From: Ornithinibacter aureus
GTDB lineage: Bacteria > Actinomycetota > Actinomycetes > Actinomycetales > Dermatophilaceae
Length of the DNA stretch: 64,000 bases
Direction of reading: 5' to 3'
NCBI RefSeq assembly: GCF_009858245.1
Contig: NZ_VMSB01000001.1
Location: 1,178,001-1,242,000, forward strand
Part shown: in pieces, positions 1 to 64,000 of the stretch
Layout of the letters: every line of letters starts with the position of its first letter
How positions within the stretch are numbered: position 1 is the stretch's first letter
Translations under genes and position numbers: made by a program
Notes under the pieces: model-generated
Databases searched by the model: none
What the model saw: the letters and a program-made list of their open reading frames with translations, nothing else
Told to the model about the DNA's origin: nothing

Positions 1-1314
1 GCCCTCGAGCTGGGCGAACTCCTGCTCGGCTTCGGCAGCACGGGCGCGAGCTGCCGCCACCGTCGCCTCGAGTCGGCCGATCTCGGCCTCACCGGCCTCG
101 ATCCGGCTGCGCCGGGCCGCCACCTGCCCGGCGAGCTTCGCCAGCCCTTCACGACGGTCGGCGGCGGCCCTGGCCAGCCGCGAGAGGCGGTCCTGCTCGG
201 CGGCGTAGGCCGCCTCGAGCTCCTGGCGGGCCGTGACGGCAGCGGCCAGCTCGCTCGTGGCCGCGGCGACCTCGGCGAGCAGTGCGGCCTCGGCGGCGCG
301 GGCCTGCTCGGCCTGCGCGCGCAACTCCTCGGGGTCTCGCCCGGACGTCGCCTCGTGCTCCTGGTCCTGCGAGAGCAGGCGCACCCGCTCGGCAGCCACC
401 GACCCGGTGGAGTCGAGCCGGTCGCGCAGGCTCTGCAGGCGCACGAAGCGCTCCTGGGCGCGGGTGAGCTCGGGGGCGGCCTCGGCGGACCGGCGCTCGA
501 CGTCGGACAGGCGGGTGCGCACGTCCTCGAGGGCGTTCTCGACGGCGGTGCGTCGCTCGATCAGCGCCGTCTCGTCGGCGACCTCCTGCTCCAGCAGGCT
601 GGTGAGCTGCACGAGGTCGTCGGCGAGCAGCCGCAGGCGGGCGTCGCGGGCGTCGGCCTGGATGACGGCGGCGCGACGGGCGGCCTCGGCCTGGCGACCG
701 AGGGGGCCGAGCTGGCGGCGGATCTCACCGGTGAGGTCCTGCACCCGGGTGAGGTTGGCCTCCATCGTCTCGAGCTTGCGCAGCGCACGCTCCTTGCGGC
801 GGCGGTGCTTGAGCACGCCGGCCGCCTCCTCGATGAACCCACGACGCTCCTCGGGCGTGGCCCGCAGCACGGTGTCGAGCTGGCCCTGCCCGACGATGAC
901 GTGCATCTCACGGCCCAGGCCCGAGTCGGAGAGCAGTTCCTGCACGTCGAGCAGCCGACAGTTCGTGCCGTTGATGGCGTACTCGCTGCCGCCGCCACGG
1001 AACATCGTGCGGGTGATCGTCACCTCGGTGTAGTCGATCGGCAGGGCGCCGTCGGTGTTGTCGATGGTGAGGCTGACCTCGGCCCGGCCGAGCGGCGGGC
1101 GTCCGGCGGTGCCGGCGAAGATGACGTCCTCCATCTTGCCGCCGCGAAGGCTCTTCGCACCCTGCTCACCCATGACCCAGGCCAGGGCGTCGACGACGTT
1201 GGACTTGCCCGACCCGTTGGGCCCCACGACGCAGGTGATGCCCGGCTCCAGGCGCATCGTCGTCGCCGAGGCGAAGGACTTGAACCCCTTGAGGGTCAGC
1301 GTCTTCAGGTACAC
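1..1314 (-). CDS. smc: Chromosome segregation ATPase SMC (N-terminal part, runs off the window)
   Basis: Head and coiled-coil core of the SMC-ScpAB condensin that compacts and segregates the chromosome. The GTG at 1314 gives MYLKTLTLKGFKSFA, the standard SMC beginning. Walker A GPNGSGKSN lies at residues 31-39 and the MGEQGAKSLRGG segment follows at about 48-60. From about residue 165 the protein becomes an Ala/Glu/Arg-rich heptad region, the first half of the long coiled coil. Only 438 codons are present; hinge, second coil and C-terminal head lie left of base 1. It is the last gene of the minus-strand run mutM, acyP, chorismate mutase, smc, an order common in actinobacteria apart from the plus-strand acyltransferase placed between mutM and acyP. 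Family assignment is certain. Confidence 0.97.
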   Translation of the reverse strand, partial: MYLKTLTLKGFKSFASATTMRLEPGITCVVGPNGSGKSNVVDALAWVMGEQGAKSLRGGKMEDVIFAGTAGRPPLGRAEVSLTIDNTDGALPIDYTEVTITRTMFRGGGSEYAINGTNCRLLDVQELLSDSGLGREMHVIVGQGQLDTVLRATPEERRGFIEEAAGVLKHRRRKERALRKLETMEANLTRVQDLTGEIRRQLGPLGRQAEAARRAAVIQADARDARLRLLADDLVQLTSLLEQEVADETALIERRTAVENALEDVRTRLSDVERRSAEAAPELTRAQERFVRLQSLRDRLDSTGSVAAERVRLLSQDQEHEATSGRDPEELRAQAEQARAAEAALLAEVAAATSELAAAVTARQELEAAYAAEQDRLSRLARAAADRREGLAKLAGQVAARRSRIEAGEAEIGRLEATVAAARARAAEAEQEFAQLEG

Positions 1315-1386
1315 GGTGTCGTCGCAGCTTCCGTCTGGTGGCGCAGGCTCGGCAGGAGCCGGTTGCCGCCCGACTCTACCGCCGCG

Positions 1387-1707
1387 TCAGGCCCGGTCCA
1401 CGGAGTTCTGGGCCGCGTCGGGGTCTGCTGCGAGGGCCTCGTGGTGGCGGATCACCTCGGCGATGACGAAGGTGATGAACTTCTCGGCGAATTGCGGGTC
1501 CAACCCGGCCTCGTCGGCCAGGCCGCGCAGGCGGGCGATCTGACGCTCCTCGCGGGCCGGGTCTGCCGGGGGCATCCCGATGGCGGCCTTGAGCTCGCCG
1601 ACCTGCTGGGTGGCCTTGAAGCGCTCGGCGAGCAGGTGCACGAGCGCCGCGTCGATGTTGTCGATGCTCGAGCGCAGGCGTGCGAGGTCGGGGTGGGTGT
1701 CGCTCAC
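1387..1707 (-). CDS. Chorismate mutase, AroQ type
   Basis: A 106-residue all-helical chorismate mutase that converts chorismate to prephenate for Phe and Tyr synthesis in the cytosol. The GTG at 1707 (VSDTHPDLARLRSSID) is preferred because the open frame upstream is low-complexity Arg/Ala/Gly. The AroQ pattern is visible: an N-terminal LRxxIDxIDxxLVxLLAERF helix, a central KxxxGMPPxDPAREExQ segment and a C-terminal helix FAEKFITFVIAEVIRHHE. There is no fused dehydratase or dehydrogenase domain, so it is a monofunctional enzyme. It lies 72 bases upstream of smc on the same strand and downstream of acyP, probably co-transcribed. Whether it needs DAHP synthase as a partner, as some short actinobacterial versions do, cannot be seen here. 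Confidence 0.9.
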   Translation of the reverse strand: MSDTHPDLARLRSSIDNIDAALVHLLAERFKATQQVGELKAAIGMPPADPAREERQIARLRGLADEAGLDPQFAEKFITFVIAEVIRHHEALAADPDAAQNSVDRA

Positions 1708-1790
1708 GCCGTCATCGTAGGAAGCCGCGGCCTCCGCGGCGCTCCCCCGTCCACCCCCCGGATGCCGTCGAGCCCGGTTGGCAGCGCCCG

Positions 1791-2090
1791 TCACCGCTCG
1801 CGGAACCCGACCTCACCGCGCGGGTCACCGCGCAGCGGGGCCGACACGGTGCTGACATGACCCGGCCGCCCGGCGGTGGACACCGGCTCGGAGAGCAGGG
1901 TGAGCAGGGCACCGAGAGCGGGGACCGGACCCTCGGCGACCACCTCGACCCGCCCGTCCGCGGTGTTGCGGGCGTGCCCGGTCAGGCCCAGTTCCAGGGC
2001 CCGGGCCCGCACCCACCAGCGGAACCCGACGCCCTGGACGTCCCCGCGCACGAACACCGTGACGCGGCGCGTGGGCTGATCGTCGTCCAT
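1791..2090 (-). CDS. acyP: Acylphosphatase
   Basis: Small (99-residue) acylphosphatase that hydrolyses carboxyl-phosphate bonds such as acetyl phosphate. The ATG at 2090 starts [20 protein letters not shown]. The family signature [10 protein letters not shown] contains the phosphate-binding loop and catalytic Arg, and [16 protein letters not shown] supplies the catalytic Asn. The C-terminal [10 protein letters not shown] corresponds to the usual last strand. An upstream GTG at 2096 would add two residues and cannot be excluded. It sits between the divergent acyltransferase gene and chorismate mutase, in the conserved mutM-acyP-smc interval of actinobacteria. The physiological role of bacterial acylphosphatases is not settled; conserved placement suggests only co-expression. 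Confidence 0.93.
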
Positions 2091-2155
2091 GGACACCCAG
2101 CGTAGGCCTGCGCGCCTCCGCACCACTGTCACCGCCTGCCCCTACCGTTACCGAC

Positions 2156-4141
2156 ATGAGCACCGTGACGGCTCACAGCCCCGGCGGACGGGACGCCACG
2201 ACGGGCGTGCCCGCACCGGCGCGTGCCGCCGAGGAGCCGTCCAAGGCCGGTCGGCTCCCGGGCCTGGACGGCCTGCGCGCCCTGGCCATCGTCGCGGTCC
2301 TGACCTTCCACCTCGACCCGTCCTGGCTGCCCGGCGGGTTCCTCGGGGTCGACGTGTTCTTCGTCGTCTCGGGGTTCCTCATCACCACGCTCCTCGTGCG
2401 CGAGCGCGCGGTCACCGGCGGGCTGGACCTCCCGGGGTTCTGGACCCGCCGCGCCCGCCGCCTGCTGCCGGCGCTGCTGGTGTGCGTCCCGGCATCCGTG
2501 CTCCTCGCCCGCCTGTCCGAGGGCGACCTGCTCGTCGGCATCGGGCGCCAGGTGCTCGGGGCGTTCACGTTCACGTCGAACTGGCTCGAACTGGCCGCGG
2601 GCAGCGACTACTTCGCAGCCACCACGCCCACGCTGTTCATGAACCTGTGGTCCCTCGCCGTCGAGGAGCAGTTCTACCTCCTGTGGCCGCTCGCCGTGCT
2701 GGTGCTGCTGCGGGTGACGCGGGGGTACGAGGCCCGGGCTGCCGTCGCGTTGGGCCTGGCCGTGGTGTCGGCGGTGCTGATGGCGGTGCACGTCGACCCG
2801 CAGAGCCCAACCCGCGCGTACTACGGCACCGACACCCACGTCATGGGGCTGATGCTCGGCGCGGCGCTGGCGTTCGCGTGGGCGGCTCCGCACCGCGCGT
2901 GGACGCGCACCCCGTGGTGGGGTGCCCACCGGCGTCAGGTGGCCGCGGCGGCGCTCGTCACCCTGCTCGCCCTGATGGCGACGGCAGGTGAGGCCTCGGC
3001 GTGGACGTTCCGCGGTGGCATCCTGCTCGCCTCACTCGCGACGACCGCCCTCGTGCTCGTCGTCGTCGAGCGGCCCGGACGCATCCAGGCGGTTCTGGAA
3101 CTGCCCGCGGCCCGCTGGATCGGTGCCCGCAGCTACGGCATCTACCTCTGGCACTGGCCGGTGTTCCTCGTCATCGGCGCTGACCTTCCCGTGGCACCCG
3201 GCAGCCCGGCCTACCTCGCGACCCGCGTCTGGTGCGTCGTCATGACCCTCGTCATCGCGGACCTGTCCTACCGGTTCATCGAGACGCCCGTGCGCCGGTA
3301 CGGCTTCCGCGGCACCGCCGGTCGTGCCCTGGCCCGGCTGCGGGCGATGGGCCCCCGGGGCGCTCGTGTCCTGTGGGGTCTCGCGCTGGTGCTCGCCCTG
3401 GTCGTCACCGTGGTGCTCGTGACCGCGCCGGAGCGCACCGCCACCGAGGAGCTCATCACGGCCAACGAGGCCGCCCTCGCTCTCGAGGACACGACGGCGT
3501 CCTCGGCTGACGAGCGTCGGCCCGCGAACCCGGGCACCGCCACGGCGGATGCCGCCTCGTCCTCACCCAGCCCCACGGCATCCGCCGCCGTGGCGGCCTC
3601 GACGACCGCCGACTGGACGATGCCGTCGGGCAAGGAGATCGACGTCTTCGGCGACTCCATGGCCGTCGGCTCGATCCACGCCCTGCGCTACTACCTGCCC
3701 GGCATCCGCGTCGACGGCAAGTCCAACCGCCAGTGGAGCGCCGCGCCCACGTACGTCGCCGCCAAGGGTGACTCCCTGCGGCGCGCCGTGGTGATCGTGC
3801 TGGGCACGAACGCCGGCACCGACCTGCCGGTCGCGCGCAAGACCCTCGACGCCATCGGGCCGGACCGCATGGTGGTGCTGACGACCGTCCACGGCCGGTT
3901 CGCCCGCGCCGAAGAGGACAACGCGGCGCTGCGCGAACTCGTCGAGGGTCGACCGAACGTGCGCCTCGCCGACTGGGATGCCGCGTTGAAGGGCACCAGC
4001 GGACAGCTCCAGAGCGACGGCATCCACCCGAGCCTGAAGGGCTCGCACCTGTTCGCCAAGACGGTGCGCCAGGCCCTGGCCGACCTGTCGGAGGAACGCA
4101 CCGGCAAGGCCGTGGTGCTCAAGGAGCTCCCGAGCCCCTGA
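2156..4141 (+). CDS. Membrane acyltransferase (OafA type) with C-terminal SGNH domain
   Basis: A 661-residue two-domain envelope protein. Residues about 33-380 form an acyltransferase-3 domain that begins with PGLDGLRALAIVAVLTFH and GGFLGVDVFFVVSGFLIT; the early His is the conserved catalytic candidate, and about ten hydrophobic segments follow. A further membrane segment near 405-425 is followed by an Ala/Ser/Thr/Pro-rich linker. The C-terminal SGNH hydrolase-like domain has block I VFGDSMAVGS and a late SDGIHPS with the Asp-His pair. Such fusions O-acetylate surface glycans or peptidoglycan, handing acetyl groups across the membrane to the extracytoplasmic SGNH domain. The gene lies on the opposite strand inside the otherwise minus-strand mutM-acyP-smc block. 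The substrate cannot be inferred. Confidence 0.88.
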   Translation: MSTVTAHSPGGRDATTGVPAPARAAEEPSKAGRLPGLDGLRALAIVAVLTFHLDPSWLPGGFLGVDVFFVVSGFLITTLLVRERAVTGGLDLPGFWTRRARRLLPALLVCVPASVLLARLSEGDLLVGIGRQVLGAFTFTSNWLELAAGSDYFAATTPTLFMNLWSLAVEEQFYLLWPLAVLVLLRVTRGYEARAAVALGLAVVSAVLMAVHVDPQSPTRAYYGTDTHVMGLMLGAALAFAWAAPHRAWTRTPWWGAHRRQVAAAALVTLLALMATAGEASAWTFRGGILLASLATTALVLVVVERPGRIQAVLELPAARWIGARSYGIYLWHWPVFLVIGADLPVAPGSPAYLATRVWCVVMTLVIADLSYRFIETPVRRYGFRGTAGRALARLRAMGPRGARVLWGLALVLALVVTVVLVTAPERTATEELITANEAALALEDTTASSADERRPANPGTATADAASSSPSPTASAAVAASTTADWTMPSGKEIDVFGDSMAVGSIHALRYYLPGIRVDGKSNRQWSAAPTYVAAKGDSLRRAVVIVLGTNAGTDLPVARKTLDAIGPDRMVVLTTVHGRFARAEEDNAALRELVEGRPNVRLADWDAALKGTSGQLQSDGIHPSLKGSHLFAKTVRQALADLSEERTGKAVVLKELPSP

Positions 4142-4145
4142 GCCG

Positions 4146-5009
4146 TCAGGACGACTGGCGACGCGGCCGGGGCCGGGGCTGGCAACGGGGGCAGGAGAAC
4201 GACGACCGGTTCATGAAGTGCTCGCGGCGGATCAGGGTGCCGCAGCGGCGGCAGGGCCGACCCTCCTGGCCGTAGGCGGCGAGCGAGCGGTCGAAGTAGC
4301 CGGAGGCGCCGTTGACGTTGACGTAGAGGGCGTCGAAGCTCGTCCCGCCCTGGTCGAGGGCCTCGCGCATGACGTCGGCGGCGTGGTCGAGCACCGTGCC
4401 GATCAGCGGTTTGCTGAGGCTGTGGGCTGGCCGCTCGCCGTGGACGCCGGCCCTCCACAGGGCCTCGTCGGCGTAGATGTTGCCGATCCCCGAGGCCACC
4501 CGCTGGTCGAGCAGCACGCGTTTGACGGCGCTGTCGCGGGCCTTGACGACCTTGATGACCGCGGCCCGGTCGAACTCCGGGTCGAGCAGGTCGCGGGCGA
4601 TGTGCGAGATCGAGGTCGGCACCCCGTCCTCGTCGAGGTCGGCCAGCGCCAAGCCACCGAAGGTCCGCTGGTCGACGAAGCGCAGCTCCGGGCCGTCGTC
4701 GGCGAACCGGAAGCGGGCGTGCAGGTGCCTCTCGTCCGGGGCGTCACCCGCCTCGACGAGCAGCTGCCCGCTCATGCCGAGGTGGACGACGAGGCCGACG
4801 GCGTCCTCGAGGTCGAGCCAGAGGTACTTGCCGCGGCGACGCGCTGCCGCGATGCGGCGCCCGGTGAGCCGGTCGGCCAGGTCGACCGGACCGGCGACGT
4901 GGCGGCGGGCCACGCGGTGGCCGCGCAACTCGACCTCGGTCAGCCGACGTCCGACGACGTGGTCGGCCAGACCTCGCCGGACGACCTCGACCTCGGGGAG
5001 CTCGGGCAC
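4146..5009 (-). CDS. mutM: Formamidopyrimidine-DNA glycosylase
   Basis: Base-excision repair glycosylase/AP lyase that removes 8-oxoguanine and formamidopyrimidines. The protein starts [14 protein letters not shown], so the catalytic Pro2-Glu3 pair is intact and the start is unambiguous. Lys near position 61 in RGKYLWLDL matches the conserved catalytic lysine. The helix-two-turn-helix [18 protein letters not shown] is present. A C-terminal zinc finger has the pattern CxxC-x16-CxxC ([13 protein letters not shown] then SCPRC). Length of 287 is normal. The gene follows rnc with a 7-base gap, giving the typical rnc-mutM pair. The opposite-strand acyltransferase ends 4 bases away, so the two genes converge without an obvious terminator. 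Confidence 0.97.
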
Positions 5010-5016
5010 CGGCGGG

Positions 5017-5760
5017 TCAGGCCCCCTCGTGGGCGTCGCGGATGCTGCCCCACGCCAGCGCCGCAGCCTGCTGCTCGGCCACCTTCTTCGTGCGGCCCTC
5101 GCCCTGTCCGAGCACCCGTCCCCCGACGTGTACCTCGGCCCGGAAGCACTTCGCGTGCTCCGGCCCCTCCTCGACCACGGAGTACTCGGGAGATCCGAGC
5201 CCGTGCTTGGAGGAGATCTCCTGCAGGCTAGTCTTCCAGTCCAGGCCGGCCCCGAGGGTCACGGCCTGCGCGAGCAGCGGGTCGACGAGGTGGTGCACGA
5301 GCTCGGTGGCCGCGGTGATGCCACCGCTCTGGTAGACGGCACCGATGACGGCCTCGACGGTGTCGGCGAGGATCGAGTCCTTGTCGCGCCCGCCGGTGGT
5401 CTCCTCCCCCCGCCCGAGGAAGACGTAGTCACCGAGCCCGAGCGTGCGGCCCACCTCGGCCAGCGCTCGCATGTTGACCACCGATGCGCGCAGCTTGGCC
5501 AGCTGGCCCTCGCTGGTGTCCGGGTGGGTGTCGTGCAGGGTCGTCGTGACGACCAGACCCAGCACGGAGTCACCGAGGAACTCGAGTCGTTCGTTGTGCG
5601 GCAGACCGCCCGCCTCGTAGGCGTAGGAGCGGTGCGTCAGGGCACGCTGAAGCAGCGCCTCGTCGACCGGGCTGCTGGTCACCTGGACCAGGTGCTCCAG
5701 CAGCTCGATGACGGGGCGCGGCGGTGTCAGTGCACCGGGCGCGGACGCCGCCCTCCCCAT
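5017..5760 (-). CDS. rnc: Ribonuclease III
   Basis: Double-strand-specific endoribonuclease that processes rRNA precursors and structured mRNAs. The ATG at 5760 yields 247 residues. The RNase III signature [14 protein letters not shown] carries the metal-binding acidic residues, and the second acidic cluster is [20 protein letters not shown]-terminal double-stranded RNA-binding domain runs from about residue 175 ([22 protein letters not shown] to [15 protein letters not shown]). The start lies 10 bases after the rpmF stop, consistent with the conserved rpmF-rnc-mutM operon. The first 20 residues ([16 protein letters not shown]) are low complexity, and no strong ribosome-binding site precedes the ATG, so translational coupling to rpmF is likely. 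Confidence 0.96.
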
Positions 5761-5770
5761 GGGGAAGCGA

Positions 5771-5965
5771 TCAGCCCTGGTGCTCGGTGCGCTCGGCGAC
5801 GCCGTAGTGGCGGCCCTTGTAGGTGCCACACGACGGGCACGCAACGTGCGGCTGGGTGAGCGACTTGCACTGGGGGCAGGTCGTCGTGGCGACGGGAGCC
5901 GCCTTCCAGTTGGCGCGGCGCGAGCGGGTGTTGGAGCGCGACATCTTCCGCTTCGGAACGGCCAC
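5771..5965 (-). CDS. rpmF: 50S ribosomal protein L32 (zinc-binding form)
   Basis: Large-subunit ribosomal protein of 64 residues beginning [17 protein letters not shown], the canonical L32 N-terminus. It keeps two CxxC knuckles, TCPQCK and ACPSCG, so it is the C+ form that holds a structural zinc. Actinobacteria often encode a second, cysteine-free paralogue under Zur control; none is in this window. It is preceded by the DUF177 gene (1-base gap) and followed by rnc. The DUF177-rpmF pairing is one of the most conserved in bacteria and implies joint control of ribosome assembly. Confidence 0.98.
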
Positions 5966-5966
5966 G

Positions 5967-6545
5967 TCAGGTCCTCTTCTCTGTCGGAGTGGGCTGGTTT
6001 TCGGTCAGGGCCGAAAGGGCCGCCCATCGGGGGTCGATCAGGTCGTGCTGGTGGTCCGGGTCCTCCGCGAGCGGCTTGCCGCACTCGGAGCACAGCCCGG
6101 GGCAGTCGGGCCGGCACACCGGCTGGAACGGCAGTGCAGGCACCACCGTGTCCCGGAGCAGCGGTTCGAGGTCGATCAGACCGTCCTCGATTCGCGACTC
6201 CTCGGCTGCGTCCTCGTCCCCCACCTCGTGGTGGTGGGCGTGGCGCTCGGCGTAGACGAACAGCTCCTGGAAGGCCCCGTCGACCGGGTGGGTCACGGGG
6301 TCCAGGCACCGCACGCAGGCGCCGGTCGCCGTGCCACGGACCGAACCGGTGACGAGCACTCCCTCGACGACGGACTCCAGGCGCAGGTCGAGGGTCAGGG
6401 GCTGGCCCTGCTCGACGCGCATGACGACCGTGCCGAAGTCGCTCGGCGCACCGATTTCACGCGTCAGCTCACTCATCGTCCCGGGACGACGGCCGACGAG
6501 CTTGGTGTCGAGCACCATCTCGGACCGGGGGTCGAGTCGAGTCAT
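5967..6545 (-). CDS. DUF177/YceD family protein
   Basis: YceD-like protein of 192 residues encoded immediately upstream of rpmF. The ATG at 6545 ([18 protein letters not shown]) is chosen over one 33 bases upstream because it fits the family N-terminus. A zinc-type pair occurs at CVRCL, in the middle, and another at [16 protein letters not shown] near the C-terminus, the latter being the usual DUF177 signature CxxxCxGLCxxCG. Members are linked to 23S rRNA accumulation in some bacteria and plants (YceD/DUF177A), but no enzymatic activity is established. The acyltransferase stop lies 94 bases upstream on the same strand, so the promoter could be in that gap or in the distal coaD run. Confidence 0.9.
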
Positions 6546-6639
6546 GAGCCTTGGGTGTTGTCGGTGTGGTTCGGCCACGCCTCACGGACGCAGACCGAGG
6601 GTCAAGGTTACCGGTCACAGGCCCCGCACCCAAACCGAC

Positions 6640-8739
6640 TCATTGAGGGGCCCTGGTCAGGGCTTGGTCGACGGCAGCAGCCACCTGCGGCGCCAGCGTC
6701 TTCGCATACGTGGCGGTGACGTGGTCGCCGGCCCGGTGCACCGCCACGTGGCCGATGACGACGGGGCACTGGCCGCCCGGGCAGATCCACGCGGTGAGGT
6801 CGAGCAGCTCGACGGCGGAGCGGGCCTGCGCCTGCGGTGCCGAGCCAGCGGCGACGAGCGCCACGGCATCCTGCTGCACCTGCAACCCACTGCCCGCGAC
6901 CGCCGGCTGCGCCGCGAAGGTGCAGCGCCGGAGCTCGCGCGGGTGGCGGGCCGCGCAGATGTCGAGGTCGTCCGGCGAGAGCGGGCTGTCCCCGACGACG
7001 ACGACGGGCACGCCACGATCCGTGAGCTCCTGCCAGCGGTCGGCGTACCCCTGAACGAGCAGTTCACGCTCGGTGGACTCCCCCACCCACGCGCTGCGAG
7101 CAACCCCCGACGTCACCACGACGTCCGGAGGGTCCTGCTCGAGCGAGCGCACCACGGCCTCGTTCCAGGCGTCGCACTCGGGGTAGGCCACCCCCGCCTC
7201 GGCCGCCGGTGCAGCGGCGAACGCACACGCCGACTTGCCCCAGGTGACGATGCGCCACCCGCGATCGAGCGCGACCACCTCGAGAGCGGGCAGCCACTGC
7301 ATCGCCTTGGAGTCACCGACGAGCGCGATCGTGCTCGTGCCCTCCGGGTCACCGAAGGTGCAGGCCACCGGCTCGGTGGCGGCGTGGTCGACCTGGCAGC
7401 GATCGACGTCGGCGGCCGGCCGGTCCTCGCCGGCCACGAGGGGGTCGGGCGTCACCCAGCCGGGGTCGTCGACGTCCGTGACAGGCCGCCCCGGGACCAC
7501 GGTGGCCGCCCCGAGATCGGCCACGACGACCACCCCGTCCGGGGGCGTCGTGGTGAATGGTGAGCGCAGCGGCAGCAACGGCAGGGCCGCGAGAACCCCT
7601 ACCAGCGACAGTGCCAGCCCGCTCGCGAGCAGGGCCCGCGGGCGCTCGCGCAGCCACGGACCGTGGTGGACGGGGGTCTCGACGAAGCGCCACGACAGCC
7701 AGGCCGGGCCGATCGACGCGACGGCGAGCGCCGCCTTTCCCCAGGTCGGGAGAATGGTGCCCACGGCATCCGCGGTCCATTCCCCGAGCACGATGAACGG
7801 CCAGTGCCACAGGTAGAGCGAGTACGACAATCCACCGATCCACACCATCGGCCGCCACCCGAGCACCCGGCCCGCACCCTGCCCGCCGCCGCACTGCCAG
7901 CCCACCCACAGCAGCGCCGCGGTCGGCACCGTCGGGAGCAGCGCCCAGGCCCCCGGCCAGTCGATGCCGTCGGGCAGCAGCAAAGCCACCGCCACCAGGG
8001 TGAGCAGGGCCGCCCAGCCGAGCACCCTCGCGCCACGAACTGGGGATGCCGGTCGCGGCCTCCCAGCGAGCGCCACTGCGAGCATCGCCCCCACCCCCAG
8101 TTCCCACACCCGAGTCGTCGTCGTGAAGAAGGCCGGCCGGGGGGAGGTGTCCGAGAACCAGATCGACCAGACGAAGGAGACCGCGACGAGCACGCCGAGT
8201 GCGCCCAGCACGACCCGGCGGCTCGGGCGCCGCACGACCAGGGCCAGCACGATGAGCAGCAGCGGCCACAGGACGTAGAACTGCTCCTCGACGGCCAGCG
8301 ACCAGAAGTGCTGCACGGGTGAGGGGCGGATGTCGGAGGCGAGGTAGTCGACCTCTCGCCGGGCGAAGACCCAGTTGACGACGTAGGCCGCCGACGCCGC
8401 GATGTCGATCCCGATGTCGCGCCGGCGCAGCCCCGGCACCACGAGGAAGGACCAAGCCGCCGTGACCACGAGGACGAGCACCGCGGCGGGCAGCAGGCGG
8501 CGGATCCGTCGGCCGACGAACCGCGACCACGAGATCGCCCCGGTGTCCGACAGCTCGGTGACGAGGAGCCCGGTGATGAGGAAGCCGGAGATGACGAAGA
8601 AGATGTCGACGCCGATGAACCCACCGTGCAGGGGCAGGCCCGCGTGGTGGGCCAGGACGGTGAGGATCGCGACCGCGCGCAGCCCCTCGATGTCCGGGCG
8701 GAAACCGGAGTGGCGCGCGGGTGACTCAGCCGTCGGCAC
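6640..8739 (-). CDS. Membrane acyltransferase (OafA type) with C-terminal SGNH domain
   Basis: A 699-residue acyltransferase-3/SGNH fusion, a second copy of the architecture seen at 2156-4141. The N-terminus RPDIEGLRAVAILTVLAHHAG and GGFIGVDIFFVISGFLITG is diagnostic; FVGRRIRRLLPAA follows, then SLAVEEQFYVLWPLLL and about ten membrane helices. The SGNH module starts near residue 480 with ALVGDSKAMQWLPAL and ends with AGDHVTATYAKTLAP, where the Asp-His pair sits in the expected last block. The likely role is O-acylation of extracellular polysaccharide or peptidoglycan. The start overlaps the coaD stop by 14 bases, so it is probably translated from the coaD transcript. It is an insertion relative to the usual coaD-DUF177-rpmF order. 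Confidence 0.88.
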   Translation of the reverse strand: MPTAESPARHSGFRPDIEGLRAVAILTVLAHHAGLPLHGGFIGVDIFFVISGFLITGLLVTELSDTGAISWSRFVGRRIRRLLPAAVLVLVVTAAWSFLVVPGLRRRDIGIDIAASAAYVVNWVFARREVDYLASDIRPSPVQHFWSLAVEEQFYVLWPLLLIVLALVVRRPSRRVVLGALGVLVAVSFVWSIWFSDTSPRPAFFTTTTRVWELGVGAMLAVALAGRPRPASPVRGARVLGWAALLTLVAVALLLPDGIDWPGAWALLPTVPTAALLWVGWQCGGGQGAGRVLGWRPMVWIGGLSYSLYLWHWPFIVLGEWTADAVGTILPTWGKAALAVASIGPAWLSWRFVETPVHHGPWLRERPRALLASGLALSLVGVLAALPLLPLRSPFTTTPPDGVVVVADLGAATVVPGRPVTDVDDPGWVTPDPLVAGEDRPAADVDRCQVDHAATEPVACTFGDPEGTSTIALVGDSKAMQWLPALEVVALDRGWRIVTWGKSACAFAAAPAAEAGVAYPECDAWNEAVVRSLEQDPPDVVVTSGVARSAWVGESTERELLVQGYADRWQELTDRGVPVVVVGDSPLSPDDLDICAARHPRELRRCTFAAQPAVAGSGLQVQQDAVALVAAGSAPQAQARSAVELLDLTAWICPGGQCPVVIGHVAVHRAGDHVTATYAKTLAPQVAAAVDQALTRAPQ

Positions 8740-9280
8740 GCAGGCGGTCGACGAGGGCGTCGCGCACCTCGTCCGGCACCAGGCCGCTCACGTCGCCGCC
8801 GAAGCGCACGACCTCCTTGACGAGTGAGCTCGACACGTGCGCCATGACCGGGTCGCCCGGGACGAACACCGTCTCGATGCCGGTGAGGTGGCGGTTCATC
8901 AGCGCCATCGGGAGCTCGTACTCGAAGTCTGCGGAGCCGCGCAGACCCTTGACGATCACCGAGGCGTCGAGGTCTCGGCAGACGTCGACGAGCAACGTGC
9001 CGGCGAAGGCCTCGACCCGCACCGTGCCCGCGGCGCTGGTGCCGGTGCCGTTGTCGGCAGCACCGGCACCAGCGCCAGGTCCGAGACGCTCGGCGACACC
9101 CCGCTCGATGAACGCGATCCGCTCCTGCACGCTGAACGTCCCCGCCTTGGCCGGGTTGTGCAGCACGGCCACGACGACCTCGTCGTGCAGGGCCGCTGCC
9201 CGGGCGATGACGTCGAGGTGCCCGTGGGTCACGGGGTCGTAGGAGCCTGGGCACACGGCTCGGCGCACGGTGTCGGTCAC
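8726..9280 (-). CDS. coaD: Phosphopantetheine adenylyltransferase
   Basis: Fourth step of coenzyme A synthesis: joins ATP and 4'-phosphopantetheine to form dephospho-CoA. The nucleotidyltransferase motif GSYDPVTHGHLDVI near residue 12 carries the catalytic THGH histidine, and VSSSLVKEVVRFGGDV near the end matches the C-terminal ISSTxVR-type motif. DASVIVKGLRGSADFEYE is the conserved substrate-binding segment. At 184 residues it is about 25 longer than the usual 160. The excess is a Gly/Ala/Thr-rich stretch at about residues 67-86 (GPGAGAGAADNGTGTSAAGT) between the ERIAFIERGV helix and the VRVEAF strand, a surface loop in known structures. It lies downstream of the hemerythrin gene (9-base gap). 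Confidence 0.95.
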   Translation of the reverse strand: MTDTVRRAVCPGSYDPVTHGHLDVIARAAALHDEVVVAVLHNPAKAGTFSVQERIAFIERGVAERLGPGAGAGAADNGTGTSAAGTVRVEAFAGTLLVDVCRDLDASVIVKGLRGSADFEYELPMALMNRHLTGIETVFVPGDPVMAHVSSSLVKEVVRFGGDVSGLVPDEVRDALVDRLRADG

Positions 9281-9289
9281 ACCCCCACG

Positions 9290-9910
9290 CTACTTCTTGG
9301 CGGCCTCCTCGATCTCCTTCGCCTTCTCCTTGGCGGCATCCTTGACGGCGTCGGCCTCCTCGCGAGCCTCCTCCGGAGCGAGCACGCCCTCGTCCACCGC
9401 CTCTGCGATCAGGGCCGCCACCTGTTCGGCGGAGGCGCAGCCCTCCTCGAGCAACTGGTTGCGGCGCGTCGCCCAGGCGACACCGAGTGACTCGCGGCGG
9501 TCGATGGACAGGTCCTCACGGGCCGGGTTGAGGATGTCGGTCTCCTCCTCCCCCGCGTGGTGGTTGACGGCGGTGGCGAGCTCTTCGAGGGCGGCGTCGT
9601 ACTTCTTGGTGTCGGTGCCCTTGGCCTCCAGGAACGCGAGCAGGGCCTCGTTGATCTCGGCGTGCTCCTCCTCGCCGTGCTCCTCCTCGTGGGCGCCGAT
9701 GGCGCGGGCGCGGCGCAGCTCGGGGTAGACCTTCTCCTCCTCGGCCACGGCGTGCGCGACGAGCAGTTCAGCCAGGGCCTCGCGGGCGGCGGCGCGGTCG
9801 GTGTCGCTGCGACGGCACTCGCGCAGCAGGTTCTCGAAGAGGCGGTGGTCGTCGAGGATGAGCTCGATGACGTCGCCGGAGGTGGGTCGGGGGATCTCGA
9901 TGTCAGTCAT
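9290..9910 (-). CDS. Hemerythrin HHE-domain protein with charged helical tail
   Basis: A 206-residue protein with an HHE-type cation-binding four-helix bundle. Candidate di-iron ligands are the His in LILDDHRLFENLL, the His and Glu residues in VAHAVAEEEKVYPEL, and the later HEEEHGEEEH and AVNHHAGEEE pairs. The last 60 residues (EAVDEGVLAPEEAREEADAVKDAA onward) are Lys/Glu/Ala-rich and probably form an amphipathic helix or coiled coil. HHE proteins bind oxygen or take part in iron and nitrosative or oxidative stress responses; which applies here is unknown. The gene sits between rsmD and coaD, which are normally adjacent, so it is an insertion into the conserved block on the same strand. Confidence 0.85.
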   Translation of the reverse strand: MTDIEIPRPTSGDVIELILDDHRLFENLLRECRRSDTDRAAAREALAELLVAHAVAEEEKVYPELRRARAIGAHEEEHGEEEHAEINEALLAFLEAKGTDTKKYDAALEELATAVNHHAGEEETDILNPAREDLSIDRRESLGVAWATRRNQLLEEGCASAEQVAALIAEAVDEGVLAPEEAREEADAVKDAAKEKAKEIEEAAKK

Positions 9911-9993
9911 GGACCCATCGTCACCAATTCACCGACCGAAATGCGCCCGAGCATCCGACTTCGTGAGAAGGACGACGCCGGATGCCGGGTGGG

Positions 9994-10563
9994 TCAGGGT
10001 GCGGGGCGGGCCAGCCAGAGCGTGGTCTCGCCGTACGTGCGGGGCTTGCCGTCCCGTTCGAGCCCGTCGGGCCACGTCGGCTCCGGGCTGCGCTTCGACC
10101 GTTCGACGACCACGAGCGCCTCGGGGCCGAGCCATCCTGACGCGAGTCGGGCAAGCGCGGCACCCAGGGCGTCCTCGTCGACGTCGTAGGGCGGGTCGAT
10201 GAACACCAGGTCGACCTGCTCGAACTCCCCTGGTGCACGCGACAGCGCAGCGTCGACGCTCGAACGCGACACCCGCACCCGTTGACCCAGACCCAGGTCG
10301 CGCACGTTGCCCGCGATCACCTCGGCCGCGCGTCGGTCGGACTCCACGAGCAGCACCGACTGCGCTCCCCTGCTGGCGGCCTCGAGCCCGAGAGCCCCGG
10401 ACCCGGCGTAGAGGTCGAGCACGCGTGAACCGGCCACGGCGCCGCGGGCGTCGAGCGCGCTGAACAGGGCCTCGCGAACCCGGTCACTCGTCGGCCGGGT
10501 GCCCGATCCGGGCGGGGTGCGCAGCGTTCGGCCCCCGAGGGTTCCGGCGATGATGCGGGTCAT
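9994..10563 (-). CDS. rsmD: 16S rRNA (guanine966-N2)-methyltransferase
   Basis: SAM-dependent methyltransferase that modifies G966 of 16S rRNA in the 30S head. It begins MTRIIAGTLGGRTLRTP, the standard RsmD N-terminus, followed by TRPTSDRVREALFSAL. The SAM-binding motif I is VLDLYAGSGALGLEA and the catalytic motif IV is DLVFIDPPYDVD. Length of 189 is typical. The start codon overlaps the recG stop as TGATG, indicating translational coupling. Downstream there is an 83-base gap before the hemerythrin gene. Confidence 0.96.
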   Translation of the reverse strand: MTRIIAGTLGGRTLRTPPGSGTRPTSDRVREALFSALDARGAVAGSRVLDLYAGSGALGLEAASRGAQSVLLVESDRRAAEVIAGNVRDLGLGQRVRVSRSSVDAALSRAPGEFEQVDLVFIDPPYDVDEDALGAALARLASGWLGPEALVVVERSKRSPEPTWPDGLERDGKPRTYGETTLWLARPAP

Positions 10564-12767
10564 CAGCCACGCTCCAGGTAGGCGGCCTGCTCGGCGTCGA
10601 CCCGGGCGCGAACGGCCTCGGCGAGCACGGGGTGGTCGTTGAGGTCGGGGTCTGCGGCGACGAGCGCGAAGGCGTCCTCACGGGCATCGACGATGACGTC
10701 CTCGTCGTCCAGGATGTGCAGGAACTCCAGCTGGGTGCGCCGCCCGTGCTGCGCCGCCCCGAGGATGTCGCCCTCGCGCCGCTGCGACAGGTCGAGGCGG
10801 GCCAGCTCGAACCCGTCCGTGGTGGCCGCCACGGCGGACAGGCGGGTCATCGCCGGCTCCGCATCGGTGCCCGTGACGAGCAGGCACAGGCCGGGATGGC
10901 CTCCGCGACCGATCCGCCCCCGCAACTGGTGCAGCTGCGAGACACCGAACCGGTCGGCATCCATGACGACCATGACGCTGGCGTTGGCGACGTCGACCCC
11001 CACCTCGATGACGGTGGTCGACACGAGCACGTCGAGGTCACCCTGCTGGAACCGCCGCATGATGGCGTCCTTGTCCTCGGCGCTGAGCCGTCCGTGCAGC
11101 ACGCCGATCGACAACCCCGCCAGTGCGGGCTGCTCGAGCAGGGCCTCGTGCACGGCGTAGACGCTCTTCAGCGGCCGCGGCGGCAAGGCAGCCGCGTGAC
11201 CGGAACCGGGGTCGTCGTCGGGCACGGCCTCCTCGCGCAGGTCGGCACCGTCGGTGACGCCCTCGATCGAGCCGTCACCGGTGCCGTCATCGCCGATCCG
11301 CGGGCAGACGACGTAGGCCTGCCGACCGCCGCGGACCTCCTCGGCCACCCGCTCCCAGGTGCGCGCCATCCACCCCGGCCGCTCCTCAGGCACCACGTGG
11401 GTGGTGATCGGGGCCCGCCCGGCCGGCAGTTCTCGCAGGGTCGAGGTCTCGAGGTCGCCGAACACCGTCATCGCCACGGTGCGCGGGATCGGCGTCGCCG
11501 TCATGACGAGCACGTGCGGTGGCACGACACCCTTGCCGCGCAGGGCGTCGCGCTGCTCGACCCCGAACCGGTGCTGCTCGTCGACGACGACGAGCGCGAG
11601 GTCGAAGAAGTCGACGTTCTCCTGGAGCAGTGCGTGCGTGCCGATGACGATGCCGGCATCACCGCTGGCGACGTCGAGCAGGGTCCGGCGCCGCACCGCC
11701 GTGGGTTGGCTCCCCGTCAGCAGGGCCACCCGGGTCGCGTTCTCGGCACCACCGAGCATCCCCCCGTCGGCGAGGTCACCGAGCATCGTGGTGATCGTGC
11801 GGTGGTGCTGCCCGGCGAGCACCTCGGTGGGCGCCAACAGCGCCGCCTGCCCCCCGGCATCCACCGCGGCGAGCATCGCCCGCAGCGCCACCACCGTCTT
11901 GCCCGAGCCCACCTCACCCTGGAGCAGCCGGTGCATCGGCACCTCGCGGGCCATCTCGTCGGCCATCGTGGCACCGACCTCGCGCTGCCCCGCGGTCAGC
12001 TCGAACGGCAGCCGGGAGTCGAAGGCCTCGAGGATGCCCCCCGACCTCGTCGCGCGGGGCCGGGTCACCTGGCCGGATGCCGTGCGTCGCCGTTGCGCCA
12101 GCGTCACCTGGAGGACGAACGCCTCCTCGTAGCGCAGTCGCCGCCGGGCCTGCTCGACCTCCTCCCACGAGTTCGGGGTGTGGATGCCGCGCAGCGCCTG
12201 GGTGCGTGAGACGAGTCGGCGGGTGGTCCGCACGCTCTCGGGGATCGGGTCGGGCACCTCGTCGAGGACGTCGAGCACGCGGCGCACGCTCTCGGTGACG
12301 GTCCACGTGTGCAGCGACCCGACCGCGCGGTAGATGGGGATGAGGTCCTTGCGATCGCCGGCGTCGAAGTCGTCGAGCATCGTGTAGCCCGGGTGGGTCA
12401 GCTGGAGGCGGTTGTTGTAGGTGCCGACCACCCCGGCGAAGATGCCGCGTGCGCCGGGCACGAGCACCTTCTCGTGGCCCCAGGCCTTGAAGAAGGTGAT
12501 GTCGATGTCGTGCGTGCCGTCGGTGATGACGACGTTGAGCATGGTGCCCTTGCGCGCCTTCATCGACCGGGTGGTCGCGCTCTTGACCTCGGCGACGCCG
12601 ACGAGGAACTCGCCCGGCGTCACCGACCCGAGGTCGCTCTCGCGGGTGCGGTAGCGGCGCGGCCAGAACGCCAGCAGGTCGCCCACGGTGTGGATGTCAC
12701 GGGCCGTGGCGAACTTCTTGGCCGCGGTGGCGATGATCGGTGCCAGCCTGCTCGACTCCGTCGCCAC
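10563..12767 (-). CDS. recG: ATP-dependent DNA helicase RecG
   Basis: Branch-migration helicase that regresses stalled replication forks and processes recombination intermediates. 734 residues: an N-terminal wedge/OB region (GDLLAFWPRRYRTRESDLG, then the beta-rich VGVAEVKSATT segment), then helicase domain 1 with Walker A GEVGSGKTVVAL and the DEAH-type box VVDEQHRFGVEQ. TATPIPRTVAMTVFGDLE is motif III, and domain 2 carries VSTTVIEVGVDVANASVMV and QLRGRIGRGGHPG. A Gly/Asp-rich insert (about residues 489-522) lies between the two helicase domains. It is followed by rsmD (TGATG overlap) and preceded by the DAK2 gene (17-base gap), a typical actinobacterial trio. Confidence 0.97.
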   Translation of the reverse strand: MATESSRLAPIIATAAKKFATARDIHTVGDLLAFWPRRYRTRESDLGSVTPGEFLVGVAEVKSATTRSMKARKGTMLNVVITDGTHDIDITFFKAWGHEKVLVPGARGIFAGVVGTYNNRLQLTHPGYTMLDDFDAGDRKDLIPIYRAVGSLHTWTVTESVRRVLDVLDEVPDPIPESVRTTRRLVSRTQALRGIHTPNSWEEVEQARRRLRYEEAFVLQVTLAQRRRTASGQVTRPRATRSGGILEAFDSRLPFELTAGQREVGATMADEMAREVPMHRLLQGEVGSGKTVVALRAMLAAVDAGGQAALLAPTEVLAGQHHRTITTMLGDLADGGMLGGAENATRVALLTGSQPTAVRRRTLLDVASGDAGIVIGTHALLQENVDFFDLALVVVDEQHRFGVEQRDALRGKGVVPPHVLVMTATPIPRTVAMTVFGDLETSTLRELPAGRAPITTHVVPEERPGWMARTWERVAEEVRGGRQAYVVCPRIGDDGTGDGSIEGVTDGADLREEAVPDDDPGSGHAAALPPRPLKSVYAVHEALLEQPALAGLSIGVLHGRLSAEDKDAIMRRFQQGDLDVLVSTTVIEVGVDVANASVMVVMDADRFGVSQLHQLRGRIGRGGHPGLCLLVTGTDAEPAMTRLSAVAATTDGFELARLDLSQRREGDILGAAQHGRRTQLEFLHILDDEDVIVDAREDAFALVAADPDLNDHPVLAEAVRARVDAEQAAYLERG

Positions 12768-12784
12768 GTCAGGTCACCGCCAAC

Positions 12785-14527
12785 TCACTCCACCCCGATG
12801 AGCAGCGGGTAGACGGGTTGCCCCCCGTCGAGGACGAGGACCTCGATCTCGGGGCGGTCGCGTTCCAGGGCAGCCGCGGCCCGTTCGCCGAGGCCGGGTG
12901 CGGCGTCGGCCCCGACGACGAGGGTCACGAGCTCGCCACCGGCGGACAGCAACCGGTCGAGCACCTCACGGGCCGCGACCTCGATCTCGGTGCCGAGGAA
13001 GGCGACGTCGCCGTCGACGATGCCGAGGATGTCGCCGGGGTGGCAGACGCCCGCCCAGGTCAGGGCCTCCTTGGTCGCGACGGAGACGGCACCGTGGCGG
13101 GTGGCGACGGCCGCGCCGGTCATCGCGACGACGTTGGCGTGCACGGCGCGGGCAGGGTCCAGCACCGCGAGCGCGGCCAGGGTCTGCACGGTCGTGCGGG
13201 CCGGCACGACGTGGGCGTCGATGCCTTCGCCCATGGCGGCCTCGGCCGCGACCCCGGCTGCCATGAGGGTGTCGCGGTCGCCGGGCAGGATCACCACCGA
13301 CGGTGCGCCCGTGGCCCGGGCCGCCGCGAGCAGCTGCCCGGCCGACGCGCGCCGGCCCGGAGCCGACGGGACGACCGTGGCACCTGCCTCGCGCAGCAGG
13401 GTCGCGATGCCCGGGCCGGCGGCACACGCCACGACGGCGATGGGTGAGGGGTGTTCGCGGGTGCGCGCCTGGGTGGCGAAGTGGGAGATGCGGATCCGCT
13501 CGGGGCGTCCGGCGGCGATGCCGGCCTCGACCGCCGCGCCGGGGTCGTCGACGTGCACGTGGACGTTCCAGAGGTCAGGGCCGCCGACGACGAGGAGGGA
13601 GTCGCCGAGCCCGTCGAGGGTGTGGGTCAGGGTCTCGACCGCCGCCGGGTCCGTGGCGTTGAGCAGGTACATGACCTCGTAGGCCGGGCCGTCGCCGCCG
13701 GCGGCTCCCTCGCCGCCGTGGTCGGCCTCGCGGTCGAGGGGGTCGTGACCGGGCAGGGCCTCGTGACCGACCGCGCCCACCCCGACGGCACCGGCACCGG
13801 TCACGGTCACGGGGACGGCGCGCCATTCGTCGCGGCGCTGGAGGGCCGGGCCGGCCGAGAGCAGGGTGTTCTCGTCGTCGGTCCACCGTCCCGTGATGGT
13901 GCGATGGAACGACTCGAGCATCAGCACGCACCCGGCCCCGCCGGCGTCGACGACCCCGGCCCGGGCGAGCGCCTCGAGCTGGTCGGGGGTGCGCGCAAGG
14001 GCTGAACGGGAGGCGTCGACGGCGGCTTGGGCGACGTCGGCCAGCGACCCACCGCGGTTGGCGGCGTCGACGGCGGCGGCGGCCCCTGCATCCGCGACGG
14101 TGAGGATGGTGCCCTCCTGCGGGTGAGCGACGCACGCGCGGGCCGCGGCGGCCCCGCGGGCGAAGGCTGCAGCGAGCAGCGGTGCGTCGACCACATCGGC
14201 ACCGGCGTCGATGACGACGTCGCAGATGCCCCCGATGATCTGGCTGACGATGACGCCGGAGTTGCCGCGCGCCGAGAGCAGGATCGCCCGCTTGAGCGTG
14301 TGGCACTCGCGCACGAGGCTGGCGGTGCCGAGGATGCCGGCGCGCTCGTGGACGGCGACCACCTCGTCGATGGCTGCGTCGAACGTGAGGTAGAGGTTGG
14401 TGCCCGTGTCGCCGTCGGGCACGGGGAAGACGTTGAGGGCGTCGATCTCGGTGCGCCGGGCCGCGAGCGCCGCACGCGTCAACAGCGCCCAGTGGCGGGC
14501 GTCGGCAGCAGTGAGGACGTCGAGCAC
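12785..14527 (-). CDS. DAK2/DegV-type kinase-like protein (FakA/YloV family)
   Basis: A 580-residue protein with an N-terminal DhaL (DAK2) phosphotransfer domain: [18 protein letters not shown] holds the metal- and ATP-binding aspartates, and [20 protein letters not shown] is the second signature. A middle domain (about 300-370) and a C-terminal DegV-like half follow. In Firmicutes the homologue FakA phosphorylates FakB-bound fatty acids; in actinobacteria the substrate is not established and no fakB is in this window. The region between the domains (about 240-275) is Gly/His/Asp-rich and looks like a linker. It is the first gene of the leftward block, divergent from rpmB across a 143-base promoter region, and precedes recG as in many actinobacteria. 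Confidence 0.88.
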
Positions 14528-14571
14528 GGCCTCACCCTAACGGCCACCGCCGACGCCCGCGGGGAGGCGTT

Positions 14572-14601
14572 TTGGTTGCTCGGGCGTGGCTCGGCTACTC
14601 T
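14572..14601 (+). promoter_or_regulatory. Probable promoter of rpmB
   Basis: TTGGTT at 14572-14577 and TACTCT at 14596-14601 are separated by 18 bases, a plausible housekeeping -35/-10 pair. Transcription would start about 60 bases before the rpmB start codon. Assignment is by consensus similarity only. Confidence 0.5.
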
Positions 14602-14670
14602 TGTCCGGTTGCGCGCCTGCTCGTGCGGGCCGCCGAAGACCATCAATCACACCATCTCAGGAGTACACCC

Positions 14671-14865
14671 GTGGCTGCCAACTGCGACGTCTGCGGCAAG
14701 GGACCCTCTTTCGGGCACAGCATCTCGCACTCGCACCGCCGCACCAAGCGTCGCTGGAACCCCAACATCCAGCGCGTCAAGGCGCTCGTCGGCGACGCCG
14801 GTGTGACCCCGAAGCGACTCAACGTCTGCACCTCCTGCCTCAAGGCGGGCAAGGTCAAGCGCTGA
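14671..14865 (+). CDS. rpmB: 50S ribosomal protein L28 (zinc-binding form)
   Basis: Large-subunit protein of 64 residues. The GTG at 14671 begins (M)[20 protein letters not shown], the canonical L28 N-terminus, and is preceded by CAGGAG at 14658-14663 with a 7-base spacer. An open frame extends 99 bases further upstream but has no family similarity. Two cysteine pairs (CDVC and CTSC) make this the C+ zinc-binding version, in line with the C+ L32 at 5771. It is monocistronic: divergent from the DAK2 gene and followed by a strong terminator. Confidence 0.98.
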
Positions 14866-14887
14866 GGTCCCCTCACGCACCATGAAC

Positions 14888-14922
14888 CGGGCGGTCCCCT
14901 TGGGGGGCCGCCCGTTTTCGTT
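14888..14922 (+). terminator. Rho-independent terminator after rpmB
   Basis: A 12-bp GC-rich stem (14888-14899 with 14903-14914, one G-U pair) closes a 3-base loop and is followed by TTTTCGTTGT. It lies 22 bases after the rpmB stop and between the convergent rpmB and thiL genes. The inverted repeat could serve both directions, but the T-run favours plus-strand transcripts. Confidence 0.88.
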
Positions 14923-14947
14923 GTCCTCGGGGGGTTGCGGATGCCGT

Positions 14948-16021
14948 TCAGCGGGCGAAGTGGTCCCAGCCCTTCGCGTCGCCCGGCACCTCACCGTCCA
15001 CGGTGAGGTGGGGGCCGCCGGACCCGAGCGGGAGCACCCGGCCGATGACGACCCACGGGCGGTCGGTGTCCGGCGGCAGCGACGCCTCGCCGGCGAAGGC
15101 CCCGACGAGCGAGTGCTCCTCGCCGCCGGTGAGCACCTGGTGCCAGGCCTCACGCTCGCCGAGGGCAACCGTGAGCGACCCGGCGGCGAACCGTTCGCGC
15201 AGCACCGTGCCGTCGAGGTCGATCCCCACCTCGCTGGCCCGGGCGATCCGGGTCAGGTCGGTGACCAGGCCGTCCGAGACGTCGATGAGGGCACGTGCAC
15301 CGCACGCGCCGGCGCGCGGCCCTGCCTGCCACGGCGGCACCGGCGCCCGGTGATAGGTCACCAGCTCGCGGACGGCCGCGGACCGCGACGACCCGGCATC
15401 CGACCCCCTCCCACCACCGTCGCTGCACCCCGGCTCGTCCCAGACGGCGTCGCTGAGCGTGCCCTCTCCCCGGTGCAGCAGGGCCAGCCCGCCCCCGGAG
15501 AGGCCGAGCGACCCGCACACGGCGATGACGTCCCCGGGGCGCGCCCCGCAACGACGCACGGGCGCCCGACCGCGGAGGTCACCGAGCGCCGTCACCGACA
15601 CGACGACCACCCCGGCCGGAGCCCCCGACAGGTCGCCCCCCACCACCGGCGCCCCCGCCCGGGACGCCAGCGAGGCGATGCCGCGGGCGAGGTCCTCCGC
15701 CCACGACACCTGGAGGTCGGGGTCGGCAGCGAGCGAGACGAGCAGGGCCGTCGGCTCGGCACCCATCGCGGCGATGTCGGCGAGGTTCTGGGCCGCGAGC
15801 TTCACCCCGACGTCGTGCGCGCTCGACCAGTCGTCACGCCAGTCCAGGCCGCGCACCATCGAGTCGGTCGTCGCGACGACGGTGCCCCCGGGCGCGCCGA
15901 CCACGGCCGCGTCGTCGCCCGGGCCGACCGGCACCGAGGCCTCGTCGACGTGCCCGCTGCCGGCATAGATCGGGAAGATCCGGGCGAGGAGCTCACCCTC
16001 GCTGGTGTCGCGCAACCGCAC
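14948..16021 (-). CDS. thiL: Thiamine-monophosphate kinase
   Basis: Phosphorylates thiamine monophosphate to the active cofactor thiamine diphosphate. 357 residues from a GTG at 16021. The PurM/ThiL fold markers are present: SEGELLARIFPIYAG near the start, VGPGDDAAVVG with the metal-binding aspartates, TTDSMVRGLDWR, AQNLADIAAMGAEP, VVGGDLSGAPAG, and the C-terminal DVSDGLVTDLTRIA and TGGEEHSL. A poorly conserved insert near residues 195-250 is rich in Gly/Ser/Arg. It converges with rpmB and diverges from the Lrp-type gene. ThDP is used by acetolactate synthase (ilvB) in this window, though no direct regulatory link is visible. Confidence 0.95.
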   Translation of the reverse strand: MRLRDTSEGELLARIFPIYAGSGHVDEASVPVGPGDDAAVVGAPGGTVVATTDSMVRGLDWRDDWSSAHDVGVKLAAQNLADIAAMGAEPTALLVSLAADPDLQVSWAEDLARGIASLASRAGAPVVGGDLSGAPAGVVVVSVTALGDLRGRAPVRRCGARPGDVIAVCGSLGLSGGGLALLHRGEGTLSDAVWDEPGCSDGGGRGSDAGSSRSAAVRELVTYHRAPVPPWQAGPRAGACGARALIDVSDGLVTDLTRIARASEVGIDLDGTVLRERFAAGSLTVALGEREAWHQVLTGGEEHSLVGAFAGEASLPPDTDRPWVVIGRVLPLGSGGPHLTVDGEVPGDAKGWDHFAR

Positions 16022-16110
16022 CGTGACCTACCCTCCCGGAGACGTGGGGACCCCTCGCACGGTAGCGTGCGGGCAGCGCCTGTCACGACGGGCGTTCCGG
16101 CCAGACCGGG

Positions 16111-16136
16111 CCAACCCGGCCAACCCGGCCAACCGG
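16111..16136. repeat. Short tandem repeat, 9-bp unit, between thiL and the Lrp-type gene
   Basis: CCAACCCGG occurs at 16111 and 16120, and a one-base-shorter copy (CCAACCGG) at 16129. It lies in the divergent promoter region of thiL and the Lrp-domain gene. Slippage-prone; no function inferred. Confidence 0.75.
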
Positions 16137-16191
16137 CCACTGTCCGACGGCTCGACCTGCACAGACCCGACACGAAGAGGTGGCACTGAAA

Positions 16192-16425
16192 GTGGTACAG
16201 GCCTACATCCTGATCCAGACCGACGTCGGCCGCGCAGCGACCGTCGCTGCGTCGATCTCCGAGATCGAGGGCGTCGCCCTCGCAGAGGACGTCACCGGCC
16301 CCTACGACGTGATCGCCCGCGTCGAGGCCTCCACGGTCGACGAGCTCGGCAAGCTCGTCATCGCCAAGATCCAGGACGTCGAGGGCATCACCCGAACCCT
16401 CACCTGCACCGTGGTGCACGTCTGA
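16192..16425 (+). CDS. Stand-alone Lrp/AsnC-type effector-binding (RAM) domain protein
   Basis: A 77-residue alpha/beta-barrel protein corresponding to only the C-terminal ligand-binding half of Lrp/AsnC regulators; there is no helix-turn-helix. The GTG at 16192 gives MVQAYILIQTDVGRAA, the usual start of these stand-alone proteins, and GAAGAGG at 16174-16180 sits 11 bases upstream. A GTG at 16180 would overlap that ribosome-binding site and is disfavoured. EDVTGPYDVIARVEA is the conserved dimer/ligand segment. Such proteins form oligomeric rings that bind amino acids in other species; the partner is unknown. The stop overlaps the probable start of the DUF3515 lipoprotein gene, indicating a two-gene operon. 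Confidence 0.9.
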   Translation: MVQAYILIQTDVGRAATVAASISEIEGVALAEDVTGPYDVIARVEASTVDELGKLVIAKIQDVEGITRTLTCTVVHV

Positions 16426-16877
16426 TTCGGTACCGACTCCGTTCGACGGCGGCTGCGCTCGGCGCGGCCGCCATCGTGCTGTCCGGATGTTCCTCGGCGG
16501 TCGAGGTCTCGGTGCCTGCAGGGGGTTCGACCCCCGCCTGCGAGCTGGCTGGGGCGGCCTTCCCCGCGGAGGTCTCCGGGATGCCGCGCGTCGACACCGC
16601 GCCGACGTCACCTGCCGTGGCGGCCTGGGGCGACCCCGCGGTCATCGCCCGCTGTGGCGTGGGAGCGGCACCTCCCACCGATGTCGAGTGCCTGGAGGTG
16701 GACGGCGTGGGGTGGATACCCCAGGAGTTGAGTGACGGCATCCGGTTCACGTCGTTCGGCACCGATCCCGCGCTCGAGGTGCTCGTGCCAGGCACCTACG
16801 AGCCGGAGGGACTGCTGCTCCCGGCCTTCTCGGATGCCGTGCGTGCCCTTCCCGAGAACGGCCTGGCCTGCCGCTGA
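16422..16877 (+). CDS. DUF3515 family lipoprotein (non-canonical start codon)
   Basis: About 151 residues with a lipoprotein signal peptide: IRYRLRS, then AAALGAAAIVLSGC, the lipobox LSGC with the acylated Cys. The mature part (CELAGAAFPAEVSGM, CGVGAAPPTDVECLEVDGVGW to the C-terminal ALPENGLACR) matches the DUF3515 family, of unknown function, found beside ddl and thiL in many actinobacteria. There is no ATG, GTG or TTG in frame at a sensible place. The nearest upstream ones would swallow the Lrp gene, and the next GTG (16476) would delete the signal peptide. CTG at 16422 overlaps the preceding stop as CTGA, and ATT at 16425 is the alternative. Translation is probably coupled to the upstream gene. 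Confidence 0.75.
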   Translation: MIRYRLRSTAAALGAAAIVLSGCSSAVEVSVPAGGSTPACELAGAAFPAEVSGMPRVDTAPTSPAVAAWGDPAVIARCGVGAAPPTDVECLEVDGVGWIPQELSDGIRFTSFGTDPALEVLVPGTYEPEGLLLPAFSDAVRALPENGLACR

Positions 16878-16949
16878 GCGGACCTGCCAACCGGCAATGC
16901 CCGACCTGCCCATGCTCACACCCGGCCAACAGGGCCGCGCAGTCCGGGG

Positions 16950-18101
16950 TCAGCGCAGCCCGGTGCGGCGCTCCAGCGCCAGGGCGATGAGCTCGTCGAT
17001 GAGCTCGGGGTAGCTCAGCCCGGTGGCAGCCCACATCCGCGGGTACATCGAGCTCGGGGTGAACCCGGGCATCGTGTTCACCTCGTTGACCAGCACGTCG
17101 CCGGTCTCGGTGAGGAAGAAGTCGACCCGGGCCAGCCCTTCGCAGCCAGCCACGTCGAAGGCCCGGGCCGCCATCTCACGAATACGGGCCGACACGGCAT
17201 CCGGCACCTCGGCCGGGGTCACCAACCGCACGTCCGCGGCGGAGAGGTACTTCGCGTCGAAGTCGTAGAAGTCGTGGTTCTGCACGACGATGCACTCCCC
17301 CACGACGCTCGTGCGGGTCGCCTCGGTGCCACGCCCCTCGAGCACGCCGCACTCGATCTCGCGCCCGACCACCGCGGCCTCGACGACGACCTTGGGGTCG
17401 TGCTCGCGGGCGGCCTCGATCGCCGCCTCCAGCGCAGCAGGGTCGGACACCCTGGTGATGCCCATGCTCGAACCGGCCCGCGCAGGCTTGACGAACACCG
17501 GCCACGAGAGCCCGTGCACGGCATCCATCGCCGCGGCACGGTCGCGCCGCCACTCCTTGTCGGTGATGACGACGTACGGGCCGACCGGCAGCCCCGCAGA
17601 CGCCAGCAGCACCTTCATGACGTGCTTGTCCATCATCGCCGCGGATGCCGTGACCCCCGACCCGACGTACCTCACGTCCGCGAGGTCGAGCAGGCCCTGG
17701 ATCGTGCCGTCCTCACCGAACGGGCCGTGAAGCAACGGGAAGACGACGTCGACCTCGCCGAGCGTGCGCGGCGGCCGCCCGGGCTCCTGGACGACGAACG
17801 TCCGGTCGGTGGCACTGGTCGGCACGATGACGCTGGGGGCACCCGTGGCGACCTCGGGCGTGTGCCCGGACGCCAGGCGCAGCACCTCCGGGTCGTCGGG
17901 GGCGAGCACCCAGTGGCCGTCCCTGGCGATGCCGACGGGCACGACGTCGTACCGGTCGCGGTCGAGCGCCTCCAGGACACTGGATGCCGTGGCGCACGAC
18001 ACCGCGTGCTCGGACGAACGCCCGCCGAAGACGAGGGCGACGCGGATCCGGCGGGGCGCGCCCTCGCCGTCACGGGCAGGACTGGTCAGGTCGGTGCTCA
18101 T
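16950..18101 (-). CDS. ddl: D-alanine--D-alanine ligase
   Basis: ATP-grasp ligase that makes D-Ala-D-Ala for peptidoglycan. The ATG at 18101 gives 383 residues, starting with MSTDLTSPARDGEG and then RIRVALVFGGRSSEHAVS, the N-terminal signature. The ATP-grasp core shows VFPLLHGPFGEDGTIQG, MDKHVMKVLL, WPVFVKPARAGSSMGITRV, the omega-loop AKY, and LARVDFFLTETGDVLVNEVNTMPGFT with the metal ligands. The longer open frame upstream is not supported by similarity. It is convergent with the DUF3515 gene and divergent from the trans-sulfuration gene; the ddl-gpsA-plsC-murA neighbourhood is a conserved actinobacterial cell-envelope cluster. Confidence 0.96.
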   Translation of the reverse strand: MSTDLTSPARDGEGAPRRIRVALVFGGRSSEHAVSCATASSVLEALDRDRYDVVPVGIARDGHWVLAPDDPEVLRLASGHTPEVATGAPSVIVPTSATDRTFVVQEPGRPPRTLGEVDVVFPLLHGPFGEDGTIQGLLDLADVRYVGSGVTASAAMMDKHVMKVLLASAGLPVGPYVVITDKEWRRDRAAAMDAVHGLSWPVFVKPARAGSSMGITRVSDPAALEAAIEAAREHDPKVVVEAAVVGREIECGVLEGRGTEATRTSVVGECIVVQNHDFYDFDAKYLSAADVRLVTPAEVPDAVSARIREMAARAFDVAGCEGLARVDFFLTETGDVLVNEVNTMPGFTPSSMYPRMWAATGLSYPELIDELIALALERRTGLR

Positions 18102-18229
18102 CGCCGTCGACTCTATCGGCTGAGCGGGCCCGATCCCGGGCGCAGCCCCGATGCAGGTCCGTACGCCGGATGGCTGGGCCTTGCTCCGGTTGCAGATCGC
18201 TTCTCCAGTGGTGCGCCCTTGCAGCAGCG

Positions 18230-18286
18230 CACATCGGGAGCAGGGACTCACATCGGGAGCAAGGGCTCACATCGGGAGTACGGATC
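18230..18286. repeat. Three tandem 19-bp repeats upstream of the trans-sulfuration gene
   Basis: Units start at 18230, 18249 and 18268 with an exact 19-base period. The constant core is CACATCGGGAG followed by a variable 8-base tail. The array ends 22 bases before the GTG at 18309, so it overlaps the likely promoter or leader of that gene. It could be an operator array or a simple slippage product. Confidence 0.8.
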
Positions 18287-18308
18287 TGCGACGGCATACC
18301 CTGACGCC

Positions 18309-19415
18309 GTGACGATGACTCCCGGCCAGCCCGAGCACCCCGACACCGACCGCCTGTCCCCCGCGACCCGGGTTGTCGCCCTCGGCCGCGAGGAGGCTGC
18401 CCCGGGGCAGCAGGTCGGCGCGCCACTCGTGCTCAGCTCGACCTACCACGCCGGCGGCGACGTCATGTACGCCCGCTCGGGCAACCCGACGTGGAGCGCC
18501 TTCGAGCAGGCCCTGGGCAACCTGGAGGGCGGGGACGCACTCGTCCTTGCGTCCGGCATGGCCGCCGTGTCCGCCGCGCTGTCCCTGCTCCCCCACGGCG
18601 GCACCGTCGTCGCCCCAGACGCGGCCTACAACGGTGTCGTCGCCACCCTGGAAGCCCGCGAGGCCGAAGGGGCAGCCACCGTGCGCCGGGTCGACGTCAC
18701 CGACACCGCCGCCGTCATCGCAGCCCTCGACGGCGCCGACCTGCTCTGGCTCGAGTCACCGACCAACCCGCTGCTCGAGGTTGCCGACCTGCCGAGGCTG
18801 CTCGGCGCCGCCCACGACCAAGGGGTGCTCTCGGTCGTCGACAACACCTTCGCCACCCCCTTGCTGCAGCGCCCGCTGGAGCACGGGGCGGATGTCGTCG
18901 TGCACTCGGTCACCAAGTACCTCGCGGGGCACAGCGATGTGCTGCTCGGCGCCGTCGTCACGGCCTCCACACCGGCCGGCCGGGCCCTCCACGAGCGCGT
19001 GGTCACCCACCGCACCCTGCACGGCGCGATCGCCGGCCCGATGGAGGTCTGGCTCGCACTGCGCGGGTTGCGCACCCTGCACCTGCGGGTCGAACGGGCC
19101 CAGGCCAGCGCCCGTGAACTCGCCACTCGCCTGGCGAGCCATCGCGCGGTGACGCGCGTACGGCATCCGGGATGGGGCGGGATCGTGTCGATCGAGGTCG
19201 CGGGCGGGGCGGATGCCGCGCAGCGACTCTGCGAGTCGACGCACCTGTGGGTGTACTCGACGAGCCTGGGCGGGGTGGAGAGCCAGCTGGAGCGGCGACG
19301 CCGCATCCCGAGCGAACCGCCGCAGGTACCCGAGAACCTCGTGCGGCTCTCGGTCGGCATCGAGGACGTCGACGACCTCTGGAACGACCTGAGCCAGGCC
19401 CTCGACCGGGCCTGA
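18309..19415 (+). CDS. Cys/Met-metabolism PLP enzyme (cystathionine gamma-lyase/synthase-like)
   Basis: PLP-dependent enzyme of 368 residues in the trans-sulfuration family. Start is GTG 18309 or ATG 18315. GAPLVLSSTYH, YARSGNPTWSAFEQALGNLEGG, LESPTNPLLEVADLP, SVVDNTFATPLLQRPLEHGADVVVHSVTKYLAGHSDVL (the Lys of SVTKY is the PLP ligand) and the late SLGGVESQLERRRR are visible. The usual HPASMTH segment after SLGGVES is replaced by a short Arg-rich stretch, a feature of one actinobacterial subgroup, so exact specificity (gamma-lyase, gamma-synthase or methionine gamma-lyase) is open. It is isolated on the plus strand between ddl and gpsA. Confidence 0.85.
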   Translation: MTMTPGQPEHPDTDRLSPATRVVALGREEAAPGQQVGAPLVLSSTYHAGGDVMYARSGNPTWSAFEQALGNLEGGDALVLASGMAAVSAALSLLPHGGTVVAPDAAYNGVVATLEAREAEGAATVRRVDVTDTAAVIAALDGADLLWLESPTNPLLEVADLPRLLGAAHDQGVLSVVDNTFATPLLQRPLEHGADVVVHSVTKYLAGHSDVLLGAVVTASTPAGRALHERVVTHRTLHGAIAGPMEVWLALRGLRTLHLRVERAQASARELATRLASHRAVTRVRHPGWGGIVSIEVAGGADAAQRLCESTHLWVYSTSLGGVESQLERRRRIPSEPPQVPENLVRLSVGIEDVDDLWNDLSQALDRA

Positions 19416-19435
19416 CCCTCCACCTCACCGCTGCG

Positions 19436-20434
19436 TCAGGCGGTTTCGGCCTTGCGGGGGCGCGAGAGCAGGGCCGAGACGACCTCCTGGGCGCTGCGGT
19501 CGTGCTGGATCATCGCGTCGACCTGCTCGATGATCGGCACGTCGACACCGGTGTGCCGCGCCAGCTCGAGGATCGAGGTGCACGACTTCACACCCTCGGC
19601 CGTCTGCTTCGTGACGGCGATGACCTCCGAGACGGCCAGCCCCTGCCCGAGGCGCACCCCGAACGAGTGGTTGCGCGACAGCGGCGACATGCACGTCGCG
19701 ATGAGGTCACCGACCCCGGCGAGCCCCGCGAACGTCGGGGCCTCCCCGCCGAGAGCCATCCCGAGGCGCATCGTCTCGGCCAGGCCGCGGGTGATGATCG
19801 AGGCCTTGGAGTTGTCGCCCATGCCCAGGCCCTCGGCCATGCCGACGGCCAGCGCGATGACGTTCTTCACGGCGCCGCAGATCTCGGTCCCGACCACGTC
19901 GGAGCCGGTGTAGGGGCGGAAGTACGGCGCCGCACAGGCAGCGGCGACGAGCTCGGCCATCGCCGCGCTCGACGACGCGACGACCGAGGCCGCCGGCTGC
20001 TTGACGGCGATCTCGCGGGCCAGGTTCGGCCCGGAGACGATGACGACGCGCTCGGGCTCGACGCCACCGACCTCCGAGATCACCTCGGACATCCGACGGG
20101 TCGTCCCCAGCTCGACCCCCTTCATGAGCGACACGATCGCCGCCGACGACGGCAGCACCGATCCCCAGGCCTCGAGGTTGGCGCGCAGCGTCTGGGACGG
20201 CACCGCGAGCACGACGATGTCGGCACCAGCGGCGGCCTCGAACGGGTCGCTCGTGGCACGAATGGTGCTCGGCAGGCGCAGCTCGGGCAGGTAGTCCTCG
20301 TTGGTGCCGGCATTGATCTGGTCGACGACCTCCTGCCGGCGGCCCCACATCGTCACGTTCGTGCCGGCATCCGCGAGCACCGACGCGTACGCCGTGCCCC
20401 AGCTTCCCGTGCCGTACACCGCTGCGCTCGTCAT
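19436..20434 (-). CDS. gpsA: NAD(P)-dependent glycerol-3-phosphate dehydrogenase
   Basis: Produces sn-glycerol-3-phosphate for phospholipid synthesis from dihydroxyacetone phosphate. The ATG at 20434 (MTSAAVYGTGSWGTAYASVLADAG) opens directly with the Rossmann GxGxxG motif, giving 332 residues. Catalytic and substrate-binding segments GPNLAREIA, CGAVKNVIALAVGMAEGLGMGDN and LAGVGDLIATC are intact. The start overlaps the plsC stop (20431), so the acyltransferase that consumes its product is translated just before it on the same mRNA, a functional pairing conserved in actinobacteria. Confidence 0.97.
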   Translation of the reverse strand: MTSAAVYGTGSWGTAYASVLADAGTNVTMWGRRQEVVDQINAGTNEDYLPELRLPSTIRATSDPFEAAAGADIVVLAVPSQTLRANLEAWGSVLPSSAAIVSLMKGVELGTTRRMSEVISEVGGVEPERVVIVSGPNLAREIAVKQPAASVVASSSAAMAELVAAACAAPYFRPYTGSDVVGTEICGAVKNVIALAVGMAEGLGMGDNSKASIITRGLAETMRLGMALGGEAPTFAGLAGVGDLIATCMSPLSRNHSFGVRLGQGLAVSEVIAVTKQTAEGVKSCTSILELARHTGVDVPIIEQVDAMIQHDRSAQEVVSALLSRPRKAETA

Positions 20435-21189
20435 GAGGCCTCCTTGAGGGGTCGTGGTCTGCCGATGGGGGTCACGCCGGCGGCGCGGGGGTCGAAGCGG
20501 ATGCCGGGAGCGCGCTCCCCGCGCACCCCCTCCAGATCGGTGGTCAGGGCGGCCATGATCCGGTCGGTGGCGTCCTGGAGCACCTCGGCGGTCAGCGGCA
20601 GGCCTCGCAGGTCGTCGAGCTCGACCGGTGGGCCTGCGTGCACGATCATCGTCTTGCGCGGCAGCAGGTGCGGCCAGTGCCGATAGGGCCCGAGGATCTC
20701 GTGGGCGCCCCACGAGACGACCGGAACGACGGGGCAGCCGGTCTCCAGCGCCACCCGGGCAGCGCCGGTCTTCCCCCGCATCGGCCACAGGTCGGGGTCG
20801 CGGGTGAGGGTGCCCTCGGGGTAGATCGCGACGACCTTTCCGGCCCGCACGGCCTCGACGGCACTGCGGAAGGCGTGGATGGCCCGGCCCGACTCGCGGT
20901 GCACACGGATCTGGTCGGCCCTGGTGAGGATCCAGCCGACGACAGGGATGCGGAAGACCTCGACCTTGCCGAGGAACCGGGGCGAGAAGCCGTGGTCGAC
21001 GAGGAAGTGCCCGAAGACGAACGGATCGAGGTGGGAGTAGTGGTTGGTGACGACGACGAAGCCACCCTCGGTCGGGAGGTTCTCCTGACCGGACCAGCGA
21101 CGCTTGGTGAAGATCATCAGCAGCGGTCGCAGCAGGGCCACGACAAAGCGGTAGGCACGAGGCCTGGAGTGGTCCGTCGGGATGCTCAC
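20431..21189 (-). CDS. plsC: 1-acyl-sn-glycerol-3-phosphate acyltransferase
   Basis: Lysophosphatidate acyltransferase of the inner membrane. From the GTG at 21189 (VSIPTDHSRPRAYRFVVALLRPLLMIF) the protein is 252 residues; GGAAGG lies a few bases upstream, and the longer frame above it runs into the divergent cofC promoter. The NHxxxxD motif is NHYSHLDPF, the EGT motif is YPEGTLTRD, and a GCPVVPVVSWG segment follows. One N-terminal hydrophobic segment anchors it. It overlaps gpsA by 4 bases and diverges from cofC across 90 bases. Confidence 0.92.
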   Translation of the reverse strand: MSIPTDHSRPRAYRFVVALLRPLLMIFTKRRWSGQENLPTEGGFVVVTNHYSHLDPFVFGHFLVDHGFSPRFLGKVEVFRIPVVGWILTRADQIRVHRESGRAIHAFRSAVEAVRAGKVVAIYPEGTLTRDPDLWPMRGKTGAARVALETGCPVVPVVSWGAHEILGPYRHWPHLLPRKTMIVHAGPPVELDDLRGLPLTAEVLQDATDRIMAALTTDLEGVRGERAPGIRFDPRAAGVTPIGRPRPLKEAS

Positions 21190-21279
21190 GCGCTGCCTTC
21201 CGTGCGGGCGGGTCACCGCATTGTGGTCTGCGACAGCGGCGATGTCGAGCATGACGCCACGTGTTGGCAGGATCAGGGC

Positions 21280-22143
21280 GTGCCCGATCTCGTTCCGCAG
21301 TGGGCGGCCGTCGTCCCGGTCAAGGGCGGGCCGCAGGCCAAGAGCCGGTTGGCCCTGCCCGGCGCCGCCCGCAGCGACCTCGCGAACGCGTTCGCCCGTG
21401 ACACCGTCGCCGCTGTGATCGAGGCGCTCGAGGGGATGCCGGTGCTCGTCGTGACCTCGGACCCCGCGGCCACCTCGTGGGTCGCGACTGGTGGTGCGCG
21501 GCTCGTCCCCGACCCCGGTCTGGGTCTGGATGCCGCGGTGGCGGCCGGATGCCGGGTCGCCGCCGGCGACGGAGCGACCCGCATCGCGGTGGTCCTGGGC
21601 GACCACCCGGCGCTGCGCGCCGCGGACGTGAGGGTCGCGCTCGAGGCGGCCGGACGGCATCCGGCAGCAGTCGTCCCTGACGCCGACGGCCTGGGCACGG
21701 CGATGTTGACCCTGACCGTGCGCGAGGGCGAGTCGACGGCCGCGGTGCGCACGGCGTTCGGTGCCGGCAGCGCCGCGGCGCACGAGGCCCTGGGGCACGT
21801 ACGGCTCGACCTCGACCTGCCGGGGCTGCGGGTCGACGTCGACGATGCCCGGTCGCTCGCGCAGGCCGTGCGGCTGGGGCTCGGCCCACACACCACCCGG
21901 GCACTGGCTCGCGCTACGGTTCACGGTGTGCAGGCCACCATCCACCGCATCGCCGACGACGGCTCCGGCTCGGCCCTGCTCGACGACGGCGTGGAGGTCG
22001 ACCTGCCACCGGACGCCGCGCAGCGCAGCGGGCTGCGCCACCTGCGGGTGGGCCAGCGGGTGAGCATCGAACTCGACGAGAGTGGGGCTGCGGCGACCCG
22101 GGTGTGGATCACCGGGATCGGGCCCGGCGAGGACATCCACTGA
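21280..22143 (+). CDS. cofC: Phosphoenolpyruvate/2-phospholactate guanylyltransferase (CofC/FbiD) with C-terminal beta-rich extension
   Basis: Nucleotidyltransferase of coenzyme F420 synthesis; in actinobacteria it activates PEP with GTP. The GTG at 21280 starts (M)PDLVPQWAAVVPVKGGPQAKSRL. VVPVKGGPQAKSRL is the nucleotide-binding signature, and GDHPALRAADV and PDADGLGTAMLTL are conserved. The CofC domain ends near residue 215 (VRLGLGPHTTRAL). The same frame continues without a stop for about 72 more residues (VQATIHRIADDGSGSALL to the end), a short beta-rich module with a LLDDG turn and LRVGQRVSIEL that resembles a cold-shock/OB-like fold. A GTG at 21928 could also initiate that module separately. 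It diverges from plsC and converges with murA. Confidence 0.85.
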   Translation: MPDLVPQWAAVVPVKGGPQAKSRLALPGAARSDLANAFARDTVAAVIEALEGMPVLVVTSDPAATSWVATGGARLVPDPGLGLDAAVAAGCRVAAGDGATRIAVVLGDHPALRAADVRVALEAAGRHPAAVVPDADGLGTAMLTLTVREGESTAAVRTAFGAGSAAAHEALGHVRLDLDLPGLRVDVDDARSLAQAVRLGLGPHTTRALARATVHGVQATIHRIADDGSGSALLDDGVEVDLPPDAAQRSGLRHLRVGQRVSIELDESGAAATRVWITGIGPGEDIH

Positions 22144-22199
22144 CGCTGGGGTGCCCGGCTGTGCAGCCCTGACCGGGATCGGCGACAGGGCGCTCGACG

Positions 22200-23516
22200 T
22201 CAGGGGAGCTTGTAGACGGCCCCGAGGTTGTCGAGCTTTTCGGAGAAGCGCTCGTACCCGCGGTGGATGAGGTCGATGCCGTGCACCGTGGAGCGGCCCT
22301 GCGCCGCCAGGGCGGCGATGACGTAGCTGAACCCGCCACGCAGGTCGGGCACGGTGATCTCCGCCGCCTGCAGCGGGGTCGGGCCGGAGATGACCGCAGA
22401 GTGCTGGTAGTTCGCCCGCCCGAACCGGCACGGCGAGCCTCCCAGGCACTCACGGAAGGTCTGGATGTGCGCCCCCGCGTCGACGAGTGCGTCGGTGAAG
22501 CCGAGCCGGTTCTCGTAGACCGTCTCGTGGACGATGGAGAGCCCCGCGGTCTGGGTGAGTGCGACGACGAGCGGCTGCTGCCAGTCGGTCATGAACCCGG
22601 GGTGCACGTCGGTCTCGATGGCGATGGAGTTCAGCGTGCCCCCCGGGTGCCAGAACCGGATGCCGTCGTCGTCGATCTCGAACTTGCCCCCGATGCGTCG
22701 GAAGACGTTGAGGAACGGCATCATCGGCAGCTGCTGGGCGCCGCGGACGTAGATGTCACCACGGGTGGCCAGCGCCGCGCAGGCCCAGGAGCCGGCCTCG
22801 ATGCGGTCGGGGATCGCGAGGTGGTCGAACCCGCCGAGCCGGTCGACGCCCTCGATGAGGATGACCCGGTCGGTCTGGACCGAGATGATCGCGCCCATCT
22901 TCTGCAGGATGGCGATGAGGTCCATGATCTCGGGCTCGATCGCGGCACCCCGCAACGTCGTGCGACCGATGGCGCGCACGGCGGTGAGCAGCACCTGCTC
23001 GGTCGCCCCAACGCTCGGGTACGGCAGGTGGATGTCAGCGGCGTGCAGTCCGTTGGGCGCGGTCAGGCGCAGGCCGTCCTGGCGCTTCTCGACCACCGCC
23101 CCGAAGGTGCGCAGCACGTCGAGGTGGTAGTTGATGGGGCGTTCGCCGATGCGGCAGCCCCCGAGGTCGGGGATGAACGCCTCGCCCAGGCGGTGGAGCA
23201 GCGGGCCGCAGAGCAGCACGGGCACCCGGGAGGAGCCGGCATGGGTGTCGATGTCGGCGATGTGGGCCTGTTCGACGTTGGTCGGGTCGAGGACCAGTTC
23301 ACCGTCACGATCGGTGGAGTCGATGACGACCCCGTGCAGCTCAAGGAGGCCGCTGACGATCTGCACGTCGGAGATCTCGGGCACGCCTCGCAGGCGACAC
23401 CTTTCCTCGGCCAGCATCACCGCGACCATGGCCTTGGAGACCAGGTTCTTGGCGCCCCTGACCTCGATGTCACCAACGAGCGGGGAGCCGCCGTCGACGA
23501 CGAGGGATGAGGTCAT
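22200..23516 (-). CDS. murA: UDP-N-acetylglucosamine 1-carboxyvinyltransferase
   Basis: First committed step of peptidoglycan synthesis: enolpyruvyl transfer from PEP to UDP-GlcNAc. The ATG at 23516 (MTSSLVVDGGSPLVGDIEVRGAKN) gives 438 residues. The substrate Lys-Asn pair is GAKN, and the catalytic Cys that fosfomycin alkylates is present in LGGCRIGERPINYH. SVGATEQVLLTAV and WQQPLVVALTQ complete the inside-out barrel signature. It is separated from hup by 65 bases on the same strand. It converges with cofC. Confidence 0.96.
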   Translation of the reverse strand: MTSSLVVDGGSPLVGDIEVRGAKNLVSKAMVAVMLAEERCRLRGVPEISDVQIVSGLLELHGVVIDSTDRDGELVLDPTNVEQAHIADIDTHAGSSRVPVLLCGPLLHRLGEAFIPDLGGCRIGERPINYHLDVLRTFGAVVEKRQDGLRLTAPNGLHAADIHLPYPSVGATEQVLLTAVRAIGRTTLRGAAIEPEIMDLIAILQKMGAIISVQTDRVILIEGVDRLGGFDHLAIPDRIEAGSWACAALATRGDIYVRGAQQLPMMPFLNVFRRIGGKFEIDDDGIRFWHPGGTLNSIAIETDVHPGFMTDWQQPLVVALTQTAGLSIVHETVYENRLGFTDALVDAGAHIQTFRECLGGSPCRFGRANYQHSAVISGPTPLQAAEITVPDLRGGFSYVIAALAAQGRSTVHGIDLIHRGYERFSEKLDNLGAVYKLP

Positions 23517-23581
23517 GGGCCAAGCCAAACACACCCGCGCACCGGGTGCGGCAGAACGATCACCGACATCTGGCAGTGAGA

Positions 23582-23935
23582 TCAGGCGGACGCCGACTTC
23601 TTGGCCGCTGCCGTGCCTGCCGGGGCGCGACCGGTCGCAGTGCCGTCCTTGGGCAGGGTGTGCGGCTCCTTGACATAGGACTTGAACGCGGTGCCGGCCC
23701 GAAAGCGCGGCGCCTTGACCTCGGGAATGCGCACCGAGGTCCCGGTGTGCGGGTTGCGGCCGGTGCGGGGTGCCCGCTCGACCCGATCGAACGTGCCGAA
23801 ACCGGTGATCGACACCTTCCCACCCCGGGACACTTCCCGGATGATGGTGTCGAGAACGGCATCCAGTGCTTCCCCTGCCGCTTTGCGGCTGCCGAACGTC
23901 GACTCCAGTTCCTTGACCAGATCTGCCTTGTTCAC
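23582..23935 (-). CDS. hup: DNA-binding protein HU
   Basis: Nucleoid-associated protein that bends and compacts DNA. The first 90 residues are a standard HU: MNKADLVKELESTFGSRKAAGEALDAVLDTI, GGKVSITGFGTFDRVERAPRTGRNPHTG (DNA-contacting arm) and VPxFRAGxxFK-type RFRAGTAFKSYV. A short Ala/Lys/Gly tail of about 20 residues follows, much shorter than the lysine-rich PAKKA tails of mycobacterial HupB. The gene is upstream of murA and downstream of leuCD, matching the actinobacterial leuCD-hup order. A 216-base non-coding region precedes it and presumably holds its promoter. Confidence 0.96.
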   Translation of the reverse strand: MNKADLVKELESTFGSRKAAGEALDAVLDTIIREVSRGGKVSITGFGTFDRVERAPRTGRNPHTGTSVRIPEVKAPRFRAGTAFKSYVKEPHTLPKDGTATGRAPAGTAAAKKSASA

Positions 23936-24151
23936 GTGGACTTACCCCAAACTCTGAAAAGCGCGCCGGGCGCAACACAATCGTGGACCGCCGAATGACC
24001 GGTCCGGCACCGACGGTAGGGCCATCGAACGCCCTCGTCCACCGCTAGCGGCACGCTGTCAGGCGAGGTTGGACGCCGCTCAGCGAGCGCCCGAACAGGA
24101 CCGCACGCAGGGTTTGAGGTAATCGATTGCGGCAGTTCCACGCTCGCACGC

Positions 24152-24742
24152 TCAGCCGGTGACGGCCGGCTTCCAGATCGGACGCGAACCTTCGAAAGTA
24201 GAAATATCACCCTCGTGACGAAGCGTGAGACTGATGTCGTCATGGCCCTCGAGCAGGCGCCACCGCGTGTAGTCGTCGACCTCGAAACGGGCCACGAGAT
24301 CACCGGCGGTGATGGTGCGTGAGACCAGGTCGACGGTGACGGAGGTGCCGGGGTGGTTCTCAAGCAGCTTCCAGAGCAGCTCGACGTCGTCCTGGCTGCA
24401 CTGGGCCGTCAGCAGCCCCTGCTTGCCGCTGTTGCCGCGGAAGATGTCGGCGAACCGCGAGGAGATGACGACCCGGAAGCCGTAGTTCATCAGCGCCCAG
24501 ACCGCGTGCTCGCGCGAGGACCCGGTCCCGAAGTCCGGCCCGGCCACGAGCACCGATCCGGCCGCGTAGTTCGGGTCGTTCAGCACGAACGTCTCATCGC
24601 CACGCCAGGCGGCGAACAGGCCGTCCTCGAAGCCGGTGCGGGTGACCCGCTTGAGGTAGACGGCCGGGATGATCTGGTCGGTGTCGACGTTGCTGCGGCG
24701 CAGCGGCACACCGACGCCGGTGTGGGTGGTGAAGGCTTCCAT
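24152..24742 (-). CDS. leuD: 3-isopropylmalate dehydratase small subunit
   Basis: Swivelling small subunit of isopropylmalate isomerase in leucine synthesis. 196 residues: [39 protein letters not shown] is the classic beginning, and [23 protein letters not shown] is the substrate loop. It overlaps leuC as TGATG. Together with LeuC it also isomerises citramalate, which links it to cimA at 36220 in isoleucine synthesis. Confidence 0.97.
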
Positions 24743-26157
24743 CAGTTGCTCCCTGCGGTCACGGGCTCGAGATCGGCCGGGCTCGACAGCGTCCCGCGCA
24801 CGGCGGTGGCTGCTGCGACGAGTGGGCTCACGAGGTGGGTGCGCCCGCCCTTGCCCTGGCGCCCCTCGAAGTTGCGGTTGGAGGTCGACGCGCTGCGCTC
24901 CCCCGGCGCGAGCTGGTCAGGGTTCATCCCGAGGCACATCGAGCACCCGGGCAGGCGCCACTCGGCACCGGCGGCCGTGAAGACCTCGTGCAGGCCCTCG
25001 CTCTCGGCCTGGAGCCGAACCCGGGCCGATCCGGGGACGACGAGCATCCGCACACCCTCGGCGACCTGACGGCCCTCCAGCACGGAGGCCGCGGCCCGCA
25101 GGTCCTCGATGCGTCCGTTCGTGCAGGACCCGAGGAAGACCGTGTCGACGTGGACGTCGCGCAGCGGCGTGCCGGCCTCCAGGCCCATGTACTCCAGGGC
25201 CCGGCGGGCGTTGGCCTTGTCGTTCTCGTCCGGCATCAGCTCGGGGTCCGGCACGGACGAGCCGAGCGGCGCACCCTGACCGGGGTTGGTCCCCCACGTG
25301 ACGAAGGGGGTGAGGGCCGCGGCGTCGAGGACGACCTCGTCGTCGAAGACGGCGTCGTCGTCACTGCGCAGCTCGCTCCAGGCGGCGACCGCGGCATCCC
25401 AGTCGGCGCCGGTCGGTGCGTGGTCGCGTCCGCGCAAGTACTCGAAGGTCGTCTCGTCGGGGGCGATCATGCCGGCGCGGGCACCGGCCTCGATCGACAT
25501 GTTGCACACCGTCATCCGGGCTTCCATCGACAGCGCACGGATGGCGCTCCCGCGGTACTCCAGGACGTAGCCCTGGCCACCTCCGGTGCCGATCCGCGCG
25601 ATGACGGCGAGCACGATGTCCTTGGCCGTGACGCCGTCGGCGAGGTCGCCCTCCACCGTGATGGCCATGGTCTTGAACGGCTTCAGCGGCAGGGTCTGGG
25701 TCGCGAGCACGTGTTCGACCTCGGAGGTCCCGATGCCGAAGGCCAGGGCGCCGAACGCCCCGTGCGTCGAGGTGTGGCTGTCACCGCACACGATGGTCAT
25801 GCCCGGCTGGGTCAGCCCCAGCTGCGGTCCGACGACGTGCACGATGCCCTGCTCGGCGTCCCCCATCGGGTAGAGCGTGACGCCGAACTCCTCGCAGTTG
25901 CGGCGCAGGGTCTCGACCTGGGTCCGGCTCACCGGGTCGGTGATCGGGCCGGGGGTGGTCGGGACGTTGTGGTCCTCGGTCGCGAGGGTCAGGTCAGGCC
26001 GGCGCACCGGGCGCCCGGCGAGGCGCAACCCGTCGAACGCCTGCGGACTGGTCACCTCGTGGAGCAGGTGCAGGTCGATGTAGAGCAGATCGGGTTCGCC
26101 CTCCCCGCGGTGCACCACATGGGACTCCCAGACCTTCTCGGCCAGAGTTCCGGCCAT
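24742..26157 (-). CDS. leuC: 3-isopropylmalate dehydratase large subunit
   Basis: Iron-sulfur subunit of isopropylmalate isomerase, 471 residues from the ATG at 26157 ([39 protein letters not shown] is the family start; only the beginning is needed to place it). The [4Fe-4S] cysteines are in [13 protein letters not shown] and [10 protein letters not shown], and [19 protein letters not shown] is present. A ribosome-binding site GGAGGTGG precedes the ATG. It is divergent from ndgR, the IclR-family regulator of leuCD in actinobacteria. The 5' leader contains a perfect 8-bp inverted repeat. Confidence 0.97.
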
Positions 26158-26176
26158 TGCTCCACCTCCACGACGT

Positions 26177-26194
26177 GACCGCCGCTCGGCGGTC
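26177..26194. promoter_or_regulatory. Inverted repeat in the leuC leader
   Basis: GACCGCCG (26177-26184), a 2-base centre, then CGGCGGTC (26187-26194): perfect arms 20 bases upstream of the leuC start codon. It could be a hairpin in the leuC 5' untranslated region or an operator half. No T-run follows, so it is not a terminator. Confidence 0.5.
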
Positions 26195-26278
26195 TCACGA
26201 CTTCGACGCATGCGGACGCCCGCGTCGGGCGCCATCGCTGTCCGTCGAGATTCGCACGGGCAGATGGCCAACGAACGT

Positions 26279-26299
26279 GCGTCTCAGGCAATGAGACGC
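26279..26299. promoter_or_regulatory. Candidate NdgR operator in the leuC-ndgR divergent region
   Basis: A perfect palindrome with 8-bp arms GCGTCTCA and TGAGACGC separated by the 5 bases GGCAA. It directly abuts the ndgR -10 hexamer and is the only perfect dyad of this size in the upstream half of the divergent region. NdgR is known in Streptomyces to bind in this interval; the exact site here is inference from symmetry and position. Confidence 0.7.
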
Positions 26300-26305
26300 T
26301 AATAT
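26300..26305 (+). promoter_or_regulatory. -10 box of ndgR with leaderless spacing
   Basis: TAATAT is followed by 6 bases and then the ATG at 26312, so transcription would begin at or next to the start codon. No ribosome-binding site is present, which agrees with a leaderless mRNA. No good -35 is visible; the operator palindrome occupies that space. Confidence 0.65.
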
Positions 26306-26311
26306 CAAGAC

Positions 26312-27055
26312 ATGGACAACACCAGTGGCGTCGGGGTGCTCGACAAGGCGGCGATCGTGCTCAGCGCCCTCGAGGCCGGCCCGTCGACCCTCGCCCAGCT
26401 CGTGACGGCGACCGGCCTGGCCCGCCCGACGGCCCACCGGCTGGCCGTCGCGCTCGAGCACCACCGACTGGTCACCCGCGACCTGCAGGGCCGCTTCATC
26501 CTCGGCCCCCGCCTCGGCGAGCTGGCCGCCGCCGCCGGCGAGGACCGCCTGCTCGCCGCTGCTGGCCCCGTCCTCGGCGCGCTGCGCGACCACACCAACG
26601 AGAGCGCCCAGCTGTTCCGGCGCCAGGGTGAGCACCGGGTCTGCGTCTCCGCGGCGGAGCGCCCGGTCGGCCTGCGCGACTCCATCCCGGTGGGGGCTGC
26701 GCTGTCGATGCGCGCCGGGTCGGCCGCTCAGGTCCTGCTGGCCTGGGAGGAGCCGGACCGCCTGCACCGCGGCCTCCAGGGAGCGGCCTTCACCGCGACG
26801 TCGCTGTCGGGGGTGCGGCGCCGTGGCTGGGCCCAGAGCGTCGGCGAGCGCGAGCCGGGGGTGGCCTCGGTGTCGGCACCGGTGCGCTCCCCCTCCGGGC
26901 GGGTCATCGCCGCGGTCTCCATCTCCGGACCGATCGAGCGTTTGTCGCGCCAGCCGGGTCGGCTCCACGCCGCGACCGTCATCGCCGGCGCGAACAAGCT
27001 CACCGAGGTCCTCGCCCGCCACGCTGCGCAGCAGGACGCCCAGAACAACGCCTGA
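26312..27055 (+). CDS. ndgR: IclR-family transcriptional regulator NdgR
   Basis: Regulator of branched-chain amino acid genes in actinobacteria (NdgR in Streptomyces, LtbR in Corynebacterium). 247 residues: an N-terminal winged helix-turn-helix (VLDKAAIVLSALEAGPSTLAQLVTATGLARPTAHRLAVALEHHRLV) and a C-terminal IclR effector domain beginning near residue 75 (RLGELAAAAGEDRLL). VASVSAPVRSPSGRVIAAVSISGP is the typical effector-domain core. It is divergent from leuCD, its expected target. The promoter is apparently leaderless and abuts a perfect palindrome, which suggests autoregulation. The effector is not deducible here. Confidence 0.93.
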   Translation: MDNTSGVGVLDKAAIVLSALEAGPSTLAQLVTATGLARPTAHRLAVALEHHRLVTRDLQGRFILGPRLGELAAAAGEDRLLAAAGPVLGALRDHTNESAQLFRRQGEHRVCVSAAERPVGLRDSIPVGAALSMRAGSAAQVLLAWEEPDRLHRGLQGAAFTATSLSGVRRRGWAQSVGEREPGVASVSAPVRSPSGRVIAAVSISGPIERLSRQPGRLHAATVIAGANKLTEVLARHAAQQDAQNNA

Positions 27056-27433
27056 ACCCGCGACTTCTTGCACTCCAGCCACACGTGGCTGATCCAGCGC
27101 GGCCCGGGGTGAGAGCACCTGGCTGATCCACGGCCCTGCGCGGTCGGTTCGCAGGCGGCCGCAGCATCAACGAGGAGCGCCTCACCCGCTGAACTTTCTC
27201 CGTCATCCCAGTGATGGTGGAGACGCTCCACCCGGTCGGAGATATTTCTCCGCCATGCCTGAATCTGAACTACCCCGTCATCCCTGTGACGGCGGAGAAG
27301 TTGTCGGCCGGGCCGGGGCTGGGCTGCGCTGGCCCCCGTGAAACAGGGAGTTCACACGGCGACACCACCCCGGCAACACCGCGACGGCATCGTGACGGCA
27401 TCCGAAACCGCCTGCCGCGCGAGGAGGTCGCCC
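27056..27433. other. Non-coding interval between ndgR and the orphan Rossmann gene, rich in hairpins
   Basis: No credible coding sequence. It contains two 24-base direct repeats that are each self-complementary (27200 and 27275), a partial third copy near 27245, and a near-duplicated GTGGCTGATCCA/CTGGCTGATCCA pair around 27085 and 27120. It ends with a good ribosome-binding site GAGGAGG at 27419-27425 for the next gene. It did not match any riboswitch class I could recognise. Confidence 0.6.
27200..27298. repeat. Pair of hairpin-forming direct repeats upstream of the Rossmann gene
   Basis: Copies at 27200-27223 and 27275-27298 share 21 of 24 positions. Each can fold, the second through CCGTCA pairing with TGACGG. 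The sequence TTTCTCCG precedes the first copy and recurs at 27245 before a degenerate middle copy. The outer ends of the whole interval are also roughly inverted relative to one another. Confidence 0.6.
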
Positions 27434-27778
27434 ATGTCCCTCACCACTGCCCAGCGCATCGCCCGTGACCGCACCCGCCTGCTCGGGTTCCCGAGGCCCG
27501 GCCGCCGGGCCATCGTCGTCGGCGGGGGCACGATGGCGGCACGGCGGGCCGCAGCCCTGACCCGGGCATCGACACCGGTCACGGTGTTCGCCCCGGCGCT
27601 GTGTGATGACGTGTTCGACCTGCTGGCCGAGCGCCTCGTGACCTGGGAGAACCGGTGGCCGGTCGAGGCCGACCTCGCGGACGCGTGGCTCGTCCACGCA
27701 GCCACCGGCGACGGCGACCTCGACGCGCGCATCTGCCAATGGGCCTCAGCGGTCAGGCAGGGCGGGCTCTCCGCGTGA
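27434..27778 (+). CDS. Orphan siroheme-synthase-like Rossmann domain protein (short)
   Basis: 114 residues from an ATG preceded by a strong GAGGAGG. RLLGFPRPGRRAIVVGGGTMAARRAAALTRA matches the NAD-binding half of precorrin-2 dehydrogenase/siroheme synthase (CysG N-terminus), and DAWLVHAATGDGDLDARICQWA continues it. It stops where the family would go on into the dimerisation and ferrochelatase part; no further siroheme homology is visible in the other frames. It is therefore either a truncated remnant or a minimal NAD-binding protein. The last 33 bases overlap the convergent BASS transporter gene. No uroporphyrinogen methyltransferase is in the window. Codon use is ordinary for the region, so recent pseudogene decay is not obvious. 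Confidence 0.7.
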   Translation: MSLTTAQRIARDRTRLLGFPRPGRRAIVVGGGTMAARRAAALTRASTPVTVFAPALCDDVFDLLAERLVTWENRWPVEADLADAWLVHAATGDGDLDARICQWASAVRQGGLSA

Positions 27779-28648
27779 GCCGGCGTCCGTGCGGGCCAGC
27801 ACTCCCGAGCGGCGCAGCGCCAGCCCGAAGAGGGCGGCCACGGGAAACATGACGATGCCGTAGACCGCGGCCGGGATGCCGATGGTCGTGTTCCCCAGCA
27901 CCGTGAGCGCCACGGCGATCGCCAGCGTGCTGTTGTGGATGCCGATCTCGAAGCCGCTCGCAACGCACTGCGCGGGGGTGAGGCCGAGCAGCCGTGGCAG
28001 GACGTAGCCAACCGTCAGGGACAGGGCGCAGAAGATGGTCATGACGAGCCCGACCTGCGCGAAGTACTTGCCAGCGTTGTCCTCCGAAGCGATCGCGCCG
28101 ACGACGACGAGGAACAGCAACACGGCCGAGGCGATGCGCACCGGCCGGTCCGCGGCATCCGCGAACTGTGGTGATCGTGACCGCACGAGCATGCCGATGG
28201 CCACCGGCACGAGGACGATCGCAAAGACCTGAACCGTCTTGCCCAGCTGCATCCCCACGCCGGAGGAGTCGCCGAGGTAGCGGGAGATGGCGAGGTTGAC
28301 GACCACGGGCAGCGTCACGAGCGCGACGACCGAGTTCACGGCCGTCAGGGTGATGTTGAGGGCGCCGTCGCCGCGAAAGAGGTGGCTGAACAGGTTGGCC
28401 GTGGTCCCACCGGGTGACGCGGCGAGCAGCAACAACCCGACGGCGAGCTCGGGAGCGAGGCCGGCAACCTCGGCGATCGCGAAGCCCAGCAGCGGCAGGA
28501 CGAGGATCTGGGTGGCGAGGATGACGGGGACCGCTCGGGGATGACGCGCCACTCGCGCGAAGTCGTCGGGGGTCAGCGAGAGACCGAGCCCGAACATGAT
28601 GACGGCCAGGGCGGCGGGCAGACCGACCGAGACGAGTGCCGAGTCCAC
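27746..28648 (-). CDS. Bile acid:sodium symporter (BASS) family transporter
   Basis: Ten-helix membrane transporter of the BASS/SBF family, about 300 residues from a GTG at 28648 (an upstream start at 28723 would add 25 residues). VIMFGLGLSLTPDDFARVARHPRAV, LLLAASPGGTTANLFSHLFRGD with the Gly-rich crossover, and ASGFEIGIHNSTLAIAVALTVLGN (the GFExGxxN motif with Na+ ligands) are diagnostic. Bacterial members take up organic anions or export metabolites with sodium; the substrate is unknown. It converges with the orphan Rossmann gene and ends near no terminator. Upstream (minus-strand sense) lies the tRNA-Glu hairpin. Confidence 0.9.
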   Translation of the reverse strand: MDSALVSVGLPAALAVIMFGLGLSLTPDDFARVARHPRAVPVILATQILVLPLLGFAIAEVAGLAPELAVGLLLLAASPGGTTANLFSHLFRGDGALNITLTAVNSVVALVTLPVVVNLAISRYLGDSSGVGMQLGKTVQVFAIVLVPVAIGMLVRSRSPQFADAADRPVRIASAVLLFLVVVGAIASEDNAGKYFAQVGLVMTIFCALSLTVGYVLPRLLGLTPAQCVASGFEIGIHNSTLAIAVALTVLGNTTIGIPAAVYGIVMFPVAALFGLALRRSGVLARTDAGSRGEPALPDR

Positions 28649-28744
28649 GCTGACCTCCGGGGCAGACAGCGGAATCGTTCCGCCGGGGAGCGACAGCCGA
28701 GGGGTGGAACCCCGACCGGTCAAGGACCGACGCCGGACACGCCG

Positions 28745-28774
28745 AAGGCCCGGTCCTGGTGGACCGGGCCTTCG
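28745..28774 (-). terminator. Hairpin after tRNA-Glu
   Basis: Perfect 13-bp stem (28745-28757 with 28762-28774) and a TGGT loop, located 9 bases after the 3' end of tRNA-Glu. No T-run follows on either strand, so it may act in both directions or with Rho. Confidence 0.7.
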
Positions 28775-28782
28775 GGCGTTGT

Positions 28783-28855
28783 AGCCCCGACGGGATTCGA
28801 ACCCGCGCTACCGCCTTGAGAGGGCGGCGTGCTAGGCCACTACACAACGGGGCCT
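28783..28855 (-). tRNA. tRNA-Glu (CTC anticodon)
   Basis: 73 bases in cloverleaf form: acceptor GGCCCCG pairs with CGGGGCT (G1-U72), the anticodon stem GCCGC/GCGGC-type helix encloses loop CTCTCAA with anticodon CTC, and the T-arm is GCGGG TTCGAAT CCCGT. The discriminator is A and CCA is not encoded. It is one of two tRNAs just downstream of gltX, whose product charges it. Confidence 0.95.
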
Positions 28856-28962
28856 CGTGCTGCACCCATCCGCTCGGAAGCGGCTGGGCAACGGAGAAGA
28901 ACCTTACGCCACGGCGAGGTCATTCTCCGAATCGCGCCCGGCGTCAATGCCGGGTGCGATGG

Positions 28963-29034
28963 CTGGGGTACCAGGACTCGAACCTAGAACGGATGAACCA
29001 GAATCACCAGTGTTGCCAATTACACCATACCCCA
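28963..29034 (-). tRNA. tRNA-Gln (CTG anticodon)
   Basis: 72 bases: acceptor TGGGGTA pairs with TACCCCA, anticodon stem GGTGA/TCATC encloses loop TTCTGGT with anticodon CTG, T-arm CTAGG TTCGAGT CCTGG, discriminator G. In actinobacteria this tRNA is usually misacylated with Glu by GltX and then amidated by GatCAB, so its placement next to gltX makes sense. No tRNA-nested integration site or integrase is adjacent. Confidence 0.95.
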
Positions 29035-29154
29035 TGGGGCATGCCATCGGCCGTTGCCGCGAGGGCGTGGCTTCAGGCGAACCGAGGCACGATCTTAGCG
29101 GGCGCGTTCGCCAGTGCCCAAATCGCCGACCGCCGCACCGCCTGCGCAGCCACC

Positions 29155-30825
29155 TCAGAGGGTCGAGCGCAGCGCGTCCAACCGGGTCAGCGTCGCCGTC
29201 TTGCCCAGGATCTCCATGGACTCGAACAGCGGCGGCGAGATCCGGCGCCCGGAGACTGCGGTGCGCAGCGGCGTGAAGGCGACCTTGGGCTTGAGCCCGA
29301 GCCCGTCGATGACCGCAGCCCGCAACGCCGCCTCGATGGCGGGAGCCGTCCACGTCGACACCGACGCGAGGACCCCGCTGTGCTCGTCGGGCAGCGCCTG
29401 GAGTGCCGTGGATGCCGCGTCGAGGACACGGACGGCATCCTCACCCAGCTGGGCGCGGGCATCGTCGGCGACCTCGACCATGTCGTCCGGGGCGAAGAAC
29501 GGTGCGACGAGCGCCCCGGCCTCGGTGAGGTGCGCGATCCGCGTCTGGATCAGGGCCGCGACCTCACGCAGTCGCCCCAGCTCGCCCAGCGAGGGGTTGC
29601 CGCTGAGGATGCCGTCGGCCTCCAGGTAGGGCAGCAGTCGCGAGGTGAAGTCGTCGAGGTCCAGGGCGCGGATGTGCATCCCGTTGAGCCAGTCGAGCTT
29701 CTTCATGTCGAAGATCGGGCCGACCGGGTTGACGTCGGACCAGGAGAACCGGGCGGAGAAGTCCTCGAACGTGAAGACCTCGACGTCCTCGCCCTCCGGG
29801 CCCTTGGCCGGCGGGTACGCCAGCAGGGCGAGGAAGTTGACGAGGGCCTCGGGCAGGTAGCCCTGCTCCCGGAACCAGGTGAGGCGAGCGGCGGGGTTCT
29901 TGCGCTTGGAGATCTTCGACGAGTCGGGGTTGCGCAGCAGGGGCATGTGCGCGAACTTCGGCGGCTCCAGCCCGAGCCACTGGTAGAGCAGGATGTGCTT
30001 GGGCGTCGAGGAGATCCACTCCTCACCGCGCACCACGTGGGTGATGCCCATCTCGTGGTCGTCGACGACGACGGCCAGGTGGTAGGTGGGGAAGCCGTCG
30101 GCCTTGAAGATGACCTGGTCGTCCGGGCGCGGTGCCGACACCGTGCCACGGATGAGGTCGTCGAAGACCAGCGGGACGTCGTCGGGCACGAACATGCGCA
30201 CGACGGGCGTCTCGGAGAAGCCGGGCAGCTCGGCCCGCTCCTGCTCGGTGAGCCCGTGGCACATACGGTCGTACCCGGTGGGCTTCTTGTCCCTGGCCTG
30301 CGCCTCGCGCATCTGTGCCAACCGCCCCGGGGTGCACCAGCAGTGGTAGGCGTGGCCGGACTCGATCAGTCGATCGACGTAGGGCCGGTAGGTGTCGAGG
30401 CGCTCGCTCTGGCGATAGGGCTCGAAGGGGCCACCGACGTCGGGGCCCTCATCCCAGGTGAGCCCGAGCCACGACAGCGTGTCGAACACCTGCTGCTCGG
30501 AGTCGGCGCGAAAGCGCGTGCGGTCGGTGTCCTCGATGCGCAGGACGAAGCGACCGCCGTGCTGGCGCACGAACGCCAGGTTGAACAGGGACATGTAGGC
30601 GGTACCGACGTGCGGGTCGCCCGTGGGCGACGGCGCGACCCGAAGGCGAACCGCCCCGGTCAGGGCGCCGACGGGTGCTGCTGCGGAGGTCTCGGACACG
30701 GGCTGCTCGCTCTCTGCGGCTCGGTGGCGCCCGTCGGGGCGTGCGTCGCTCGGTGACCCGGCGGCATCCGCCGTCTCATCGGCTGCGGGGCCGGCGTGGC
30801 GGCCTTCATAGGTCGGTTCTGTCAT
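29155..30825 (-). CDS. gltX: Glutamyl-tRNA synthetase
   Basis: Class I aminoacyl-tRNA synthetase charging tRNA-Glu, and probably tRNA-Gln non-discriminatingly. The HIGH motif is VAPSPTGDPHVGTAY and the KMSKS motif is KISKRKN; WCTPGRLAQMREAQ and RIEDTDRTRF are typical. From the ATG at 30825 it is 556 residues with a 50-residue polar leader rich in Ala/Asp/Glu before the catalytic domain. A GTG at 30699 (VSETSAAAPVG) would give a 514-residue protein closer to the usual start, and either is possible. Upstream lies the FAH gene (13-base gap) and downstream lie its tRNA substrates. Confidence 0.95.
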   Translation of the reverse strand: MTEPTYEGRHAGPAADETADAAGSPSDARPDGRHRAAESEQPVSETSAAAPVGALTGAVRLRVAPSPTGDPHVGTAYMSLFNLAFVRQHGGRFVLRIEDTDRTRFRADSEQQVFDTLSWLGLTWDEGPDVGGPFEPYRQSERLDTYRPYVDRLIESGHAYHCWCTPGRLAQMREAQARDKKPTGYDRMCHGLTEQERAELPGFSETPVVRMFVPDDVPLVFDDLIRGTVSAPRPDDQVIFKADGFPTYHLAVVVDDHEMGITHVVRGEEWISSTPKHILLYQWLGLEPPKFAHMPLLRNPDSSKISKRKNPAARLTWFREQGYLPEALVNFLALLAYPPAKGPEGEDVEVFTFEDFSARFSWSDVNPVGPIFDMKKLDWLNGMHIRALDLDDFTSRLLPYLEADGILSGNPSLGELGRLREVAALIQTRIAHLTEAGALVAPFFAPDDMVEVADDARAQLGEDAVRVLDAASTALQALPDEHSGVLASVSTWTAPAIEAALRAAVIDGLGLKPKVAFTPLRTAVSGRRISPPLFESMEILGKTATLTRLDALRSTL

Positions 30826-30838
30826 GGTGGGCGACAGC

Positions 30839-31609
30839 CTAGTGACGCACGAAGGGATTGCTGAGCACCCCGATGCCGTCGATGTCGACGTCGACCCGCT
30901 GCCCGGCCTCCACGAGGCCGACCCCGGCCGGCGTACCGGTGAGGATGACGTCGCCCGGCAACAGGGTGAAGGCTTGGGAGGCGAAGGCGATCAGGGCGGC
31001 GACGTCGTGCACCATGTCCGACGTCGCGCCGTCCTGGACGATGTCCCCGTCGAGCATGGTGACGATCCGCTGACCGGAGGGGTCGAGGTCGGTCTCGATC
31101 CACGGCCCGAGGGGGCAGAAGGTGTCGAAGCCCTTGGCCCGCGCCCACTGGCCGTCGGTGCGCTGGAGGTCACGAGCGGTCACGTCGTTGGCGATGGTGT
31201 AGCCGAACACCGCCGAGAGGGCCTCGCTCGCCTCGACGTCCTTGCACAGCCGCCCGATGACCACGGCCAGCTCACCCTCGTAGCTCACCTCGCTCGTCTG
31301 GGGAGGCATCACGACGGGGTCGCCCGGCCCGACGACGGCCGTGTTCGGGACGAGGAACATCAGGGGGGTCGCCGGGGCCTCTCCGCCCATCTCGGCGGCG
31401 TGGTCGGCGTAGTTCTTGCCGATGCCGATCACCTTGCTGCGCGGGATGACGGGGGCGAGCAGTCGCACGTCGGCCACCTGGTGGACGGCACCGGTCAGTT
31501 CGATGCGCTGGTAGAGCGGGTCGCCCGTGATCTCGGCGATCTTCTCCCCTGCCCCGTCGACCAGCCCGTAGGCCGGGTCCTCACCCGTCGTGAACCTCGC
31601 GATGCGCAT
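30839..31609 (-). CDS. Fumarylacetoacetate hydrolase family protein
   Basis: 256-residue single-domain FAH-family enzyme. VIGIGKNYADHAAEMG is the N-terminal active-site His motif, SYEGELAVVIGR carries the acidic metal ligands, and VFGYTIANDVTARDLQ with DGDIVQDGATSDMVH completes the fold. Family members are hydrolases, decarboxylases or isomerases of beta-diketo acids (for example oxaloacetate decarboxylase or 5-oxopent-3-ene-tricarboxylate decarboxylase), and specificity cannot be assigned. The FAH-gltX pair is conserved across actinobacteria including mycobacteria, which suggests a housekeeping role rather than aromatic catabolism. Confidence 0.88.
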   Translation of the reverse strand: MRIARFTTGEDPAYGLVDGAGEKIAEITGDPLYQRIELTGAVHQVADVRLLAPVIPRSKVIGIGKNYADHAAEMGGEAPATPLMFLVPNTAVVGPGDPVVMPPQTSEVSYEGELAVVIGRLCKDVEASEALSAVFGYTIANDVTARDLQRTDGQWARAKGFDTFCPLGPWIETDLDPSGQRIVTMLDGDIVQDGATSDMVHDVAALIAFASQAFTLLPGDVILTGTPAGVGLVEAGQRVDVDIDGIGVLSNPFVRH

Positions 31610-31662
31610 GGACGCAAGCCTAGGCCCGCCACCGGTTCACCCGATGTGCAGGGCCTGACCCG

Positions 31663-32586
31663 TCAGCTCTCGGCGCCCACACCGGCGGTGGTCGCCGCGT
31701 CGGCGAGCACCCGTGCCACGGTGGCGGCGCCCTCGTCGGAGAAGTGGATGTCGCGGGCCGTGCAGAGGTTGGTCAGGGTGCAGACCCGGGCGGCGTTCTC
31801 CGGAATCGTGCGCCCGCCGATCTCGGTCGGAGTGCTGTCGTTCGTGGCGAACGCCTCGTCGAGACTGACGAAGGTCGCCCCGGCACCCTCGGCTGCCGCC
31901 TCGATCGCGTCGCTGAGGTCGGCATAGCCCTGGGCCGCCTCCTCGACGCCCGCGACGGGCTGGTCCAGGGTCTGGGCGGCGACCCAGGGGTTGTAGTAGC
32001 CGAGCACGAGGACGGGAACGTCCGGCCCGGCCGCGCTGCGCAGCCGCTCGAGGATGGTCGGGAGGTTCTTCTCGACGGTATCGACCCCCTTGTCGACACA
32101 GGCTGCATCGATCGCGGCGCCGCCGCGCACGCACGCGAGGAGGTCGTTGCCCCCGATGTCGATCGTGACCAGCGCCACCTGACCCTTGCGCTCGGCGAGC
32201 ACCGCCTCCGCCTGCTCGAGCTGGCTGCCCTCGTCGAAGGTGCACTTCCCGCCCTCGATGAGTGAGGTCGTCGTCTCGCCGCTGCAGCCGAGGTTCTCGA
32301 CCTCGAGCGATGCACCCGCGGCCTTCAGCCGATTCGCCGTCAGCGCCGGGTAGGCCGTGTCGCGCAGCTCGGTTCCACCCGGCTGGTAGCCCGCGGCGAG
32401 CGAGTCGCCCAGGGCGACGTAGAGGCGCTCGGGCGCGGCATCCGCCGGGGTGGGTGACGGCGAGCTTGACGCGCGGGGCGCCGCCGGGGTGCTCGGGGCA
32501 GCCACCTCGGCGTCGGCTGCGCAGGCCGAGAGCGCGAGCACGAGCGCGCTCGCCACGGCGAGGAACGGCAGGGTGGAGCGGGTCAT
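31663..32586 (-). CDS. Secreted SGNH/GDSL hydrolase lipoprotein
   Basis: 307 residues from the ATG at 32586. The signal peptide MTRSTLPFLAVASALVLALSAC ends in a lipobox LSAC, then a Thr/Ser/Pro-Ala linker. Block I is YVALGDSLAAGYQPG with the nucleophile Ser, block III is IDIGGNDLLACV, and block V is CTARDIHFSDEGA with the Asp and His. Six cysteines in the mature part suggest disulfides. It is an extracellular esterase/lipase-like enzyme anchored to the membrane; the substrate is unknown. It is separated from FAH by 53 bases and from the divergent glycosylase-like gene by 167. Confidence 0.9.
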   Translation of the reverse strand: MTRSTLPFLAVASALVLALSACAADAEVAAPSTPAAPRASSSPSPTPADAAPERLYVALGDSLAAGYQPGGTELRDTAYPALTANRLKAAGASLEVENLGCSGETTTSLIEGGKCTFDEGSQLEQAEAVLAERKGQVALVTIDIGGNDLLACVRGGAAIDAACVDKGVDTVEKNLPTILERLRSAAGPDVPVLVLGYYNPWVAAQTLDQPVAGVEEAAQGYADLSDAIEAAAEGAGATFVSLDEAFATNDSTPTEIGGRTIPENAARVCTLTNLCTARDIHFSDEGAATVARVLADAATTAGVGAES

Positions 32587-32753
32587 GGGGTCCTCGTCGG
32601 TCGTGAAGGAACGCATCGGATGGCGCTGGGCCCGGAGGCCGTGGCCTCCATTGTCCCCTCAACGAGCAGCACGCCCGTTCGGGTTCCCGTCCTTCGACAC
32701 GACCGAGCCCTGCCGCGAGCGACCCACCTTCGGCGCGTGGGTACCGTGGTGCG

Positions 32754-33650
32754 GTGACTGAGCGCGTGCTGACCCTCGAGGAGTGGCGCGGGCTCGAGAC
32801 CGCGCACGAGCGGCGCGTCGACGAGGCCACGGCCGCCCACCGCGAGCGCACTTCCGGCGGCCGCACCCATCCCGTCGAGGACTTCCTCTTCCGCTACTAC
32901 AACCACTCCCCGGCCCGACTGCGCCGCTGGCACCCGGGACCCGGTGCGGTCCTCGCGGATGCCGCCGGCCTTCCTCGGGCGTCTTGGACCCACTACCGTC
33001 AGGATGGGGATGCCGTCCGCCTCGACGTCGGTGCGTTCCTCACCGCGCGAGCGTCGGCCCTGTCCTTCGTGCGGGACCTGCTCCGGGCCACGGTGTCGCG
33101 CCCTGCCCACCTCGGGTGCTTCGGCCTGCACGAGTGGGCCATGGTCTACCGGTTGCCCGCCGACGACGTGCGGCACTCGGGGTGGCCGCTGCGCCTCGGC
33201 GGCGAGGGGACCGACGCGGTGGTGGAGGGTCACGGCATCCGGTGTTCGCACTTCGACGCCTACCGGTTCTTCACCGAGCCGGCCGCGCCGCACAACGCGC
33301 TGAGGCCGACCCGTGACAGCCAGGTCGCCCTGGAGCAACCGGGCTGCCTGCACGCCGGGATGGACGTGTACAAGTGGGCCTTCAAGCTCGCGCCGCTCGT
33401 TCCCAGCGACCTCGTGGTGGATGCCTTCGACCTGGCCCGCGAGATCCGGGTGCTCGACATGAGGGCCTCGCCCTACGACCTGCGTGAGCTCGGGTACACC
33501 CCGGTGACGATCGAGACGCCCGAGGGCAAGGCCGCGTACATCGAGGCCCAACGTGCCTTCTCGCAGCGGTCCAACGCGCTGCGCCAGCGCCTGCTCGACG
33601 TCATCGACGCCGCGGAGGCGCTGCGGGCGGCCCACCTCCCGATCAAGTGA
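32754..33650 (+). CDS. Conserved actinobacterial protein often annotated as 3-methyladenine DNA glycosylase
   Basis: 298 residues from a GTG at 32754. I recognise the family by its conserved PVEDFLFRYYNHSPARLRRWHPG segment, LGCFGLHEWAMVY and HAGMDVYKWAFKLAPLVPSDLVVDAFDLA. It is soluble, with no signal peptide. The common label is 3-methyladenine DNA glycosylase, but no helix-hairpin-helix or MPG-type active site can be pointed to, so the activity should be treated as unproven. Its stop codon lies inside the left arm of an inverted repeat shared with the locus at 54228. It is convergent with the ComB-like gene, which uses the other arm for its own stop. Confidence 0.7.
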   Translation: MTERVLTLEEWRGLETAHERRVDEATAAHRERTSGGRTHPVEDFLFRYYNHSPARLRRWHPGPGAVLADAAGLPRASWTHYRQDGDAVRLDVGAFLTARASALSFVRDLLRATVSRPAHLGCFGLHEWAMVYRLPADDVRHSGWPLRLGGEGTDAVVEGHGIRCSHFDAYRFFTEPAAPHNALRPTRDSQVALEQPGCLHAGMDVYKWAFKLAPLVPSDLVVDAFDLAREIRVLDMRASPYDLRELGYTPVTIETPEGKAAYIEAQRAFSQRSNALRQRLLDVIDAAEALRAAHLPIK

Positions 33651-33697
33651 GCGCAACATGCCGTCGGCGAAAAGTGGTCGTCAGCGTGTTGCGCTCA
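33648..33697. repeat. Palindromic repeat, copy 1 (contains the stop codons of two convergent genes)
   Basis: TGAGCGCAACA (33648-33658) and its exact complement TGTTGCGCTCA (33687-33697) flank a 28-base loop. TGA of the plus-strand gene is the first three bases and TGA of the minus-strand gene is the last three. AGTGAGCGCAACATGCCG (18 bases starting at 33646) also occurs at 54235 in copy 2. No T-run follows. Confidence 0.8.
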
Positions 33698-34450
33698 GTC
33701 GACTGAAGCGAACCAGCCGTCCGTGAGCACCGGCACCGCGGATGACGTCGACGGGCCGGCGGCGATGGCGACATCGGCCGCGAACCCCTTGTCGACGAGT
33801 TCGACCCCGCTCGCGCAGGCCGCCAGCCTCGCCCGCAGGTCCGGTCGCACGGCGCAGTAGCCCGCCCGGGCCGCTGCCGCCTCGGGGCTGAGCGTCGCGG
33901 ACGGCTCCGCCGCGACCACGGCGTCGATCACCGCGCCGGCTCCCCAGGCGTCCTCGACCGCGGGCCGCAGCGACCCGTCACCGGCCCAGCGCTCCCCCGA
34001 GGCGACGACGCCCACGGGCCCCCCGTGCGCGGCCAGCCACCGACCCACGGCGGGCGCGTTGCGCAGCGAGGCTGCGACGACGGTGACGTCGACGGCGGCG
34101 AGCTGCTCACAGATCGCGGATCCGTTGGGTGACGGCAGCACCAGCCGTGGTGGTGCGGACTCGGTGAGGATGCTCGCCGGGGACAAGGTGATTCGGCCGG
34201 GACCCCCGTCGCGGCGGCCGGCCGCGACCACGGCATCGAGGTCGCGGGCGCGCTCCGCGGCATCCACCGCACCCCACGCCAACGGCAGCACCGCCGTGCC
34301 CCGCTCCACCGCCACCGTCACCGATGTCGTGAACGACAGGACGTCGACGACGACCGCGACCGCGATCCCCTCATCGACGAGCTCACGTGCGCCGCGCGGC
34401 CCCCACTCCATCCGGATGTCGAAGGGTCGCTGCCCGAAAGGAGAGACCAT
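33695..34450 (-). CDS. 2-phosphosulfolactate phosphatase family protein (ComB-like)
   Basis: 251 residues from the ATG at 34450 (MVSPFGQRPFDIRMEWGPRGARELV). The ComB family core is visible: VAVVVDVLSFTTSVTVAVERG near the start, then LPSPNGSAICEQLA, AASLRNAPAVGRWL and a late YCAVRPDLRARLAACASGVELVDKGFAADVAIAA. In archaea ComB dephosphorylates phosphosulfolactate for coenzyme M. Bacteria carrying it generally lack that pathway and its role there is undetermined. It converges with the glycosylase-like gene, its stop lying in the palindromic repeat. Confidence 0.85.
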   Translation of the reverse strand: MVSPFGQRPFDIRMEWGPRGARELVDEGIAVAVVVDVLSFTTSVTVAVERGTAVLPLAWGAVDAAERARDLDAVVAAGRRDGGPGRITLSPASILTESAPPRLVLPSPNGSAICEQLAAVDVTVVAASLRNAPAVGRWLAAHGGPVGVVASGERWAGDGSLRPAVEDAWGAGAVIDAVVAAEPSATLSPEAAAARAGYCAVRPDLRARLAACASGVELVDKGFAADVAIAAGPSTSSAVPVLTDGWFASVD

Positions 34451-34520
34451 GACCCCGAATCTACGCAACGACGTGACGCCGCATGGACTCAAGGAGGGGC
34501 AACTGCGGCCCGGTCCTGAC

Positions 34521-34558
34521 GAGCCCGGGGCCGCCGCTGTCGCCGCGACCCCGGGCTC
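34521..34558 (-). terminator. Hairpin after the M28 peptidase gene
   Basis: Perfect 10-bp arms GAGCCCGGGG (34521-34530) and CCCCGGGCTC (34549-34558) with an 18-base loop, 18 bases downstream of the peptidase stop at 34576. No T-run. Confidence 0.55.
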
Positions 34559-34575
34559 GGAGGGTGTGCTGGCCG

Positions 34576-36117
34576 TCAGCGCAGGGCCTTGGCTCCCTTG
34601 TACTGCCACTCGATGGTGCCCTTGCCCTTGCCCTTGCCGGTGCCGTTGACGGCCGACGTGGTCTGGGCGAACGTCAGCGTCGCGTGGGCGATCGCATCGG
34701 ACATGATGTCCAGCGTCTGCGCGTCGAGGTTGTCGATGTCGTCGCAGGCCGAGTGGTAGCAGGGGTCGTAGGCGATCCCCGCGGTCCCGCCGAAGACGGC
34801 AGCCTCCTCGGCGCTCTTGATGCCCTCGGCCCCGGTGAACAGGCCACCGGCCGGGATGCCCGCCTCGATGAACGCGAAGTAGTCACTGCGCCCGTCGAAG
34901 TCGGTCGGCACCGAGGCCGAGCCCTGCGAGGTGAAGAAGCCGGTGAACACCGACTCGATGAGACCGGACCCGTTCGGGCCGGAGACACCCAACGCGTCAC
35001 CGTCTCCGTCGTAGACGAAGTTCACCGCGTTCGGCGATCCGACCATGTCGAAGTTGAGGTTCAGGGCCGTGTTCTTGATGTCCCGGGTCGACAGCTGCGA
35101 GACGTAGTACGAGGACCCGATGAGGCCGTCCTCCTCGCCGCTCCAGAACGCGAAGCGGACTCGGTTGGTCGGCGTGATGCCCAGCTCGGCCATCTTCAGG
35201 GCCGTCTCGAGAGTGGCCGCTGTGCCGGAGCCGTTGTCGTTGATGCCGGGGCCCTCGGAGACCGAGTCGAGGTGACCACCCACGACGACGGTGCGGTCGC
35301 CACGACCGGTGGGGGTGTCTGCGAGGAGGTTCTCGGTCTGAACCTGCGTGATGTTCACCTCGACTGCGAGGGAGAGCACGAGTCCAGCGGTGTTGGCCCA
35401 CGTCTCACCCGCGGCGAAGGAGGCGCTGACGACCGGGATGCCGCGCACGGGCTCACCGAGGGTGCCGCCGAAGACCGAGAGGCGGTCGTCACCGGCGACG
35501 ACGTTGCCCTGGTTGAAGACGATGACCGCGGTGGCGCCGGCTGCGGCGGCGTTGTCGGCCTTGACCGCGAAGTCACACGACCCGCGCTGGATGAGCGCGA
35601 TGTTGCCGGCCGGGAAGCCGGCGAAGTCGGCAGCCTCACAGCCACTGGTCGAGGCCCGGTCGCCGCCGAGGTTGATGTCGACAGCCGTGACCGCGGCGGT
35701 GACCGTGCCACCCCCCGAGTAGTCCATCGGGTAGAAGTCCACGCCGAACGTGTAGTCCTCGGCGCCCGGCGCGGTCTGGGAGAGCGCGGTGCCCGTGAAG
35801 TCGGTGCGCTCGTAGGTGAACGGCTGCCGCCAGGTGGAGTACCCGGCATCCTGGAGGAGCCCCTCGACGTAGTTCACCGAGGCGTCGTGGCCGCTCGTGC
35901 CCGCCGCCCGGTTGCCGTCGTTCTCGTCGGCGATCGTCTGGAACGCCTCGAGGTGCTCCATGACGCCCTCGAGGGTGACCGCTGCCCGCAGTGCACTGGT
36001 GTTGGTGGCGACGGCTGCCTGCGCCTGGCCGCCGAGGGCGACTGCGCCGCAGAGCGCCCCTGCCACCGTGAGGACCCCAACCGTTCTTGTCGTGCTGTGA
36101 CGTCGCTTCATCCGCAT
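34576..36117 (-). CDS. Secreted M28-family zinc aminopeptidase with PA domain
   Basis: 513 residues. A basic N-region (MRMKRRHSTTR) and hydrophobic core end at QAQAA, a Sec-type signal peptide. A protease-associated (PA) domain spans about 130-235 (GCEAADFAGFPAGNIALIQRGSCDFAVKADNAAAAGATAVIVFN). The M28 catalytic domain shows the co-catalytic zinc ligands in VVGGHLDSVSEGPGINDNGSG, WSGEEDGLIGS, LNFDMVGS and PCYHSACDD. It is closest to the Streptomyces griseus aminopeptidase group that releases hydrophobic N-terminal residues. The C-terminus has a GKGKGKG stretch. It stands alone between ComB-like and cimA, and pairs functionally with the S8 protease at 38271 in extracellular protein use. Confidence 0.93.
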   Translation of the reverse strand: MRMKRRHSTTRTVGVLTVAGALCGAVALGGQAQAAVATNTSALRAAVTLEGVMEHLEAFQTIADENDGNRAAGTSGHDASVNYVEGLLQDAGYSTWRQPFTYERTDFTGTALSQTAPGAEDYTFGVDFYPMDYSGGGTVTAAVTAVDINLGGDRASTSGCEAADFAGFPAGNIALIQRGSCDFAVKADNAAAAGATAVIVFNQGNVVAGDDRLSVFGGTLGEPVRGIPVVSASFAAGETWANTAGLVLSLAVEVNITQVQTENLLADTPTGRGDRTVVVGGHLDSVSEGPGINDNGSGTAATLETALKMAELGITPTNRVRFAFWSGEEDGLIGSSYYVSQLSTRDIKNTALNLNFDMVGSPNAVNFVYDGDGDALGVSGPNGSGLIESVFTGFFTSQGSASVPTDFDGRSDYFAFIEAGIPAGGLFTGAEGIKSAEEAAVFGGTAGIAYDPCYHSACDDIDNLDAQTLDIMSDAIAHATLTFAQTTSAVNGTGKGKGKGTIEWQYKGAKALR

Positions 36118-36219
36118 CTCCCTGCCCGGGCGTGAACCATCTCCGGCGGATGCCGGCCACTGGCGGACGTTAGCGCACCCCTGTCCTCGCGGGAAGGGGG
36201 TTCAGGCGGGACAAGCCGC

Positions 36220-37812
36220 TCAGCGGGGGGCGACTCCGGCGCGCACCAGACCGTAGGTGACCGACTCGACCAGGGCGTCCCACGATGCCTCGAGGATGTT
36301 CGCGGCCACCCCGATGGTGGTCCACGATGTCGTCCCGTCGGAGGTCTCGATGAGAACCCGCGTGACGGCATCCGTGCCGTGCGCCGCGTCGAGGATGCGC
36401 ACCTTGTAGTCGATGAGCTCGAGGTGGCCGATCTCGGGGTAGGCGGCAGCGAGCGAGGAGCGCAGCGCGTGGTCGAGGGCGTTGACCGGGCCGTTGCCCT
36501 CGCCGGTCTGCACGACCCGCTCCCCGGCCGCCGCCAGCTTGACGGTCGCCTCGGAGAGGGCGTCGTCGTCGCCGCGGGCATCGGTGATCACGCGCCAGGA
36601 CTCGACCTCGAAGAACGCGGGCAGGACGCCGTCGACCTCACGCCGCAGGAGCAGCTCGAAGCTGGCGTCCGCGGCGTCGAAGGTGTAGCCGCGCAGCTCC
36701 TTGTCCTTGACGGAGCGCAGCACCCGGGCGAGCGTGGCGGCATCCGCCTCGTCCGATGGGTCGAGGTCGAAGCCGAGCTCGCGCGACTTCAGCTCGATGG
36801 AGGCGCGCCCGGCCATGTCGGACACGAGCATGCGCATGTCGTTGCCGACGTGCTTGGGGTCCATGTGCTGGTAGAGGTCGGGGTCGACCTTGATCGCGCT
36901 GGCGTGCAGGCCGGCCTTGTGGGCGAAGGCGCTCGAGCCGACGTAGGGCTGGCGGGAGTACGCCGGCACGTTGGTGACCTCGGCGATGGCGTGGGCGATG
37001 CGGGTGGACTCCTGAAGCCGGTGCGGCTCGAGCAGGTCCAGCCCCTTCTTCAGCTGGAGGTTGGCGACCACGGTGAGCAGGTCGGCGTTGCCGGTGCGCT
37101 CGCCGTACCCGTTGACCGTTCCCTGCACGTGGGTGGCGCCGGCGTCGACCGCCGCCATCGAGTTGGCGACGGCGCACCCGGTGTCGTTGTGGCAGTGGAT
37201 GCCGATGCGCGCGCCGGTGCTGACGACGACGTCGCGCACGACGTCGGCCACCTGGTCGGGCAGCATGCCGCCGTTGGTGTCGCACAGGGCGATGACCTCG
37301 GCGCCGGACTCGGCCGCGGCGCGCACGGCCTCGAGGGCATAGGCCCGGTCGGTGGCGTAGCCGTCGAAGAAGTGCTCGGCATCGAGGAACACGCGGCGGC
37401 CCTCGCCGCGCAGGAACGACACGGTGTCGCGGATCATCTCGAGGTTCTCCTCGAGCGTGGTGCGCAGGGCCCGCTCGACGTGGCCGGTGTGCGACTTCGC
37501 GACGAGCGTGATCACCTGCGCCTGGCTGTCCAGCAGCGCCCGTACGAGCGGGTCCCTCGCCGCACGCCCCCCGGCCCGACGGGTTGCGCCGAAGGCGGCC
37601 AGGGTGGCGTTGCGCAGGCGAAGGTCCGTGGCGGCCCGCGCGAAGAACTCGGTGTCCTTGGGGTTGGCGCCCGGCCACCCGCCCTCGATGAAGCCGACGC
37701 CCAGGTCGTCGAGGTGCGCGGAGATGGCGAGCTTGTCACCCACGGAGAGGTTGAGGCCCTCCTGCTGGGCGCCGTCACGCAGCGTCGTGTCGTAGACGTG
37801 GAGGTCACTCAT
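36220..37812 (-). CDS. cimA: Citramalate synthase
   Basis: Condenses pyruvate and acetyl-CoA to (R)-citramalate, the first step of threonine-independent isoleucine synthesis. The ATG at 37812 starts MSDLHVYDTTLRDGAQQEG, the HMGL-like metal/active-site signature; 530 residues. HCHNDTGCAVANSMAAVDAGATHVQGTVNGYGERTGNADL holds the metal-binding histidines, and the C-terminal LeuA-type regulatory domain starts near 380, so feedback inhibition (typically by isoleucine) is expected. It belongs to the long TIGR00977-type family rather than LeuA. LeuCD and LeuB in this window carry out the next steps. The upstream 240 bases hold a peptide-coding leader and terminator (38001-38096). Confidence 0.94.
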   Translation of the reverse strand: MSDLHVYDTTLRDGAQQEGLNLSVGDKLAISAHLDDLGVGFIEGGWPGANPKDTEFFARAATDLRLRNATLAAFGATRRAGGRAARDPLVRALLDSQAQVITLVAKSHTGHVERALRTTLEENLEMIRDTVSFLRGEGRRVFLDAEHFFDGYATDRAYALEAVRAAAESGAEVIALCDTNGGMLPDQVADVVRDVVVSTGARIGIHCHNDTGCAVANSMAAVDAGATHVQGTVNGYGERTGNADLLTVVANLQLKKGLDLLEPHRLQESTRIAHAIAEVTNVPAYSRQPYVGSSAFAHKAGLHASAIKVDPDLYQHMDPKHVGNDMRMLVSDMAGRASIELKSRELGFDLDPSDEADAATLARVLRSVKDKELRGYTFDAADASFELLLRREVDGVLPAFFEVESWRVITDARGDDDALSEATVKLAAAGERVVQTGEGNGPVNALDHALRSSLAAAYPEIGHLELIDYKVRILDAAHGTDAVTRVLIETSDGTTSWTTIGVAANILEASWDALVESVTYGLVRAGVAPR

Positions 37813-38000
37813 CGGTTCTCGTTCACCCGGATCGCTCTGCCGGTACACCCGGCGTCGTGTGCCCCGGCCCGTGCGGGCCGGGGCGATGACGTGTGCTGCT
37901 TGCCGTTCCATTCTCGGGCCAGCGCTGCCGTCGTGCCGCCCGGGGGTGGGGGCGGCCGACCCTTGCTCCCCGGTCCCGCCGCACCTGCGACGCTCCGACA

Positions 38001-38030
38001 AGCAAAAGACCCCCCGGGTGCGGGAGGTCT
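38001..38030 (-). terminator. Terminator hairpin of the cimA attenuator
   Basis: On the minus strand AGACC pairs with GGTCT around an inner CCC/GGG stem (one C-A mismatch), followed directly by TTTTGCTTG. It begins one base after the upstream hairpin 38031-38055 and lies 189 bases before cimA, so it is a leader terminator. Confidence 0.8.
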
Positions 38031-38055
38031 GCGCGACGAGGAGTTCTCGTCGCGC
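38031..38055 (-). promoter_or_regulatory. Leader (pause) hairpin of the cimA attenuator
   Basis: Perfect 10-bp arms GCGCGACGAG and CTCGTCGCGC (38031-38040 and 38046-38055 on the plus strand) with a 5-base loop. The 5' arm on the RNA starts at the last base of the leader-peptide stop codon, so a ribosome stalled on the Leu-Ile-Ile codons would cover it. Confidence 0.75.
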
Positions 38056-38096
38056 TAGCCGATAATGAGCGTGGCGGTGGCCACAGGAAGCATCAC
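38055..38096 (-). CDS. cimA leader peptide (Leu/Val/Ile/Thr-rich)
   Basis: Thirteen codons: (M)MLPVATATLIIG then TAG, starting at GTG 38096 or ATG 38093. Leu, Val, Leu, Ile, Ile and two Thr codons precede a hairpin and terminator, the arrangement of a ribosome-mediated attenuator. GACAGT at 38103-38108 stands 6 bases before the GTG, the same spacing as in the ilvB leader, suggesting that both peptides start leaderless transcripts. The codon enrichment for branched-chain residues matches the pathway of the downstream gene. Too short to be found by length criteria. Confidence 0.75.
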   Translation of the reverse strand: MMLPVATATLIIG

Positions 38097-38102
38097 CCGC
38101 AC

Positions 38103-38108
38103 ACTGTC
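38103..38108 (-). promoter_or_regulatory. Candidate -10 box of the cimA leader
   Basis: GACAGT followed by 6 bases and GTG. The same hexamer and spacing precede the ilvB leader peptide. No convincing -35 was found. Confidence 0.45.
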
Positions 38109-38222
38109 GCACGGCGGGGTGGGCCGGGCACAGCCGGCGTCCACATGCTGGCGGCCACGGGAACGACGACCCGGCCCGACGGCATCCGATCACGCCCGCT
38201 CCGATCACGCCTGCCCCGGGCA

Positions 38223-38265
38223 CGACGACGGCGGCGACCCCGGGTGGGGGCCGCCGCCGTCGTCG
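38223..38265 (-). terminator. Hairpin after the S8 protease gene
   Basis: Perfect 14-bp stem, 38223-38236 with 38252-38265, 15-base loop, 5 bases downstream of the protease stop. Very GC-rich with no T-run; probably an intrinsic hairpin with weak termination. Confidence 0.55.
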
Positions 38266-38270
38266 TCGAA

Positions 38271-41200
38271 TCAGGGAGCGGAGACGAGCACCGACCCGGT
38301 ACCGAGCACGGCACCGGCCGCGGTGACGACGTTCATCTCACCGAAGAGCTGGCGCCCGGCAGCCGCGGGAGCCGTCGCCGTGAGCGAGCCCGTGACCGTG
38401 GCCGACTGCCCACCATCGAGGGTGAGGGCCGTTCCGGGGACCGTGAGGGTCCCGAGCGCCGACGAGAAGAACACGTCGAGGTAGTCGTACTCGGTCGTGC
38501 CTGCGGGCACGGAGTACCCGTCGACGACCACCGTGTACGTCCCGGCCGCCGGGTTGGCGAGCGAGACCGACTCGTCGGAGTCACCGTCGGCGTCCTGACC
38601 GACCAGCGCACCGGCGGCGTTGTAGACCGACAGGTCCAGGTCAGCCGACAGGTCCGAGGGGTTGCCGATGCTCACGTCGAGTCGCTGCGCCCCGGCCGGA
38701 ACCTCGACCTCGAACTCCTCGGATGCCGCGTCGGCGATGCTCGGGCGCTGGCTGACGGCCGACCCGAGGTTGCCACCCTTGGGCGTGACCGTGACCGGGC
38801 CGAAGTCGTTGCGCACCGTCCACGAGACCGGGGTGGCCTCGCCGATGGGGGCAGCGACGGTCTGGATCGCCGGGTCGACCGTGACGCCCTGGGCGGCAGC
38901 CGTCAGGCGGTACGGGTTCTCGAGGAACGGCGAGGTGCGCCGCGACTCGACGATGAGCTCCCAGACACCCGGGATCGGGTTGCTGTACGCCCGCGAGTTC
39001 GCGTTGCAGGACGAGCCGGGGAAGTTCGTGTAGCACTGCGTCGTCGCCGTCGGGTCCACCGGGACGCCGTACGGGTTGAACGCGACCCAGCGAACCTGGC
39101 TGTTCGTCGCGATGCCACCGAGGTTGACCTGAAGGGCCTTGGTGCCCTCGGGGACGGTCACGAAGTGGCGCTTGACGAGGTTGCGCTCGACCTCGCTGGT
39201 CTTGGTCAGCGAGTACGAGGGCTTCTTCAGGTCTTCGGACGCCACCACGGCGAGCATGACGCGGTGGTCGACGACGCCGGTCCTGGGGTCGTCGACGACG
39301 AGGATCGCGGAGTGCAGACCGGCCGTGCGCGGCTTGGCCACGACGGTGATGGCCCGAGCGCGGTCCAGACGAAGGGATGCCGCCGACGGAACCGTGAAGG
39401 TGCCGTCGTTGCCGATCAGACGGACGCGGTGCGCCACGGCGCCCGAGGCACCGGAGGTGCGGGTCACCTTGACGGTGTAGGTCTTGCTCTGACCGACCTT
39501 GTGGCCGCCCTCGCCCGCGGCGCAGCGGTTGTAGACACCGGTGCCGCGGTCGGGGGTGGCCAGGAAGTCGGAGATCGGCGTGCAGACCGGTGCGTCGGTG
39601 GTGAACGTGCGCGTCGCCGGCTTGGTCTTCAGCAGCTTCCAGGACGCCGGCACGTCGATCTGCCCGTTGCCCTGGGACACCGCCTCGACACCCTTGACGA
39701 AGTCAGCCGTGGTGTACATCGACTCACGCAGCTGTGCGGGGGTGATCGGCGTGCCCGTGGCGAACCCGGCCGAGAGCAGCAGGGCTGCCCCACCGGCGGC
39801 CTGCGGGGAGGCCATCGACGTCCCGTTGAACATCGCGTACCCGACGGGGAGGGTGTAGCCGGTCTCCGCGACGCCTGGCTGCTCGAGCCACTGCGGCACG
39901 CTCGAGACCGCCGAACCCGGGGCCATGACGTTGGGCTTGAAGCCGCCGTCCTCCCGAGGGCCGCGTGAGGAGTAGTTGTGCAGCGTCAGCGGGGTGGAGA
40001 CGACCGAGCCGTAGTTGGACAGCCAGGTCTCCTTGCTCACCGACGACGCCACGCTGACCACGCTCGTCGCGACCGACGGGTCGCCGATCGTGTTGATGCC
40101 GGCGCCGCTGTTGCCGGCGGAGATGAACAGCTGGACGCCGTATTCGTCGATGAGCGCGTCGTAGAGGCGGGCCCGGGCGTTGTTGCCGTCGTTGAGGGCG
40201 GGCAGGCCACCGATCGACATGTTGACGACGTCGACGCCACGGTTGGCGACGAGGTCGACCATGCCGTCGGTCAGGGCCGCTGCGGTGCAGCCGCCACCCC
40301 AGGTGCAGGCCCGCGAGGAGACGACCTTGGCACCGGGTGCCTGACCGTCGACGGCCCCACCGAACAGGCTGTTGCCCGCCGCGATGCCGGCGACGTGGCT
40401 GCCGTGGGCGTCCTCGACGATGCCGATGTTGACGAAGTCCGCCGTGCCGGGCAGGCCGGCCGGCGTGACGTCGACACCCTTGCGATACTCGACGACGAAC
40501 GGCATCCGCTCGACGACGTCGGTCGCCGGGTTGTCGGTGCCGAAGTGGCCGATGTCGAAGTTCTCCTTGTAGGGGCGCATCTTCTCGCTCGCCTCGAAGG
40601 TGAAGTTCTGGTTGGCGTCGACCCAGATGTCGTTGGTCGCCGGGTCGAACAGCACACCGAAGCGGTCGGTGGTGTCACCGTCACGGTTCACGTCGCCACC
40701 GGGCTCGCTCGCCGCAGTGATGCTCTCGCTGAACCGGTTGATCTTGTACGACCCGGAGGACGGGAGGGTCCAGGTCGACGAGGCGTACGACGCCTCCGGG
40801 CCGGTCACATCGGTGAGCATGGCCCGCCACGTGCCGTCACCGTCGAACAGCGGGTCGGTCGCGGTCACCCAGTCGACGATCTTGCGCTCGCCGGTCGTCG
40901 TGGTCTGCAGGGCAGGGTGGTCGAGGTCGACACCGGAGTCGATGACGCCGATGGTCACGCCACGCCCGTCCCAGGTCGGGTGGGCGGTGCGGAAGTCCAC
41001 CGAGCCGATCTCGTTGGTCGGCATGTACGGGTTGACCTCGGGCGTCGACGGGCCGGGTGCGTCGACGGATGCCGTGGCCCCCGCGCGTCCGGAGCTCTCG
41101 ACCGTGGGGTCGGGCAGCGGGATCGACTCGTTGAGGTCGACGGCCAGGACCTTGGCCAGGCCGGCGACCTTCTCCACGGCCGAGGTCGGCACGGTCGCGC

Positions 41201-41558
41201 GCACGTACCCGATGCGGTCGTTGGTCATGCCGGTGAAGCCGCCGTTGGCCTTCACCGAGGCAGCAACCCCCTTCGTGGCGCCCTTCTCGGTCGCCAGCAG
41301 GATGGTCACTCGCTTCTCGCCCTTGCTGCGGGCCTTCTCGAGCAGCTGACGGTCGTGCTGGCCCAGCTTGTCCTTGCTGGCCTTCTTCTTCAGCGTGCCC
41401 TTGTCGGCGTTGGCCTTGGGGGCGGTGACCTTGGCCCGGGGTTCGGGCTCTGCGGCACCTGCGGACGTGGCCGTGGTCGAGACCAGGCCCGCCGCGAGGG
41501 CAGCCGCTGCAAGGGCTGCGAGCGCTGTTCGCGCTGGTTGGGTGGAACGTCGTGACAT
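38271..41558 (-). CDS. Secreted subtilisin-like serine protease (S8) with PPC-type C-terminal domain
   Basis: 1095 residues from the ATG at 41558 (MSRRSTQPARTALAALAAAA...), chosen because GGATGC stands 8-10 bases upstream; two earlier ATGs are possible. A signal peptide ends near residue 36, and an inhibitor-I9-like propeptide occupies about 60-150. The catalytic triad is Asp207 in GVIDSGVDLDH, His near 383 in DAHGSHVAGIAAGN and Ser near 579 in FNGTSMASPQAAGG. A PA-like insertion lies between Asp and His. The C-terminal third contains beta-rich repeats and a pre-peptidase (PPC) domain, AGALVGQDADGDSDESVSLANPAAGTYTVVVDG. It is monocistronic. An extracellular degradative protease is the natural reading. 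Confidence 0.94.
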   Translation of the reverse strand: MSRRSTQPARTALAALAAAALAAGLVSTTATSAGAAEPEPRAKVTAPKANADKGTLKKKASKDKLGQHDRQLLEKARSKGEKRVTILLATEKGATKGVAASVKANGGFTGMTNDRIGYVRATVPTSAVEKVAGLAKVLAVDLNESIPLPDPTVESSGRAGATASVDAPGPSTPEVNPYMPTNEIGSVDFRTAHPTWDGRGVTIGVIDSGVDLDHPALQTTTTGERKIVDWVTATDPLFDGDGTWRAMLTDVTGPEASYASSTWTLPSSGSYKINRFSESITAASEPGGDVNRDGDTTDRFGVLFDPATNDIWVDANQNFTFEASEKMRPYKENFDIGHFGTDNPATDVVERMPFVVEYRKGVDVTPAGLPGTADFVNIGIVEDAHGSHVAGIAAGNSLFGGAVDGQAPGAKVVSSRACTWGGGCTAAALTDGMVDLVANRGVDVVNMSIGGLPALNDGNNARARLYDALIDEYGVQLFISAGNSGAGINTIGDPSVATSVVSVASSVSKETWLSNYGSVVSTPLTLHNYSSRGPREDGGFKPNVMAPGSAVSSVPQWLEQPGVAETGYTLPVGYAMFNGTSMASPQAAGGAALLLSAGFATGTPITPAQLRESMYTTADFVKGVEAVSQGNGQIDVPASWKLLKTKPATRTFTTDAPVCTPISDFLATPDRGTGVYNRCAAGEGGHKVGQSKTYTVKVTRTSGASGAVAHRVRLIGNDGTFTVPSAASLRLDRARAITVVAKPRTAGLHSAILVVDDPRTGVVDHRVMLAVVASEDLKKPSYSLTKTSEVERNLVKRHFVTVPEGTKALQVNLGGIATNSQVRWVAFNPYGVPVDPTATTQCYTNFPGSSCNANSRAYSNPIPGVWELIVESRRTSPFLENPYRLTAAAQGVTVDPAIQTVAAPIGEATPVSWTVRNDFGPVTVTPKGGNLGSAVSQRPSIADAASEEFEVEVPAGAQRLDVSIGNPSDLSADLDLSVYNAAGALVGQDADGDSDESVSLANPAAGTYTVVVDGYSVPAGTTEYDYLDVFFSSALGTLTVPGTALTLDGGQSATVTGSLTATAPAAAGRQLFGEMNVVTAAGAVLGTGSVLVSAP

Positions 41559-41715
41559 GTGGCGCATCCTGTCGGGAAGGGTGGTGAGTGAACCCCCGGG
41601 TCGGTTGGTGCGGGCACAGTGCACCATGACGCCCCCGTCCAGCGGGAGGATCTTTCCCGATTTCTGACTATTCCTTTACCTTTTGCGGTGTCGCTCCTGA
41701 CGTTCGCGTCAAGCG

Positions 41716-42825
41716 TCACGCATCGAGCCGGGCCCACCACGGGTCAGCGTCCGGCGGCGCGGCCGGGTCGATGCGTTGTCCCACCTTGGGCACGGCGACC
41801 TCGACGCCGGCCGCACCGGCGGCGGCGAGGAGCCGTTGAACCGGCTCGGCCCACGGGTGCGGCGCGAGCACGAAGGTGCACCAGTGGATCGGCAGCACCA
41901 ACCCGCCACCCATCGCCACTGCCGCCTCGACGGCCTCCTCGGGGTCGAGGTGGATGTCGCGCCAGGCCGGGTCGTAGGCGCCGACGGCCATCAGCAACGC
42001 GTCGAACGGACCGTGGTCGGCGCCGATTCGGGTGTACCCGTCGAAGTACCCCGTGTCACCCGAGAAGAAGACCCGACCGCTGGCCCCGGAGATCACCCAC
42101 GACGCCCACAGCGTGCCGTCGCGCCGCAGACCGCGACCGGAGAAGTGCTGGGCCTCGACGGCGGTGATGCGCACTCCCGCCACGTCGTGACCGTCCTCCC
42201 AGTCGCACTCGATGATGCGGTGGGTGGGCACCCCCCAGGTCTCGAGGTGTGCTCCGACGCCGAGGGGTACGAGGAAGACGGCACCGGTGAGCTGGCAGAG
42301 CTGGCGGATGGTGTCCATGTCGAGGTGGTCGTAGTGGTCGTGCGAGATGACGACGGCATCCACCCGGCCCAGGCCGGTCAGGGGCACCGGCACCGCGTGC
42401 AGCCGCTTGGGCCCGACGTGCTGGCTCGGGCTGCAGCGATCGCTCCAGACGGGGTCGAGCAGGATCCGGGCACCGTCGAGCTCGACCAGGCACGACGCGT
42501 GCCCGAACCAGGTGATGTGCAGACCATCGGGTCGCGGCTCGTGCGAGGCACTGACCACCGGGATCGGCCTCGCTGGTTTGCGGGTCTCGGCGCTGTCCCG
42601 GAAGCGGCGCAGCACGTCGCGCTGCTGCGAGGGCATCGAGGAGGTCCTGCGGCTGGTGTTGTGGAACGCCCCCGCGCGGTACGACGCGGAGCGCTTCATC
42701 CGCTCGAGGCGGGCTCCGGCCGGGCGCCCACCCATCGCGGCATTCACCCCTCGTCCGGCGGCGGCGAAGGCACCGAGGGCACTGGCCGCACCCGCGGCGA
42801 TGGCAAGTCGGTTGAGCCTGGTCAC
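41716..42825 (-). CDS. NAPE-PLD-like metallo-beta-lactamase-fold hydrolase
   Basis: About 369 residues from a GTG at 42825 (a start at 42852 would overlap the upstream gene). A short hydrophobic N-terminal segment (LAIAAGAASALGAFAAAGRG) may be a signal or anchor. The lactamase_B_2 domain begins at HITWFGHASCLVELDGARILLDPVWSDRCSP. VVISHDHYDHLDMDTIRQL is the zinc motif HxHxDH, GDTGYFDGY supplies the bridging Asp, and HWCTFVL a late His. This set matches N-acyl-phosphatidylethanolamine phospholipase D-type enzymes. It is the last gene of the minus-strand cluster that begins with the GlnA4-like gene, 10 bases after the amidohydrolase, so it is probably co-transcribed. Substrate is unproven. Confidence 0.85.
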   Translation of the reverse strand: MTRLNRLAIAAGAASALGAFAAAGRGVNAAMGGRPAGARLERMKRSASYRAGAFHNTSRRTSSMPSQQRDVLRRFRDSAETRKPARPIPVVSASHEPRPDGLHITWFGHASCLVELDGARILLDPVWSDRCSPSQHVGPKRLHAVPVPLTGLGRVDAVVISHDHYDHLDMDTIRQLCQLTGAVFLVPLGVGAHLETWGVPTHRIIECDWEDGHDVAGVRITAVEAQHFSGRGLRRDGTLWASWVISGASGRVFFSGDTGYFDGYTRIGADHGPFDALLMAVGAYDPAWRDIHLDPEEAVEAAVAMGGGLVLPIHWCTFVLAPHPWAEPVQRLLAAAGAAGVEVAVPKVGQRIDPAAPPDADPWWARLDA

Positions 42826-42835
42826 CGGGTGATTG

Positions 42836-43579
42836 TCACCCGCGGGCCGCACCCTGTCGTGCAGATTCCACCAATGCGGCGAACAGTCGCGGGTCGGCGC
42901 CCGCTTCGGGGTGCCACTGCACGGCCACCCGGAACGGGGCTGCCGGGTCCTCCATCGCCTCGAGCGTGCCGTCGGCGTGCCAGGCGGCAGCCCGGTAGCC
43001 CGTCCCCTCGAGCGACGACGGCCGTACGGCCTGGTGGTGGTAGGTCGGCACGTCGAGCGGCCCGTCCCCGAGGATGCCGGCCACCCGGGTTCCGCTCACG
43101 GGAGTCACGAGGTGGTGGGCGTGGACCCCTGGCGCAGGGCAGTGCTCGTCGGTGCCGACGACGTCGGGCAGGTGCTGGTCCAGGGCTGCACCGCCGGCCA
43201 CCGCCATGACCTGCATGCCGCGACAGATGCCGAGCACCGGCATCCGAGCGGTCCACGACATCCGGGCGAGCGCGAGCTCCCAGGCATCGCGGTCGGGTCG
43301 CGGGTCCTGCGAGGTGACGTGGGGCGGGGCGCCGTAGCGCGCCGCCTCGACATCCGCCCCGCCGGCGATGACGAGGCCGTCGAGCCGGGCGAGCACCGTC
43401 GCCGCCACCTGGTCGTCAGCATCCGGCCGGGGCGGCAGGACCACCACGAGTGCCCCTGCGCGCTCCAGGTGGTCGACGTACCCGTGCGGGAGCACCGCAC
43501 TGCGCTGAGCCACCCACGGAGCCCGGTCGACGTCCTCGACGTAGCAGGAGACGCCGATCACCGGCCGGTCGACACCCAT
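42836..43579 (-). CDS. Gamma-glutamyl amide hydrolase (class I GATase, PuuD-like)
   Basis: 247 residues from the ATG at 43579 (MGVDRPVIGVSCYVEDVDRAPW). Peptidase C26 features: RLDGLVIAGGADVEAARYG, the nucleophile elbow GICRGMQVMAVAGGAALDQHL with Cys, and QWHPE with the His-Glu pair. It cleaves gamma-glutamyl amide bonds, such as gamma-glutamyl-GABA in the putrescine pathway or the corresponding glutamyl acid in the ethanolamine pathway. Downstream of the aldehyde dehydrogenase and SDR genes, in the order seen in the mycobacterial glnA4 locus, it would be the last enzymatic step releasing glutamate. Confidence 0.9.
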   Translation of the reverse strand: MGVDRPVIGVSCYVEDVDRAPWVAQRSAVLPHGYVDHLERAGALVVVLPPRPDADDQVAATVLARLDGLVIAGGADVEAARYGAPPHVTSQDPRPDRDAWELALARMSWTARMPVLGICRGMQVMAVAGGAALDQHLPDVVGTDEHCPAPGVHAHHLVTPVSGTRVAGILGDGPLDVPTYHHQAVRPSSLEGTGYRAAAWHADGTLEAMEDPAAPFRVAVQWHPEAGADPRLFAALVESARQGAARG

Positions 43580-43604
43580 CACCACACCGTCACCCCACCG
43601 TCCG

Positions 43605-44372
43605 TCACAGCGGCGTGACGTAGGCGCCCGAGATGCCACCGTCGACCAAGAAGGTCGACGCCGTCATGAAGCTCGACTCGTCGGAGGCGAGGAAGAGCAC
43701 GGCGTTGGCCATCTCCTCGGGCTCGCCGAACCGGCCCATGGGCACGTGCACGAGGCGACGCGCGGCCCGCTCGGCGTCCTTGGCGAACAGCTCCTTGAGC
43801 AGCGGGGTGTTGACCGGGCCGGGGCACAGGGCGTTGACCCGGATGCCCTCGCGCGCGAACTGCACGCCGAGCTCGCGGGTCATCGAGAGCACCCCACCCT
43901 TGGACGCCGAGTAGGAGATCTGCGAGGTCGCCGCCCCCATCACGGCCACGAAGCTCGCCGTGTTGATGATCGAGCCGGACTTCTGCTCGAGCATGTACGG
44001 CAGCACCGCCTTGCAGCACAGGTACACCGACGTGAGGTTGACGAGCTGGACCTTGTCCCAGGCGTCGAGCTCGGTGTCGAGGATCGAGTCGTCGTCGGGC
44101 GGGCTGATGCCGGCGTTGTTGAAGGCGATGTCGATGCGCCCGTAGGTGTCGTGAGCCACCTTGAACAGGTTGTCGACGTCGGCCTTGTCGGCGACGTCGG
44201 TGTGCACGTACGTGCCACCGACCTCGGCCGCGTACTGCTCCCCCAGCTCGTCGTTGAGGTCGGCGATGACGACCTTTGCGCCCTCCTGCGCGAACCGTCG
44301 AACGGTCGCGAGGCCGATGCCGGAGCACCCTCCGGTCACGACGGCGACCTTGCCAGCAAGCCGATCTCCCAT
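43605..44372 (-). CDS. Short-chain dehydrogenase/reductase
   Basis: 255 residues, classical SDR: KVAVVTGGCSGIGLATVRRF with TGxxxGIG, NNAG at about 88-91, the catalytic Ser in SIINTASF, and YSASK with Tyr and Lys. VDGGISGAYVTPL ends the protein. Such an SDR accompanies glnA4-type clusters in actinobacteria (Rv2857c in mycobacteria); it may oxidise the hydroxyl group of a gamma-glutamyl-ethanolamide intermediate before the aldehyde dehydrogenase, which is inference. It is 9 bases downstream of the aldehyde dehydrogenase and 25 bases upstream of the hydrolase start. Confidence 0.9.
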   Translation of the reverse strand: MGDRLAGKVAVVTGGCSGIGLATVRRFAQEGAKVVIADLNDELGEQYAAEVGGTYVHTDVADKADVDNLFKVAHDTYGRIDIAFNNAGISPPDDDSILDTELDAWDKVQLVNLTSVYLCCKAVLPYMLEQKSGSIINTASFVAVMGAATSQISYSASKGGVLSMTRELGVQFAREGIRVNALCPGPVNTPLLKELFAKDAERAARRLVHVPMGRFGEPEEMANAVLFLASDESSFMTASTFLVDGGISGAYVTPL

Positions 44373-44381
44373 GGTGCTCTC

Positions 44382-45809
44382 CTATGCCTCGGTGTTGATG
44401 AAGACGTTCTTGACCTCGGTGAACGCGTCGAGCGCGTCGGGGCCGAGCTCGCGGCCGATGCCGCTGGCCTTGAAGCCGCCGAAGGGCGTCGAGTAGCGCA
44501 CCGAGCTGTGGCTGTTGACCGACAGGTTGCCGGCCTCGACGCCGCGGGCCACCCGGATCGCCCGACCGACGTCGCCGGTCCAGATCGACCCGGACAGTCC
44601 GTATGCCGTGTCGTTGGCCTTGGCGATCGCGTCGGCCTCGTCGTCGAACGCCATGACGGACACGACCGGCCCGAAGACCTCCTCGCGCCACACCCGGTCC
44701 TGCGTGCTGCGGGGCAGCACGACCGTGGGCGGGTACCACCAGCCGGCGCCCTCGGGCGCCGCGCCACGGAACGCGACGTCGACCGGCGCGTCACCGGCAT
44801 CCGCAGCGCCCTCGACGAAGCCGCGAACGGTCTCGCGCTGACCCGCGGAGATCAGCGGGCCCATGTGCGTGGCCTCGTCGCCGGGGTCGCCGACGACGAC
44901 CTGGCTCATGGCCTGCTCGAAGCGCTCCATGAACGCGTCGAAGACCGAGCGCTGCACGAGGATCCGCGTGCGCGCACAGCAGTCCTGGCCGGCGTTGTCG
45001 AGGAAGCTCATCGGGGCGCTGGCCGCCGCGGCGTCGAGGTCGGCATCGGCGAAGACGATGTTGGCCGACTTGCCGCCGAGCTCGAGGGTGACCCGCTTGA
45101 GCTGGTCGGCGGCCTTGCGCATGATGCCCTGACCGACCGGGGTGGAGCCGGTGAAGCAGACCTTGCGCACGTCGGGGTGGGTGACGAACCGCTCCCCGAC
45201 GACCGAGCCCTTACCGGGCAGCACGGTGAACACACCGTCGGGGATACCGGCGTCCAGCGCGAGCTCACCGAGCCGGATCGCCGTGAGGGGGGTGAGCTCG
45301 GCGGGCTTGAGCACCACGGTGTTTCCGGCTGCGAGCGCCGGGGCCAGCCCCCAGCCGGAGATCGGCATGGGGAAGTTCCACGGCACGATGACCGACACGA
45401 CCCCGAGCGGCTCCTTGAAGGTGACGTCGAGCCCGCCGGCGACGGGGATCTGCCGGCCGAAGAGGCGCTCGGGCGCGGCGGAGTAGTACCGCAGCACGTT
45501 GACGACGTTGCCGACCTCCCACCGGGCGTTGCCGATGGTGTGACCGGAGTTCGTGACCTCGAGCGCGGCGAGGTCGTCGGTGGCGGCCTCGACGGCGTCG
45601 GCGAACCGGCGCAGCAGCATGGCCCGGTCGGCGGGGCTGACGGCGCGCCAGGCCGGGCCGACCTCGACGGCCCGCGCCACCGCGGCGTCGGTCTCCTCGA
45701 CGCCGACGAGGTCGATCGTGGTGACGACCTGCTCGGTGGCGGGGTTGATGACGTCGTGCCGCACGGCATCCGCGTGCGTCGTGGTCGTGGTTGTCGTCGT
45801 GGTGCTCAT
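44382..45809 (-). CDS. NAD(P)-dependent aldehyde dehydrogenase
   Basis: 475 residues. Signature segments: VSVIVPWNFPMPISGWGLAPALAAGNTVVLKPAELTP, LELGGKSANIVFADADLD with the general base Glu, and the catalytic Cys in NAGQDCCARTRILV. EVFGPVVSVMAFDDEADAIAKAND is the conserved C-terminal segment. The N-terminus starts with a run of nine or so Thr residues, coded by near-identical ACG/ACC triplets. In the cluster it would oxidise the gamma-glutamyl aldehyde. It is tightly packed between the GlnA-like gene and the SDR. Confidence 0.94.
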   Translation of the reverse strand: MSTTTTTTTTTHADAVRHDVINPATEQVVTTIDLVGVEETDAAVARAVEVGPAWRAVSPADRAMLLRRFADAVEAATDDLAALEVTNSGHTIGNARWEVGNVVNVLRYYSAAPERLFGRQIPVAGGLDVTFKEPLGVVSVIVPWNFPMPISGWGLAPALAAGNTVVLKPAELTPLTAIRLGELALDAGIPDGVFTVLPGKGSVVGERFVTHPDVRKVCFTGSTPVGQGIMRKAADQLKRVTLELGGKSANIVFADADLDAAAASAPMSFLDNAGQDCCARTRILVQRSVFDAFMERFEQAMSQVVVGDPGDEATHMGPLISAGQRETVRGFVEGAADAGDAPVDVAFRGAAPEGAGWWYPPTVVLPRSTQDRVWREEVFGPVVSVMAFDDEADAIAKANDTAYGLSGSIWTGDVGRAIRVARGVEAGNLSVNSHSSVRYSTPFGGFKASGIGRELGPDALDAFTEVKNVFINTEA

Positions 45810-45819
45810 GGTGTGGGGG

Positions 45820-47202
45820 TCACAGCCTCTCGAAGCCGCGGACGCGTTCCCAGTCGGTCACGGCGGAGTTGAAGGCCGCGAGCTCGACGTCCGCGGCGTT
45901 GACGTAGTGGTCGACGACCTCGTCGCCGAAGGCCTCGCGGGCGATGGCGCTGCCCGCGAGCAGGTCACGCGCCTGCGCCAGCGTCGAGGGCACGTGCTCG
46001 TAGTCGCCGACGTAGGCGTTGCCGACGCACGCCGGCTCCAGGGCCAGTCCCTCGCGGATGCCGTGCAGCCCACCCGCGAGCATCGCCGCCACCGCGAGGT
46101 AGGGGTTGACGTCGCCTCCGGGGACGCGGTTCTCCACGCGCAGCCCGGCACCGTGGCCGACGACGCGCAGGCTGCACGTTCGGTTGTCGGTCCCCCACGC
46201 CACGGCGGTCGGGGCGAAGGACCCGGCGGCGAAGCGCTTGTAGGAGTTGATGTTCGGTGCGTAGAAGTAGGAGAACTCGCGCATCGTCGCGAGCACCCCG
46301 GCGAGGAAGCTGTCGAACAGCTCGCTGCGGCCGCCGTCACGGTCGTCGTCGGCGAAGACGATGTCCCCGTCGGTGCCGCGCAGTGACAGGTGGATGTGGC
46401 ACGAGTTGCCCTCACGCTCGTCGTACTTGGCCATGAAGGTCAGCGCCTGACCGTGGCGGGCGGCGATCTCCTTGGCCCCGGTCTTGTAGATCGTGTGGTT
46501 GTCGCACGTGCGCAACACGTCGTCGTAGAGGAACCCGATCTCGTGCTGGCCGAAGTTGCACTCCCCCTTGGCCGACTCCACGGTCATGCCGGCCCGGTAC
46601 ATCTCGTTGCGGATCTCGCGCAGCACCGGCTCGACCTTGCTGCCGCCGAGGATGGAGTAGTCGACGTTGTAGCGGTTGGCGCCCGTCAGGCCGTGGTAGC
46701 GGCGATCCCACGCGGAGTCGTAGCTGTCCTCGAAGAGGATGAACTCGAGCTCGGTGCCCGCGAAGGCGCCGTACCCGGCAGCTGCGGCCCGGGCGATCTG
46801 CTGCTTGAGGATGGTGCGCGGCGACTGGGCGACCTCTCCGGTGCCGTCGAGCCACGTGAGGTCGCTCTGGATGGTCGCCGAGTTCGGGTGGCCCGGGGTG
46901 CGGCGCAGGGTGTCGAGGTCCATCGCGAAGAACATGTCGCCGTAGCCGCGCTCCCACGACGACATCGTGTAGCCGTCGACGGTGTTCATGTCGACGTCCA
47001 CCGCGAGCAGGTAGTTGCAGCCCTCGGTGCCGTGGTCGAGCACGTGGTCGAGGAAGAAGTGCCCGTGCAGGCGCTTGCCCTGAAGGCGCCCCTGCATGTC
47101 GGTGAAGGCGACGATGACGGTGTCGACCTCGCCCGCGAGGATGTCGGCTCGCAGCTGGTCGACCGTGAGCCCGGGCGGGCCTGATGCGTGTGGTGACGAC
47201 AT
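45820..47202 (-). CDS. Glutamine synthetase-like gamma-glutamyl amide synthetase (GlnA4/GlnA3 type)
   Basis: 460 residues related to glutamine synthetase but of the catabolic branch: GLTVDQLRADILAGEVDTVIVAFTDMQGRLQGKRL, FAGTELEFILFED, NFGQHEIGFLYDD, NSCHIHLSL and SLRVVGHGAGLRVENRVPGGDVNPYLAVAAMLA. It lacks the adenylylation Tyr context of GlnA1. Homologues ligate glutamate to ethanolamine (GlnA4 in Streptomyces) or polyamines (GlnA3). The neighbours (aldehyde dehydrogenase, SDR, class I GATase, FadR-type regulator) match the GlnA4 cluster better than polyamine loci, so ethanolamine is the favoured substrate. It is 17 bases downstream of its regulator. No transporter is present. Confidence 0.88.
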   Translation of the reverse strand: MSSPHASGPPGLTVDQLRADILAGEVDTVIVAFTDMQGRLQGKRLHGHFFLDHVLDHGTEGCNYLLAVDVDMNTVDGYTMSSWERGYGDMFFAMDLDTLRRTPGHPNSATIQSDLTWLDGTGEVAQSPRTILKQQIARAAAAGYGAFAGTELEFILFEDSYDSAWDRRYHGLTGANRYNVDYSILGGSKVEPVLREIRNEMYRAGMTVESAKGECNFGQHEIGFLYDDVLRTCDNHTIYKTGAKEIAARHGQALTFMAKYDEREGNSCHIHLSLRGTDGDIVFADDDRDGGRSELFDSFLAGVLATMREFSYFYAPNINSYKRFAAGSFAPTAVAWGTDNRTCSLRVVGHGAGLRVENRVPGGDVNPYLAVAAMLAGGLHGIREGLALEPACVGNAYVGDYEHVPSTLAQARDLLAGSAIAREAFGDEVVDHYVNAADVELAAFNSAVTDWERVRGFERL

Positions 47203-47219
47203 GTGTTCCCCTTCTGGCG

Positions 47220-47966
47220 CTATCCGATGAGTCCACGCAGGAGCGCCGACGTCGCGTCGCAGTGCTCCTCCATGGTCGTGCGGGCGGTGTCGGGGTCACC
47301 GGTGAGGATGGCCTCGACGATCGTGTCGTGCTGGTCGTGGGAGTGCTCGATGTTGGTGCGCAGTACCGGGATCGCCCCCAGCAGCTCACCCAGGGCCGCC
47401 TGGGCCCGGGTCACCGCCTCGACGACCATCGGTGATCCGGTGACGGTGGCGATCGCCAGGTGCAGTCGTGAGTCGGCGATCCGGTGCGCCGCAGGGTCGG
47501 CCTCGCGCACCGCCCGGCACGACTCCAGCAACCAGACACGCTGGTCGCCGGACAGGGTGCGCGTCGCGGCGAGGCGGGCCGCGCCGGGTTCGACGACGCG
47601 CCGGAAGTCCAGGGCGTCCTCGAGGGCGGCTCCGCGTCGGATGCCGCTCACCGCCGACGGTTCGCCGGCGCGCCCGGGTGCGTGGCCGGCATCCGTGACG
47701 ATCGTGCCGCCACCGCGTCCGCGGCGGGTCTCGACGAGACCTGCGTCGCGCAGCGCGGCGATCGCCTCGCGCAGGGTGTTGCGCGAGATCGCGAGCCGGT
47801 CGGCGAGGTCGCGCTCGGGTGGGAGCTGTTCACCGACGACGAAGACGCCGAGCCGGATCGCGGTGGCGAGCTGCTCGACGGTGGTCTCGAAGACGTTGCC
47901 GACGGCCGGGCGAAGAACGGCGTCGGGCAGCCGGGTGGGCGGCGGCGACGGCTGCTCCGGGGTCAC
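47220..47966 (-). CDS. FadR/FCD-family GntR transcriptional regulator
   Basis: 248 residues from a GTG at 47966. An N-terminal GntR winged helix (LATAIRLGVFVVGEQLPPERDLADRLAISRNTLREAIAALRDAGLVETRRGRGG; only its motifs are diagnostic) is joined to an all-helical FCD effector domain (ALEDALDFRRVVEPGAARLAA and HDTIVEAILTGDPDTARTTMEEHC with metal/effector residues). It heads the GlnA4-like operon. TATCCT stands 7 bases before the GTG with TTCACA 18 bases further up, so the transcript is probably leaderless. It is the likely local repressor, released by an intermediate of the pathway. Confidence 0.9.
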   Translation of the reverse strand: MTPEQPSPPPTRLPDAVLRPAVGNVFETTVEQLATAIRLGVFVVGEQLPPERDLADRLAISRNTLREAIAALRDAGLVETRRGRGGGTIVTDAGHAPGRAGEPSAVSGIRRGAALEDALDFRRVVEPGAARLAATRTLSGDQRVWLLESCRAVREADPAAHRIADSRLHLAIATVTGSPMVVEAVTRAQAALGELLGAIPVLRTNIEHSHDQHDTIVEAILTGDPDTARTTMEEHCDATSALLRGLIG

Positions 47967-47973
47967 GGGAGCG

Positions 47974-48003
47974 AGGATAGCGGCGCAATGGTCCTTGTGT
48001 GAA
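47974..48003 (-). promoter_or_regulatory. Promoter of the GlnA4-like operon regulator (leaderless)
   Basis: Minus-strand TTCACA (47998-48003), 18-base spacer, TATCCT (47974-47979), then 7 bases to the GTG start. TGGTC and GACCA (47989-47993 and 48009-48013) flank the -35 as an inverted repeat with a 15-base centre, a possible operator. Confidence 0.55.
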
Positions 48004-48024
48004 CCTTTGACCAGGACACGCCTG

Positions 48025-48864
48025 TCACCACCCGGTGCGGCCCCCCGCGAGGGCGTGGCCGAGCACCGTGGCCACGCCGTCGCGGTCGTTGTCCGGGCAG
48101 GTGTGGGTGGTCGCGGCCAGGACGTCCGGGTGCCCGCTCGCGACGGCGAAGGAGGCGCCCGCCCACCGGAGCATGGGCAGGTCGTTGGGCATGTCCCCGA
48201 AGGCCCAGACCTCCGCCGCGTCGATGCCGCGGGCCGCGCACCACGTGGCCAGGGCGGCGGCCTTGGTCGTGCCCGGCGCGGAGATCTCGGCCAGGCTGGC
48301 GACCCCCGAGTAGGCGACGTGGCCACGCGCTCCGACGACGGTCTCGACCGCGGCGATGAAGTCCGGGCCGCCCGCGCCGTCCGGTGCGACGACGAGGAGC
48401 TTGCCCGTCGGGTCCTCGTCGAGATCGGGGACGTCCGCGAGCGCCTCGACGACGGTGACCGCGTCGTCGTCATCCGGGTGCGGGGAGCTGAAGCTCGCCT
48501 CGACCGCCATGCCGGCGCGCCGTTCCAGGGCCAGCCCGGCCAGCGGGAAGGCTGCCCGAAGGTCGGCGACGAGCGGCAGGAGGTCGGCCGCCGTGAAGCA
48601 CCCGGAGGAGGTCACCTCGCCGCGGGCGAGGTCGACGACGAACGCGCCGTTGCCGGCGATGACGACCCCGTGCGCCCCGACCGCATCGGCCAGGGGGTGT
48701 ACCCACCGGGGCGGCCTGGCCGTGACGAACAACACCGCGGTGCCCGCCCGCTCGACGTCCGCCAGGACCTGCCTCGTGCGCGAGGAGATGCTGCCGTCAC
48801 TGCGCAGCAGCGTTCCGTCCAGGTCGGTGGCGACGACCCGTGGCAGGACGCTCGGCCAGGTCAC
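48025..48864 (-). CDS. HAD-superfamily hydrolase, Cof type
   Basis: 279 residues. Motif I is VATDLDGTLLRSDG with both aspartates, motif II is VLFVTARPPRWV, and motif IV is WAFGDMPNDLPMLRWAG. A cap domain of the Cof/YbiV class lies between. These enzymes dephosphorylate small sugar or cofactor phosphates; no specific substrate can be inferred. It overlaps the ilvE stop by 4 bases (ATGA), so it is translated from the ilvE message. Confidence 0.9.
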   Translation of the reverse strand: MTWPSVLPRVVATDLDGTLLRSDGSISSRTRQVLADVERAGTAVLFVTARPPRWVHPLADAVGAHGVVIAGNGAFVVDLARGEVTSSGCFTAADLLPLVADLRAAFPLAGLALERRAGMAVEASFSSPHPDDDDAVTVVEALADVPDLDEDPTGKLLVVAPDGAGGPDFIAAVETVVGARGHVAYSGVASLAEISAPGTTKAAALATWCAARGIDAAEVWAFGDMPNDLPMLRWAGASFAVASGHPDVLAATTHTCPDNDRDGVATVLGHALAGGRTGW

Positions 48865-49955
48865 GCGAGGCGCGTCATCCAGCCGTGGGTGTCCTCGGCG
48901 CGGCCGTACTGGATGTCCAGCAGTGCCGTGCGGATGGCCTTGGTGACCTCACCGCCACCCTCTCCAGCGGTCGACGGCGCCGAGCCACCCTCCCAGCGCA
49001 GCTCACCGACGGGGGTGATGACGGCGGCGGTCCCGCACGCGAACACCTCGCTGATCTCGCCGCTGGCGACACCGTCCTTCCACTCCTGGATGGGGATGCG
49101 GCGTTCCTGGGGGGTCAGGCCCAGCGACGGCGCGAGCTCGAGGATGGAGTCGCGGGTGATGCCCTCGAGGATGGACCCGGTGAGCTCGGGGGTCACGAGG
49201 TGGTTGTCGCGGGTGACGAAGAACAGGTTCATCCCCCCGAGCTCCTCGATGTAGGTCTGCGTCGAGGAGTCGAGGAAGACCGCCTGGTCACACCCGTTCT
49301 CGATGCCCTCGAGCTGGCCGGCCAGGGACGAGGCGTAGTTGCCACCCGCCTTCGCGGCTCCGGTGCCCCCTGCGCCCGCGCGGGCGTAGTGCTGCGAGAT
49401 CCACAACGTCACCGGCTTCAGGCCGCCGGGGAAATACGCCCCCGCCGGGGAGGCGATCAGGCAGTAGGTGGCCTCGTTGGCGGGACGCACCCCGAGGAAG
49501 GGCTCGCTCGCGAAGGTGAAGGGGCGCAGGTACAGGCTCGTCTCCCCCGTGCCGGCCGGCGGCACCCAGGGCTCGTCGACGGCGAGCAGGGCCCGCAGCG
49601 ACTCGACGAAGTCCTGCGTCGGCAGCTCGGGCAGGGCGATGCGGCGGGCACTGCGCTGCATCCGCTCGGCGTTGGCCTCGGGGCGGAAGGACCACACCGA
49701 CCCGTCGGCGTGACGGTAGGCCTTCAGGCCCTCGAAGATCTCCTGCGCGTAGTGCAGCACGGCCGCGCTCGGCATGAGCTGGAGCGGGCCGTAGGGCTCG
49801 ACGCGCCCATCGCCCCAGCCACCGTCCTTGGTCCACACGGCGCGCACCATGTGGTCGGTGAAGTGGACGCCGAACCCCGGGTTGGCGTGGATCTGCGCAC
49901 GTCGCTCGGCGCTCGCCGGGGAGGAGTTGCGGTGCAGGTCGAAGGTCAAGCTCAT
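48861..49955 (-). CDS. ilvE: Branched-chain amino acid aminotransferase
   Basis: PLP enzyme of fold type IV, final step of Ile, Val and Leu synthesis. 364 residues: FGVHFTDHMVRAVWTKDGGWGDG, HYAQEIFEGLKAYRHADGSVWSFRPEANAERMQ and GGTGAAKAGGNYASSLAGQ (PLP Lys) are the BCAT markers. The LEGITRDSILELA segment is also intact. A second, diverged paralogue lies at 59354. It sits between leuB (upstream in transcription, 69-base gap) and the HAD gene. Confidence 0.96.
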   Translation of the reverse strand: MSLTFDLHRNSSPASAERRAQIHANPGFGVHFTDHMVRAVWTKDGGWGDGRVEPYGPLQLMPSAAVLHYAQEIFEGLKAYRHADGSVWSFRPEANAERMQRSARRIALPELPTQDFVESLRALLAVDEPWVPPAGTGETSLYLRPFTFASEPFLGVRPANEATYCLIASPAGAYFPGGLKPVTLWISQHYARAGAGGTGAAKAGGNYASSLAGQLEGIENGCDQAVFLDSSTQTYIEELGGMNLFFVTRDNHLVTPELTGSILEGITRDSILELAPSLGLTPQERRIPIQEWKDGVASGEISEVFACGTAAVITPVGELRWEGGSAPSTAGEGGGEVTKAIRTALLDIQYGRAEDTHGWMTRLA

Positions 49956-50024
49956 GGGACTCGTGGTCCTTTCCTCGGGGAGCGACGGCGCTACCCGCGA
50001 AGGCTACTCGGGGAACGGACTCGG

Positions 50025-51086
50025 TCAGAGTCGGGCGGCGATGGCGTCACCGACGACGTGCGTGGGGCGAGGGGCGGTGCCGCGCTCGGCGAGGTCAGCG
50101 GCCACAGCTGCCTCGACGCGCTCGGCCTGCGCCGTGCGCCCGAGGTGAGCCAGCAGCATCCCCACCGACATGATCGTCGCGGTCGGGTCGGCCTTGGCCT
50201 GCCCCGCGATGTCGGGCGCCGACCCGTGGACGGGCTCGAACATGCTCGGGTAGCGACCCTCGGGGTTGATGTTGCCGCTCGCCGCGAGCCCGATGCCGCC
50301 CGCGATGGCCGCGGCGATGTCGGTGATGATGTCGCCGAAGAGGTTGTCGGTGACGATGACGTCGAACCGGCCGGGGTCGGTGGCGAGGAAGATCGTCGCG
50401 GCATCGACGTGCTGGTAGGCGGTCTCCACCTCGGGGAACTCGGCACCGACCTCGTCGACCGTTCGGCGCCAGAGGTGGCCGGCATGGGTGAGCACGTTGT
50501 GCTTGTGCACGAGCGTCAGGTGCTTGCGGGGGCGGGCCTGGGCGCGGGCGAAGGCGTCACGCACGACGCGCTCGACCCCGAAGCGGGTGTTGACGCTGAC
50601 CTCGGTGGCGATCTCGTTCGTGGTGCCCGTGCGCAGCGACCCGCCGTTGCCGACGTAGGGGCCCTCGGTGCCTTCGCGCACGACGACGAAGTCGATGCCG
50701 TTGGGGGCCACCCGCTCGACGGCGAGCGGGCTCTCGACGCCCGGGTAGAGCCGGGCGGGGCGCAGGTTGACGTAGTGCTCCAGGGCGAAGCGCAGCGGGA
50801 GCAGCACCCCGCGCTCGAGGACACCGCTCGGCACGGTGGGGTCGCCGATCGCCCCGAGCAGGATCGCGTCGTGGCCCTTCAGTTCCTCCAGCACCGAGTC
50901 GGGCAGGGTCTCGCCGGTGGCGTGCCAGCGCCGGGCACCGAGGTCGTAGTGGGTGGTCGTGACCTTGGGTCCGTCCGAACCGACGACCGCGTCGAGGACC
51001 TTCAGGCCCTGCGCGACCACCTCGGGGCCGATGCCGTCTCCGCCGATGACGGCGATGTCAAGGGTCTGGGTGTCACGCTCGCTCAT
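50025..51086 (-). CDS. leuB: 3-isopropylmalate dehydrogenase
   Basis: NAD-dependent oxidative decarboxylase of leucine synthesis; it also acts on 3-methylmalate in the citramalate route to isoleucine. 353 residues starting [45 protein letters not shown] binds substrate, [16 protein letters not shown] and [23 protein letters not shown] complete the active site. The length and [10 protein letters not shown]-type segment fit the short actinobacterial LeuB. It is followed by ilvE, forming a small branched-chain operon. Confidence 0.96.
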
Positions 51087-51233
51087 GCCGCCAGCCTAAG
51101 GATCCGTACCGGCATGCGGACGGTCGTCCCAGAGCGTGGAAAGGTTCGCGCCGGCTCAGAACGGGAAGGGCGTGACTGCCGGGGCCTGCGACATCACGGC
51201 TTGGGACTACGGCCACCCGGCCCGGGAACGACG

Positions 51234-51263
51234 AAGGCCCCCGACCGGAGGGTCGAGGGCCTT
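51234..51263 (-). terminator. Terminator after the 31-residue ORF
   Basis: AAGGCCC pairs with GGGCCTT, then TCGACC with GGTCGG (a single G-T), closing a 4-base loop: a near-perfect 13-bp stem 17 bases after the stop of the small ORF. It lies between that ORF and leuB. Confidence 0.75.
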
Positions 51264-51279
51264 GGCGTGGTGGGGCGAC

Positions 51280-51375
51280 TCAGTCGTCGCTGTGACCCTG
51301 GTCGCGCAGGTCCATGGACTCCTGGAGCGCCTGGCGCGCCAGCGTGGCCTCGTCGAGGGTGCTGTTCTCGTTCAT
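51280..51375 (-). CDS. Small hypothetical protein, 31 residues
   Basis: MNENSTLDEATLARQAL then QESMDLRDQGHSDD: an acidic, helix-prone peptide from the ATG at 51375. A GAGAAAGGG tract lies about 12 bases upstream and a strong terminator lies 17 bases downstream, which together make a monocistronic unit plausible. No homologue is recognised. The open frame continues 51 codons upstream, but the sequence there is not protein-like. Confidence 0.5.
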   Translation of the reverse strand: MNENSTLDEATLARQALQESMDLRDQGHSDD

Positions 51376-51692
51376 CGGTGTCGGGCCCTTTCTCGGCGCG
51401 GCGGACAGGTTCGTCTCTTCGAGAGTAGGGAGGTGCACGCAGGGCGGCCTGGCCCTCTCACCATCCGGACGCTCCAGCGACGAGACCCTGATCACACCGC
51501 CGCTCAGGCCGAGGCTTTCCGCTGCCAAACGCCCTGACTACGCCTGAATCCGAAGGCGGCGCAACGGCATCAGCACCCTGCCTGCGCGGCATCGCTCCCC
51601 GAACGCGGACGTTCGGATGGCACACAGCAATTGCTGCGTGCCATCCGAACTCCTGCGTCGCCGAACCGCGCGGCGGGCCGGAACCGGCTCGA
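51376..51692. other. Non-coding interval between the small ORF and serA, with a long palindrome
   Basis: No supported gene. The only structure seen is the 40-base palindrome at 51611-51650; it is downstream of serA in the direction of transcription. Confidence 0.6.
51611..51650. repeat. Near-perfect 40-base palindrome
   Basis: Outer arms GTTCGGATGGCAC (51611-51623) and GTGCCATCCGAAC (51638-51650) flank a self-complementary core CAGCAATTGCTG; only one A-C mismatch interrupts it. No T-run. It lies 43 bases beyond the serA stop. Same architectural class as 33648 and 54228 but of different sequence. Confidence 0.85.
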
Positions 51693-53279
51693 TCAGACGA
51701 GGTCGACCACGCGCACCGTCTCGGCGCCGATCGCGGCCTCGACCGACGTCACGACCTCGGCGGGGATCTCGTTGTCGAGGATCAGGGCGACGAGTGCCTT
51801 GCCGGTCTCGTCGTCGCGCGAGACCTGCATGCCGGCGATGTTGACGTTGGCGTCCCCGAGGATCTTGCCGACGGCGCCGATGACGCCAGGCCGGTCGACG
51901 TAGGAGAAGAACGCCATGTGCACGCTGAGCGGGATCTCGAGGTCGTAGCCGTTGATGCCGGTGAGCTTCTGCACCATCTTCGGTCCGGTGAGCGTGCCGG
52001 CGACCGAGAGGGTCGAGCCGTCGGCCATCGTGCCGCTGAGGGTCGTGACGTTGCGGAAGTCCTCGGAGACCTCCTCGGTCACCAGGCGCGACTCGCAGCC
52101 GAACTCCTTGGCGATGAGGGGGGCGTTGACGTAGGTGACGGGGTCCTCGGTGATGTCGGTGAACAGACCCTTCAGGGCTGCCAGCTGCCAGATCGACACG
52201 TCGTGGCTCGTGATCTCGCCGCGGGCCTCGACGTCGAGCTGCACCGGCACGGCCCCCGCGAAGGCGGTGAACACGCGGCCCAGCTTCTCGACGAGGTCGA
52301 TGCCGGGGCGCACCTCCTCGGCGACCGCGCCACCGGAGACGTTCACGGCATCCGGCACGAGGTCGCCACCGAGGGCGAGGCGCACCGACTTGGCCACGGC
52401 GACACCGGCCTTCTCCTGGGCCTCTTCGGTCGAGGCGCCGAGGTGCGGGGTGACGACGACCGACTCGTGGGCGAACAGGGGGCTGTCGGTGCAGGGCTCG
52501 GTGGCGAACACGTCGAGGCCGGCGCCGGCGACTCGACCCTCGGCGATGGCCTCGGCGAGCGCCTGCTCGTCGAGCACCCCCCCGCGGGCCGCGTTGATGA
52601 TGCGCACGCTGGGCTTGACCTTGGTCAGCGCCTCGGTGCCGATGAGGCCGATGGTCTCGGGGGTCTTCGGCAGGTGGATCGTGATGAAGTCGCTCTCGGC
52701 GAGCAGCTCGTCGAGGGTGACCAGGCGGGCGCCCAGCTGGCCGGCGCGCTGCACGGAGACGTAGGGGTCGTACGCGAGGATCTCGACGCCGAAGCCCTTG
52801 AGCCGCTCGGCGACCAGCTGGCCGATGCGCCCGAAGCCGACGATGCCGACCTTCTTCTCGAGCAGCTCGACGCCGCCGTACTTGCTGCGCTTCCACGCCC
52901 CGTTCTTCAGGGCCTCGTTGGCCGGAGCGATGTTGCGTGCGCAGGCGAGCAGCAGCCCGACGGCGAGCTCGGCAGCGGAGGTGATGTTGGAGGTCGGGGC
53001 GTTCACGACCATGACGCCGGCCTTCGTGGCGGCGGGCACGTCGACGTTGTCCAGACCCACGCCGGCGCGCGCGACGACCTTCAGGTTCTTGGCGGCTGCC
53101 AAGGCCTCGGCGTCGATCTTGGTGGCCGAGCGGATCAGCACCGCGTCGACGTCGGCGATGGCCGGGAGCAGGGCCGAGCGGTCGGCTCCGTCGACGTGGC
53201 GGACCTCGAAGTCGGGGCCGAGGGCGTCGATGGTGGCCGGGGACAGTTCTTCGGCGATGAGGACGACGGGCTTGCTCAC
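51693..53279 (-). CDS. serA: D-3-phosphoglycerate dehydrogenase
   Basis: First step of serine synthesis. The GTG at 53279 (VSKPVVLIAEELSPATIDAL) gives 528 residues, the usual long actinobacterial form: substrate/NAD domains with GIVGFGRIGQLVAERLKGFG, INAARGGVLDEQALAEAI, RVAGAGLDVFATEP and the catalytic His in TPHLGASTEEAQEKAG. An allosteric substrate-binding (ASB) domain follows at about 315-450, and a C-terminal ACT domain (FSYVDRPGVIGAVGKILGDANVNIAGMQ) senses serine. Start at 53318 would add 13 residues. It lies between the DedA-type gene and the leuB group, as in mycobacteria (serA-leuB). Confidence 0.96.
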   Translation of the reverse strand: MSKPVVLIAEELSPATIDALGPDFEVRHVDGADRSALLPAIADVDAVLIRSATKIDAEALAAAKNLKVVARAGVGLDNVDVPAATKAGVMVVNAPTSNITSAAELAVGLLLACARNIAPANEALKNGAWKRSKYGGVELLEKKVGIVGFGRIGQLVAERLKGFGVEILAYDPYVSVQRAGQLGARLVTLDELLAESDFITIHLPKTPETIGLIGTEALTKVKPSVRIINAARGGVLDEQALAEAIAEGRVAGAGLDVFATEPCTDSPLFAHESVVVTPHLGASTEEAQEKAGVAVAKSVRLALGGDLVPDAVNVSGGAVAEEVRPGIDLVEKLGRVFTAFAGAVPVQLDVEARGEITSHDVSIWQLAALKGLFTDITEDPVTYVNAPLIAKEFGCESRLVTEEVSEDFRNVTTLSGTMADGSTLSVAGTLTGPKMVQKLTGINGYDLEIPLSVHMAFFSYVDRPGVIGAVGKILGDANVNIAGMQVSRDDETGKALVALILDNEIPAEVVTSVEAAIGAETVRVVDLV

Positions 53280-53541
53280 GAAAGGAATCCTGCCTTCGGT
53301 GCTGCTGCGGTCGGTCATCCGCTGGAGGATGCGGGATGCCGTGGCCCGGACGGGCCGCGCACCTCACCGGGGCTCGGCGAGGCGGTCCGGCACGCCGCTG
53401 GGCCGGGAGTTCCATGATACGGGCAGCCCAGCATGTGGACTCCACTGCTCACTCTGTGACACGGGACGCATGCGGTCACCACGGCATCCAGCGGTGGGTC
53501 GAGGCGTTGCCGCCCACGAAACCGTGAGCCAACGCCGTGAC

Positions 53542-54015
53542 TCAGCCCCCGGCAGAGTCCGCAGGTGCCCGCTCGAGTCGGCGCGACACCACGACGATCG
53601 CCACCACCACGGCGACCGCCACGAGGGCCCACCACCAGTCCAGGTCGCCGAACCACGCGTCGAGCACCGCGAACCCGACGGTCGTGTACACGGTGGCCCA
53701 GAGCAGGGCACCCACGGTGACGGCGGGCAGGAAGCGGCTCTGCGGCATCCGCAGCATCCCGGCCGACGCGTTGATCGCCGTCTGCACCCCGACTGTGAGG
53801 AAGCCCAGCGCGACGGCCGGAGCCCCGAAGCGCCGGACCCACCCCTCGGCCCGGCGCACGATGGGGCGCTCCAGGTGGTCTGCGAAGCGCGACCGCCCAC
53901 CCCCGGCGCGCACACCCCGGCCGACCCAGTAGGTCGCGTTGCCGCGGATGAAGGCGCCGAGCCACAGCACCCCGAAGACCAGCCACACCGGCCAGCCCTC
54001 CACCCACGACTCCAC
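53542..54015 (-). CDS. Small DedA/VTT-like membrane protein
   Basis: 157 residues from a GTG at 54015. Four hydrophobic segments: WPVWLVFGVLWLGAFIRGNATYWVG, FGAPAVALGFLTVGVQTAINASAGML, RFLPAVTVGALLWATVYTTVGFAVL and WWWALVAVAVVVAIVVVS. The GNATYWVGR and AGMLRMPQSRF segments resemble the VTT (SNARE-associated) domain of DedA proteins, though it is shorter than the usual 200. DedA proteins act in undecaprenyl-phosphate recycling or membrane homeostasis; the role here is unknown. It lies upstream of serA with a 262-base gap, and downstream of the palindrome cluster. Confidence 0.75.
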   Translation of the reverse strand: MESWVEGWPVWLVFGVLWLGAFIRGNATYWVGRGVRAGGGRSRFADHLERPIVRRAEGWVRRFGAPAVALGFLTVGVQTAINASAGMLRMPQSRFLPAVTVGALLWATVYTTVGFAVLDAWFGDLDWWWALVAVAVVVAIVVVSRRLERAPADSAGG

Positions 54016-54144
54016 CCCTCGATCGTAGGTGTCCCGGCGGCTGCCCCTGCGCCGCGTCTCGCTGCCCCGGTCAGGGCACGACGTCGGATGCCGTGGGGAA
54101 GCGTTCGATGACCGCCGCCGGGTCGTCGACCACACGGCCCTGAC

Positions 54145-54200
54145 CTGCGGATGTGGGTGAAGATCGTCGGCTGGACGGCGCTTTTCACCCACATTCGCAG
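54145..54200. repeat. 17-bp inverted repeat, one mismatch
   Basis: Arms CTGCGGATGTGGGTGAA (54145-54161) and TTCACCCACATTCGCAG (54184-54200); only one position fails to pair, across a 22-base centre. Placed 27 bases before the larger palindrome at 54228. Confidence 0.75.
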
Positions 54201-54227
54201 GTGGGTGCAGGTGCCGACGGCACGGCC

Positions 54228-54292
54228 GAAACGAGTGAGCGCAACATGCCGCGTGCAGTTTCTGCAGGCGGCATGTTGCGCTCACTCGTTTC
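54228..54292. repeat. Palindromic repeat, copy 2: 65-base near-perfect hairpin
   Basis: Two 25-base arms (54228-54252 and 54268-54292) pair perfectly; after one G-G mismatch, a 5-bp inner stem TGCAG/CTGCA encloses TTT. The arm contains AGTGAGCGCAACATGCCG (18 bases), identical to the left arm region at 33646, so the two loci carry copies of one repeat family. It lies 36 bases beyond the ilvC stop. Confidence 0.85.
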
Positions 54293-54327
54293 AGACCCTC
54301 GCAGGAAGGGTCCGCAAGGACGCAGGG

Positions 54328-55449
<1,122 letters not shown>

Positions 55450-55962
55450 TCAGGCGGTGCGCAGGCTCCGGTCGGTGATGGATCGCGGGCCGCGACCGAT
55501 CGCGACGATCCCGGACTGCACGAGCTCCTTGACGCCGTAGGGCTCGAGGACGTCGAGCAGGGCGCGCAGCTTGTCGGTGGTGCCCGTGGCCTCGATGGTG
55601 AGCGACTCGGTGGCGACGTCGACGACCTTGGCCCGGAACATCTGCACCATCTCGAGCACCTGGCTGCGGGTGGCGGCGTCGGCACGCACCTTGATGAGCA
55701 TGACCTGGCGCTGGACGGCCGACGTCGGCTCGAGCTCGACGACCTTGAGCACCTCGACGAGCTTGTTGAGCTGCTTGGTCACCTGCTCGAGCGGGAGGTC
55801 CTCGACGTCGACGACGACGGTCATCCGCGAGACGTCGGGGTACTCGGTCTCACCGACGGCGAGGGAGTCGATGTTGAAGCCCCGACGGGAGAACAGCGCG
55901 GCGATGCGGGCGAGCACGCCGGGCTTGTTCTCGACGAGGACGGACAGGGTGTGCTTCGACAT
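55450..55962 (-). CDS. ilvN: Acetolactate synthase small (regulatory) subunit
   Basis: 170 residues from the ATG at 55962 (MSKHTLSVLVENKPGVLARIAALFSRRGFNIDSLAVG...), with an N-terminal ACT domain (GVLARIAALFSRRGFNIDSLAVG) and a C-terminal domain (QVMLIKVRADAATRSQVLEMV and VVDVATESLTIEATG). The ACT-domain Gly and Asn positions that mediate valine feedback are present. It is 14 bases after the ilvB stop. Confidence 0.96.
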   Translation of the reverse strand: MSKHTLSVLVENKPGVLARIAALFSRRGFNIDSLAVGETEYPDVSRMTVVVDVEDLPLEQVTKQLNKLVEVLKVVELEPTSAVQRQVMLIKVRADAATRSQVLEMVQMFRAKVVDVATESLTIEATGTTDKLRALLDVLEPYGVKELVQSGIVAIGRGPRSITDRSLRTA

Positions 55963-55976
55963 GGCAGTCACCGCTT

Positions 55977-57929
55977 TCAGTTCCGGGGGGAGCCCGAGGG
56001 GACTCCGTCGTGATCGGCATCGAGGTCCTGCTCGAGCGCCTCGGACTCCTCCCGGTCCCACTGCGGCGCGGTGTCGCGGGCGACCTGGATGAGGTCGTTG
56101 CTCACCCCGGCTGCGACCATCGGCCAGACCATCGCGTCGCGGTGGACGACGAAGTCGACGATGACCGGGCGGTCGTTGACGGCCATGGCGGCACGGATGG
56201 TGTCGTCGACGTCCTCGGGGCGCTCGCACCGGAACCCGGCGCAGCCGTAGGCGTCGGCGAGCTTGACGAAGTCAGGCACCCGCGAGCCCACCGAGGTGTG
56301 CAGGTCGGTGTTGGAGTAACGCTCGTTGTAGAACAGGGTCTGCCACTGGCGCACCATGCCGAGCGAGCTGTTGTTGATGACGGCGACCTTGATCGGGATG
56401 TTGTTGATGACGCAGGTCGCGAGCTCCTGGTTCGTCATCTGGAAGCAGCCGTCGCCGTCGATGGCCCACACGGTGCGGTCGGGCTCACCGACTTGGGCGC
56501 CCATCGCGGCCGGGACGGCGTAGCCCATGGTCCCGAGGCCACCGGAGTTCAGCCAGGCGTTGGGGCGTTCGTACTGCACGAACTGGGCCGCCCACATCTG
56601 GTGCTGGCCGACGCCGGCGACGTACACGGCCTCCGGGCCGACGATGGCGCTGAGCCGCTCGATGACGTACTGCGGTGCCAGAGAAGCCTCCTCGGGCTCG
56701 GTGTAGCCGACGGGGAAGGACTCCTTCCAGCCTGCGACCCGCTCGCGCCACTCGCTGTAGTCGCCGCCACGGCCCGCGTCGATGTCGGAGTCGACGGCCT
56801 CGGTGAGGTCGGTGATCACCGCCTTGCAGTCGCCGACGATCGGGACGTCGGCCCGCCGGTTCTTGCCGATCTCGGCAGGGTCGATGTCGGCGTGGATGAC
56901 CTTCGCGAACGGCGCGAAGGTCGACAGCTGGCCGGTGACGCGGTCGTCGAACCGGGCGCCGAGGGCGATGATGAGGTCGGACTTCTGGAGGCCGGTGACG
57001 GCCGAGACCGACCCGTGCATCCCCGGCATCCCGAGGTGGAGCGGGTGGCTGTCGGGCAGGGCCCCACGCGCCATCAGGGTGGTCACGACGGGGATCTTGC
57101 TCAGCTCGACGAAGCGGCGCAGTTCCTCGCTGGCCTCGGCTCGGATGACGCCGCCGCCCACGTAGAGGATGGGACGCTCGGCCGCGGCGATGAGGCGGGC
57201 GGCCTCACGGATCTGCTTGCCGTGGGGGCGGGTCACCGGGCGGTAGCCGGGCAGGTCGATGCGCGGCGGCCACGAAAAGGTGGTGCGGGCCTGGAGCGCG
57301 TCCTTGGAGATGTCGACGAGCACCGGGCCGGGGCGGCCGGTGGAGGCGATGTGGAAGGCCTCGGCGATGATCCGCGGGATCTCGTCGGCATTGGTCACCA
57401 AGTAGTTGTGCTTGGTGATCGGCATCGTGATGCCGCGGATGTCGGCCTCCTGGAAGGCGTCGGTGCCGATGGCGGCCGAGTTGACCTGACCGGTGATCGC
57501 GACGATCGGCACGGAGTCCATGTGCGCATCGGCGAGCGGGGTCACGAGGTTGGTGGCCCCGGGGCCGGACGTGGCCATGCAGACCCCGACCCGCCCGGTG
57601 GCGGCGGCATAGCCCTCGGCGGCGTGGCCGGCGCCCTGCTCGTGCCGAACGAGGATGTGCCGCACCTTGACCGAGTCCAGGAGCGGGTCGTACGCCGGCA
57701 GGATCGCCCCACCGGGGATGCCGAAGACGGTGTCGACGTCCATCGCCTCGAGGGAGAGCACGAGGCTCTGCGCACCGGTCACCTCGATCGGGGTCCGGGC
57801 GCGGGCCTGCTGCGCGACCTGCGCCGGGCTCGGGCTGCCGGGGCCACCGGAGCCCCCGGAACCGCTCGGGGTCGCGGCCGCGCTCTTGGCCATCGGGACA
57901 ACCGGGTTCGCCGGCCTCGTTTCGCTCAC
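55977..57929 (-). CDS. ilvB: Acetolactate synthase catalytic subunit
   Basis: ThDP-, Mg- and FAD-dependent enzyme forming acetolactate or acetohydroxybutyrate. 650 residues from the GTG at 57929 (ATG 57893 would remove 12). The N-terminal 50 residues are Gly/Ser/Ala/Pro-rich linker. The catalytic Glu is in [21 protein letters not shown], the ThDP motif [21 protein letters not shown] ends with NN, and [23 protein letters not shown] starts the fold. It is the first gene of ilvBNC. Its leader carries an attenuator at 57985-58076. Confidence 0.97.
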
Positions 57930-57984
57930 TGCCGTTCACCGCTCTCTGGGGTTTGCCGCTTGCTCGCGGCCGTCGTCCGTGCAC

Positions 57985-58021
57985 AAAAAAACCCTCCAGC
58001 CCCACGGGGGACGACGGAGGG
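57985..58021 (-). terminator. Terminator hairpin of the ilvB attenuator
   Basis: On the minus strand CCCTCC pairs with GGAGGG (58016-58021 with 57992-57997), an inner CCCC/GGGG stem and short internal loop sit inside, and seven Ts follow (57985-57991). It is 56 bases before the ilvB start codon and directly after the leader hairpin, so it can end transcription in the leader. Confidence 0.88.
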
Positions 58022-58022
58022 A

Positions 58023-58050
58023 GCGCGTCTGCCTGATCGGTCAGACGCGC
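58023..58050 (-). promoter_or_regulatory. Leader (pause) hairpin of the ilvB attenuator
   Basis: Perfect 9-bp arms GCGCGTCTG (58023-58031) and CAGACGCGC (58042-58050) with a 10-base loop. The RNA 5' arm covers the last three sense codons of the leader peptide, so a ribosome stalled on the Val/Leu codons would prevent its formation. Confidence 0.8.
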
Positions 58051-58076
58051 CGTGAAAGTACGAGGACTCGGGCCAC
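58041..58076 (-). CDS. ilvB leader peptide (Val/Leu-rich)
   Basis: Eleven codons: (M)ARVLVLSRRV then TGA, from the GTG at 58076. Three Val and two Leu codons just before a hairpin and a U-tailed terminator are the hallmark of BCAA attenuation. It resembles the known Streptomyces ilvB leader pattern (RILVLGKRV-like). GACAGT at 58083-58088 stands 6 bases before the GTG and TTGACA (58106-58111) a further 17 bases upstream. Too short to be called by length. Confidence 0.85.
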   Translation of the reverse strand: MARVLVLSRRV

Positions 58077-58082
58077 CCCTGA

Positions 58083-58111
58083 ACTGTCCCCCGCCGGGGT
58101 GGTCGTGTCAA
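58083..58111 (-). promoter_or_regulatory. Promoter of the ilvBNC operon
   Basis: Minus-strand TTGACA at 58106-58111, 17-base spacer, GACAGT at 58083-58088, then 6 bases to the leader-peptide GTG. The -35 is a perfect consensus; the -10 is weak but matches the cimA leader. Confidence 0.6.
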
Positions 58112-58212
58112 CCGGCGAGACGGCCGATCCCACGATCCGGGAAGGTGACGTGCCTCACCCGCCGTGGGTGAGCGTCGTGGATGCCGGGGCGCCGCAGCCG
58201 CGCCCTCCGCTA

Positions 58213-58228
58213 GCGTTCACGCGAACGC
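58213..58228. promoter_or_regulatory. Inverted repeat upstream of the membrane protein gene
   Basis: GCGTTC (58213-58218), ACGC, GAACGC (58223-58228): perfect 6-bp arms 32 bases before the ATG at 58261, overlapping a possible -10 TAGCGT at 58211. Candidate operator. Confidence 0.45.
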
Positions 58229-58260
58229 CCTCACCCGCGGGCCGCGCACCAGGAGTCGAC

Positions 58261-59364
58261 ATGACCACCGAGGCAACCGTCGTCTTCGTCACCGTGGTGG
58301 CGCTGCGCTTCCTCGTGCCGTTGCTCATCCCGAAGTTCCCGCTGCCGGCCATCCTCGCGTGCCTGGTGATCGACGGTATCGACCAGACGATCTTCCAGAC
58401 GTTCGGGTTCGACCCGCCCGGGTACCAGAACTACGACAAGGCGATGGACGTCTACTACCTCGCCATCGCCTTCCTGTCCTCGATGCAGAACTGGACGCAC
58501 AGCGGGGCCGTGCGGATCTCCCGGTTCCTGTTCTTCTACCGGATGATCGGCGTGATGGCCTTCGAGCTGACCGGCACGCGGGCCCTGCTCCTCATCTTCC
58601 CCAACACGTTCGAGTACTTCTTCATCGCCTACGAGGTGATCAGGCTGCGCTGGGACCCGCGCCGGTTCAGCACGCGGTTCTGGATCCTCACCGCCGCCGC
58701 GATCTGGATCTTCGTCAAGCTGCCGCAGGAGTACTGGATCCACATCGCCCAGCTCGACTTCACCGACACCTGGAAGGAGGTGTCCTGGTTCGCCCCGCTC
58801 ATCATCACCGCCGTGCTGGTCGGGCTCGCCATCCTCTGGTTCGTCGTGCGTCCCCGCCTCCTGGCGCCGGACTGGGCCTGGCGCGTCGCCGCCGACCCGC
58901 TGCCGGAGGAGATCGACACCGCCGCCGAGCGCGACGCCTGGGTCGCGGCCAACGTCACGGTGTGGTCGTGGTGGACCCTGGAGAAGGTCGTGCTCATCGG
59001 CCTGCTGTCGACGATCTACGCCCGGATCCTGCCCGGTCTGGAGACCTCCGACCTGCGGATGTTCGTCGGCATCGGCTCCTACGTCGTCGTCAACTCGGCG
59101 ATCTCGCTGCTCGTCGCCCGTCGCGTGGGCAGCCGCGAGGGCCTCGCGGCCGCGTTCTTCGCCCGGTCGCTGACCAACATCGGGCTCGTCCTGGTGGCCA
59201 GGCTGATTCTCGGCGGCAACGCCCTGGACCTGGGTGCCACCGTGTTCTTCGTGCTCCTGCTCTCCCTGCTCTTCACGATGCACGACCGGTTCGCCCCGGT
59301 CGGCGCGGTGCGTGCGGAACACCACCGAGCCGACCCGAAGCCGGCACCCGCGGTCAGGGCCTGA
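58261..59364 (+). CDS. Multi-pass membrane protein of unknown function
   Basis: 367 residues from an ATG preceded by AGGAG (58249-58253). At least seven hydrophobic segments (FVTVVALRFLVPLLI, LPAILACLVIDGI, MIGVMAFELTGTRALLLIF, FWILTAAAIWIFVKLP, WFAPLIITAVLVGLAILWFVV, VVLIGLLSTIYARIL, GIGSYVVVNSAISLLVA, LGATVFFVLLLSLLFTM) separated by charged loops; a soluble stretch (about 200-225) lies in the middle. I do not recognise the family. It is divergent from ilvB, and the 3' end overlaps the aminotransferase gene by 11 bases in convergent orientation. No signal peptide and no enzymatic motif were found. Confidence 0.85.
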   Translation: MTTEATVVFVTVVALRFLVPLLIPKFPLPAILACLVIDGIDQTIFQTFGFDPPGYQNYDKAMDVYYLAIAFLSSMQNWTHSGAVRISRFLFFYRMIGVMAFELTGTRALLLIFPNTFEYFFIAYEVIRLRWDPRRFSTRFWILTAAAIWIFVKLPQEYWIHIAQLDFTDTWKEVSWFAPLIITAVLVGLAILWFVVRPRLLAPDWAWRVAADPLPEEIDTAAERDAWVAANVTVWSWWTLEKVVLIGLLSTIYARILPGLETSDLRMFVGIGSYVVVNSAISLLVARRVGSREGLAAAFFARSLTNIGLVLVARLILGGNALDLGATVFFVLLLSLLFTMHDRFAPVGAVRAEHHRADPKPAPAVRA

Positions 59365-60532
59365 GCGCCTCGGAGGGCTCTATCCGGCGCAGCCACCCGT
59401 GCGGGTCGGGTGCGGCGCCGGTCTGCACGGCGAGCAGCCGCTCGCGCAGTGAGGCCGTGACCGGGCCGGTGCCGCCGTCGCCGATCGTCCACTGCGCATC
59501 GCCGCGGCGCACCCGCCCCACGGGAGTGAGCACGGCCGCGGTGCCGCACGCGAACGCCTCCGTCATCGCCCCGGACCGGACGTCGGCCTCCCACTCGTCG
59601 ACGGAGATGCGTCGCTCCTCCACCGCGTACCCGAGGTCGCGGGCGATGGTGAGCAGGGAGTCGCGGGTGATGCCGGGCAGCAGGGTGCCCGTGAGCTCGG
59701 GGGTGACGATGCGCGGCACGTCCCCGCCGTAGACGAACAGCAGGTTCATGCCCCCCAGCTCCTCGATCCACCGCCGCTCGACGGCGTCGAGGAAGACCAC
59801 CTGGTCGCACCCGTGCTCGGCCGCCTCGGCCTGCGCGGCCAGTCCGGCCGCGTAGTTCGCCGCGCACTTCGCGGCACCGGTGCCACCGGGGGCGGCCCGC
59901 ACGAAGTGGTCGGCCACCCACACCGAGACCGGCGTCAACCCGCGGGGGAAGTAGTCGGCCGCGACGAACGCGGTGAGCACGAAGAGACATTCTTCCGACG
60001 GCCGGACGACGAGCTCGGGCTCGCTGGCGAACAGCAGTGGCCGGATGTACAGGGTGTGGCCCGGCGCCGTCGGCACCCACTCGTGGTCGTGGGCGACGAG
60101 AAGGTCGACGGCGTCGACGAAGACGTCGACGGGCAGCTCGGGCAGGCAGAGCCGGCGGGAGGACGCCCGGAACCGCTCGGCATTCGCCTCGGGTCGAAAG
60201 GCCGCGACCGACCCGTCTGCGCCGCGGTAGACCTTGAACCCCTCGAACACGGACTGGCCGTAGTGCAGCGCCGAGGTCGCCGGGTCGAGCACGAGCGGCC
60301 CGTATCGGTGCAGGCTTGCGTCCTGCCAGCCTCCGTCGCGGGTCCATCGGATCGTCAGCATGTGCTCGGAGAACACGCGGCCGAAGCCGGGCTCACGCAT
60401 CCGCTCCCGCCGCACGGCATCCGAGAGGGGTTCGCTGACCGGCTCGATCGTGATGGGCAGACCGCCAACCATCGGATGCCGGGTGCTCGCCTCGCGCTCG
60501 CTCCCGTGCGGCGCAGGGGTGGTCACGCTCAC
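59354..60532 (-). CDS. Second branched-chain aminotransferase-like protein
   Basis: 392 residues from a GTG at 60532. All BCAT elements are present: EPGFGRVFSEHMLTIRWTRDGGWQD, HYGQSVFEGFKVYRGADGSVAAFRPEANAERFR, GGTGAAKCAANYAAGLAAQ with the PLP Lys, LEGITRD-type LPGITRDSLLTIA. It differs from ilvE at 48861 (AAKCAANYAAG against AAKAGGNYASS), indicating an old paralogue or an acquired copy. The start overlaps the rraA-like stop as GTGA, so the two are translationally coupled. It probably transaminates branched-chain or related keto acids. Confidence 0.9.
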   Translation of the reverse strand: MSVTTPAPHGSEREASTRHPMVGGLPITIEPVSEPLSDAVRRERMREPGFGRVFSEHMLTIRWTRDGGWQDASLHRYGPLVLDPATSALHYGQSVFEGFKVYRGADGSVAAFRPEANAERFRASSRRLCLPELPVDVFVDAVDLLVAHDHEWVPTAPGHTLYIRPLLFASEPELVVRPSEECLFVLTAFVAADYFPRGLTPVSVWVADHFVRAAPGGTGAAKCAANYAAGLAAQAEAAEHGCDQVVFLDAVERRWIEELGGMNLLFVYGGDVPRIVTPELTGTLLPGITRDSLLTIARDLGYAVEERRISVDEWEADVRSGAMTEAFACGTAAVLTPVGRVRRGDAQWTIGDGGTGPVTASLRERLLAVQTGAAPDPHGWLRRIEPSEALRP

Positions 60533-61242
60533 GCCTCTGGCCCTCCTGTGGCCCCGGCCGCTGCGGCCTTCTCGGCGATGAGGGCGTCGATGCCGAACAC
60601 GGCGTCCAGGCCGGCGCCGTCCGCGAACGCCGCCTGCCACTCGTCCTCGTGGGCCCCGACGGCGCGGGCGCGCTCGACGACCTCGGCCAGTGCGCCGGCG
60701 CGCACCACGACGACGCCGCTGCGGTCGGCCCGCACGACGTCCCCGGGGTGCACGGCGACGCCGCCGCACTGGATCGGCACGTTGAGGGCCCCGGGACCGA
60801 CGTTCGAGCCGGTGGCCGGGTGTGCCCCACGGGCATGGACGGGCAGGCCCAGCGCCTCGAGCCCTTCGAGGTCACGAACGGCGGCGTCGGCGACGATGCC
60901 CGCACAGCCATTGGCCAGCAGCCGTCCACCGATGACGTCCCCGATGACCGCGGCATCCAGCCGACCTGCGCCGTCGATGACGAGGACGTCGCCCGGCTGC
61001 ACGAGGTCAGGTGACTTCAGGATGTAGAGGATGTCGCCCGGTGCCGTCCACAGGGTGACCGCAGGCCCACAGATCTCGGTCGCCGCCACCATCGGCCCGA
61101 TGCCGGGACCGACCACCGCGATGGGTCCGCCACCGTCGGCGATCTGGGTCGTGGGAAAGCGGGCGAGCTCGGCGACGAGCTCGGCGTCTGGACGAGGCGC
61201 CTCGGTGGTGATCGACCACGCCTGGGGGTGCCAACGGCTCAT
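60529..61242 (-). CDS. RraA-like protein (HMG/CHA aldolase family)
   Basis: 237 residues starting MSRWHPQAWSITTEAPRPD. FPTTQIADGGGPIAVVGPGIGPM near the N-terminus, LVIDGAGRLDAAVIGDVIGGRLLANGCAGIVADAAVRDLEGL in the centre (GG-R-DxxxD-type metal site) and AHPATGSNVGPGALNVPIQCGGVAVHPGDVVRADRSGVVVV are typical of RraA/HMG-aldolase. Such proteins are either RNase E inhibitors or metal-dependent aldolases and decarboxylases of oxo-acids; coupling to an aminotransferase suggests keto-acid metabolism. AGGAGG precedes the ATG. Confidence 0.85.
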   Translation of the reverse strand: MSRWHPQAWSITTEAPRPDAELVAELARFPTTQIADGGGPIAVVGPGIGPMVAATEICGPAVTLWTAPGDILYILKSPDLVQPGDVLVIDGAGRLDAAVIGDVIGGRLLANGCAGIVADAAVRDLEGLEALGLPVHARGAHPATGSNVGPGALNVPIQCGGVAVHPGDVVRADRSGVVVVRAGALAEVVERARAVGAHEDEWQAAFADGAGLDAVFGIDALIAEKAAAAGATGGPEA

Positions 61243-61351
61243 GCGGACCTCCTCATGGGGATCCCGGGCGGGGTATCCGCCCGGGCGGGCTCATCCTCGC
61301 CCCGGTGGCAGTGCCCGACAAGGGTTGAGCCACCCCGCGGACAGCACGCGC

Positions 61352-62920
61352 TCAGATCTGGGCCGACTCGAGCTGGCCGAGCAGCTCGGGGGCCCGAGCG
61401 TCAAGGCGTGCTCCCCCGACGACGACCCCGACGGCGAGCAACCCCAGCCCGTGGACGGTGCCGACGACGAGCGCCACCCACCGGCCAGTCGTCCCCGCTG
61501 TGGCCCAGGCCAGGACGGCGACGGGCGCAGTGAGTAGCACGGGGCCGACGAACGACACGATGGCCGTCAGGCACCCCTGGGCCGCTCCCCCGGAGGTCGC
61601 CGCGAACGGGTTGCCCCCGGTGCGCGGTGCCGTCCCCGGCAGGTACGCCCCGACGAGAACGGCCAACCCGAGGCTGGCGAAGAAGGCGACGAGGGTGACG
61701 GTGAGCCACGGCAGCGGCGACCGCACCATCCCTAGGGCCAGGCTCACGGCATACGTGAGGAGCACGACCGGCCCGAAGACCACGGTGGTCGCGAGCACCC
61801 GACCCAGCCGGTCCTGCCAGCCCGGCACGCCGACGGCGACGTGCAGCCACCACGCGGGCCCGTCGAAGGCGAGGTCGTTCATGAGCGTCAACCCGGCGAA
61901 CACCGCGAGCGACACCACCCCGGCACCGGCGAGGCCCGGCGTGTCCATGATGATCGCCTGCGCGACGAAGAACACCGGGAGCACGGCCGTGCGCAGGGCG
62001 ATCGACACCAGCCGGCTGTCCCGGTACCAGGCGCGGATGCGGCGCGCCGCGATGGTAGCCACCGGCGACGTGCCGAGCAGGGCTGGCAGGAAGCGCCCAG
62101 CCCCGATGCGCTGCCCGCCCGAACTCGTCAGCGGGGAGGTCAGCGTGCGCCGTACCTGCCGCACCCACACCCACCAGAGCAGGGCGAGGAACCCCAGGGC
62201 GAGCACCAGGTGCACCAGGGCGGTGCCCCACCGCCCGGTGGCGACGTCGAACGGCAGCCCCCAGGCCCAGCCGAAGGGCGTCCACGAGGCGATGCGGGCC
62301 GAGCGCGTCGCGTCGAACGAGCGCAGGTCCGACCCGAGCGTGCCGGTGGTCAGCAGCAGGTTCAGGCCCAGCGGCACCAGGGTCACGAGCGCGACGACGA
62401 CGGCGCCGAGGATCCGCCCGATGCGGCTCGTCATGACACCGGCCAGCGCACTCGTCACCGCCCGTGACAGCAGCACCGCCGTCAGCACCCCCAGCACCGC
62501 CGCGACGAGCGCCGCGCCGGCAGTGGCGGCGCCCGACGCCCAGCTGCCCACCTGCGCCAGGGCCAGCAGGCTCAGCATCAGGGCGGGGATGCCGGTGAGC
62601 GCGGCAGCGAGCAGACCGCGCGCGAGCTCGGCTGCCCGCAACGGGAGCACGGCGAAGCGGGCGGGATCCAGCAAGGAGTCCACACCCGTCGCGATGAGGC
62701 TGAGCACCGCCCACATCACGGTGGCGACCGTGAACAGGGGCACGACGAGAGCCGTGATCCGCAGCGGCTGGGCCACGAGCAGAACGAGGCCCGGCCCGAG
62801 CGTGCCGACGACGGCGAGCGCGGCGAGGCCGCCGACGATCGACGACGTGAGCTGGAGGGTGCTGCGGCTCATGGCCGTGCGCCACATCGAGAGGCGCAGC
62901 CGCACGATGAGCCACGTCAC
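61352..62920 (-). CDS. ABC transporter permease (multi-span exporter-type)
   Basis: 522 residues from a GTG at 62920 (the ATG at 62965 would overlap the ATPase gene by 35 bases). About ten to twelve hydrophobic segments arranged in pairs, with long Arg-rich loops, as in ABC-2-type exporters: SIVGGLAALAVVGTLGPGLVLLVAQP, VALVTLVPLGLNLLLTTGTLG, LVHLVLALGFLALLWWVWV and others. No substrate-binding protein or periplasmic domain. Together with the ATPase immediately upstream it forms a two-gene exporter of unknown cargo. Confidence 0.83.
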   Translation of the reverse strand: MTWLIVRLRLSMWRTAMSRSTLQLTSSIVGGLAALAVVGTLGPGLVLLVAQPLRITALVVPLFTVATVMWAVLSLIATGVDSLLDPARFAVLPLRAAELARGLLAAALTGIPALMLSLLALAQVGSWASGAATAGAALVAAVLGVLTAVLLSRAVTSALAGVMTSRIGRILGAVVVALVTLVPLGLNLLLTTGTLGSDLRSFDATRSARIASWTPFGWAWGLPFDVATGRWGTALVHLVLALGFLALLWWVWVRQVRRTLTSPLTSSGGQRIGAGRFLPALLGTSPVATIAARRIRAWYRDSRLVSIALRTAVLPVFFVAQAIIMDTPGLAGAGVVSLAVFAGLTLMNDLAFDGPAWWLHVAVGVPGWQDRLGRVLATTVVFGPVVLLTYAVSLALGMVRSPLPWLTVTLVAFFASLGLAVLVGAYLPGTAPRTGGNPFAATSGGAAQGCLTAIVSFVGPVLLTAPVAVLAWATAGTTGRWVALVVGTVHGLGLLAVGVVVGGARLDARAPELLGQLESAQI

Positions 62921-62930
62921 GGCATCCGCC

Positions 62931-63702
62931 TCAGCCCAGCCACGCCAGCCCGTCGCCGCCAACATCGGAAGCCCCGACCAGCTCGAGGAAGCGGTCGTGC
63001 AGCGACCCGCCCCGGGTCAGGCCCGTGACGGTGTCCTCGGCCAGCACCCGCCCGCCGGCGATCACGGCGACCCGGTCGCACAGCCCCTCGACGAGCTCCA
63101 TGACGTGGCTGGACATGACGACCGTGCCGCCGCCGGCGACGTAGCGGCGCAGGATGGTGCGGATCGTCTGCCCGGACACGGGGTCGACGGCCTCGAACGG
63201 CTCGTCGAGCACGAGCAGGCGCGGCGCGTGGATGAGCGCCGCCGCCAGGCTGATCTTCTTGACCATGCCGGCGGAGTAGTCGGCGACCACGGTGCTCGCG
63301 TCGTCGGCGAGGTCGAGCACGGCCAGCAGCTCGTCGGCACGGGCGGAGGTGACGTCGCGCGGCATCCGGCGCAACGCTCCGACGTAGGTCAGCAGCTCGC
63401 GCCCGGACAGCTGCTCGAACAGCCGCATGCCGTCGGGCGCGACACCCATGACCTCCTTCGCGGATGCCGGGTCGCGCCACACGTCGTGGCCGAGGACGTG
63501 CGCGGTGCCCCCGTCGGGGCGCAGCAGGCCGGTCGCCATCGACAGGGTCGTCGTCTTGCCGGCACCGTTGGGCCCGACGAGGCCGTAGAGCGAGCCGCGC
63601 GGCACCGCCAGGGAGAGTCCGTGGTCGACGCAGGCGCCCCCGGAACTCCTTGACCAGACCGGCCAGTTCGAGCGCCGGCCCGCCCCCCGGCGGATCAGTC
63701 AC
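62931..63702 (-). pseudogene. ABC transporter ATPase with a +1 frameshift
   Basis: Walker A GLVGPNGAGKTTTLS, a signature loop replaced by DYSAGMVKKISLAAAL, Walker B LLVLDEPFEAVDP and the His in VVMSSHVMELV show an ABC ATPase of exporter type. The N-terminal strand [22 protein letters not shown] (from a GTG at 63702) is in a different frame: a run of five C at 63637-63641 (G5 in the coding strand) has one base too many. Removing one G joins KEFRG to ACVDHGLSLAVPRGSLYG exactly as expected. Either a sequencing or assembly error, or a real disruption. A start at 63605 would lose the first 30 residues. The gene overlaps the end of ilvD by 8 bases. Confidence 0.75.
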
Positions 63703-64000
63703 ACACGGCGCCCTGGCTGGCGCTGCCGACCAGGCGCCGGTACTTCGCGAGCACTCCGCGGGTGTACTTGGCCTCGGGGTGCGTCACGCCCTCGGCGCGC
63801 CGACGCTCGAGCTCGTCGTCGTCGACGAGCAGGTCGAGGCGACCGTTGGCGACGTCGAGTCGGATGCCGTCGCCGTCACGCACGTACGCGATCGGACCCT
63901 CGTCGACGGCCTCGGGAGCGACGTGGCCGACGCACAGGCCGGTGGTGCCGCCGGAGAACCGGCCGTCGGTGAGGAGCAGGACGTCCTTGCCCAGACCGGC
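63695..64000 (-). CDS. ilvD: Dihydroxy-acid dehydratase (C-terminal part)
   Basis: Third common step of Val/Ile synthesis, an Fe-S dehydratase. Only the last 101 codons are in the window, beginning beyond 64000. [29 protein letters not shown] is the unmistakable IlvD segment, followed by [21 protein letters not shown] and the C-terminus [28 protein letters not shown]. It completes the set of ilv genes in this region. Confidence 0.96.

Follow-up and report, generated by a model that had tools for sequence, protein, structure and literature searches.

A widespread leader of the citramalate synthase gene cimA in actinobacteria, with the layout of an isoleucine-responsive attenuator

In the stretch of 64,000 nucleotides from Ornithinibacter aureus analysed here (the window), the citramalate synthase gene cimA is preceded by a short open reading frame with two adjacent isoleucine codons near its end, a perfect hairpin and a second, terminator-like hairpin. 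Does this leader control cimA in response to isoleucine and, if so, how could a ribosome on the short reading frame act on a terminator that shares no base with the hairpin before it? We consider isoleucine-responsive attenuation of cimA as such to be very probable, and only slightly less so the fuller reading in which a ribosome-mediated transcription attenuator senses Ile-tRNA with the first hairpin (P1) as antiterminator. The least certain step is the manner in which P1 would prevent the second hairpin (P2).

The cimA leader and its parts

Direct reading of the minus strand gave the GTG-ATG leader, the residues LPVATATLIIG and the TAG stop exactly as a preliminary description of the locus had them (GTG at 38096-38094, ATG at 38093-38091, TAG at 38057-38055). 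The perfect 10-bp hairpin said to begin at the stop codon is equally exact: P1 occupies 38055-38031, with the 5' arm GCGCGACGAG at 38055-38046, the loop AACTC and the 3' arm CTCGTCGCGC at 38040-38031, and the G of TAG is its first base. The terminator with TTTT that had been placed one base further on was found with arms AGACCTCCCG (38030-38021) and CGGGGGGTCT (38016-38007) and a T-run at 38007-38004; the gap between P1 and P2 is 0 nt if the closing A-U pair of P2 is included and 1 nt otherwise. The downstream gene, named as cimA in that description, is cimA by its protein family score. The parts are as follows.

36220-37812, minus strand: cimA, citramalate synthase, the proposed regulated gene (TIGR00977, 632.9 bits, cutoff 450)
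38004-38030, minus strand: P2, predicted intrinsic terminator hairpin and T-run, flush with P1 (fold, covariation)
38031-38055, minus strand: P1, proposed antiterminator hairpin, GCGCGACGAG / CTCGTCGCGC (covariation, constant GCGCG/CGCGC base)
38061-38066, minus strand: proposed regulatory Ile codons ATT ATC, ending 5 nt 5' of P1 (spacing conserved)
38071-38084, minus strand: P0, small hairpin within the reading frame, GTGGC-CACC-GCCAC (covariation in the family)
38055-38096, minus strand: leader reading frame GTG-ATG-CTT-CCT-GTG-GCC-ACC-GCC-ACG-CTC-ATT-ATC-GGC-TAG, peptide fMMLPVATATLIIG, predicted to be leaderless (sequence, conservation)
38103-38111, minus strand: extended -10-like promoter element TGC-GACAGT, 6 bases 5' of the leader GTG (sequence, pattern match)
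57985-58088, minus strand: ilvB leader of the same layout, with -10-like GACAGT, reading frame fMARVLVLSRRV, P1 GCGCGTCTG/CAGACGCGC, terminator and T-run (sequence)

The predicted fold of the cimA leader contains both P1 and P2 (-54.5 kcal/mol, z = -4.81) and none of 200 shuffles was equally low. A strict script found two terminator-like sites in the 64-kb window, one of which, that of the cimA leader, lies flush with a hairpin on its upstream side. Twenty dinucleotide shuffles of this window yielded between 0 and 2 terminator-like sites apiece and zero flush tandems. The motif GACAGT-N6-GTG, claimed for both cimA and ilvB, is present at 38108-38094 and 58088-58074, two matches that are not rare by themselves (chance mean 0.61; at least two in 14 of 100 shuffles). 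Searches of Rfam gave no match near the cimA leader at gathering score. At eight loci searched with E up to 1 there were only two matches, both far under their gathering scores, of which one overlies the leader of locus L171 (Atu_C8, 26 bits vs 50). A riboswitch, T-box or other Rfam cis-element was rejected, as Rfam gave nothing convincing.

Three further sequence features accompany the leader. The heptamer TGTGGAC (38139-38145 in the window, minus strand) precedes the -10-like element by no more than 60 nt, most commonly by 29 nt; it was found in 30 of 101 family leaders, in 33 of 185 overall and never in a control window, and is possibly a protein site. Past P2, at 20-140 nt, ACACCC occurs in 35 of 105 family leaders compared with 6 in a control window (for example L020, L026 and L031), and frequently sits in a loop flanked by a small inverted repeat. 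A GC-rich hairpin, CCCCGGCCCGCACGGGCCGGGG, is located at 37862-37883 on the minus strand, about 50 nt before the cimA start, and is shared by close loci, among them L007, L010 and L012.

Conservation, covariation and association with cimA

We surveyed the family through 149 genomes with CimA, of which 110 upstream regions were read (30 loci from the first listings and 80 fetched); CimA rows or fragments of about a dozen genomes, such as G004, G033, G048, G097, G105 and G085, fell outside this survey. Leader, P1 and P2 precede cimA at 105 of the 110 loci. The five loci that lack the leader come from four genomes of one genus (L095, L097, L100 and L103) and from L101, where the end of the gene before cimA resembles ilvE. 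P1 and P2 covary strongly. When 44 family representatives were aligned, 92.2% of the pair cells were standard, and 107 cells had changed on both sides, compared with 36.1 in shuffled alignments and at most 16 in slid controls. In the same representatives, P0 showed changes on both sides in all five pairs, and its two helix segments had 80.3% and 73.9% of their cells paired. P0 was missing, by eye, from many short leaders in other families; it occurs mainly in longer leaders and was rejected as a general element. Since both threonine codons of the leader lie in the covarying P0, they may be structural rather than sensory.

Beyond the family, our model R1 matched 155 of 396 genomes of the order, and CimA is present in 214 of the same 396. 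A leader match was found in 154 of these 214 genomes, while the 182 genomes without CimA gave a single one (G496, weak, E = 9e-4). All 20 R1 matches that were fetched from other families precede cimA. The 60 CimA genomes without a leader match count against the proposed attenuator. Fourteen of the 60 were inspected; in 11 of them (loci L278-L280, L282-L284 and L286-L290) the leader is absent and cimA follows a gene ending like ilvE, a neighbour that was confirmed as a branched-chain aminotransferase in two of the 11. In such genomes control may therefore have shifted to an operon leader.

Of 80 named cimA loci, 34 have the leader, with representatives in Pedococcus, Nonomuraea, Planotetraspora, Cellulomonas, Isoptericola, Demequina, Motilibacter, Streptomonospora, Amycolatopsis, Kutzneria, Lentzea, Pseudonocardia and Nocardioides; two Acidimicrobiia records (L221 and L226) also carry it. 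The 46 named loci without the leader include cimA genes apparently placed behind ilvE and every non-actinobacterial record. Two Nitriliruptoria loci (L216 and L220) have, by eye, Ile codons and a hairpin resembling P1 but lack a U-tract, and they gave no match to model R2; their cimA upstream regions perhaps represent another control mode. Across the class, matches were obtained in 177 of 296, a tally that takes cimA and ilvB leaders together and gives no count for cimA; of 20 R2 matches fetched, 12 precede cimA and 4 precede ilvB. An alignment of 98 sequences contained 295 cells changed on both sides, compared with 91.4 when shuffled and at most 25 when slid, although this alignment was fitted to R2 and is thus biased towards the R2 structure. 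In this comparison with relatives, the leader codons, the hairpin and the T-run were kept far beyond the close ones, so the attenuator claim of the preliminary description withstood the check; it is this comparison that supplies the deciding evidence. The sequence of the cimA leader, its conservation and covariation, its association with the gene and its geometry are matters of direct observation.

Leader geometry and the proposed switch

For the geometry of the leader we used 255 upstream sequences, which gave 212 tandem hairpins. Eight with low scores were dropped and five ilvB-type loci were set aside, leaving 199 rows, of which one (L234, Gallionellaceae) is spurious and 198 are genuine leaders. 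The rows include near-identical relatives or one place taken twice (for example L261 and L306), and the counts below are not independent events, because scoring rewarded short gaps and Ile codons and many of the rows come from close relatives.

A -10-like hexamer lies 5-8 nt before the in-frame start in 185 of the 199 rows (control rate 0.27), with TG at the extended -10 position in 141. As the hexamer sits so close to the start codon, cimA leaders are predicted to be leaderless, and mostly to have 8-17 codons. The reading frame before cimA carries codons for the end product of the pathway in a fixed register: in 168 of the 198 leaders P1 lies 5 nt past the end of the last Ile codon, and the codon preceding that one is also Ile in 158 of those 168. 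The gap between P1 and P2 is 0 nt in 163 leaders, 1 nt in 33, 2 nt in one and 4 nt in one. The stop codon coincides with the start of P1 in 169 leaders and lies 7-16 nt further on in 29, and these late-stop leaders have a longer P1 loop (median 15 vs 5 nt, p = 2e-14). The five pairs of P1 that adjoin P2 are GCGCG/CGCGC in 183 of 199 rows (38055-38051 with 38035-38031 in the window), a constancy that exceeds structural need, while the pairs above them vary and covary. In 195 of 199 rows the six base-proximal pairs of P1 are more stable than those of P2. Between the leader reading frame and the first gene stands a predicted intrinsic terminator, the covarying P2 with its T-run; a U-tract follows P2 in the rows found, T's having been required by the search.

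From these features we infer where transcription would start and end, that isoleucine would be sensed and in which direction the effect would go. The promoter-like sequence suggests that a leaderless transcript begins at the leader GTG. With ample charged Ile-tRNA, the ribosome would pass the Ile codons and reach the stop, where its leading edge would cover the 5' arm of P1; P1 would then be open and, as the geometry suggests, P2 would form and transcription would end before cimA. With Ile-tRNA scarce, the ribosome would wait at ATT ATC with its leading edge at the base of P1, P1 would form, and RNA polymerase would pass P2 into cimA. As P1 would be opened or kept by the position of the ribosome, it would be the switched element and take the role of antiterminator.

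We took the leading edge of the ribosome to lie 12 nt downstream of the first nucleotide of the A-site codon, a toeprint value. With this edge, 70% or more of the P1 5' arm lies under a ribosome at the stop in 198 of 199 rows, and the 3' arm stays clear of it in 187. A ribosome waiting at the first Ile codon reaches no more than 2 nt into P1 in 181 rows, so that by geometry P1 depends on the position of the ribosome. The result is sensitive to the value chosen: with an edge of 13 nt, P1 is essentially uncovered by the ribosome at the first Ile codon in only 80 of 199 rows, which counts against the proposal. In the 29 late-stop rows, a ribosome at the stop leaves the 3' arm of P1 free in 17 and partly covers it in 12 with the real loops; modelled with a 5-nt loop, the arm is partly covered in all 29. 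The codon position, the placement of the stop and the length of the loop all fit the proposed switch. The ribosome at the first Ile codon covers all upstream RNA in 82 of 185 leaders, and in these P1 is the only candidate switch because everything upstream is hidden.

The step from P1 to P2 departs from base-paired exclusion of antiterminator and terminator. P1 and P2 have no nucleotide in common and both fold at equilibrium. With the ribosome at the first Ile codon, P2 has a predicted pairing probability of 0.92 or more (median 1.0); with the ribosome at the stop the median is again 1.0, the minimum is 0.49 and three rows fall below 0.9. The predictions thus have P2 forming whether P1 is present or absent and show no thermodynamic switch, which counts against the proposal. 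Three base-paired antiterminators were tried and rejected: the extension of P1 into P2 (at least two extra pairs in only 16 of 199 rows), pairing of an upstream GTGCGGG with CCCGCAC (by eye, lost in some relatives), and ACCTCC-like P1 loops that repeat the 5' arm of P2 (by eye, seen in part of the loops). Because free RNA shows no competition between P1 and P2, and because the base of P1 is constant and stabler than that of P2, we propose that P1 blocks P2 sterically in the RNA exit channel. In its most general form, which we put forward as a tentative idea and rather doubt, P1 would be an antiterminator sharing no nucleotide with the terminator: its GC-locked base, 0-1 nt upstream, would hinder the zipping of the P2 foot in the exit channel, the terminating ribosome would lift the block, and the same principle would hold in actinobacteria for cimA, ilvB and probably leuS. 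If this reading is true, an untranslated leader would be ON and a spacer of a few nucleotides would abolish the switch. Published observations count against parts of the proposed attenuator. Changes to candidate codons are reported to have left the regulation of ilvB in Streptomyces coelicolor unaffected (PMC1262725), and tandem hairpins after gyrA of Mycobacterium smegmatis are stated to terminate better than a single one (PMC8355165), which argues against a blocking role of P1. In Corynebacterium glutamicum ilvBNC, expression fell by 80% when the leader start codon was lost (PMC11857589); this opposes simple blocking by P1, since blocking predicts the reverse for an untranslated leader.

These last two observations also speak for the main rival of P1 as a blocker, the same attenuator with a P1 that is solely a pausing or synchronising hairpin. 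Such a P1 would hold RNA polymerase in the 5' arm of P2 until the ribosome arrives, and read-through would be set kinetically by the coupling of ribosome and polymerase. Some 10 nt separate the end of P1 from a C-G step in the 5' arm of P2, a distance that resembles the spacing of known pause hairpins, and the compatibility of P1 and P2 at equilibrium suits this role. A pause alone, however, leaves the read-through upon ribosome stalling unexplained and calls neither for hairpins 0-1 nt apart nor for longer loops where the stop is late, and we regard it as possible without thinking it likely. A classical attenuator whose base-paired antiterminator escaped us, for example upstream leader RNA pairing with the 5' arm of P2, is distinctly less plausible. 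In its favour are the 5' arm ACCTCCC, which is less variable than the 3' arm (G or A opposite the U), and the GTGCGGG before the GTG, which by eye could pair with CCCGCAC of P2 in the genome studied here; yet this match is, by eye, lost in relatives such as L008 and L009, the stalled ribosome leaves no upstream RNA exposed in the 82 leaders mentioned above, and P1 rarely gains pairs into P2.

With P1 as a switched antiterminator still our preferred reading, the nature of the signal must also be weighed. Threonine or the branched-chain amino acids jointly might be sensed, or control might be post-transcriptional (translation or Rho): the loop of P0 holds a Thr codon, ACC, several leaders end in Ile-Thr, and Leu, Val or Ile stands before the Ile pair. 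We think a signal other than mainly isoleucine quite unlikely, given the prevalence of Ile at the codon before the last Ile (158 of 168 rows with 5-nt spacing), the many leaders of other families that, by eye, lack P0 and its Thr codon, and the U-tract after P2 in the rows found by a search that required it. In the least credible reading, a very improbable one, P1 and P2 would simply terminate transcription constitutively, either for the upstream gene or for a small RNA, and the short reading frame would be incidental. A gene does lie upstream on the same strand (38271-41627), but a constitutive terminator is at odds with Ile codons at a fixed distance from P1, with a stop position coupled to loop length, with a promoter-like element belonging to the leader itself and with a leader tied to cimA across families.

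Relation to ilvB leaders and other known systems

The likeness in layout to the ilvB leader, claimed in the preliminary description, holds both in the window, where ilvB was identified by NF005860 (1116.5 bits, cutoff 881), and in the ilvB leaders of the class. At 30 class loci the script found 28 tandems, with gaps of 0 nt in 9, 1 nt in 13, 2 nt in 1, 3 nt in 3 and 4 nt in 2, some of these pairings being doubtful; six further ilvB upstream regions read by eye have the same layout. Leu and Val codons occupy the register that Ile codons hold in cimA leaders. The cimA leaders share the features of the actinobacterial ilvB-type tandem-hairpin leader, namely a leaderless upstream reading frame, codons about 5 nt before a GCGCG-based hairpin and a terminator 0-1 nt on. 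A second R1 match in the genome studied here (L144; G000:C1, minus strand, 1049186-1049290) lies directly before leuS and reads fM-T-T-V-L-L-L-T, stop, hairpin and terminator, with a P1 less perfect than that of cimA. The third match in this genome (L145) was set aside as an ordinary terminator in appearance, by eye.

Among the systems compared, the best-tested relative is the ilvB1 attenuator of Mycobacterium tuberculosis as described in PMC13236596, which also has a short upstream reading frame with branched-chain codons (LVVI) and a terminator before the gene. There a ribosome at the stop masks the antiterminator and a stall at the codons permits it. It differs in carrying Leu, Val and Ile codons and in an antiterminator and terminator described as mutually exclusive; its function was tested with reporters. 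Leaders L342 and L343 carry LVVI with the same layout and are probably mycobacterial. The ilvBNC leader of C. glutamicum (the H1/H2/H3 model and ilvB-II motif of PMC11857589 and PMC10272879) likewise combines a leader peptide with side-by-side antiterminator and terminator hairpins; its transcript starts one nucleotide from the leader start codon and its terminator was shown by mutation. Its hairpins, however, overlap by a common GCC trinucleotide and H1 competes, whereas those of cimA are flush with no common base; the boundary trinucleotide of this 'fast' attenuator has no counterpart at cimA, as the extension of P1 into P2 is not conserved.

The candidate actinobacterial ilvB leaders of PMC1262725 and the Streptomyces lividans leader list of PMC8079986 contain, as at cimA, mostly leaderless peptides before amino-acid genes, and cimA was not found among the genes with leaders named in PMC1262725 and in Table 4 of PMC8079986. 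A conserved pseudoknot, the LEU element of leuA, is also described in PMC1262725. The S. lividans ilvL peptide MRTRILVLGKRVG in that list is identical to peptides in loci L333 and L337. Two of the R2 matches fetched from the class, which have a long P1 loop (L302 and L303), are probably from Streptomyces, because genomes of the same genus carry this ilvB leader peptide. In protein antitermination by phage P7 (PMC6624301), the exit channel is blocked so that the terminator hairpin cannot form, the principle proposed for P1; the blocker is a protein there, whereas at cimA it would be a neighbouring RNA hairpin.

The preliminary description had suggested that the leader might be new, and we found no cimA attenuator in the open-licence literature searched, a scope outside which most subscription papers lie. 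The cimA leader is a real, widespread and apparently undescribed case of a known control type. Because the cimA and ilvB leaders keep their geometry with swapped codons and their hairpins touch without common bases, the translation of ribosome position into read-through by ilvB-type leaders becomes directly testable. The leader is found throughout many orders of actinobacteria, a group that produces antibiotics and amino acids, and it adds a candidate isoleucine sensor dedicated to the citramalate route, the threonine-independent route to isoleucine.
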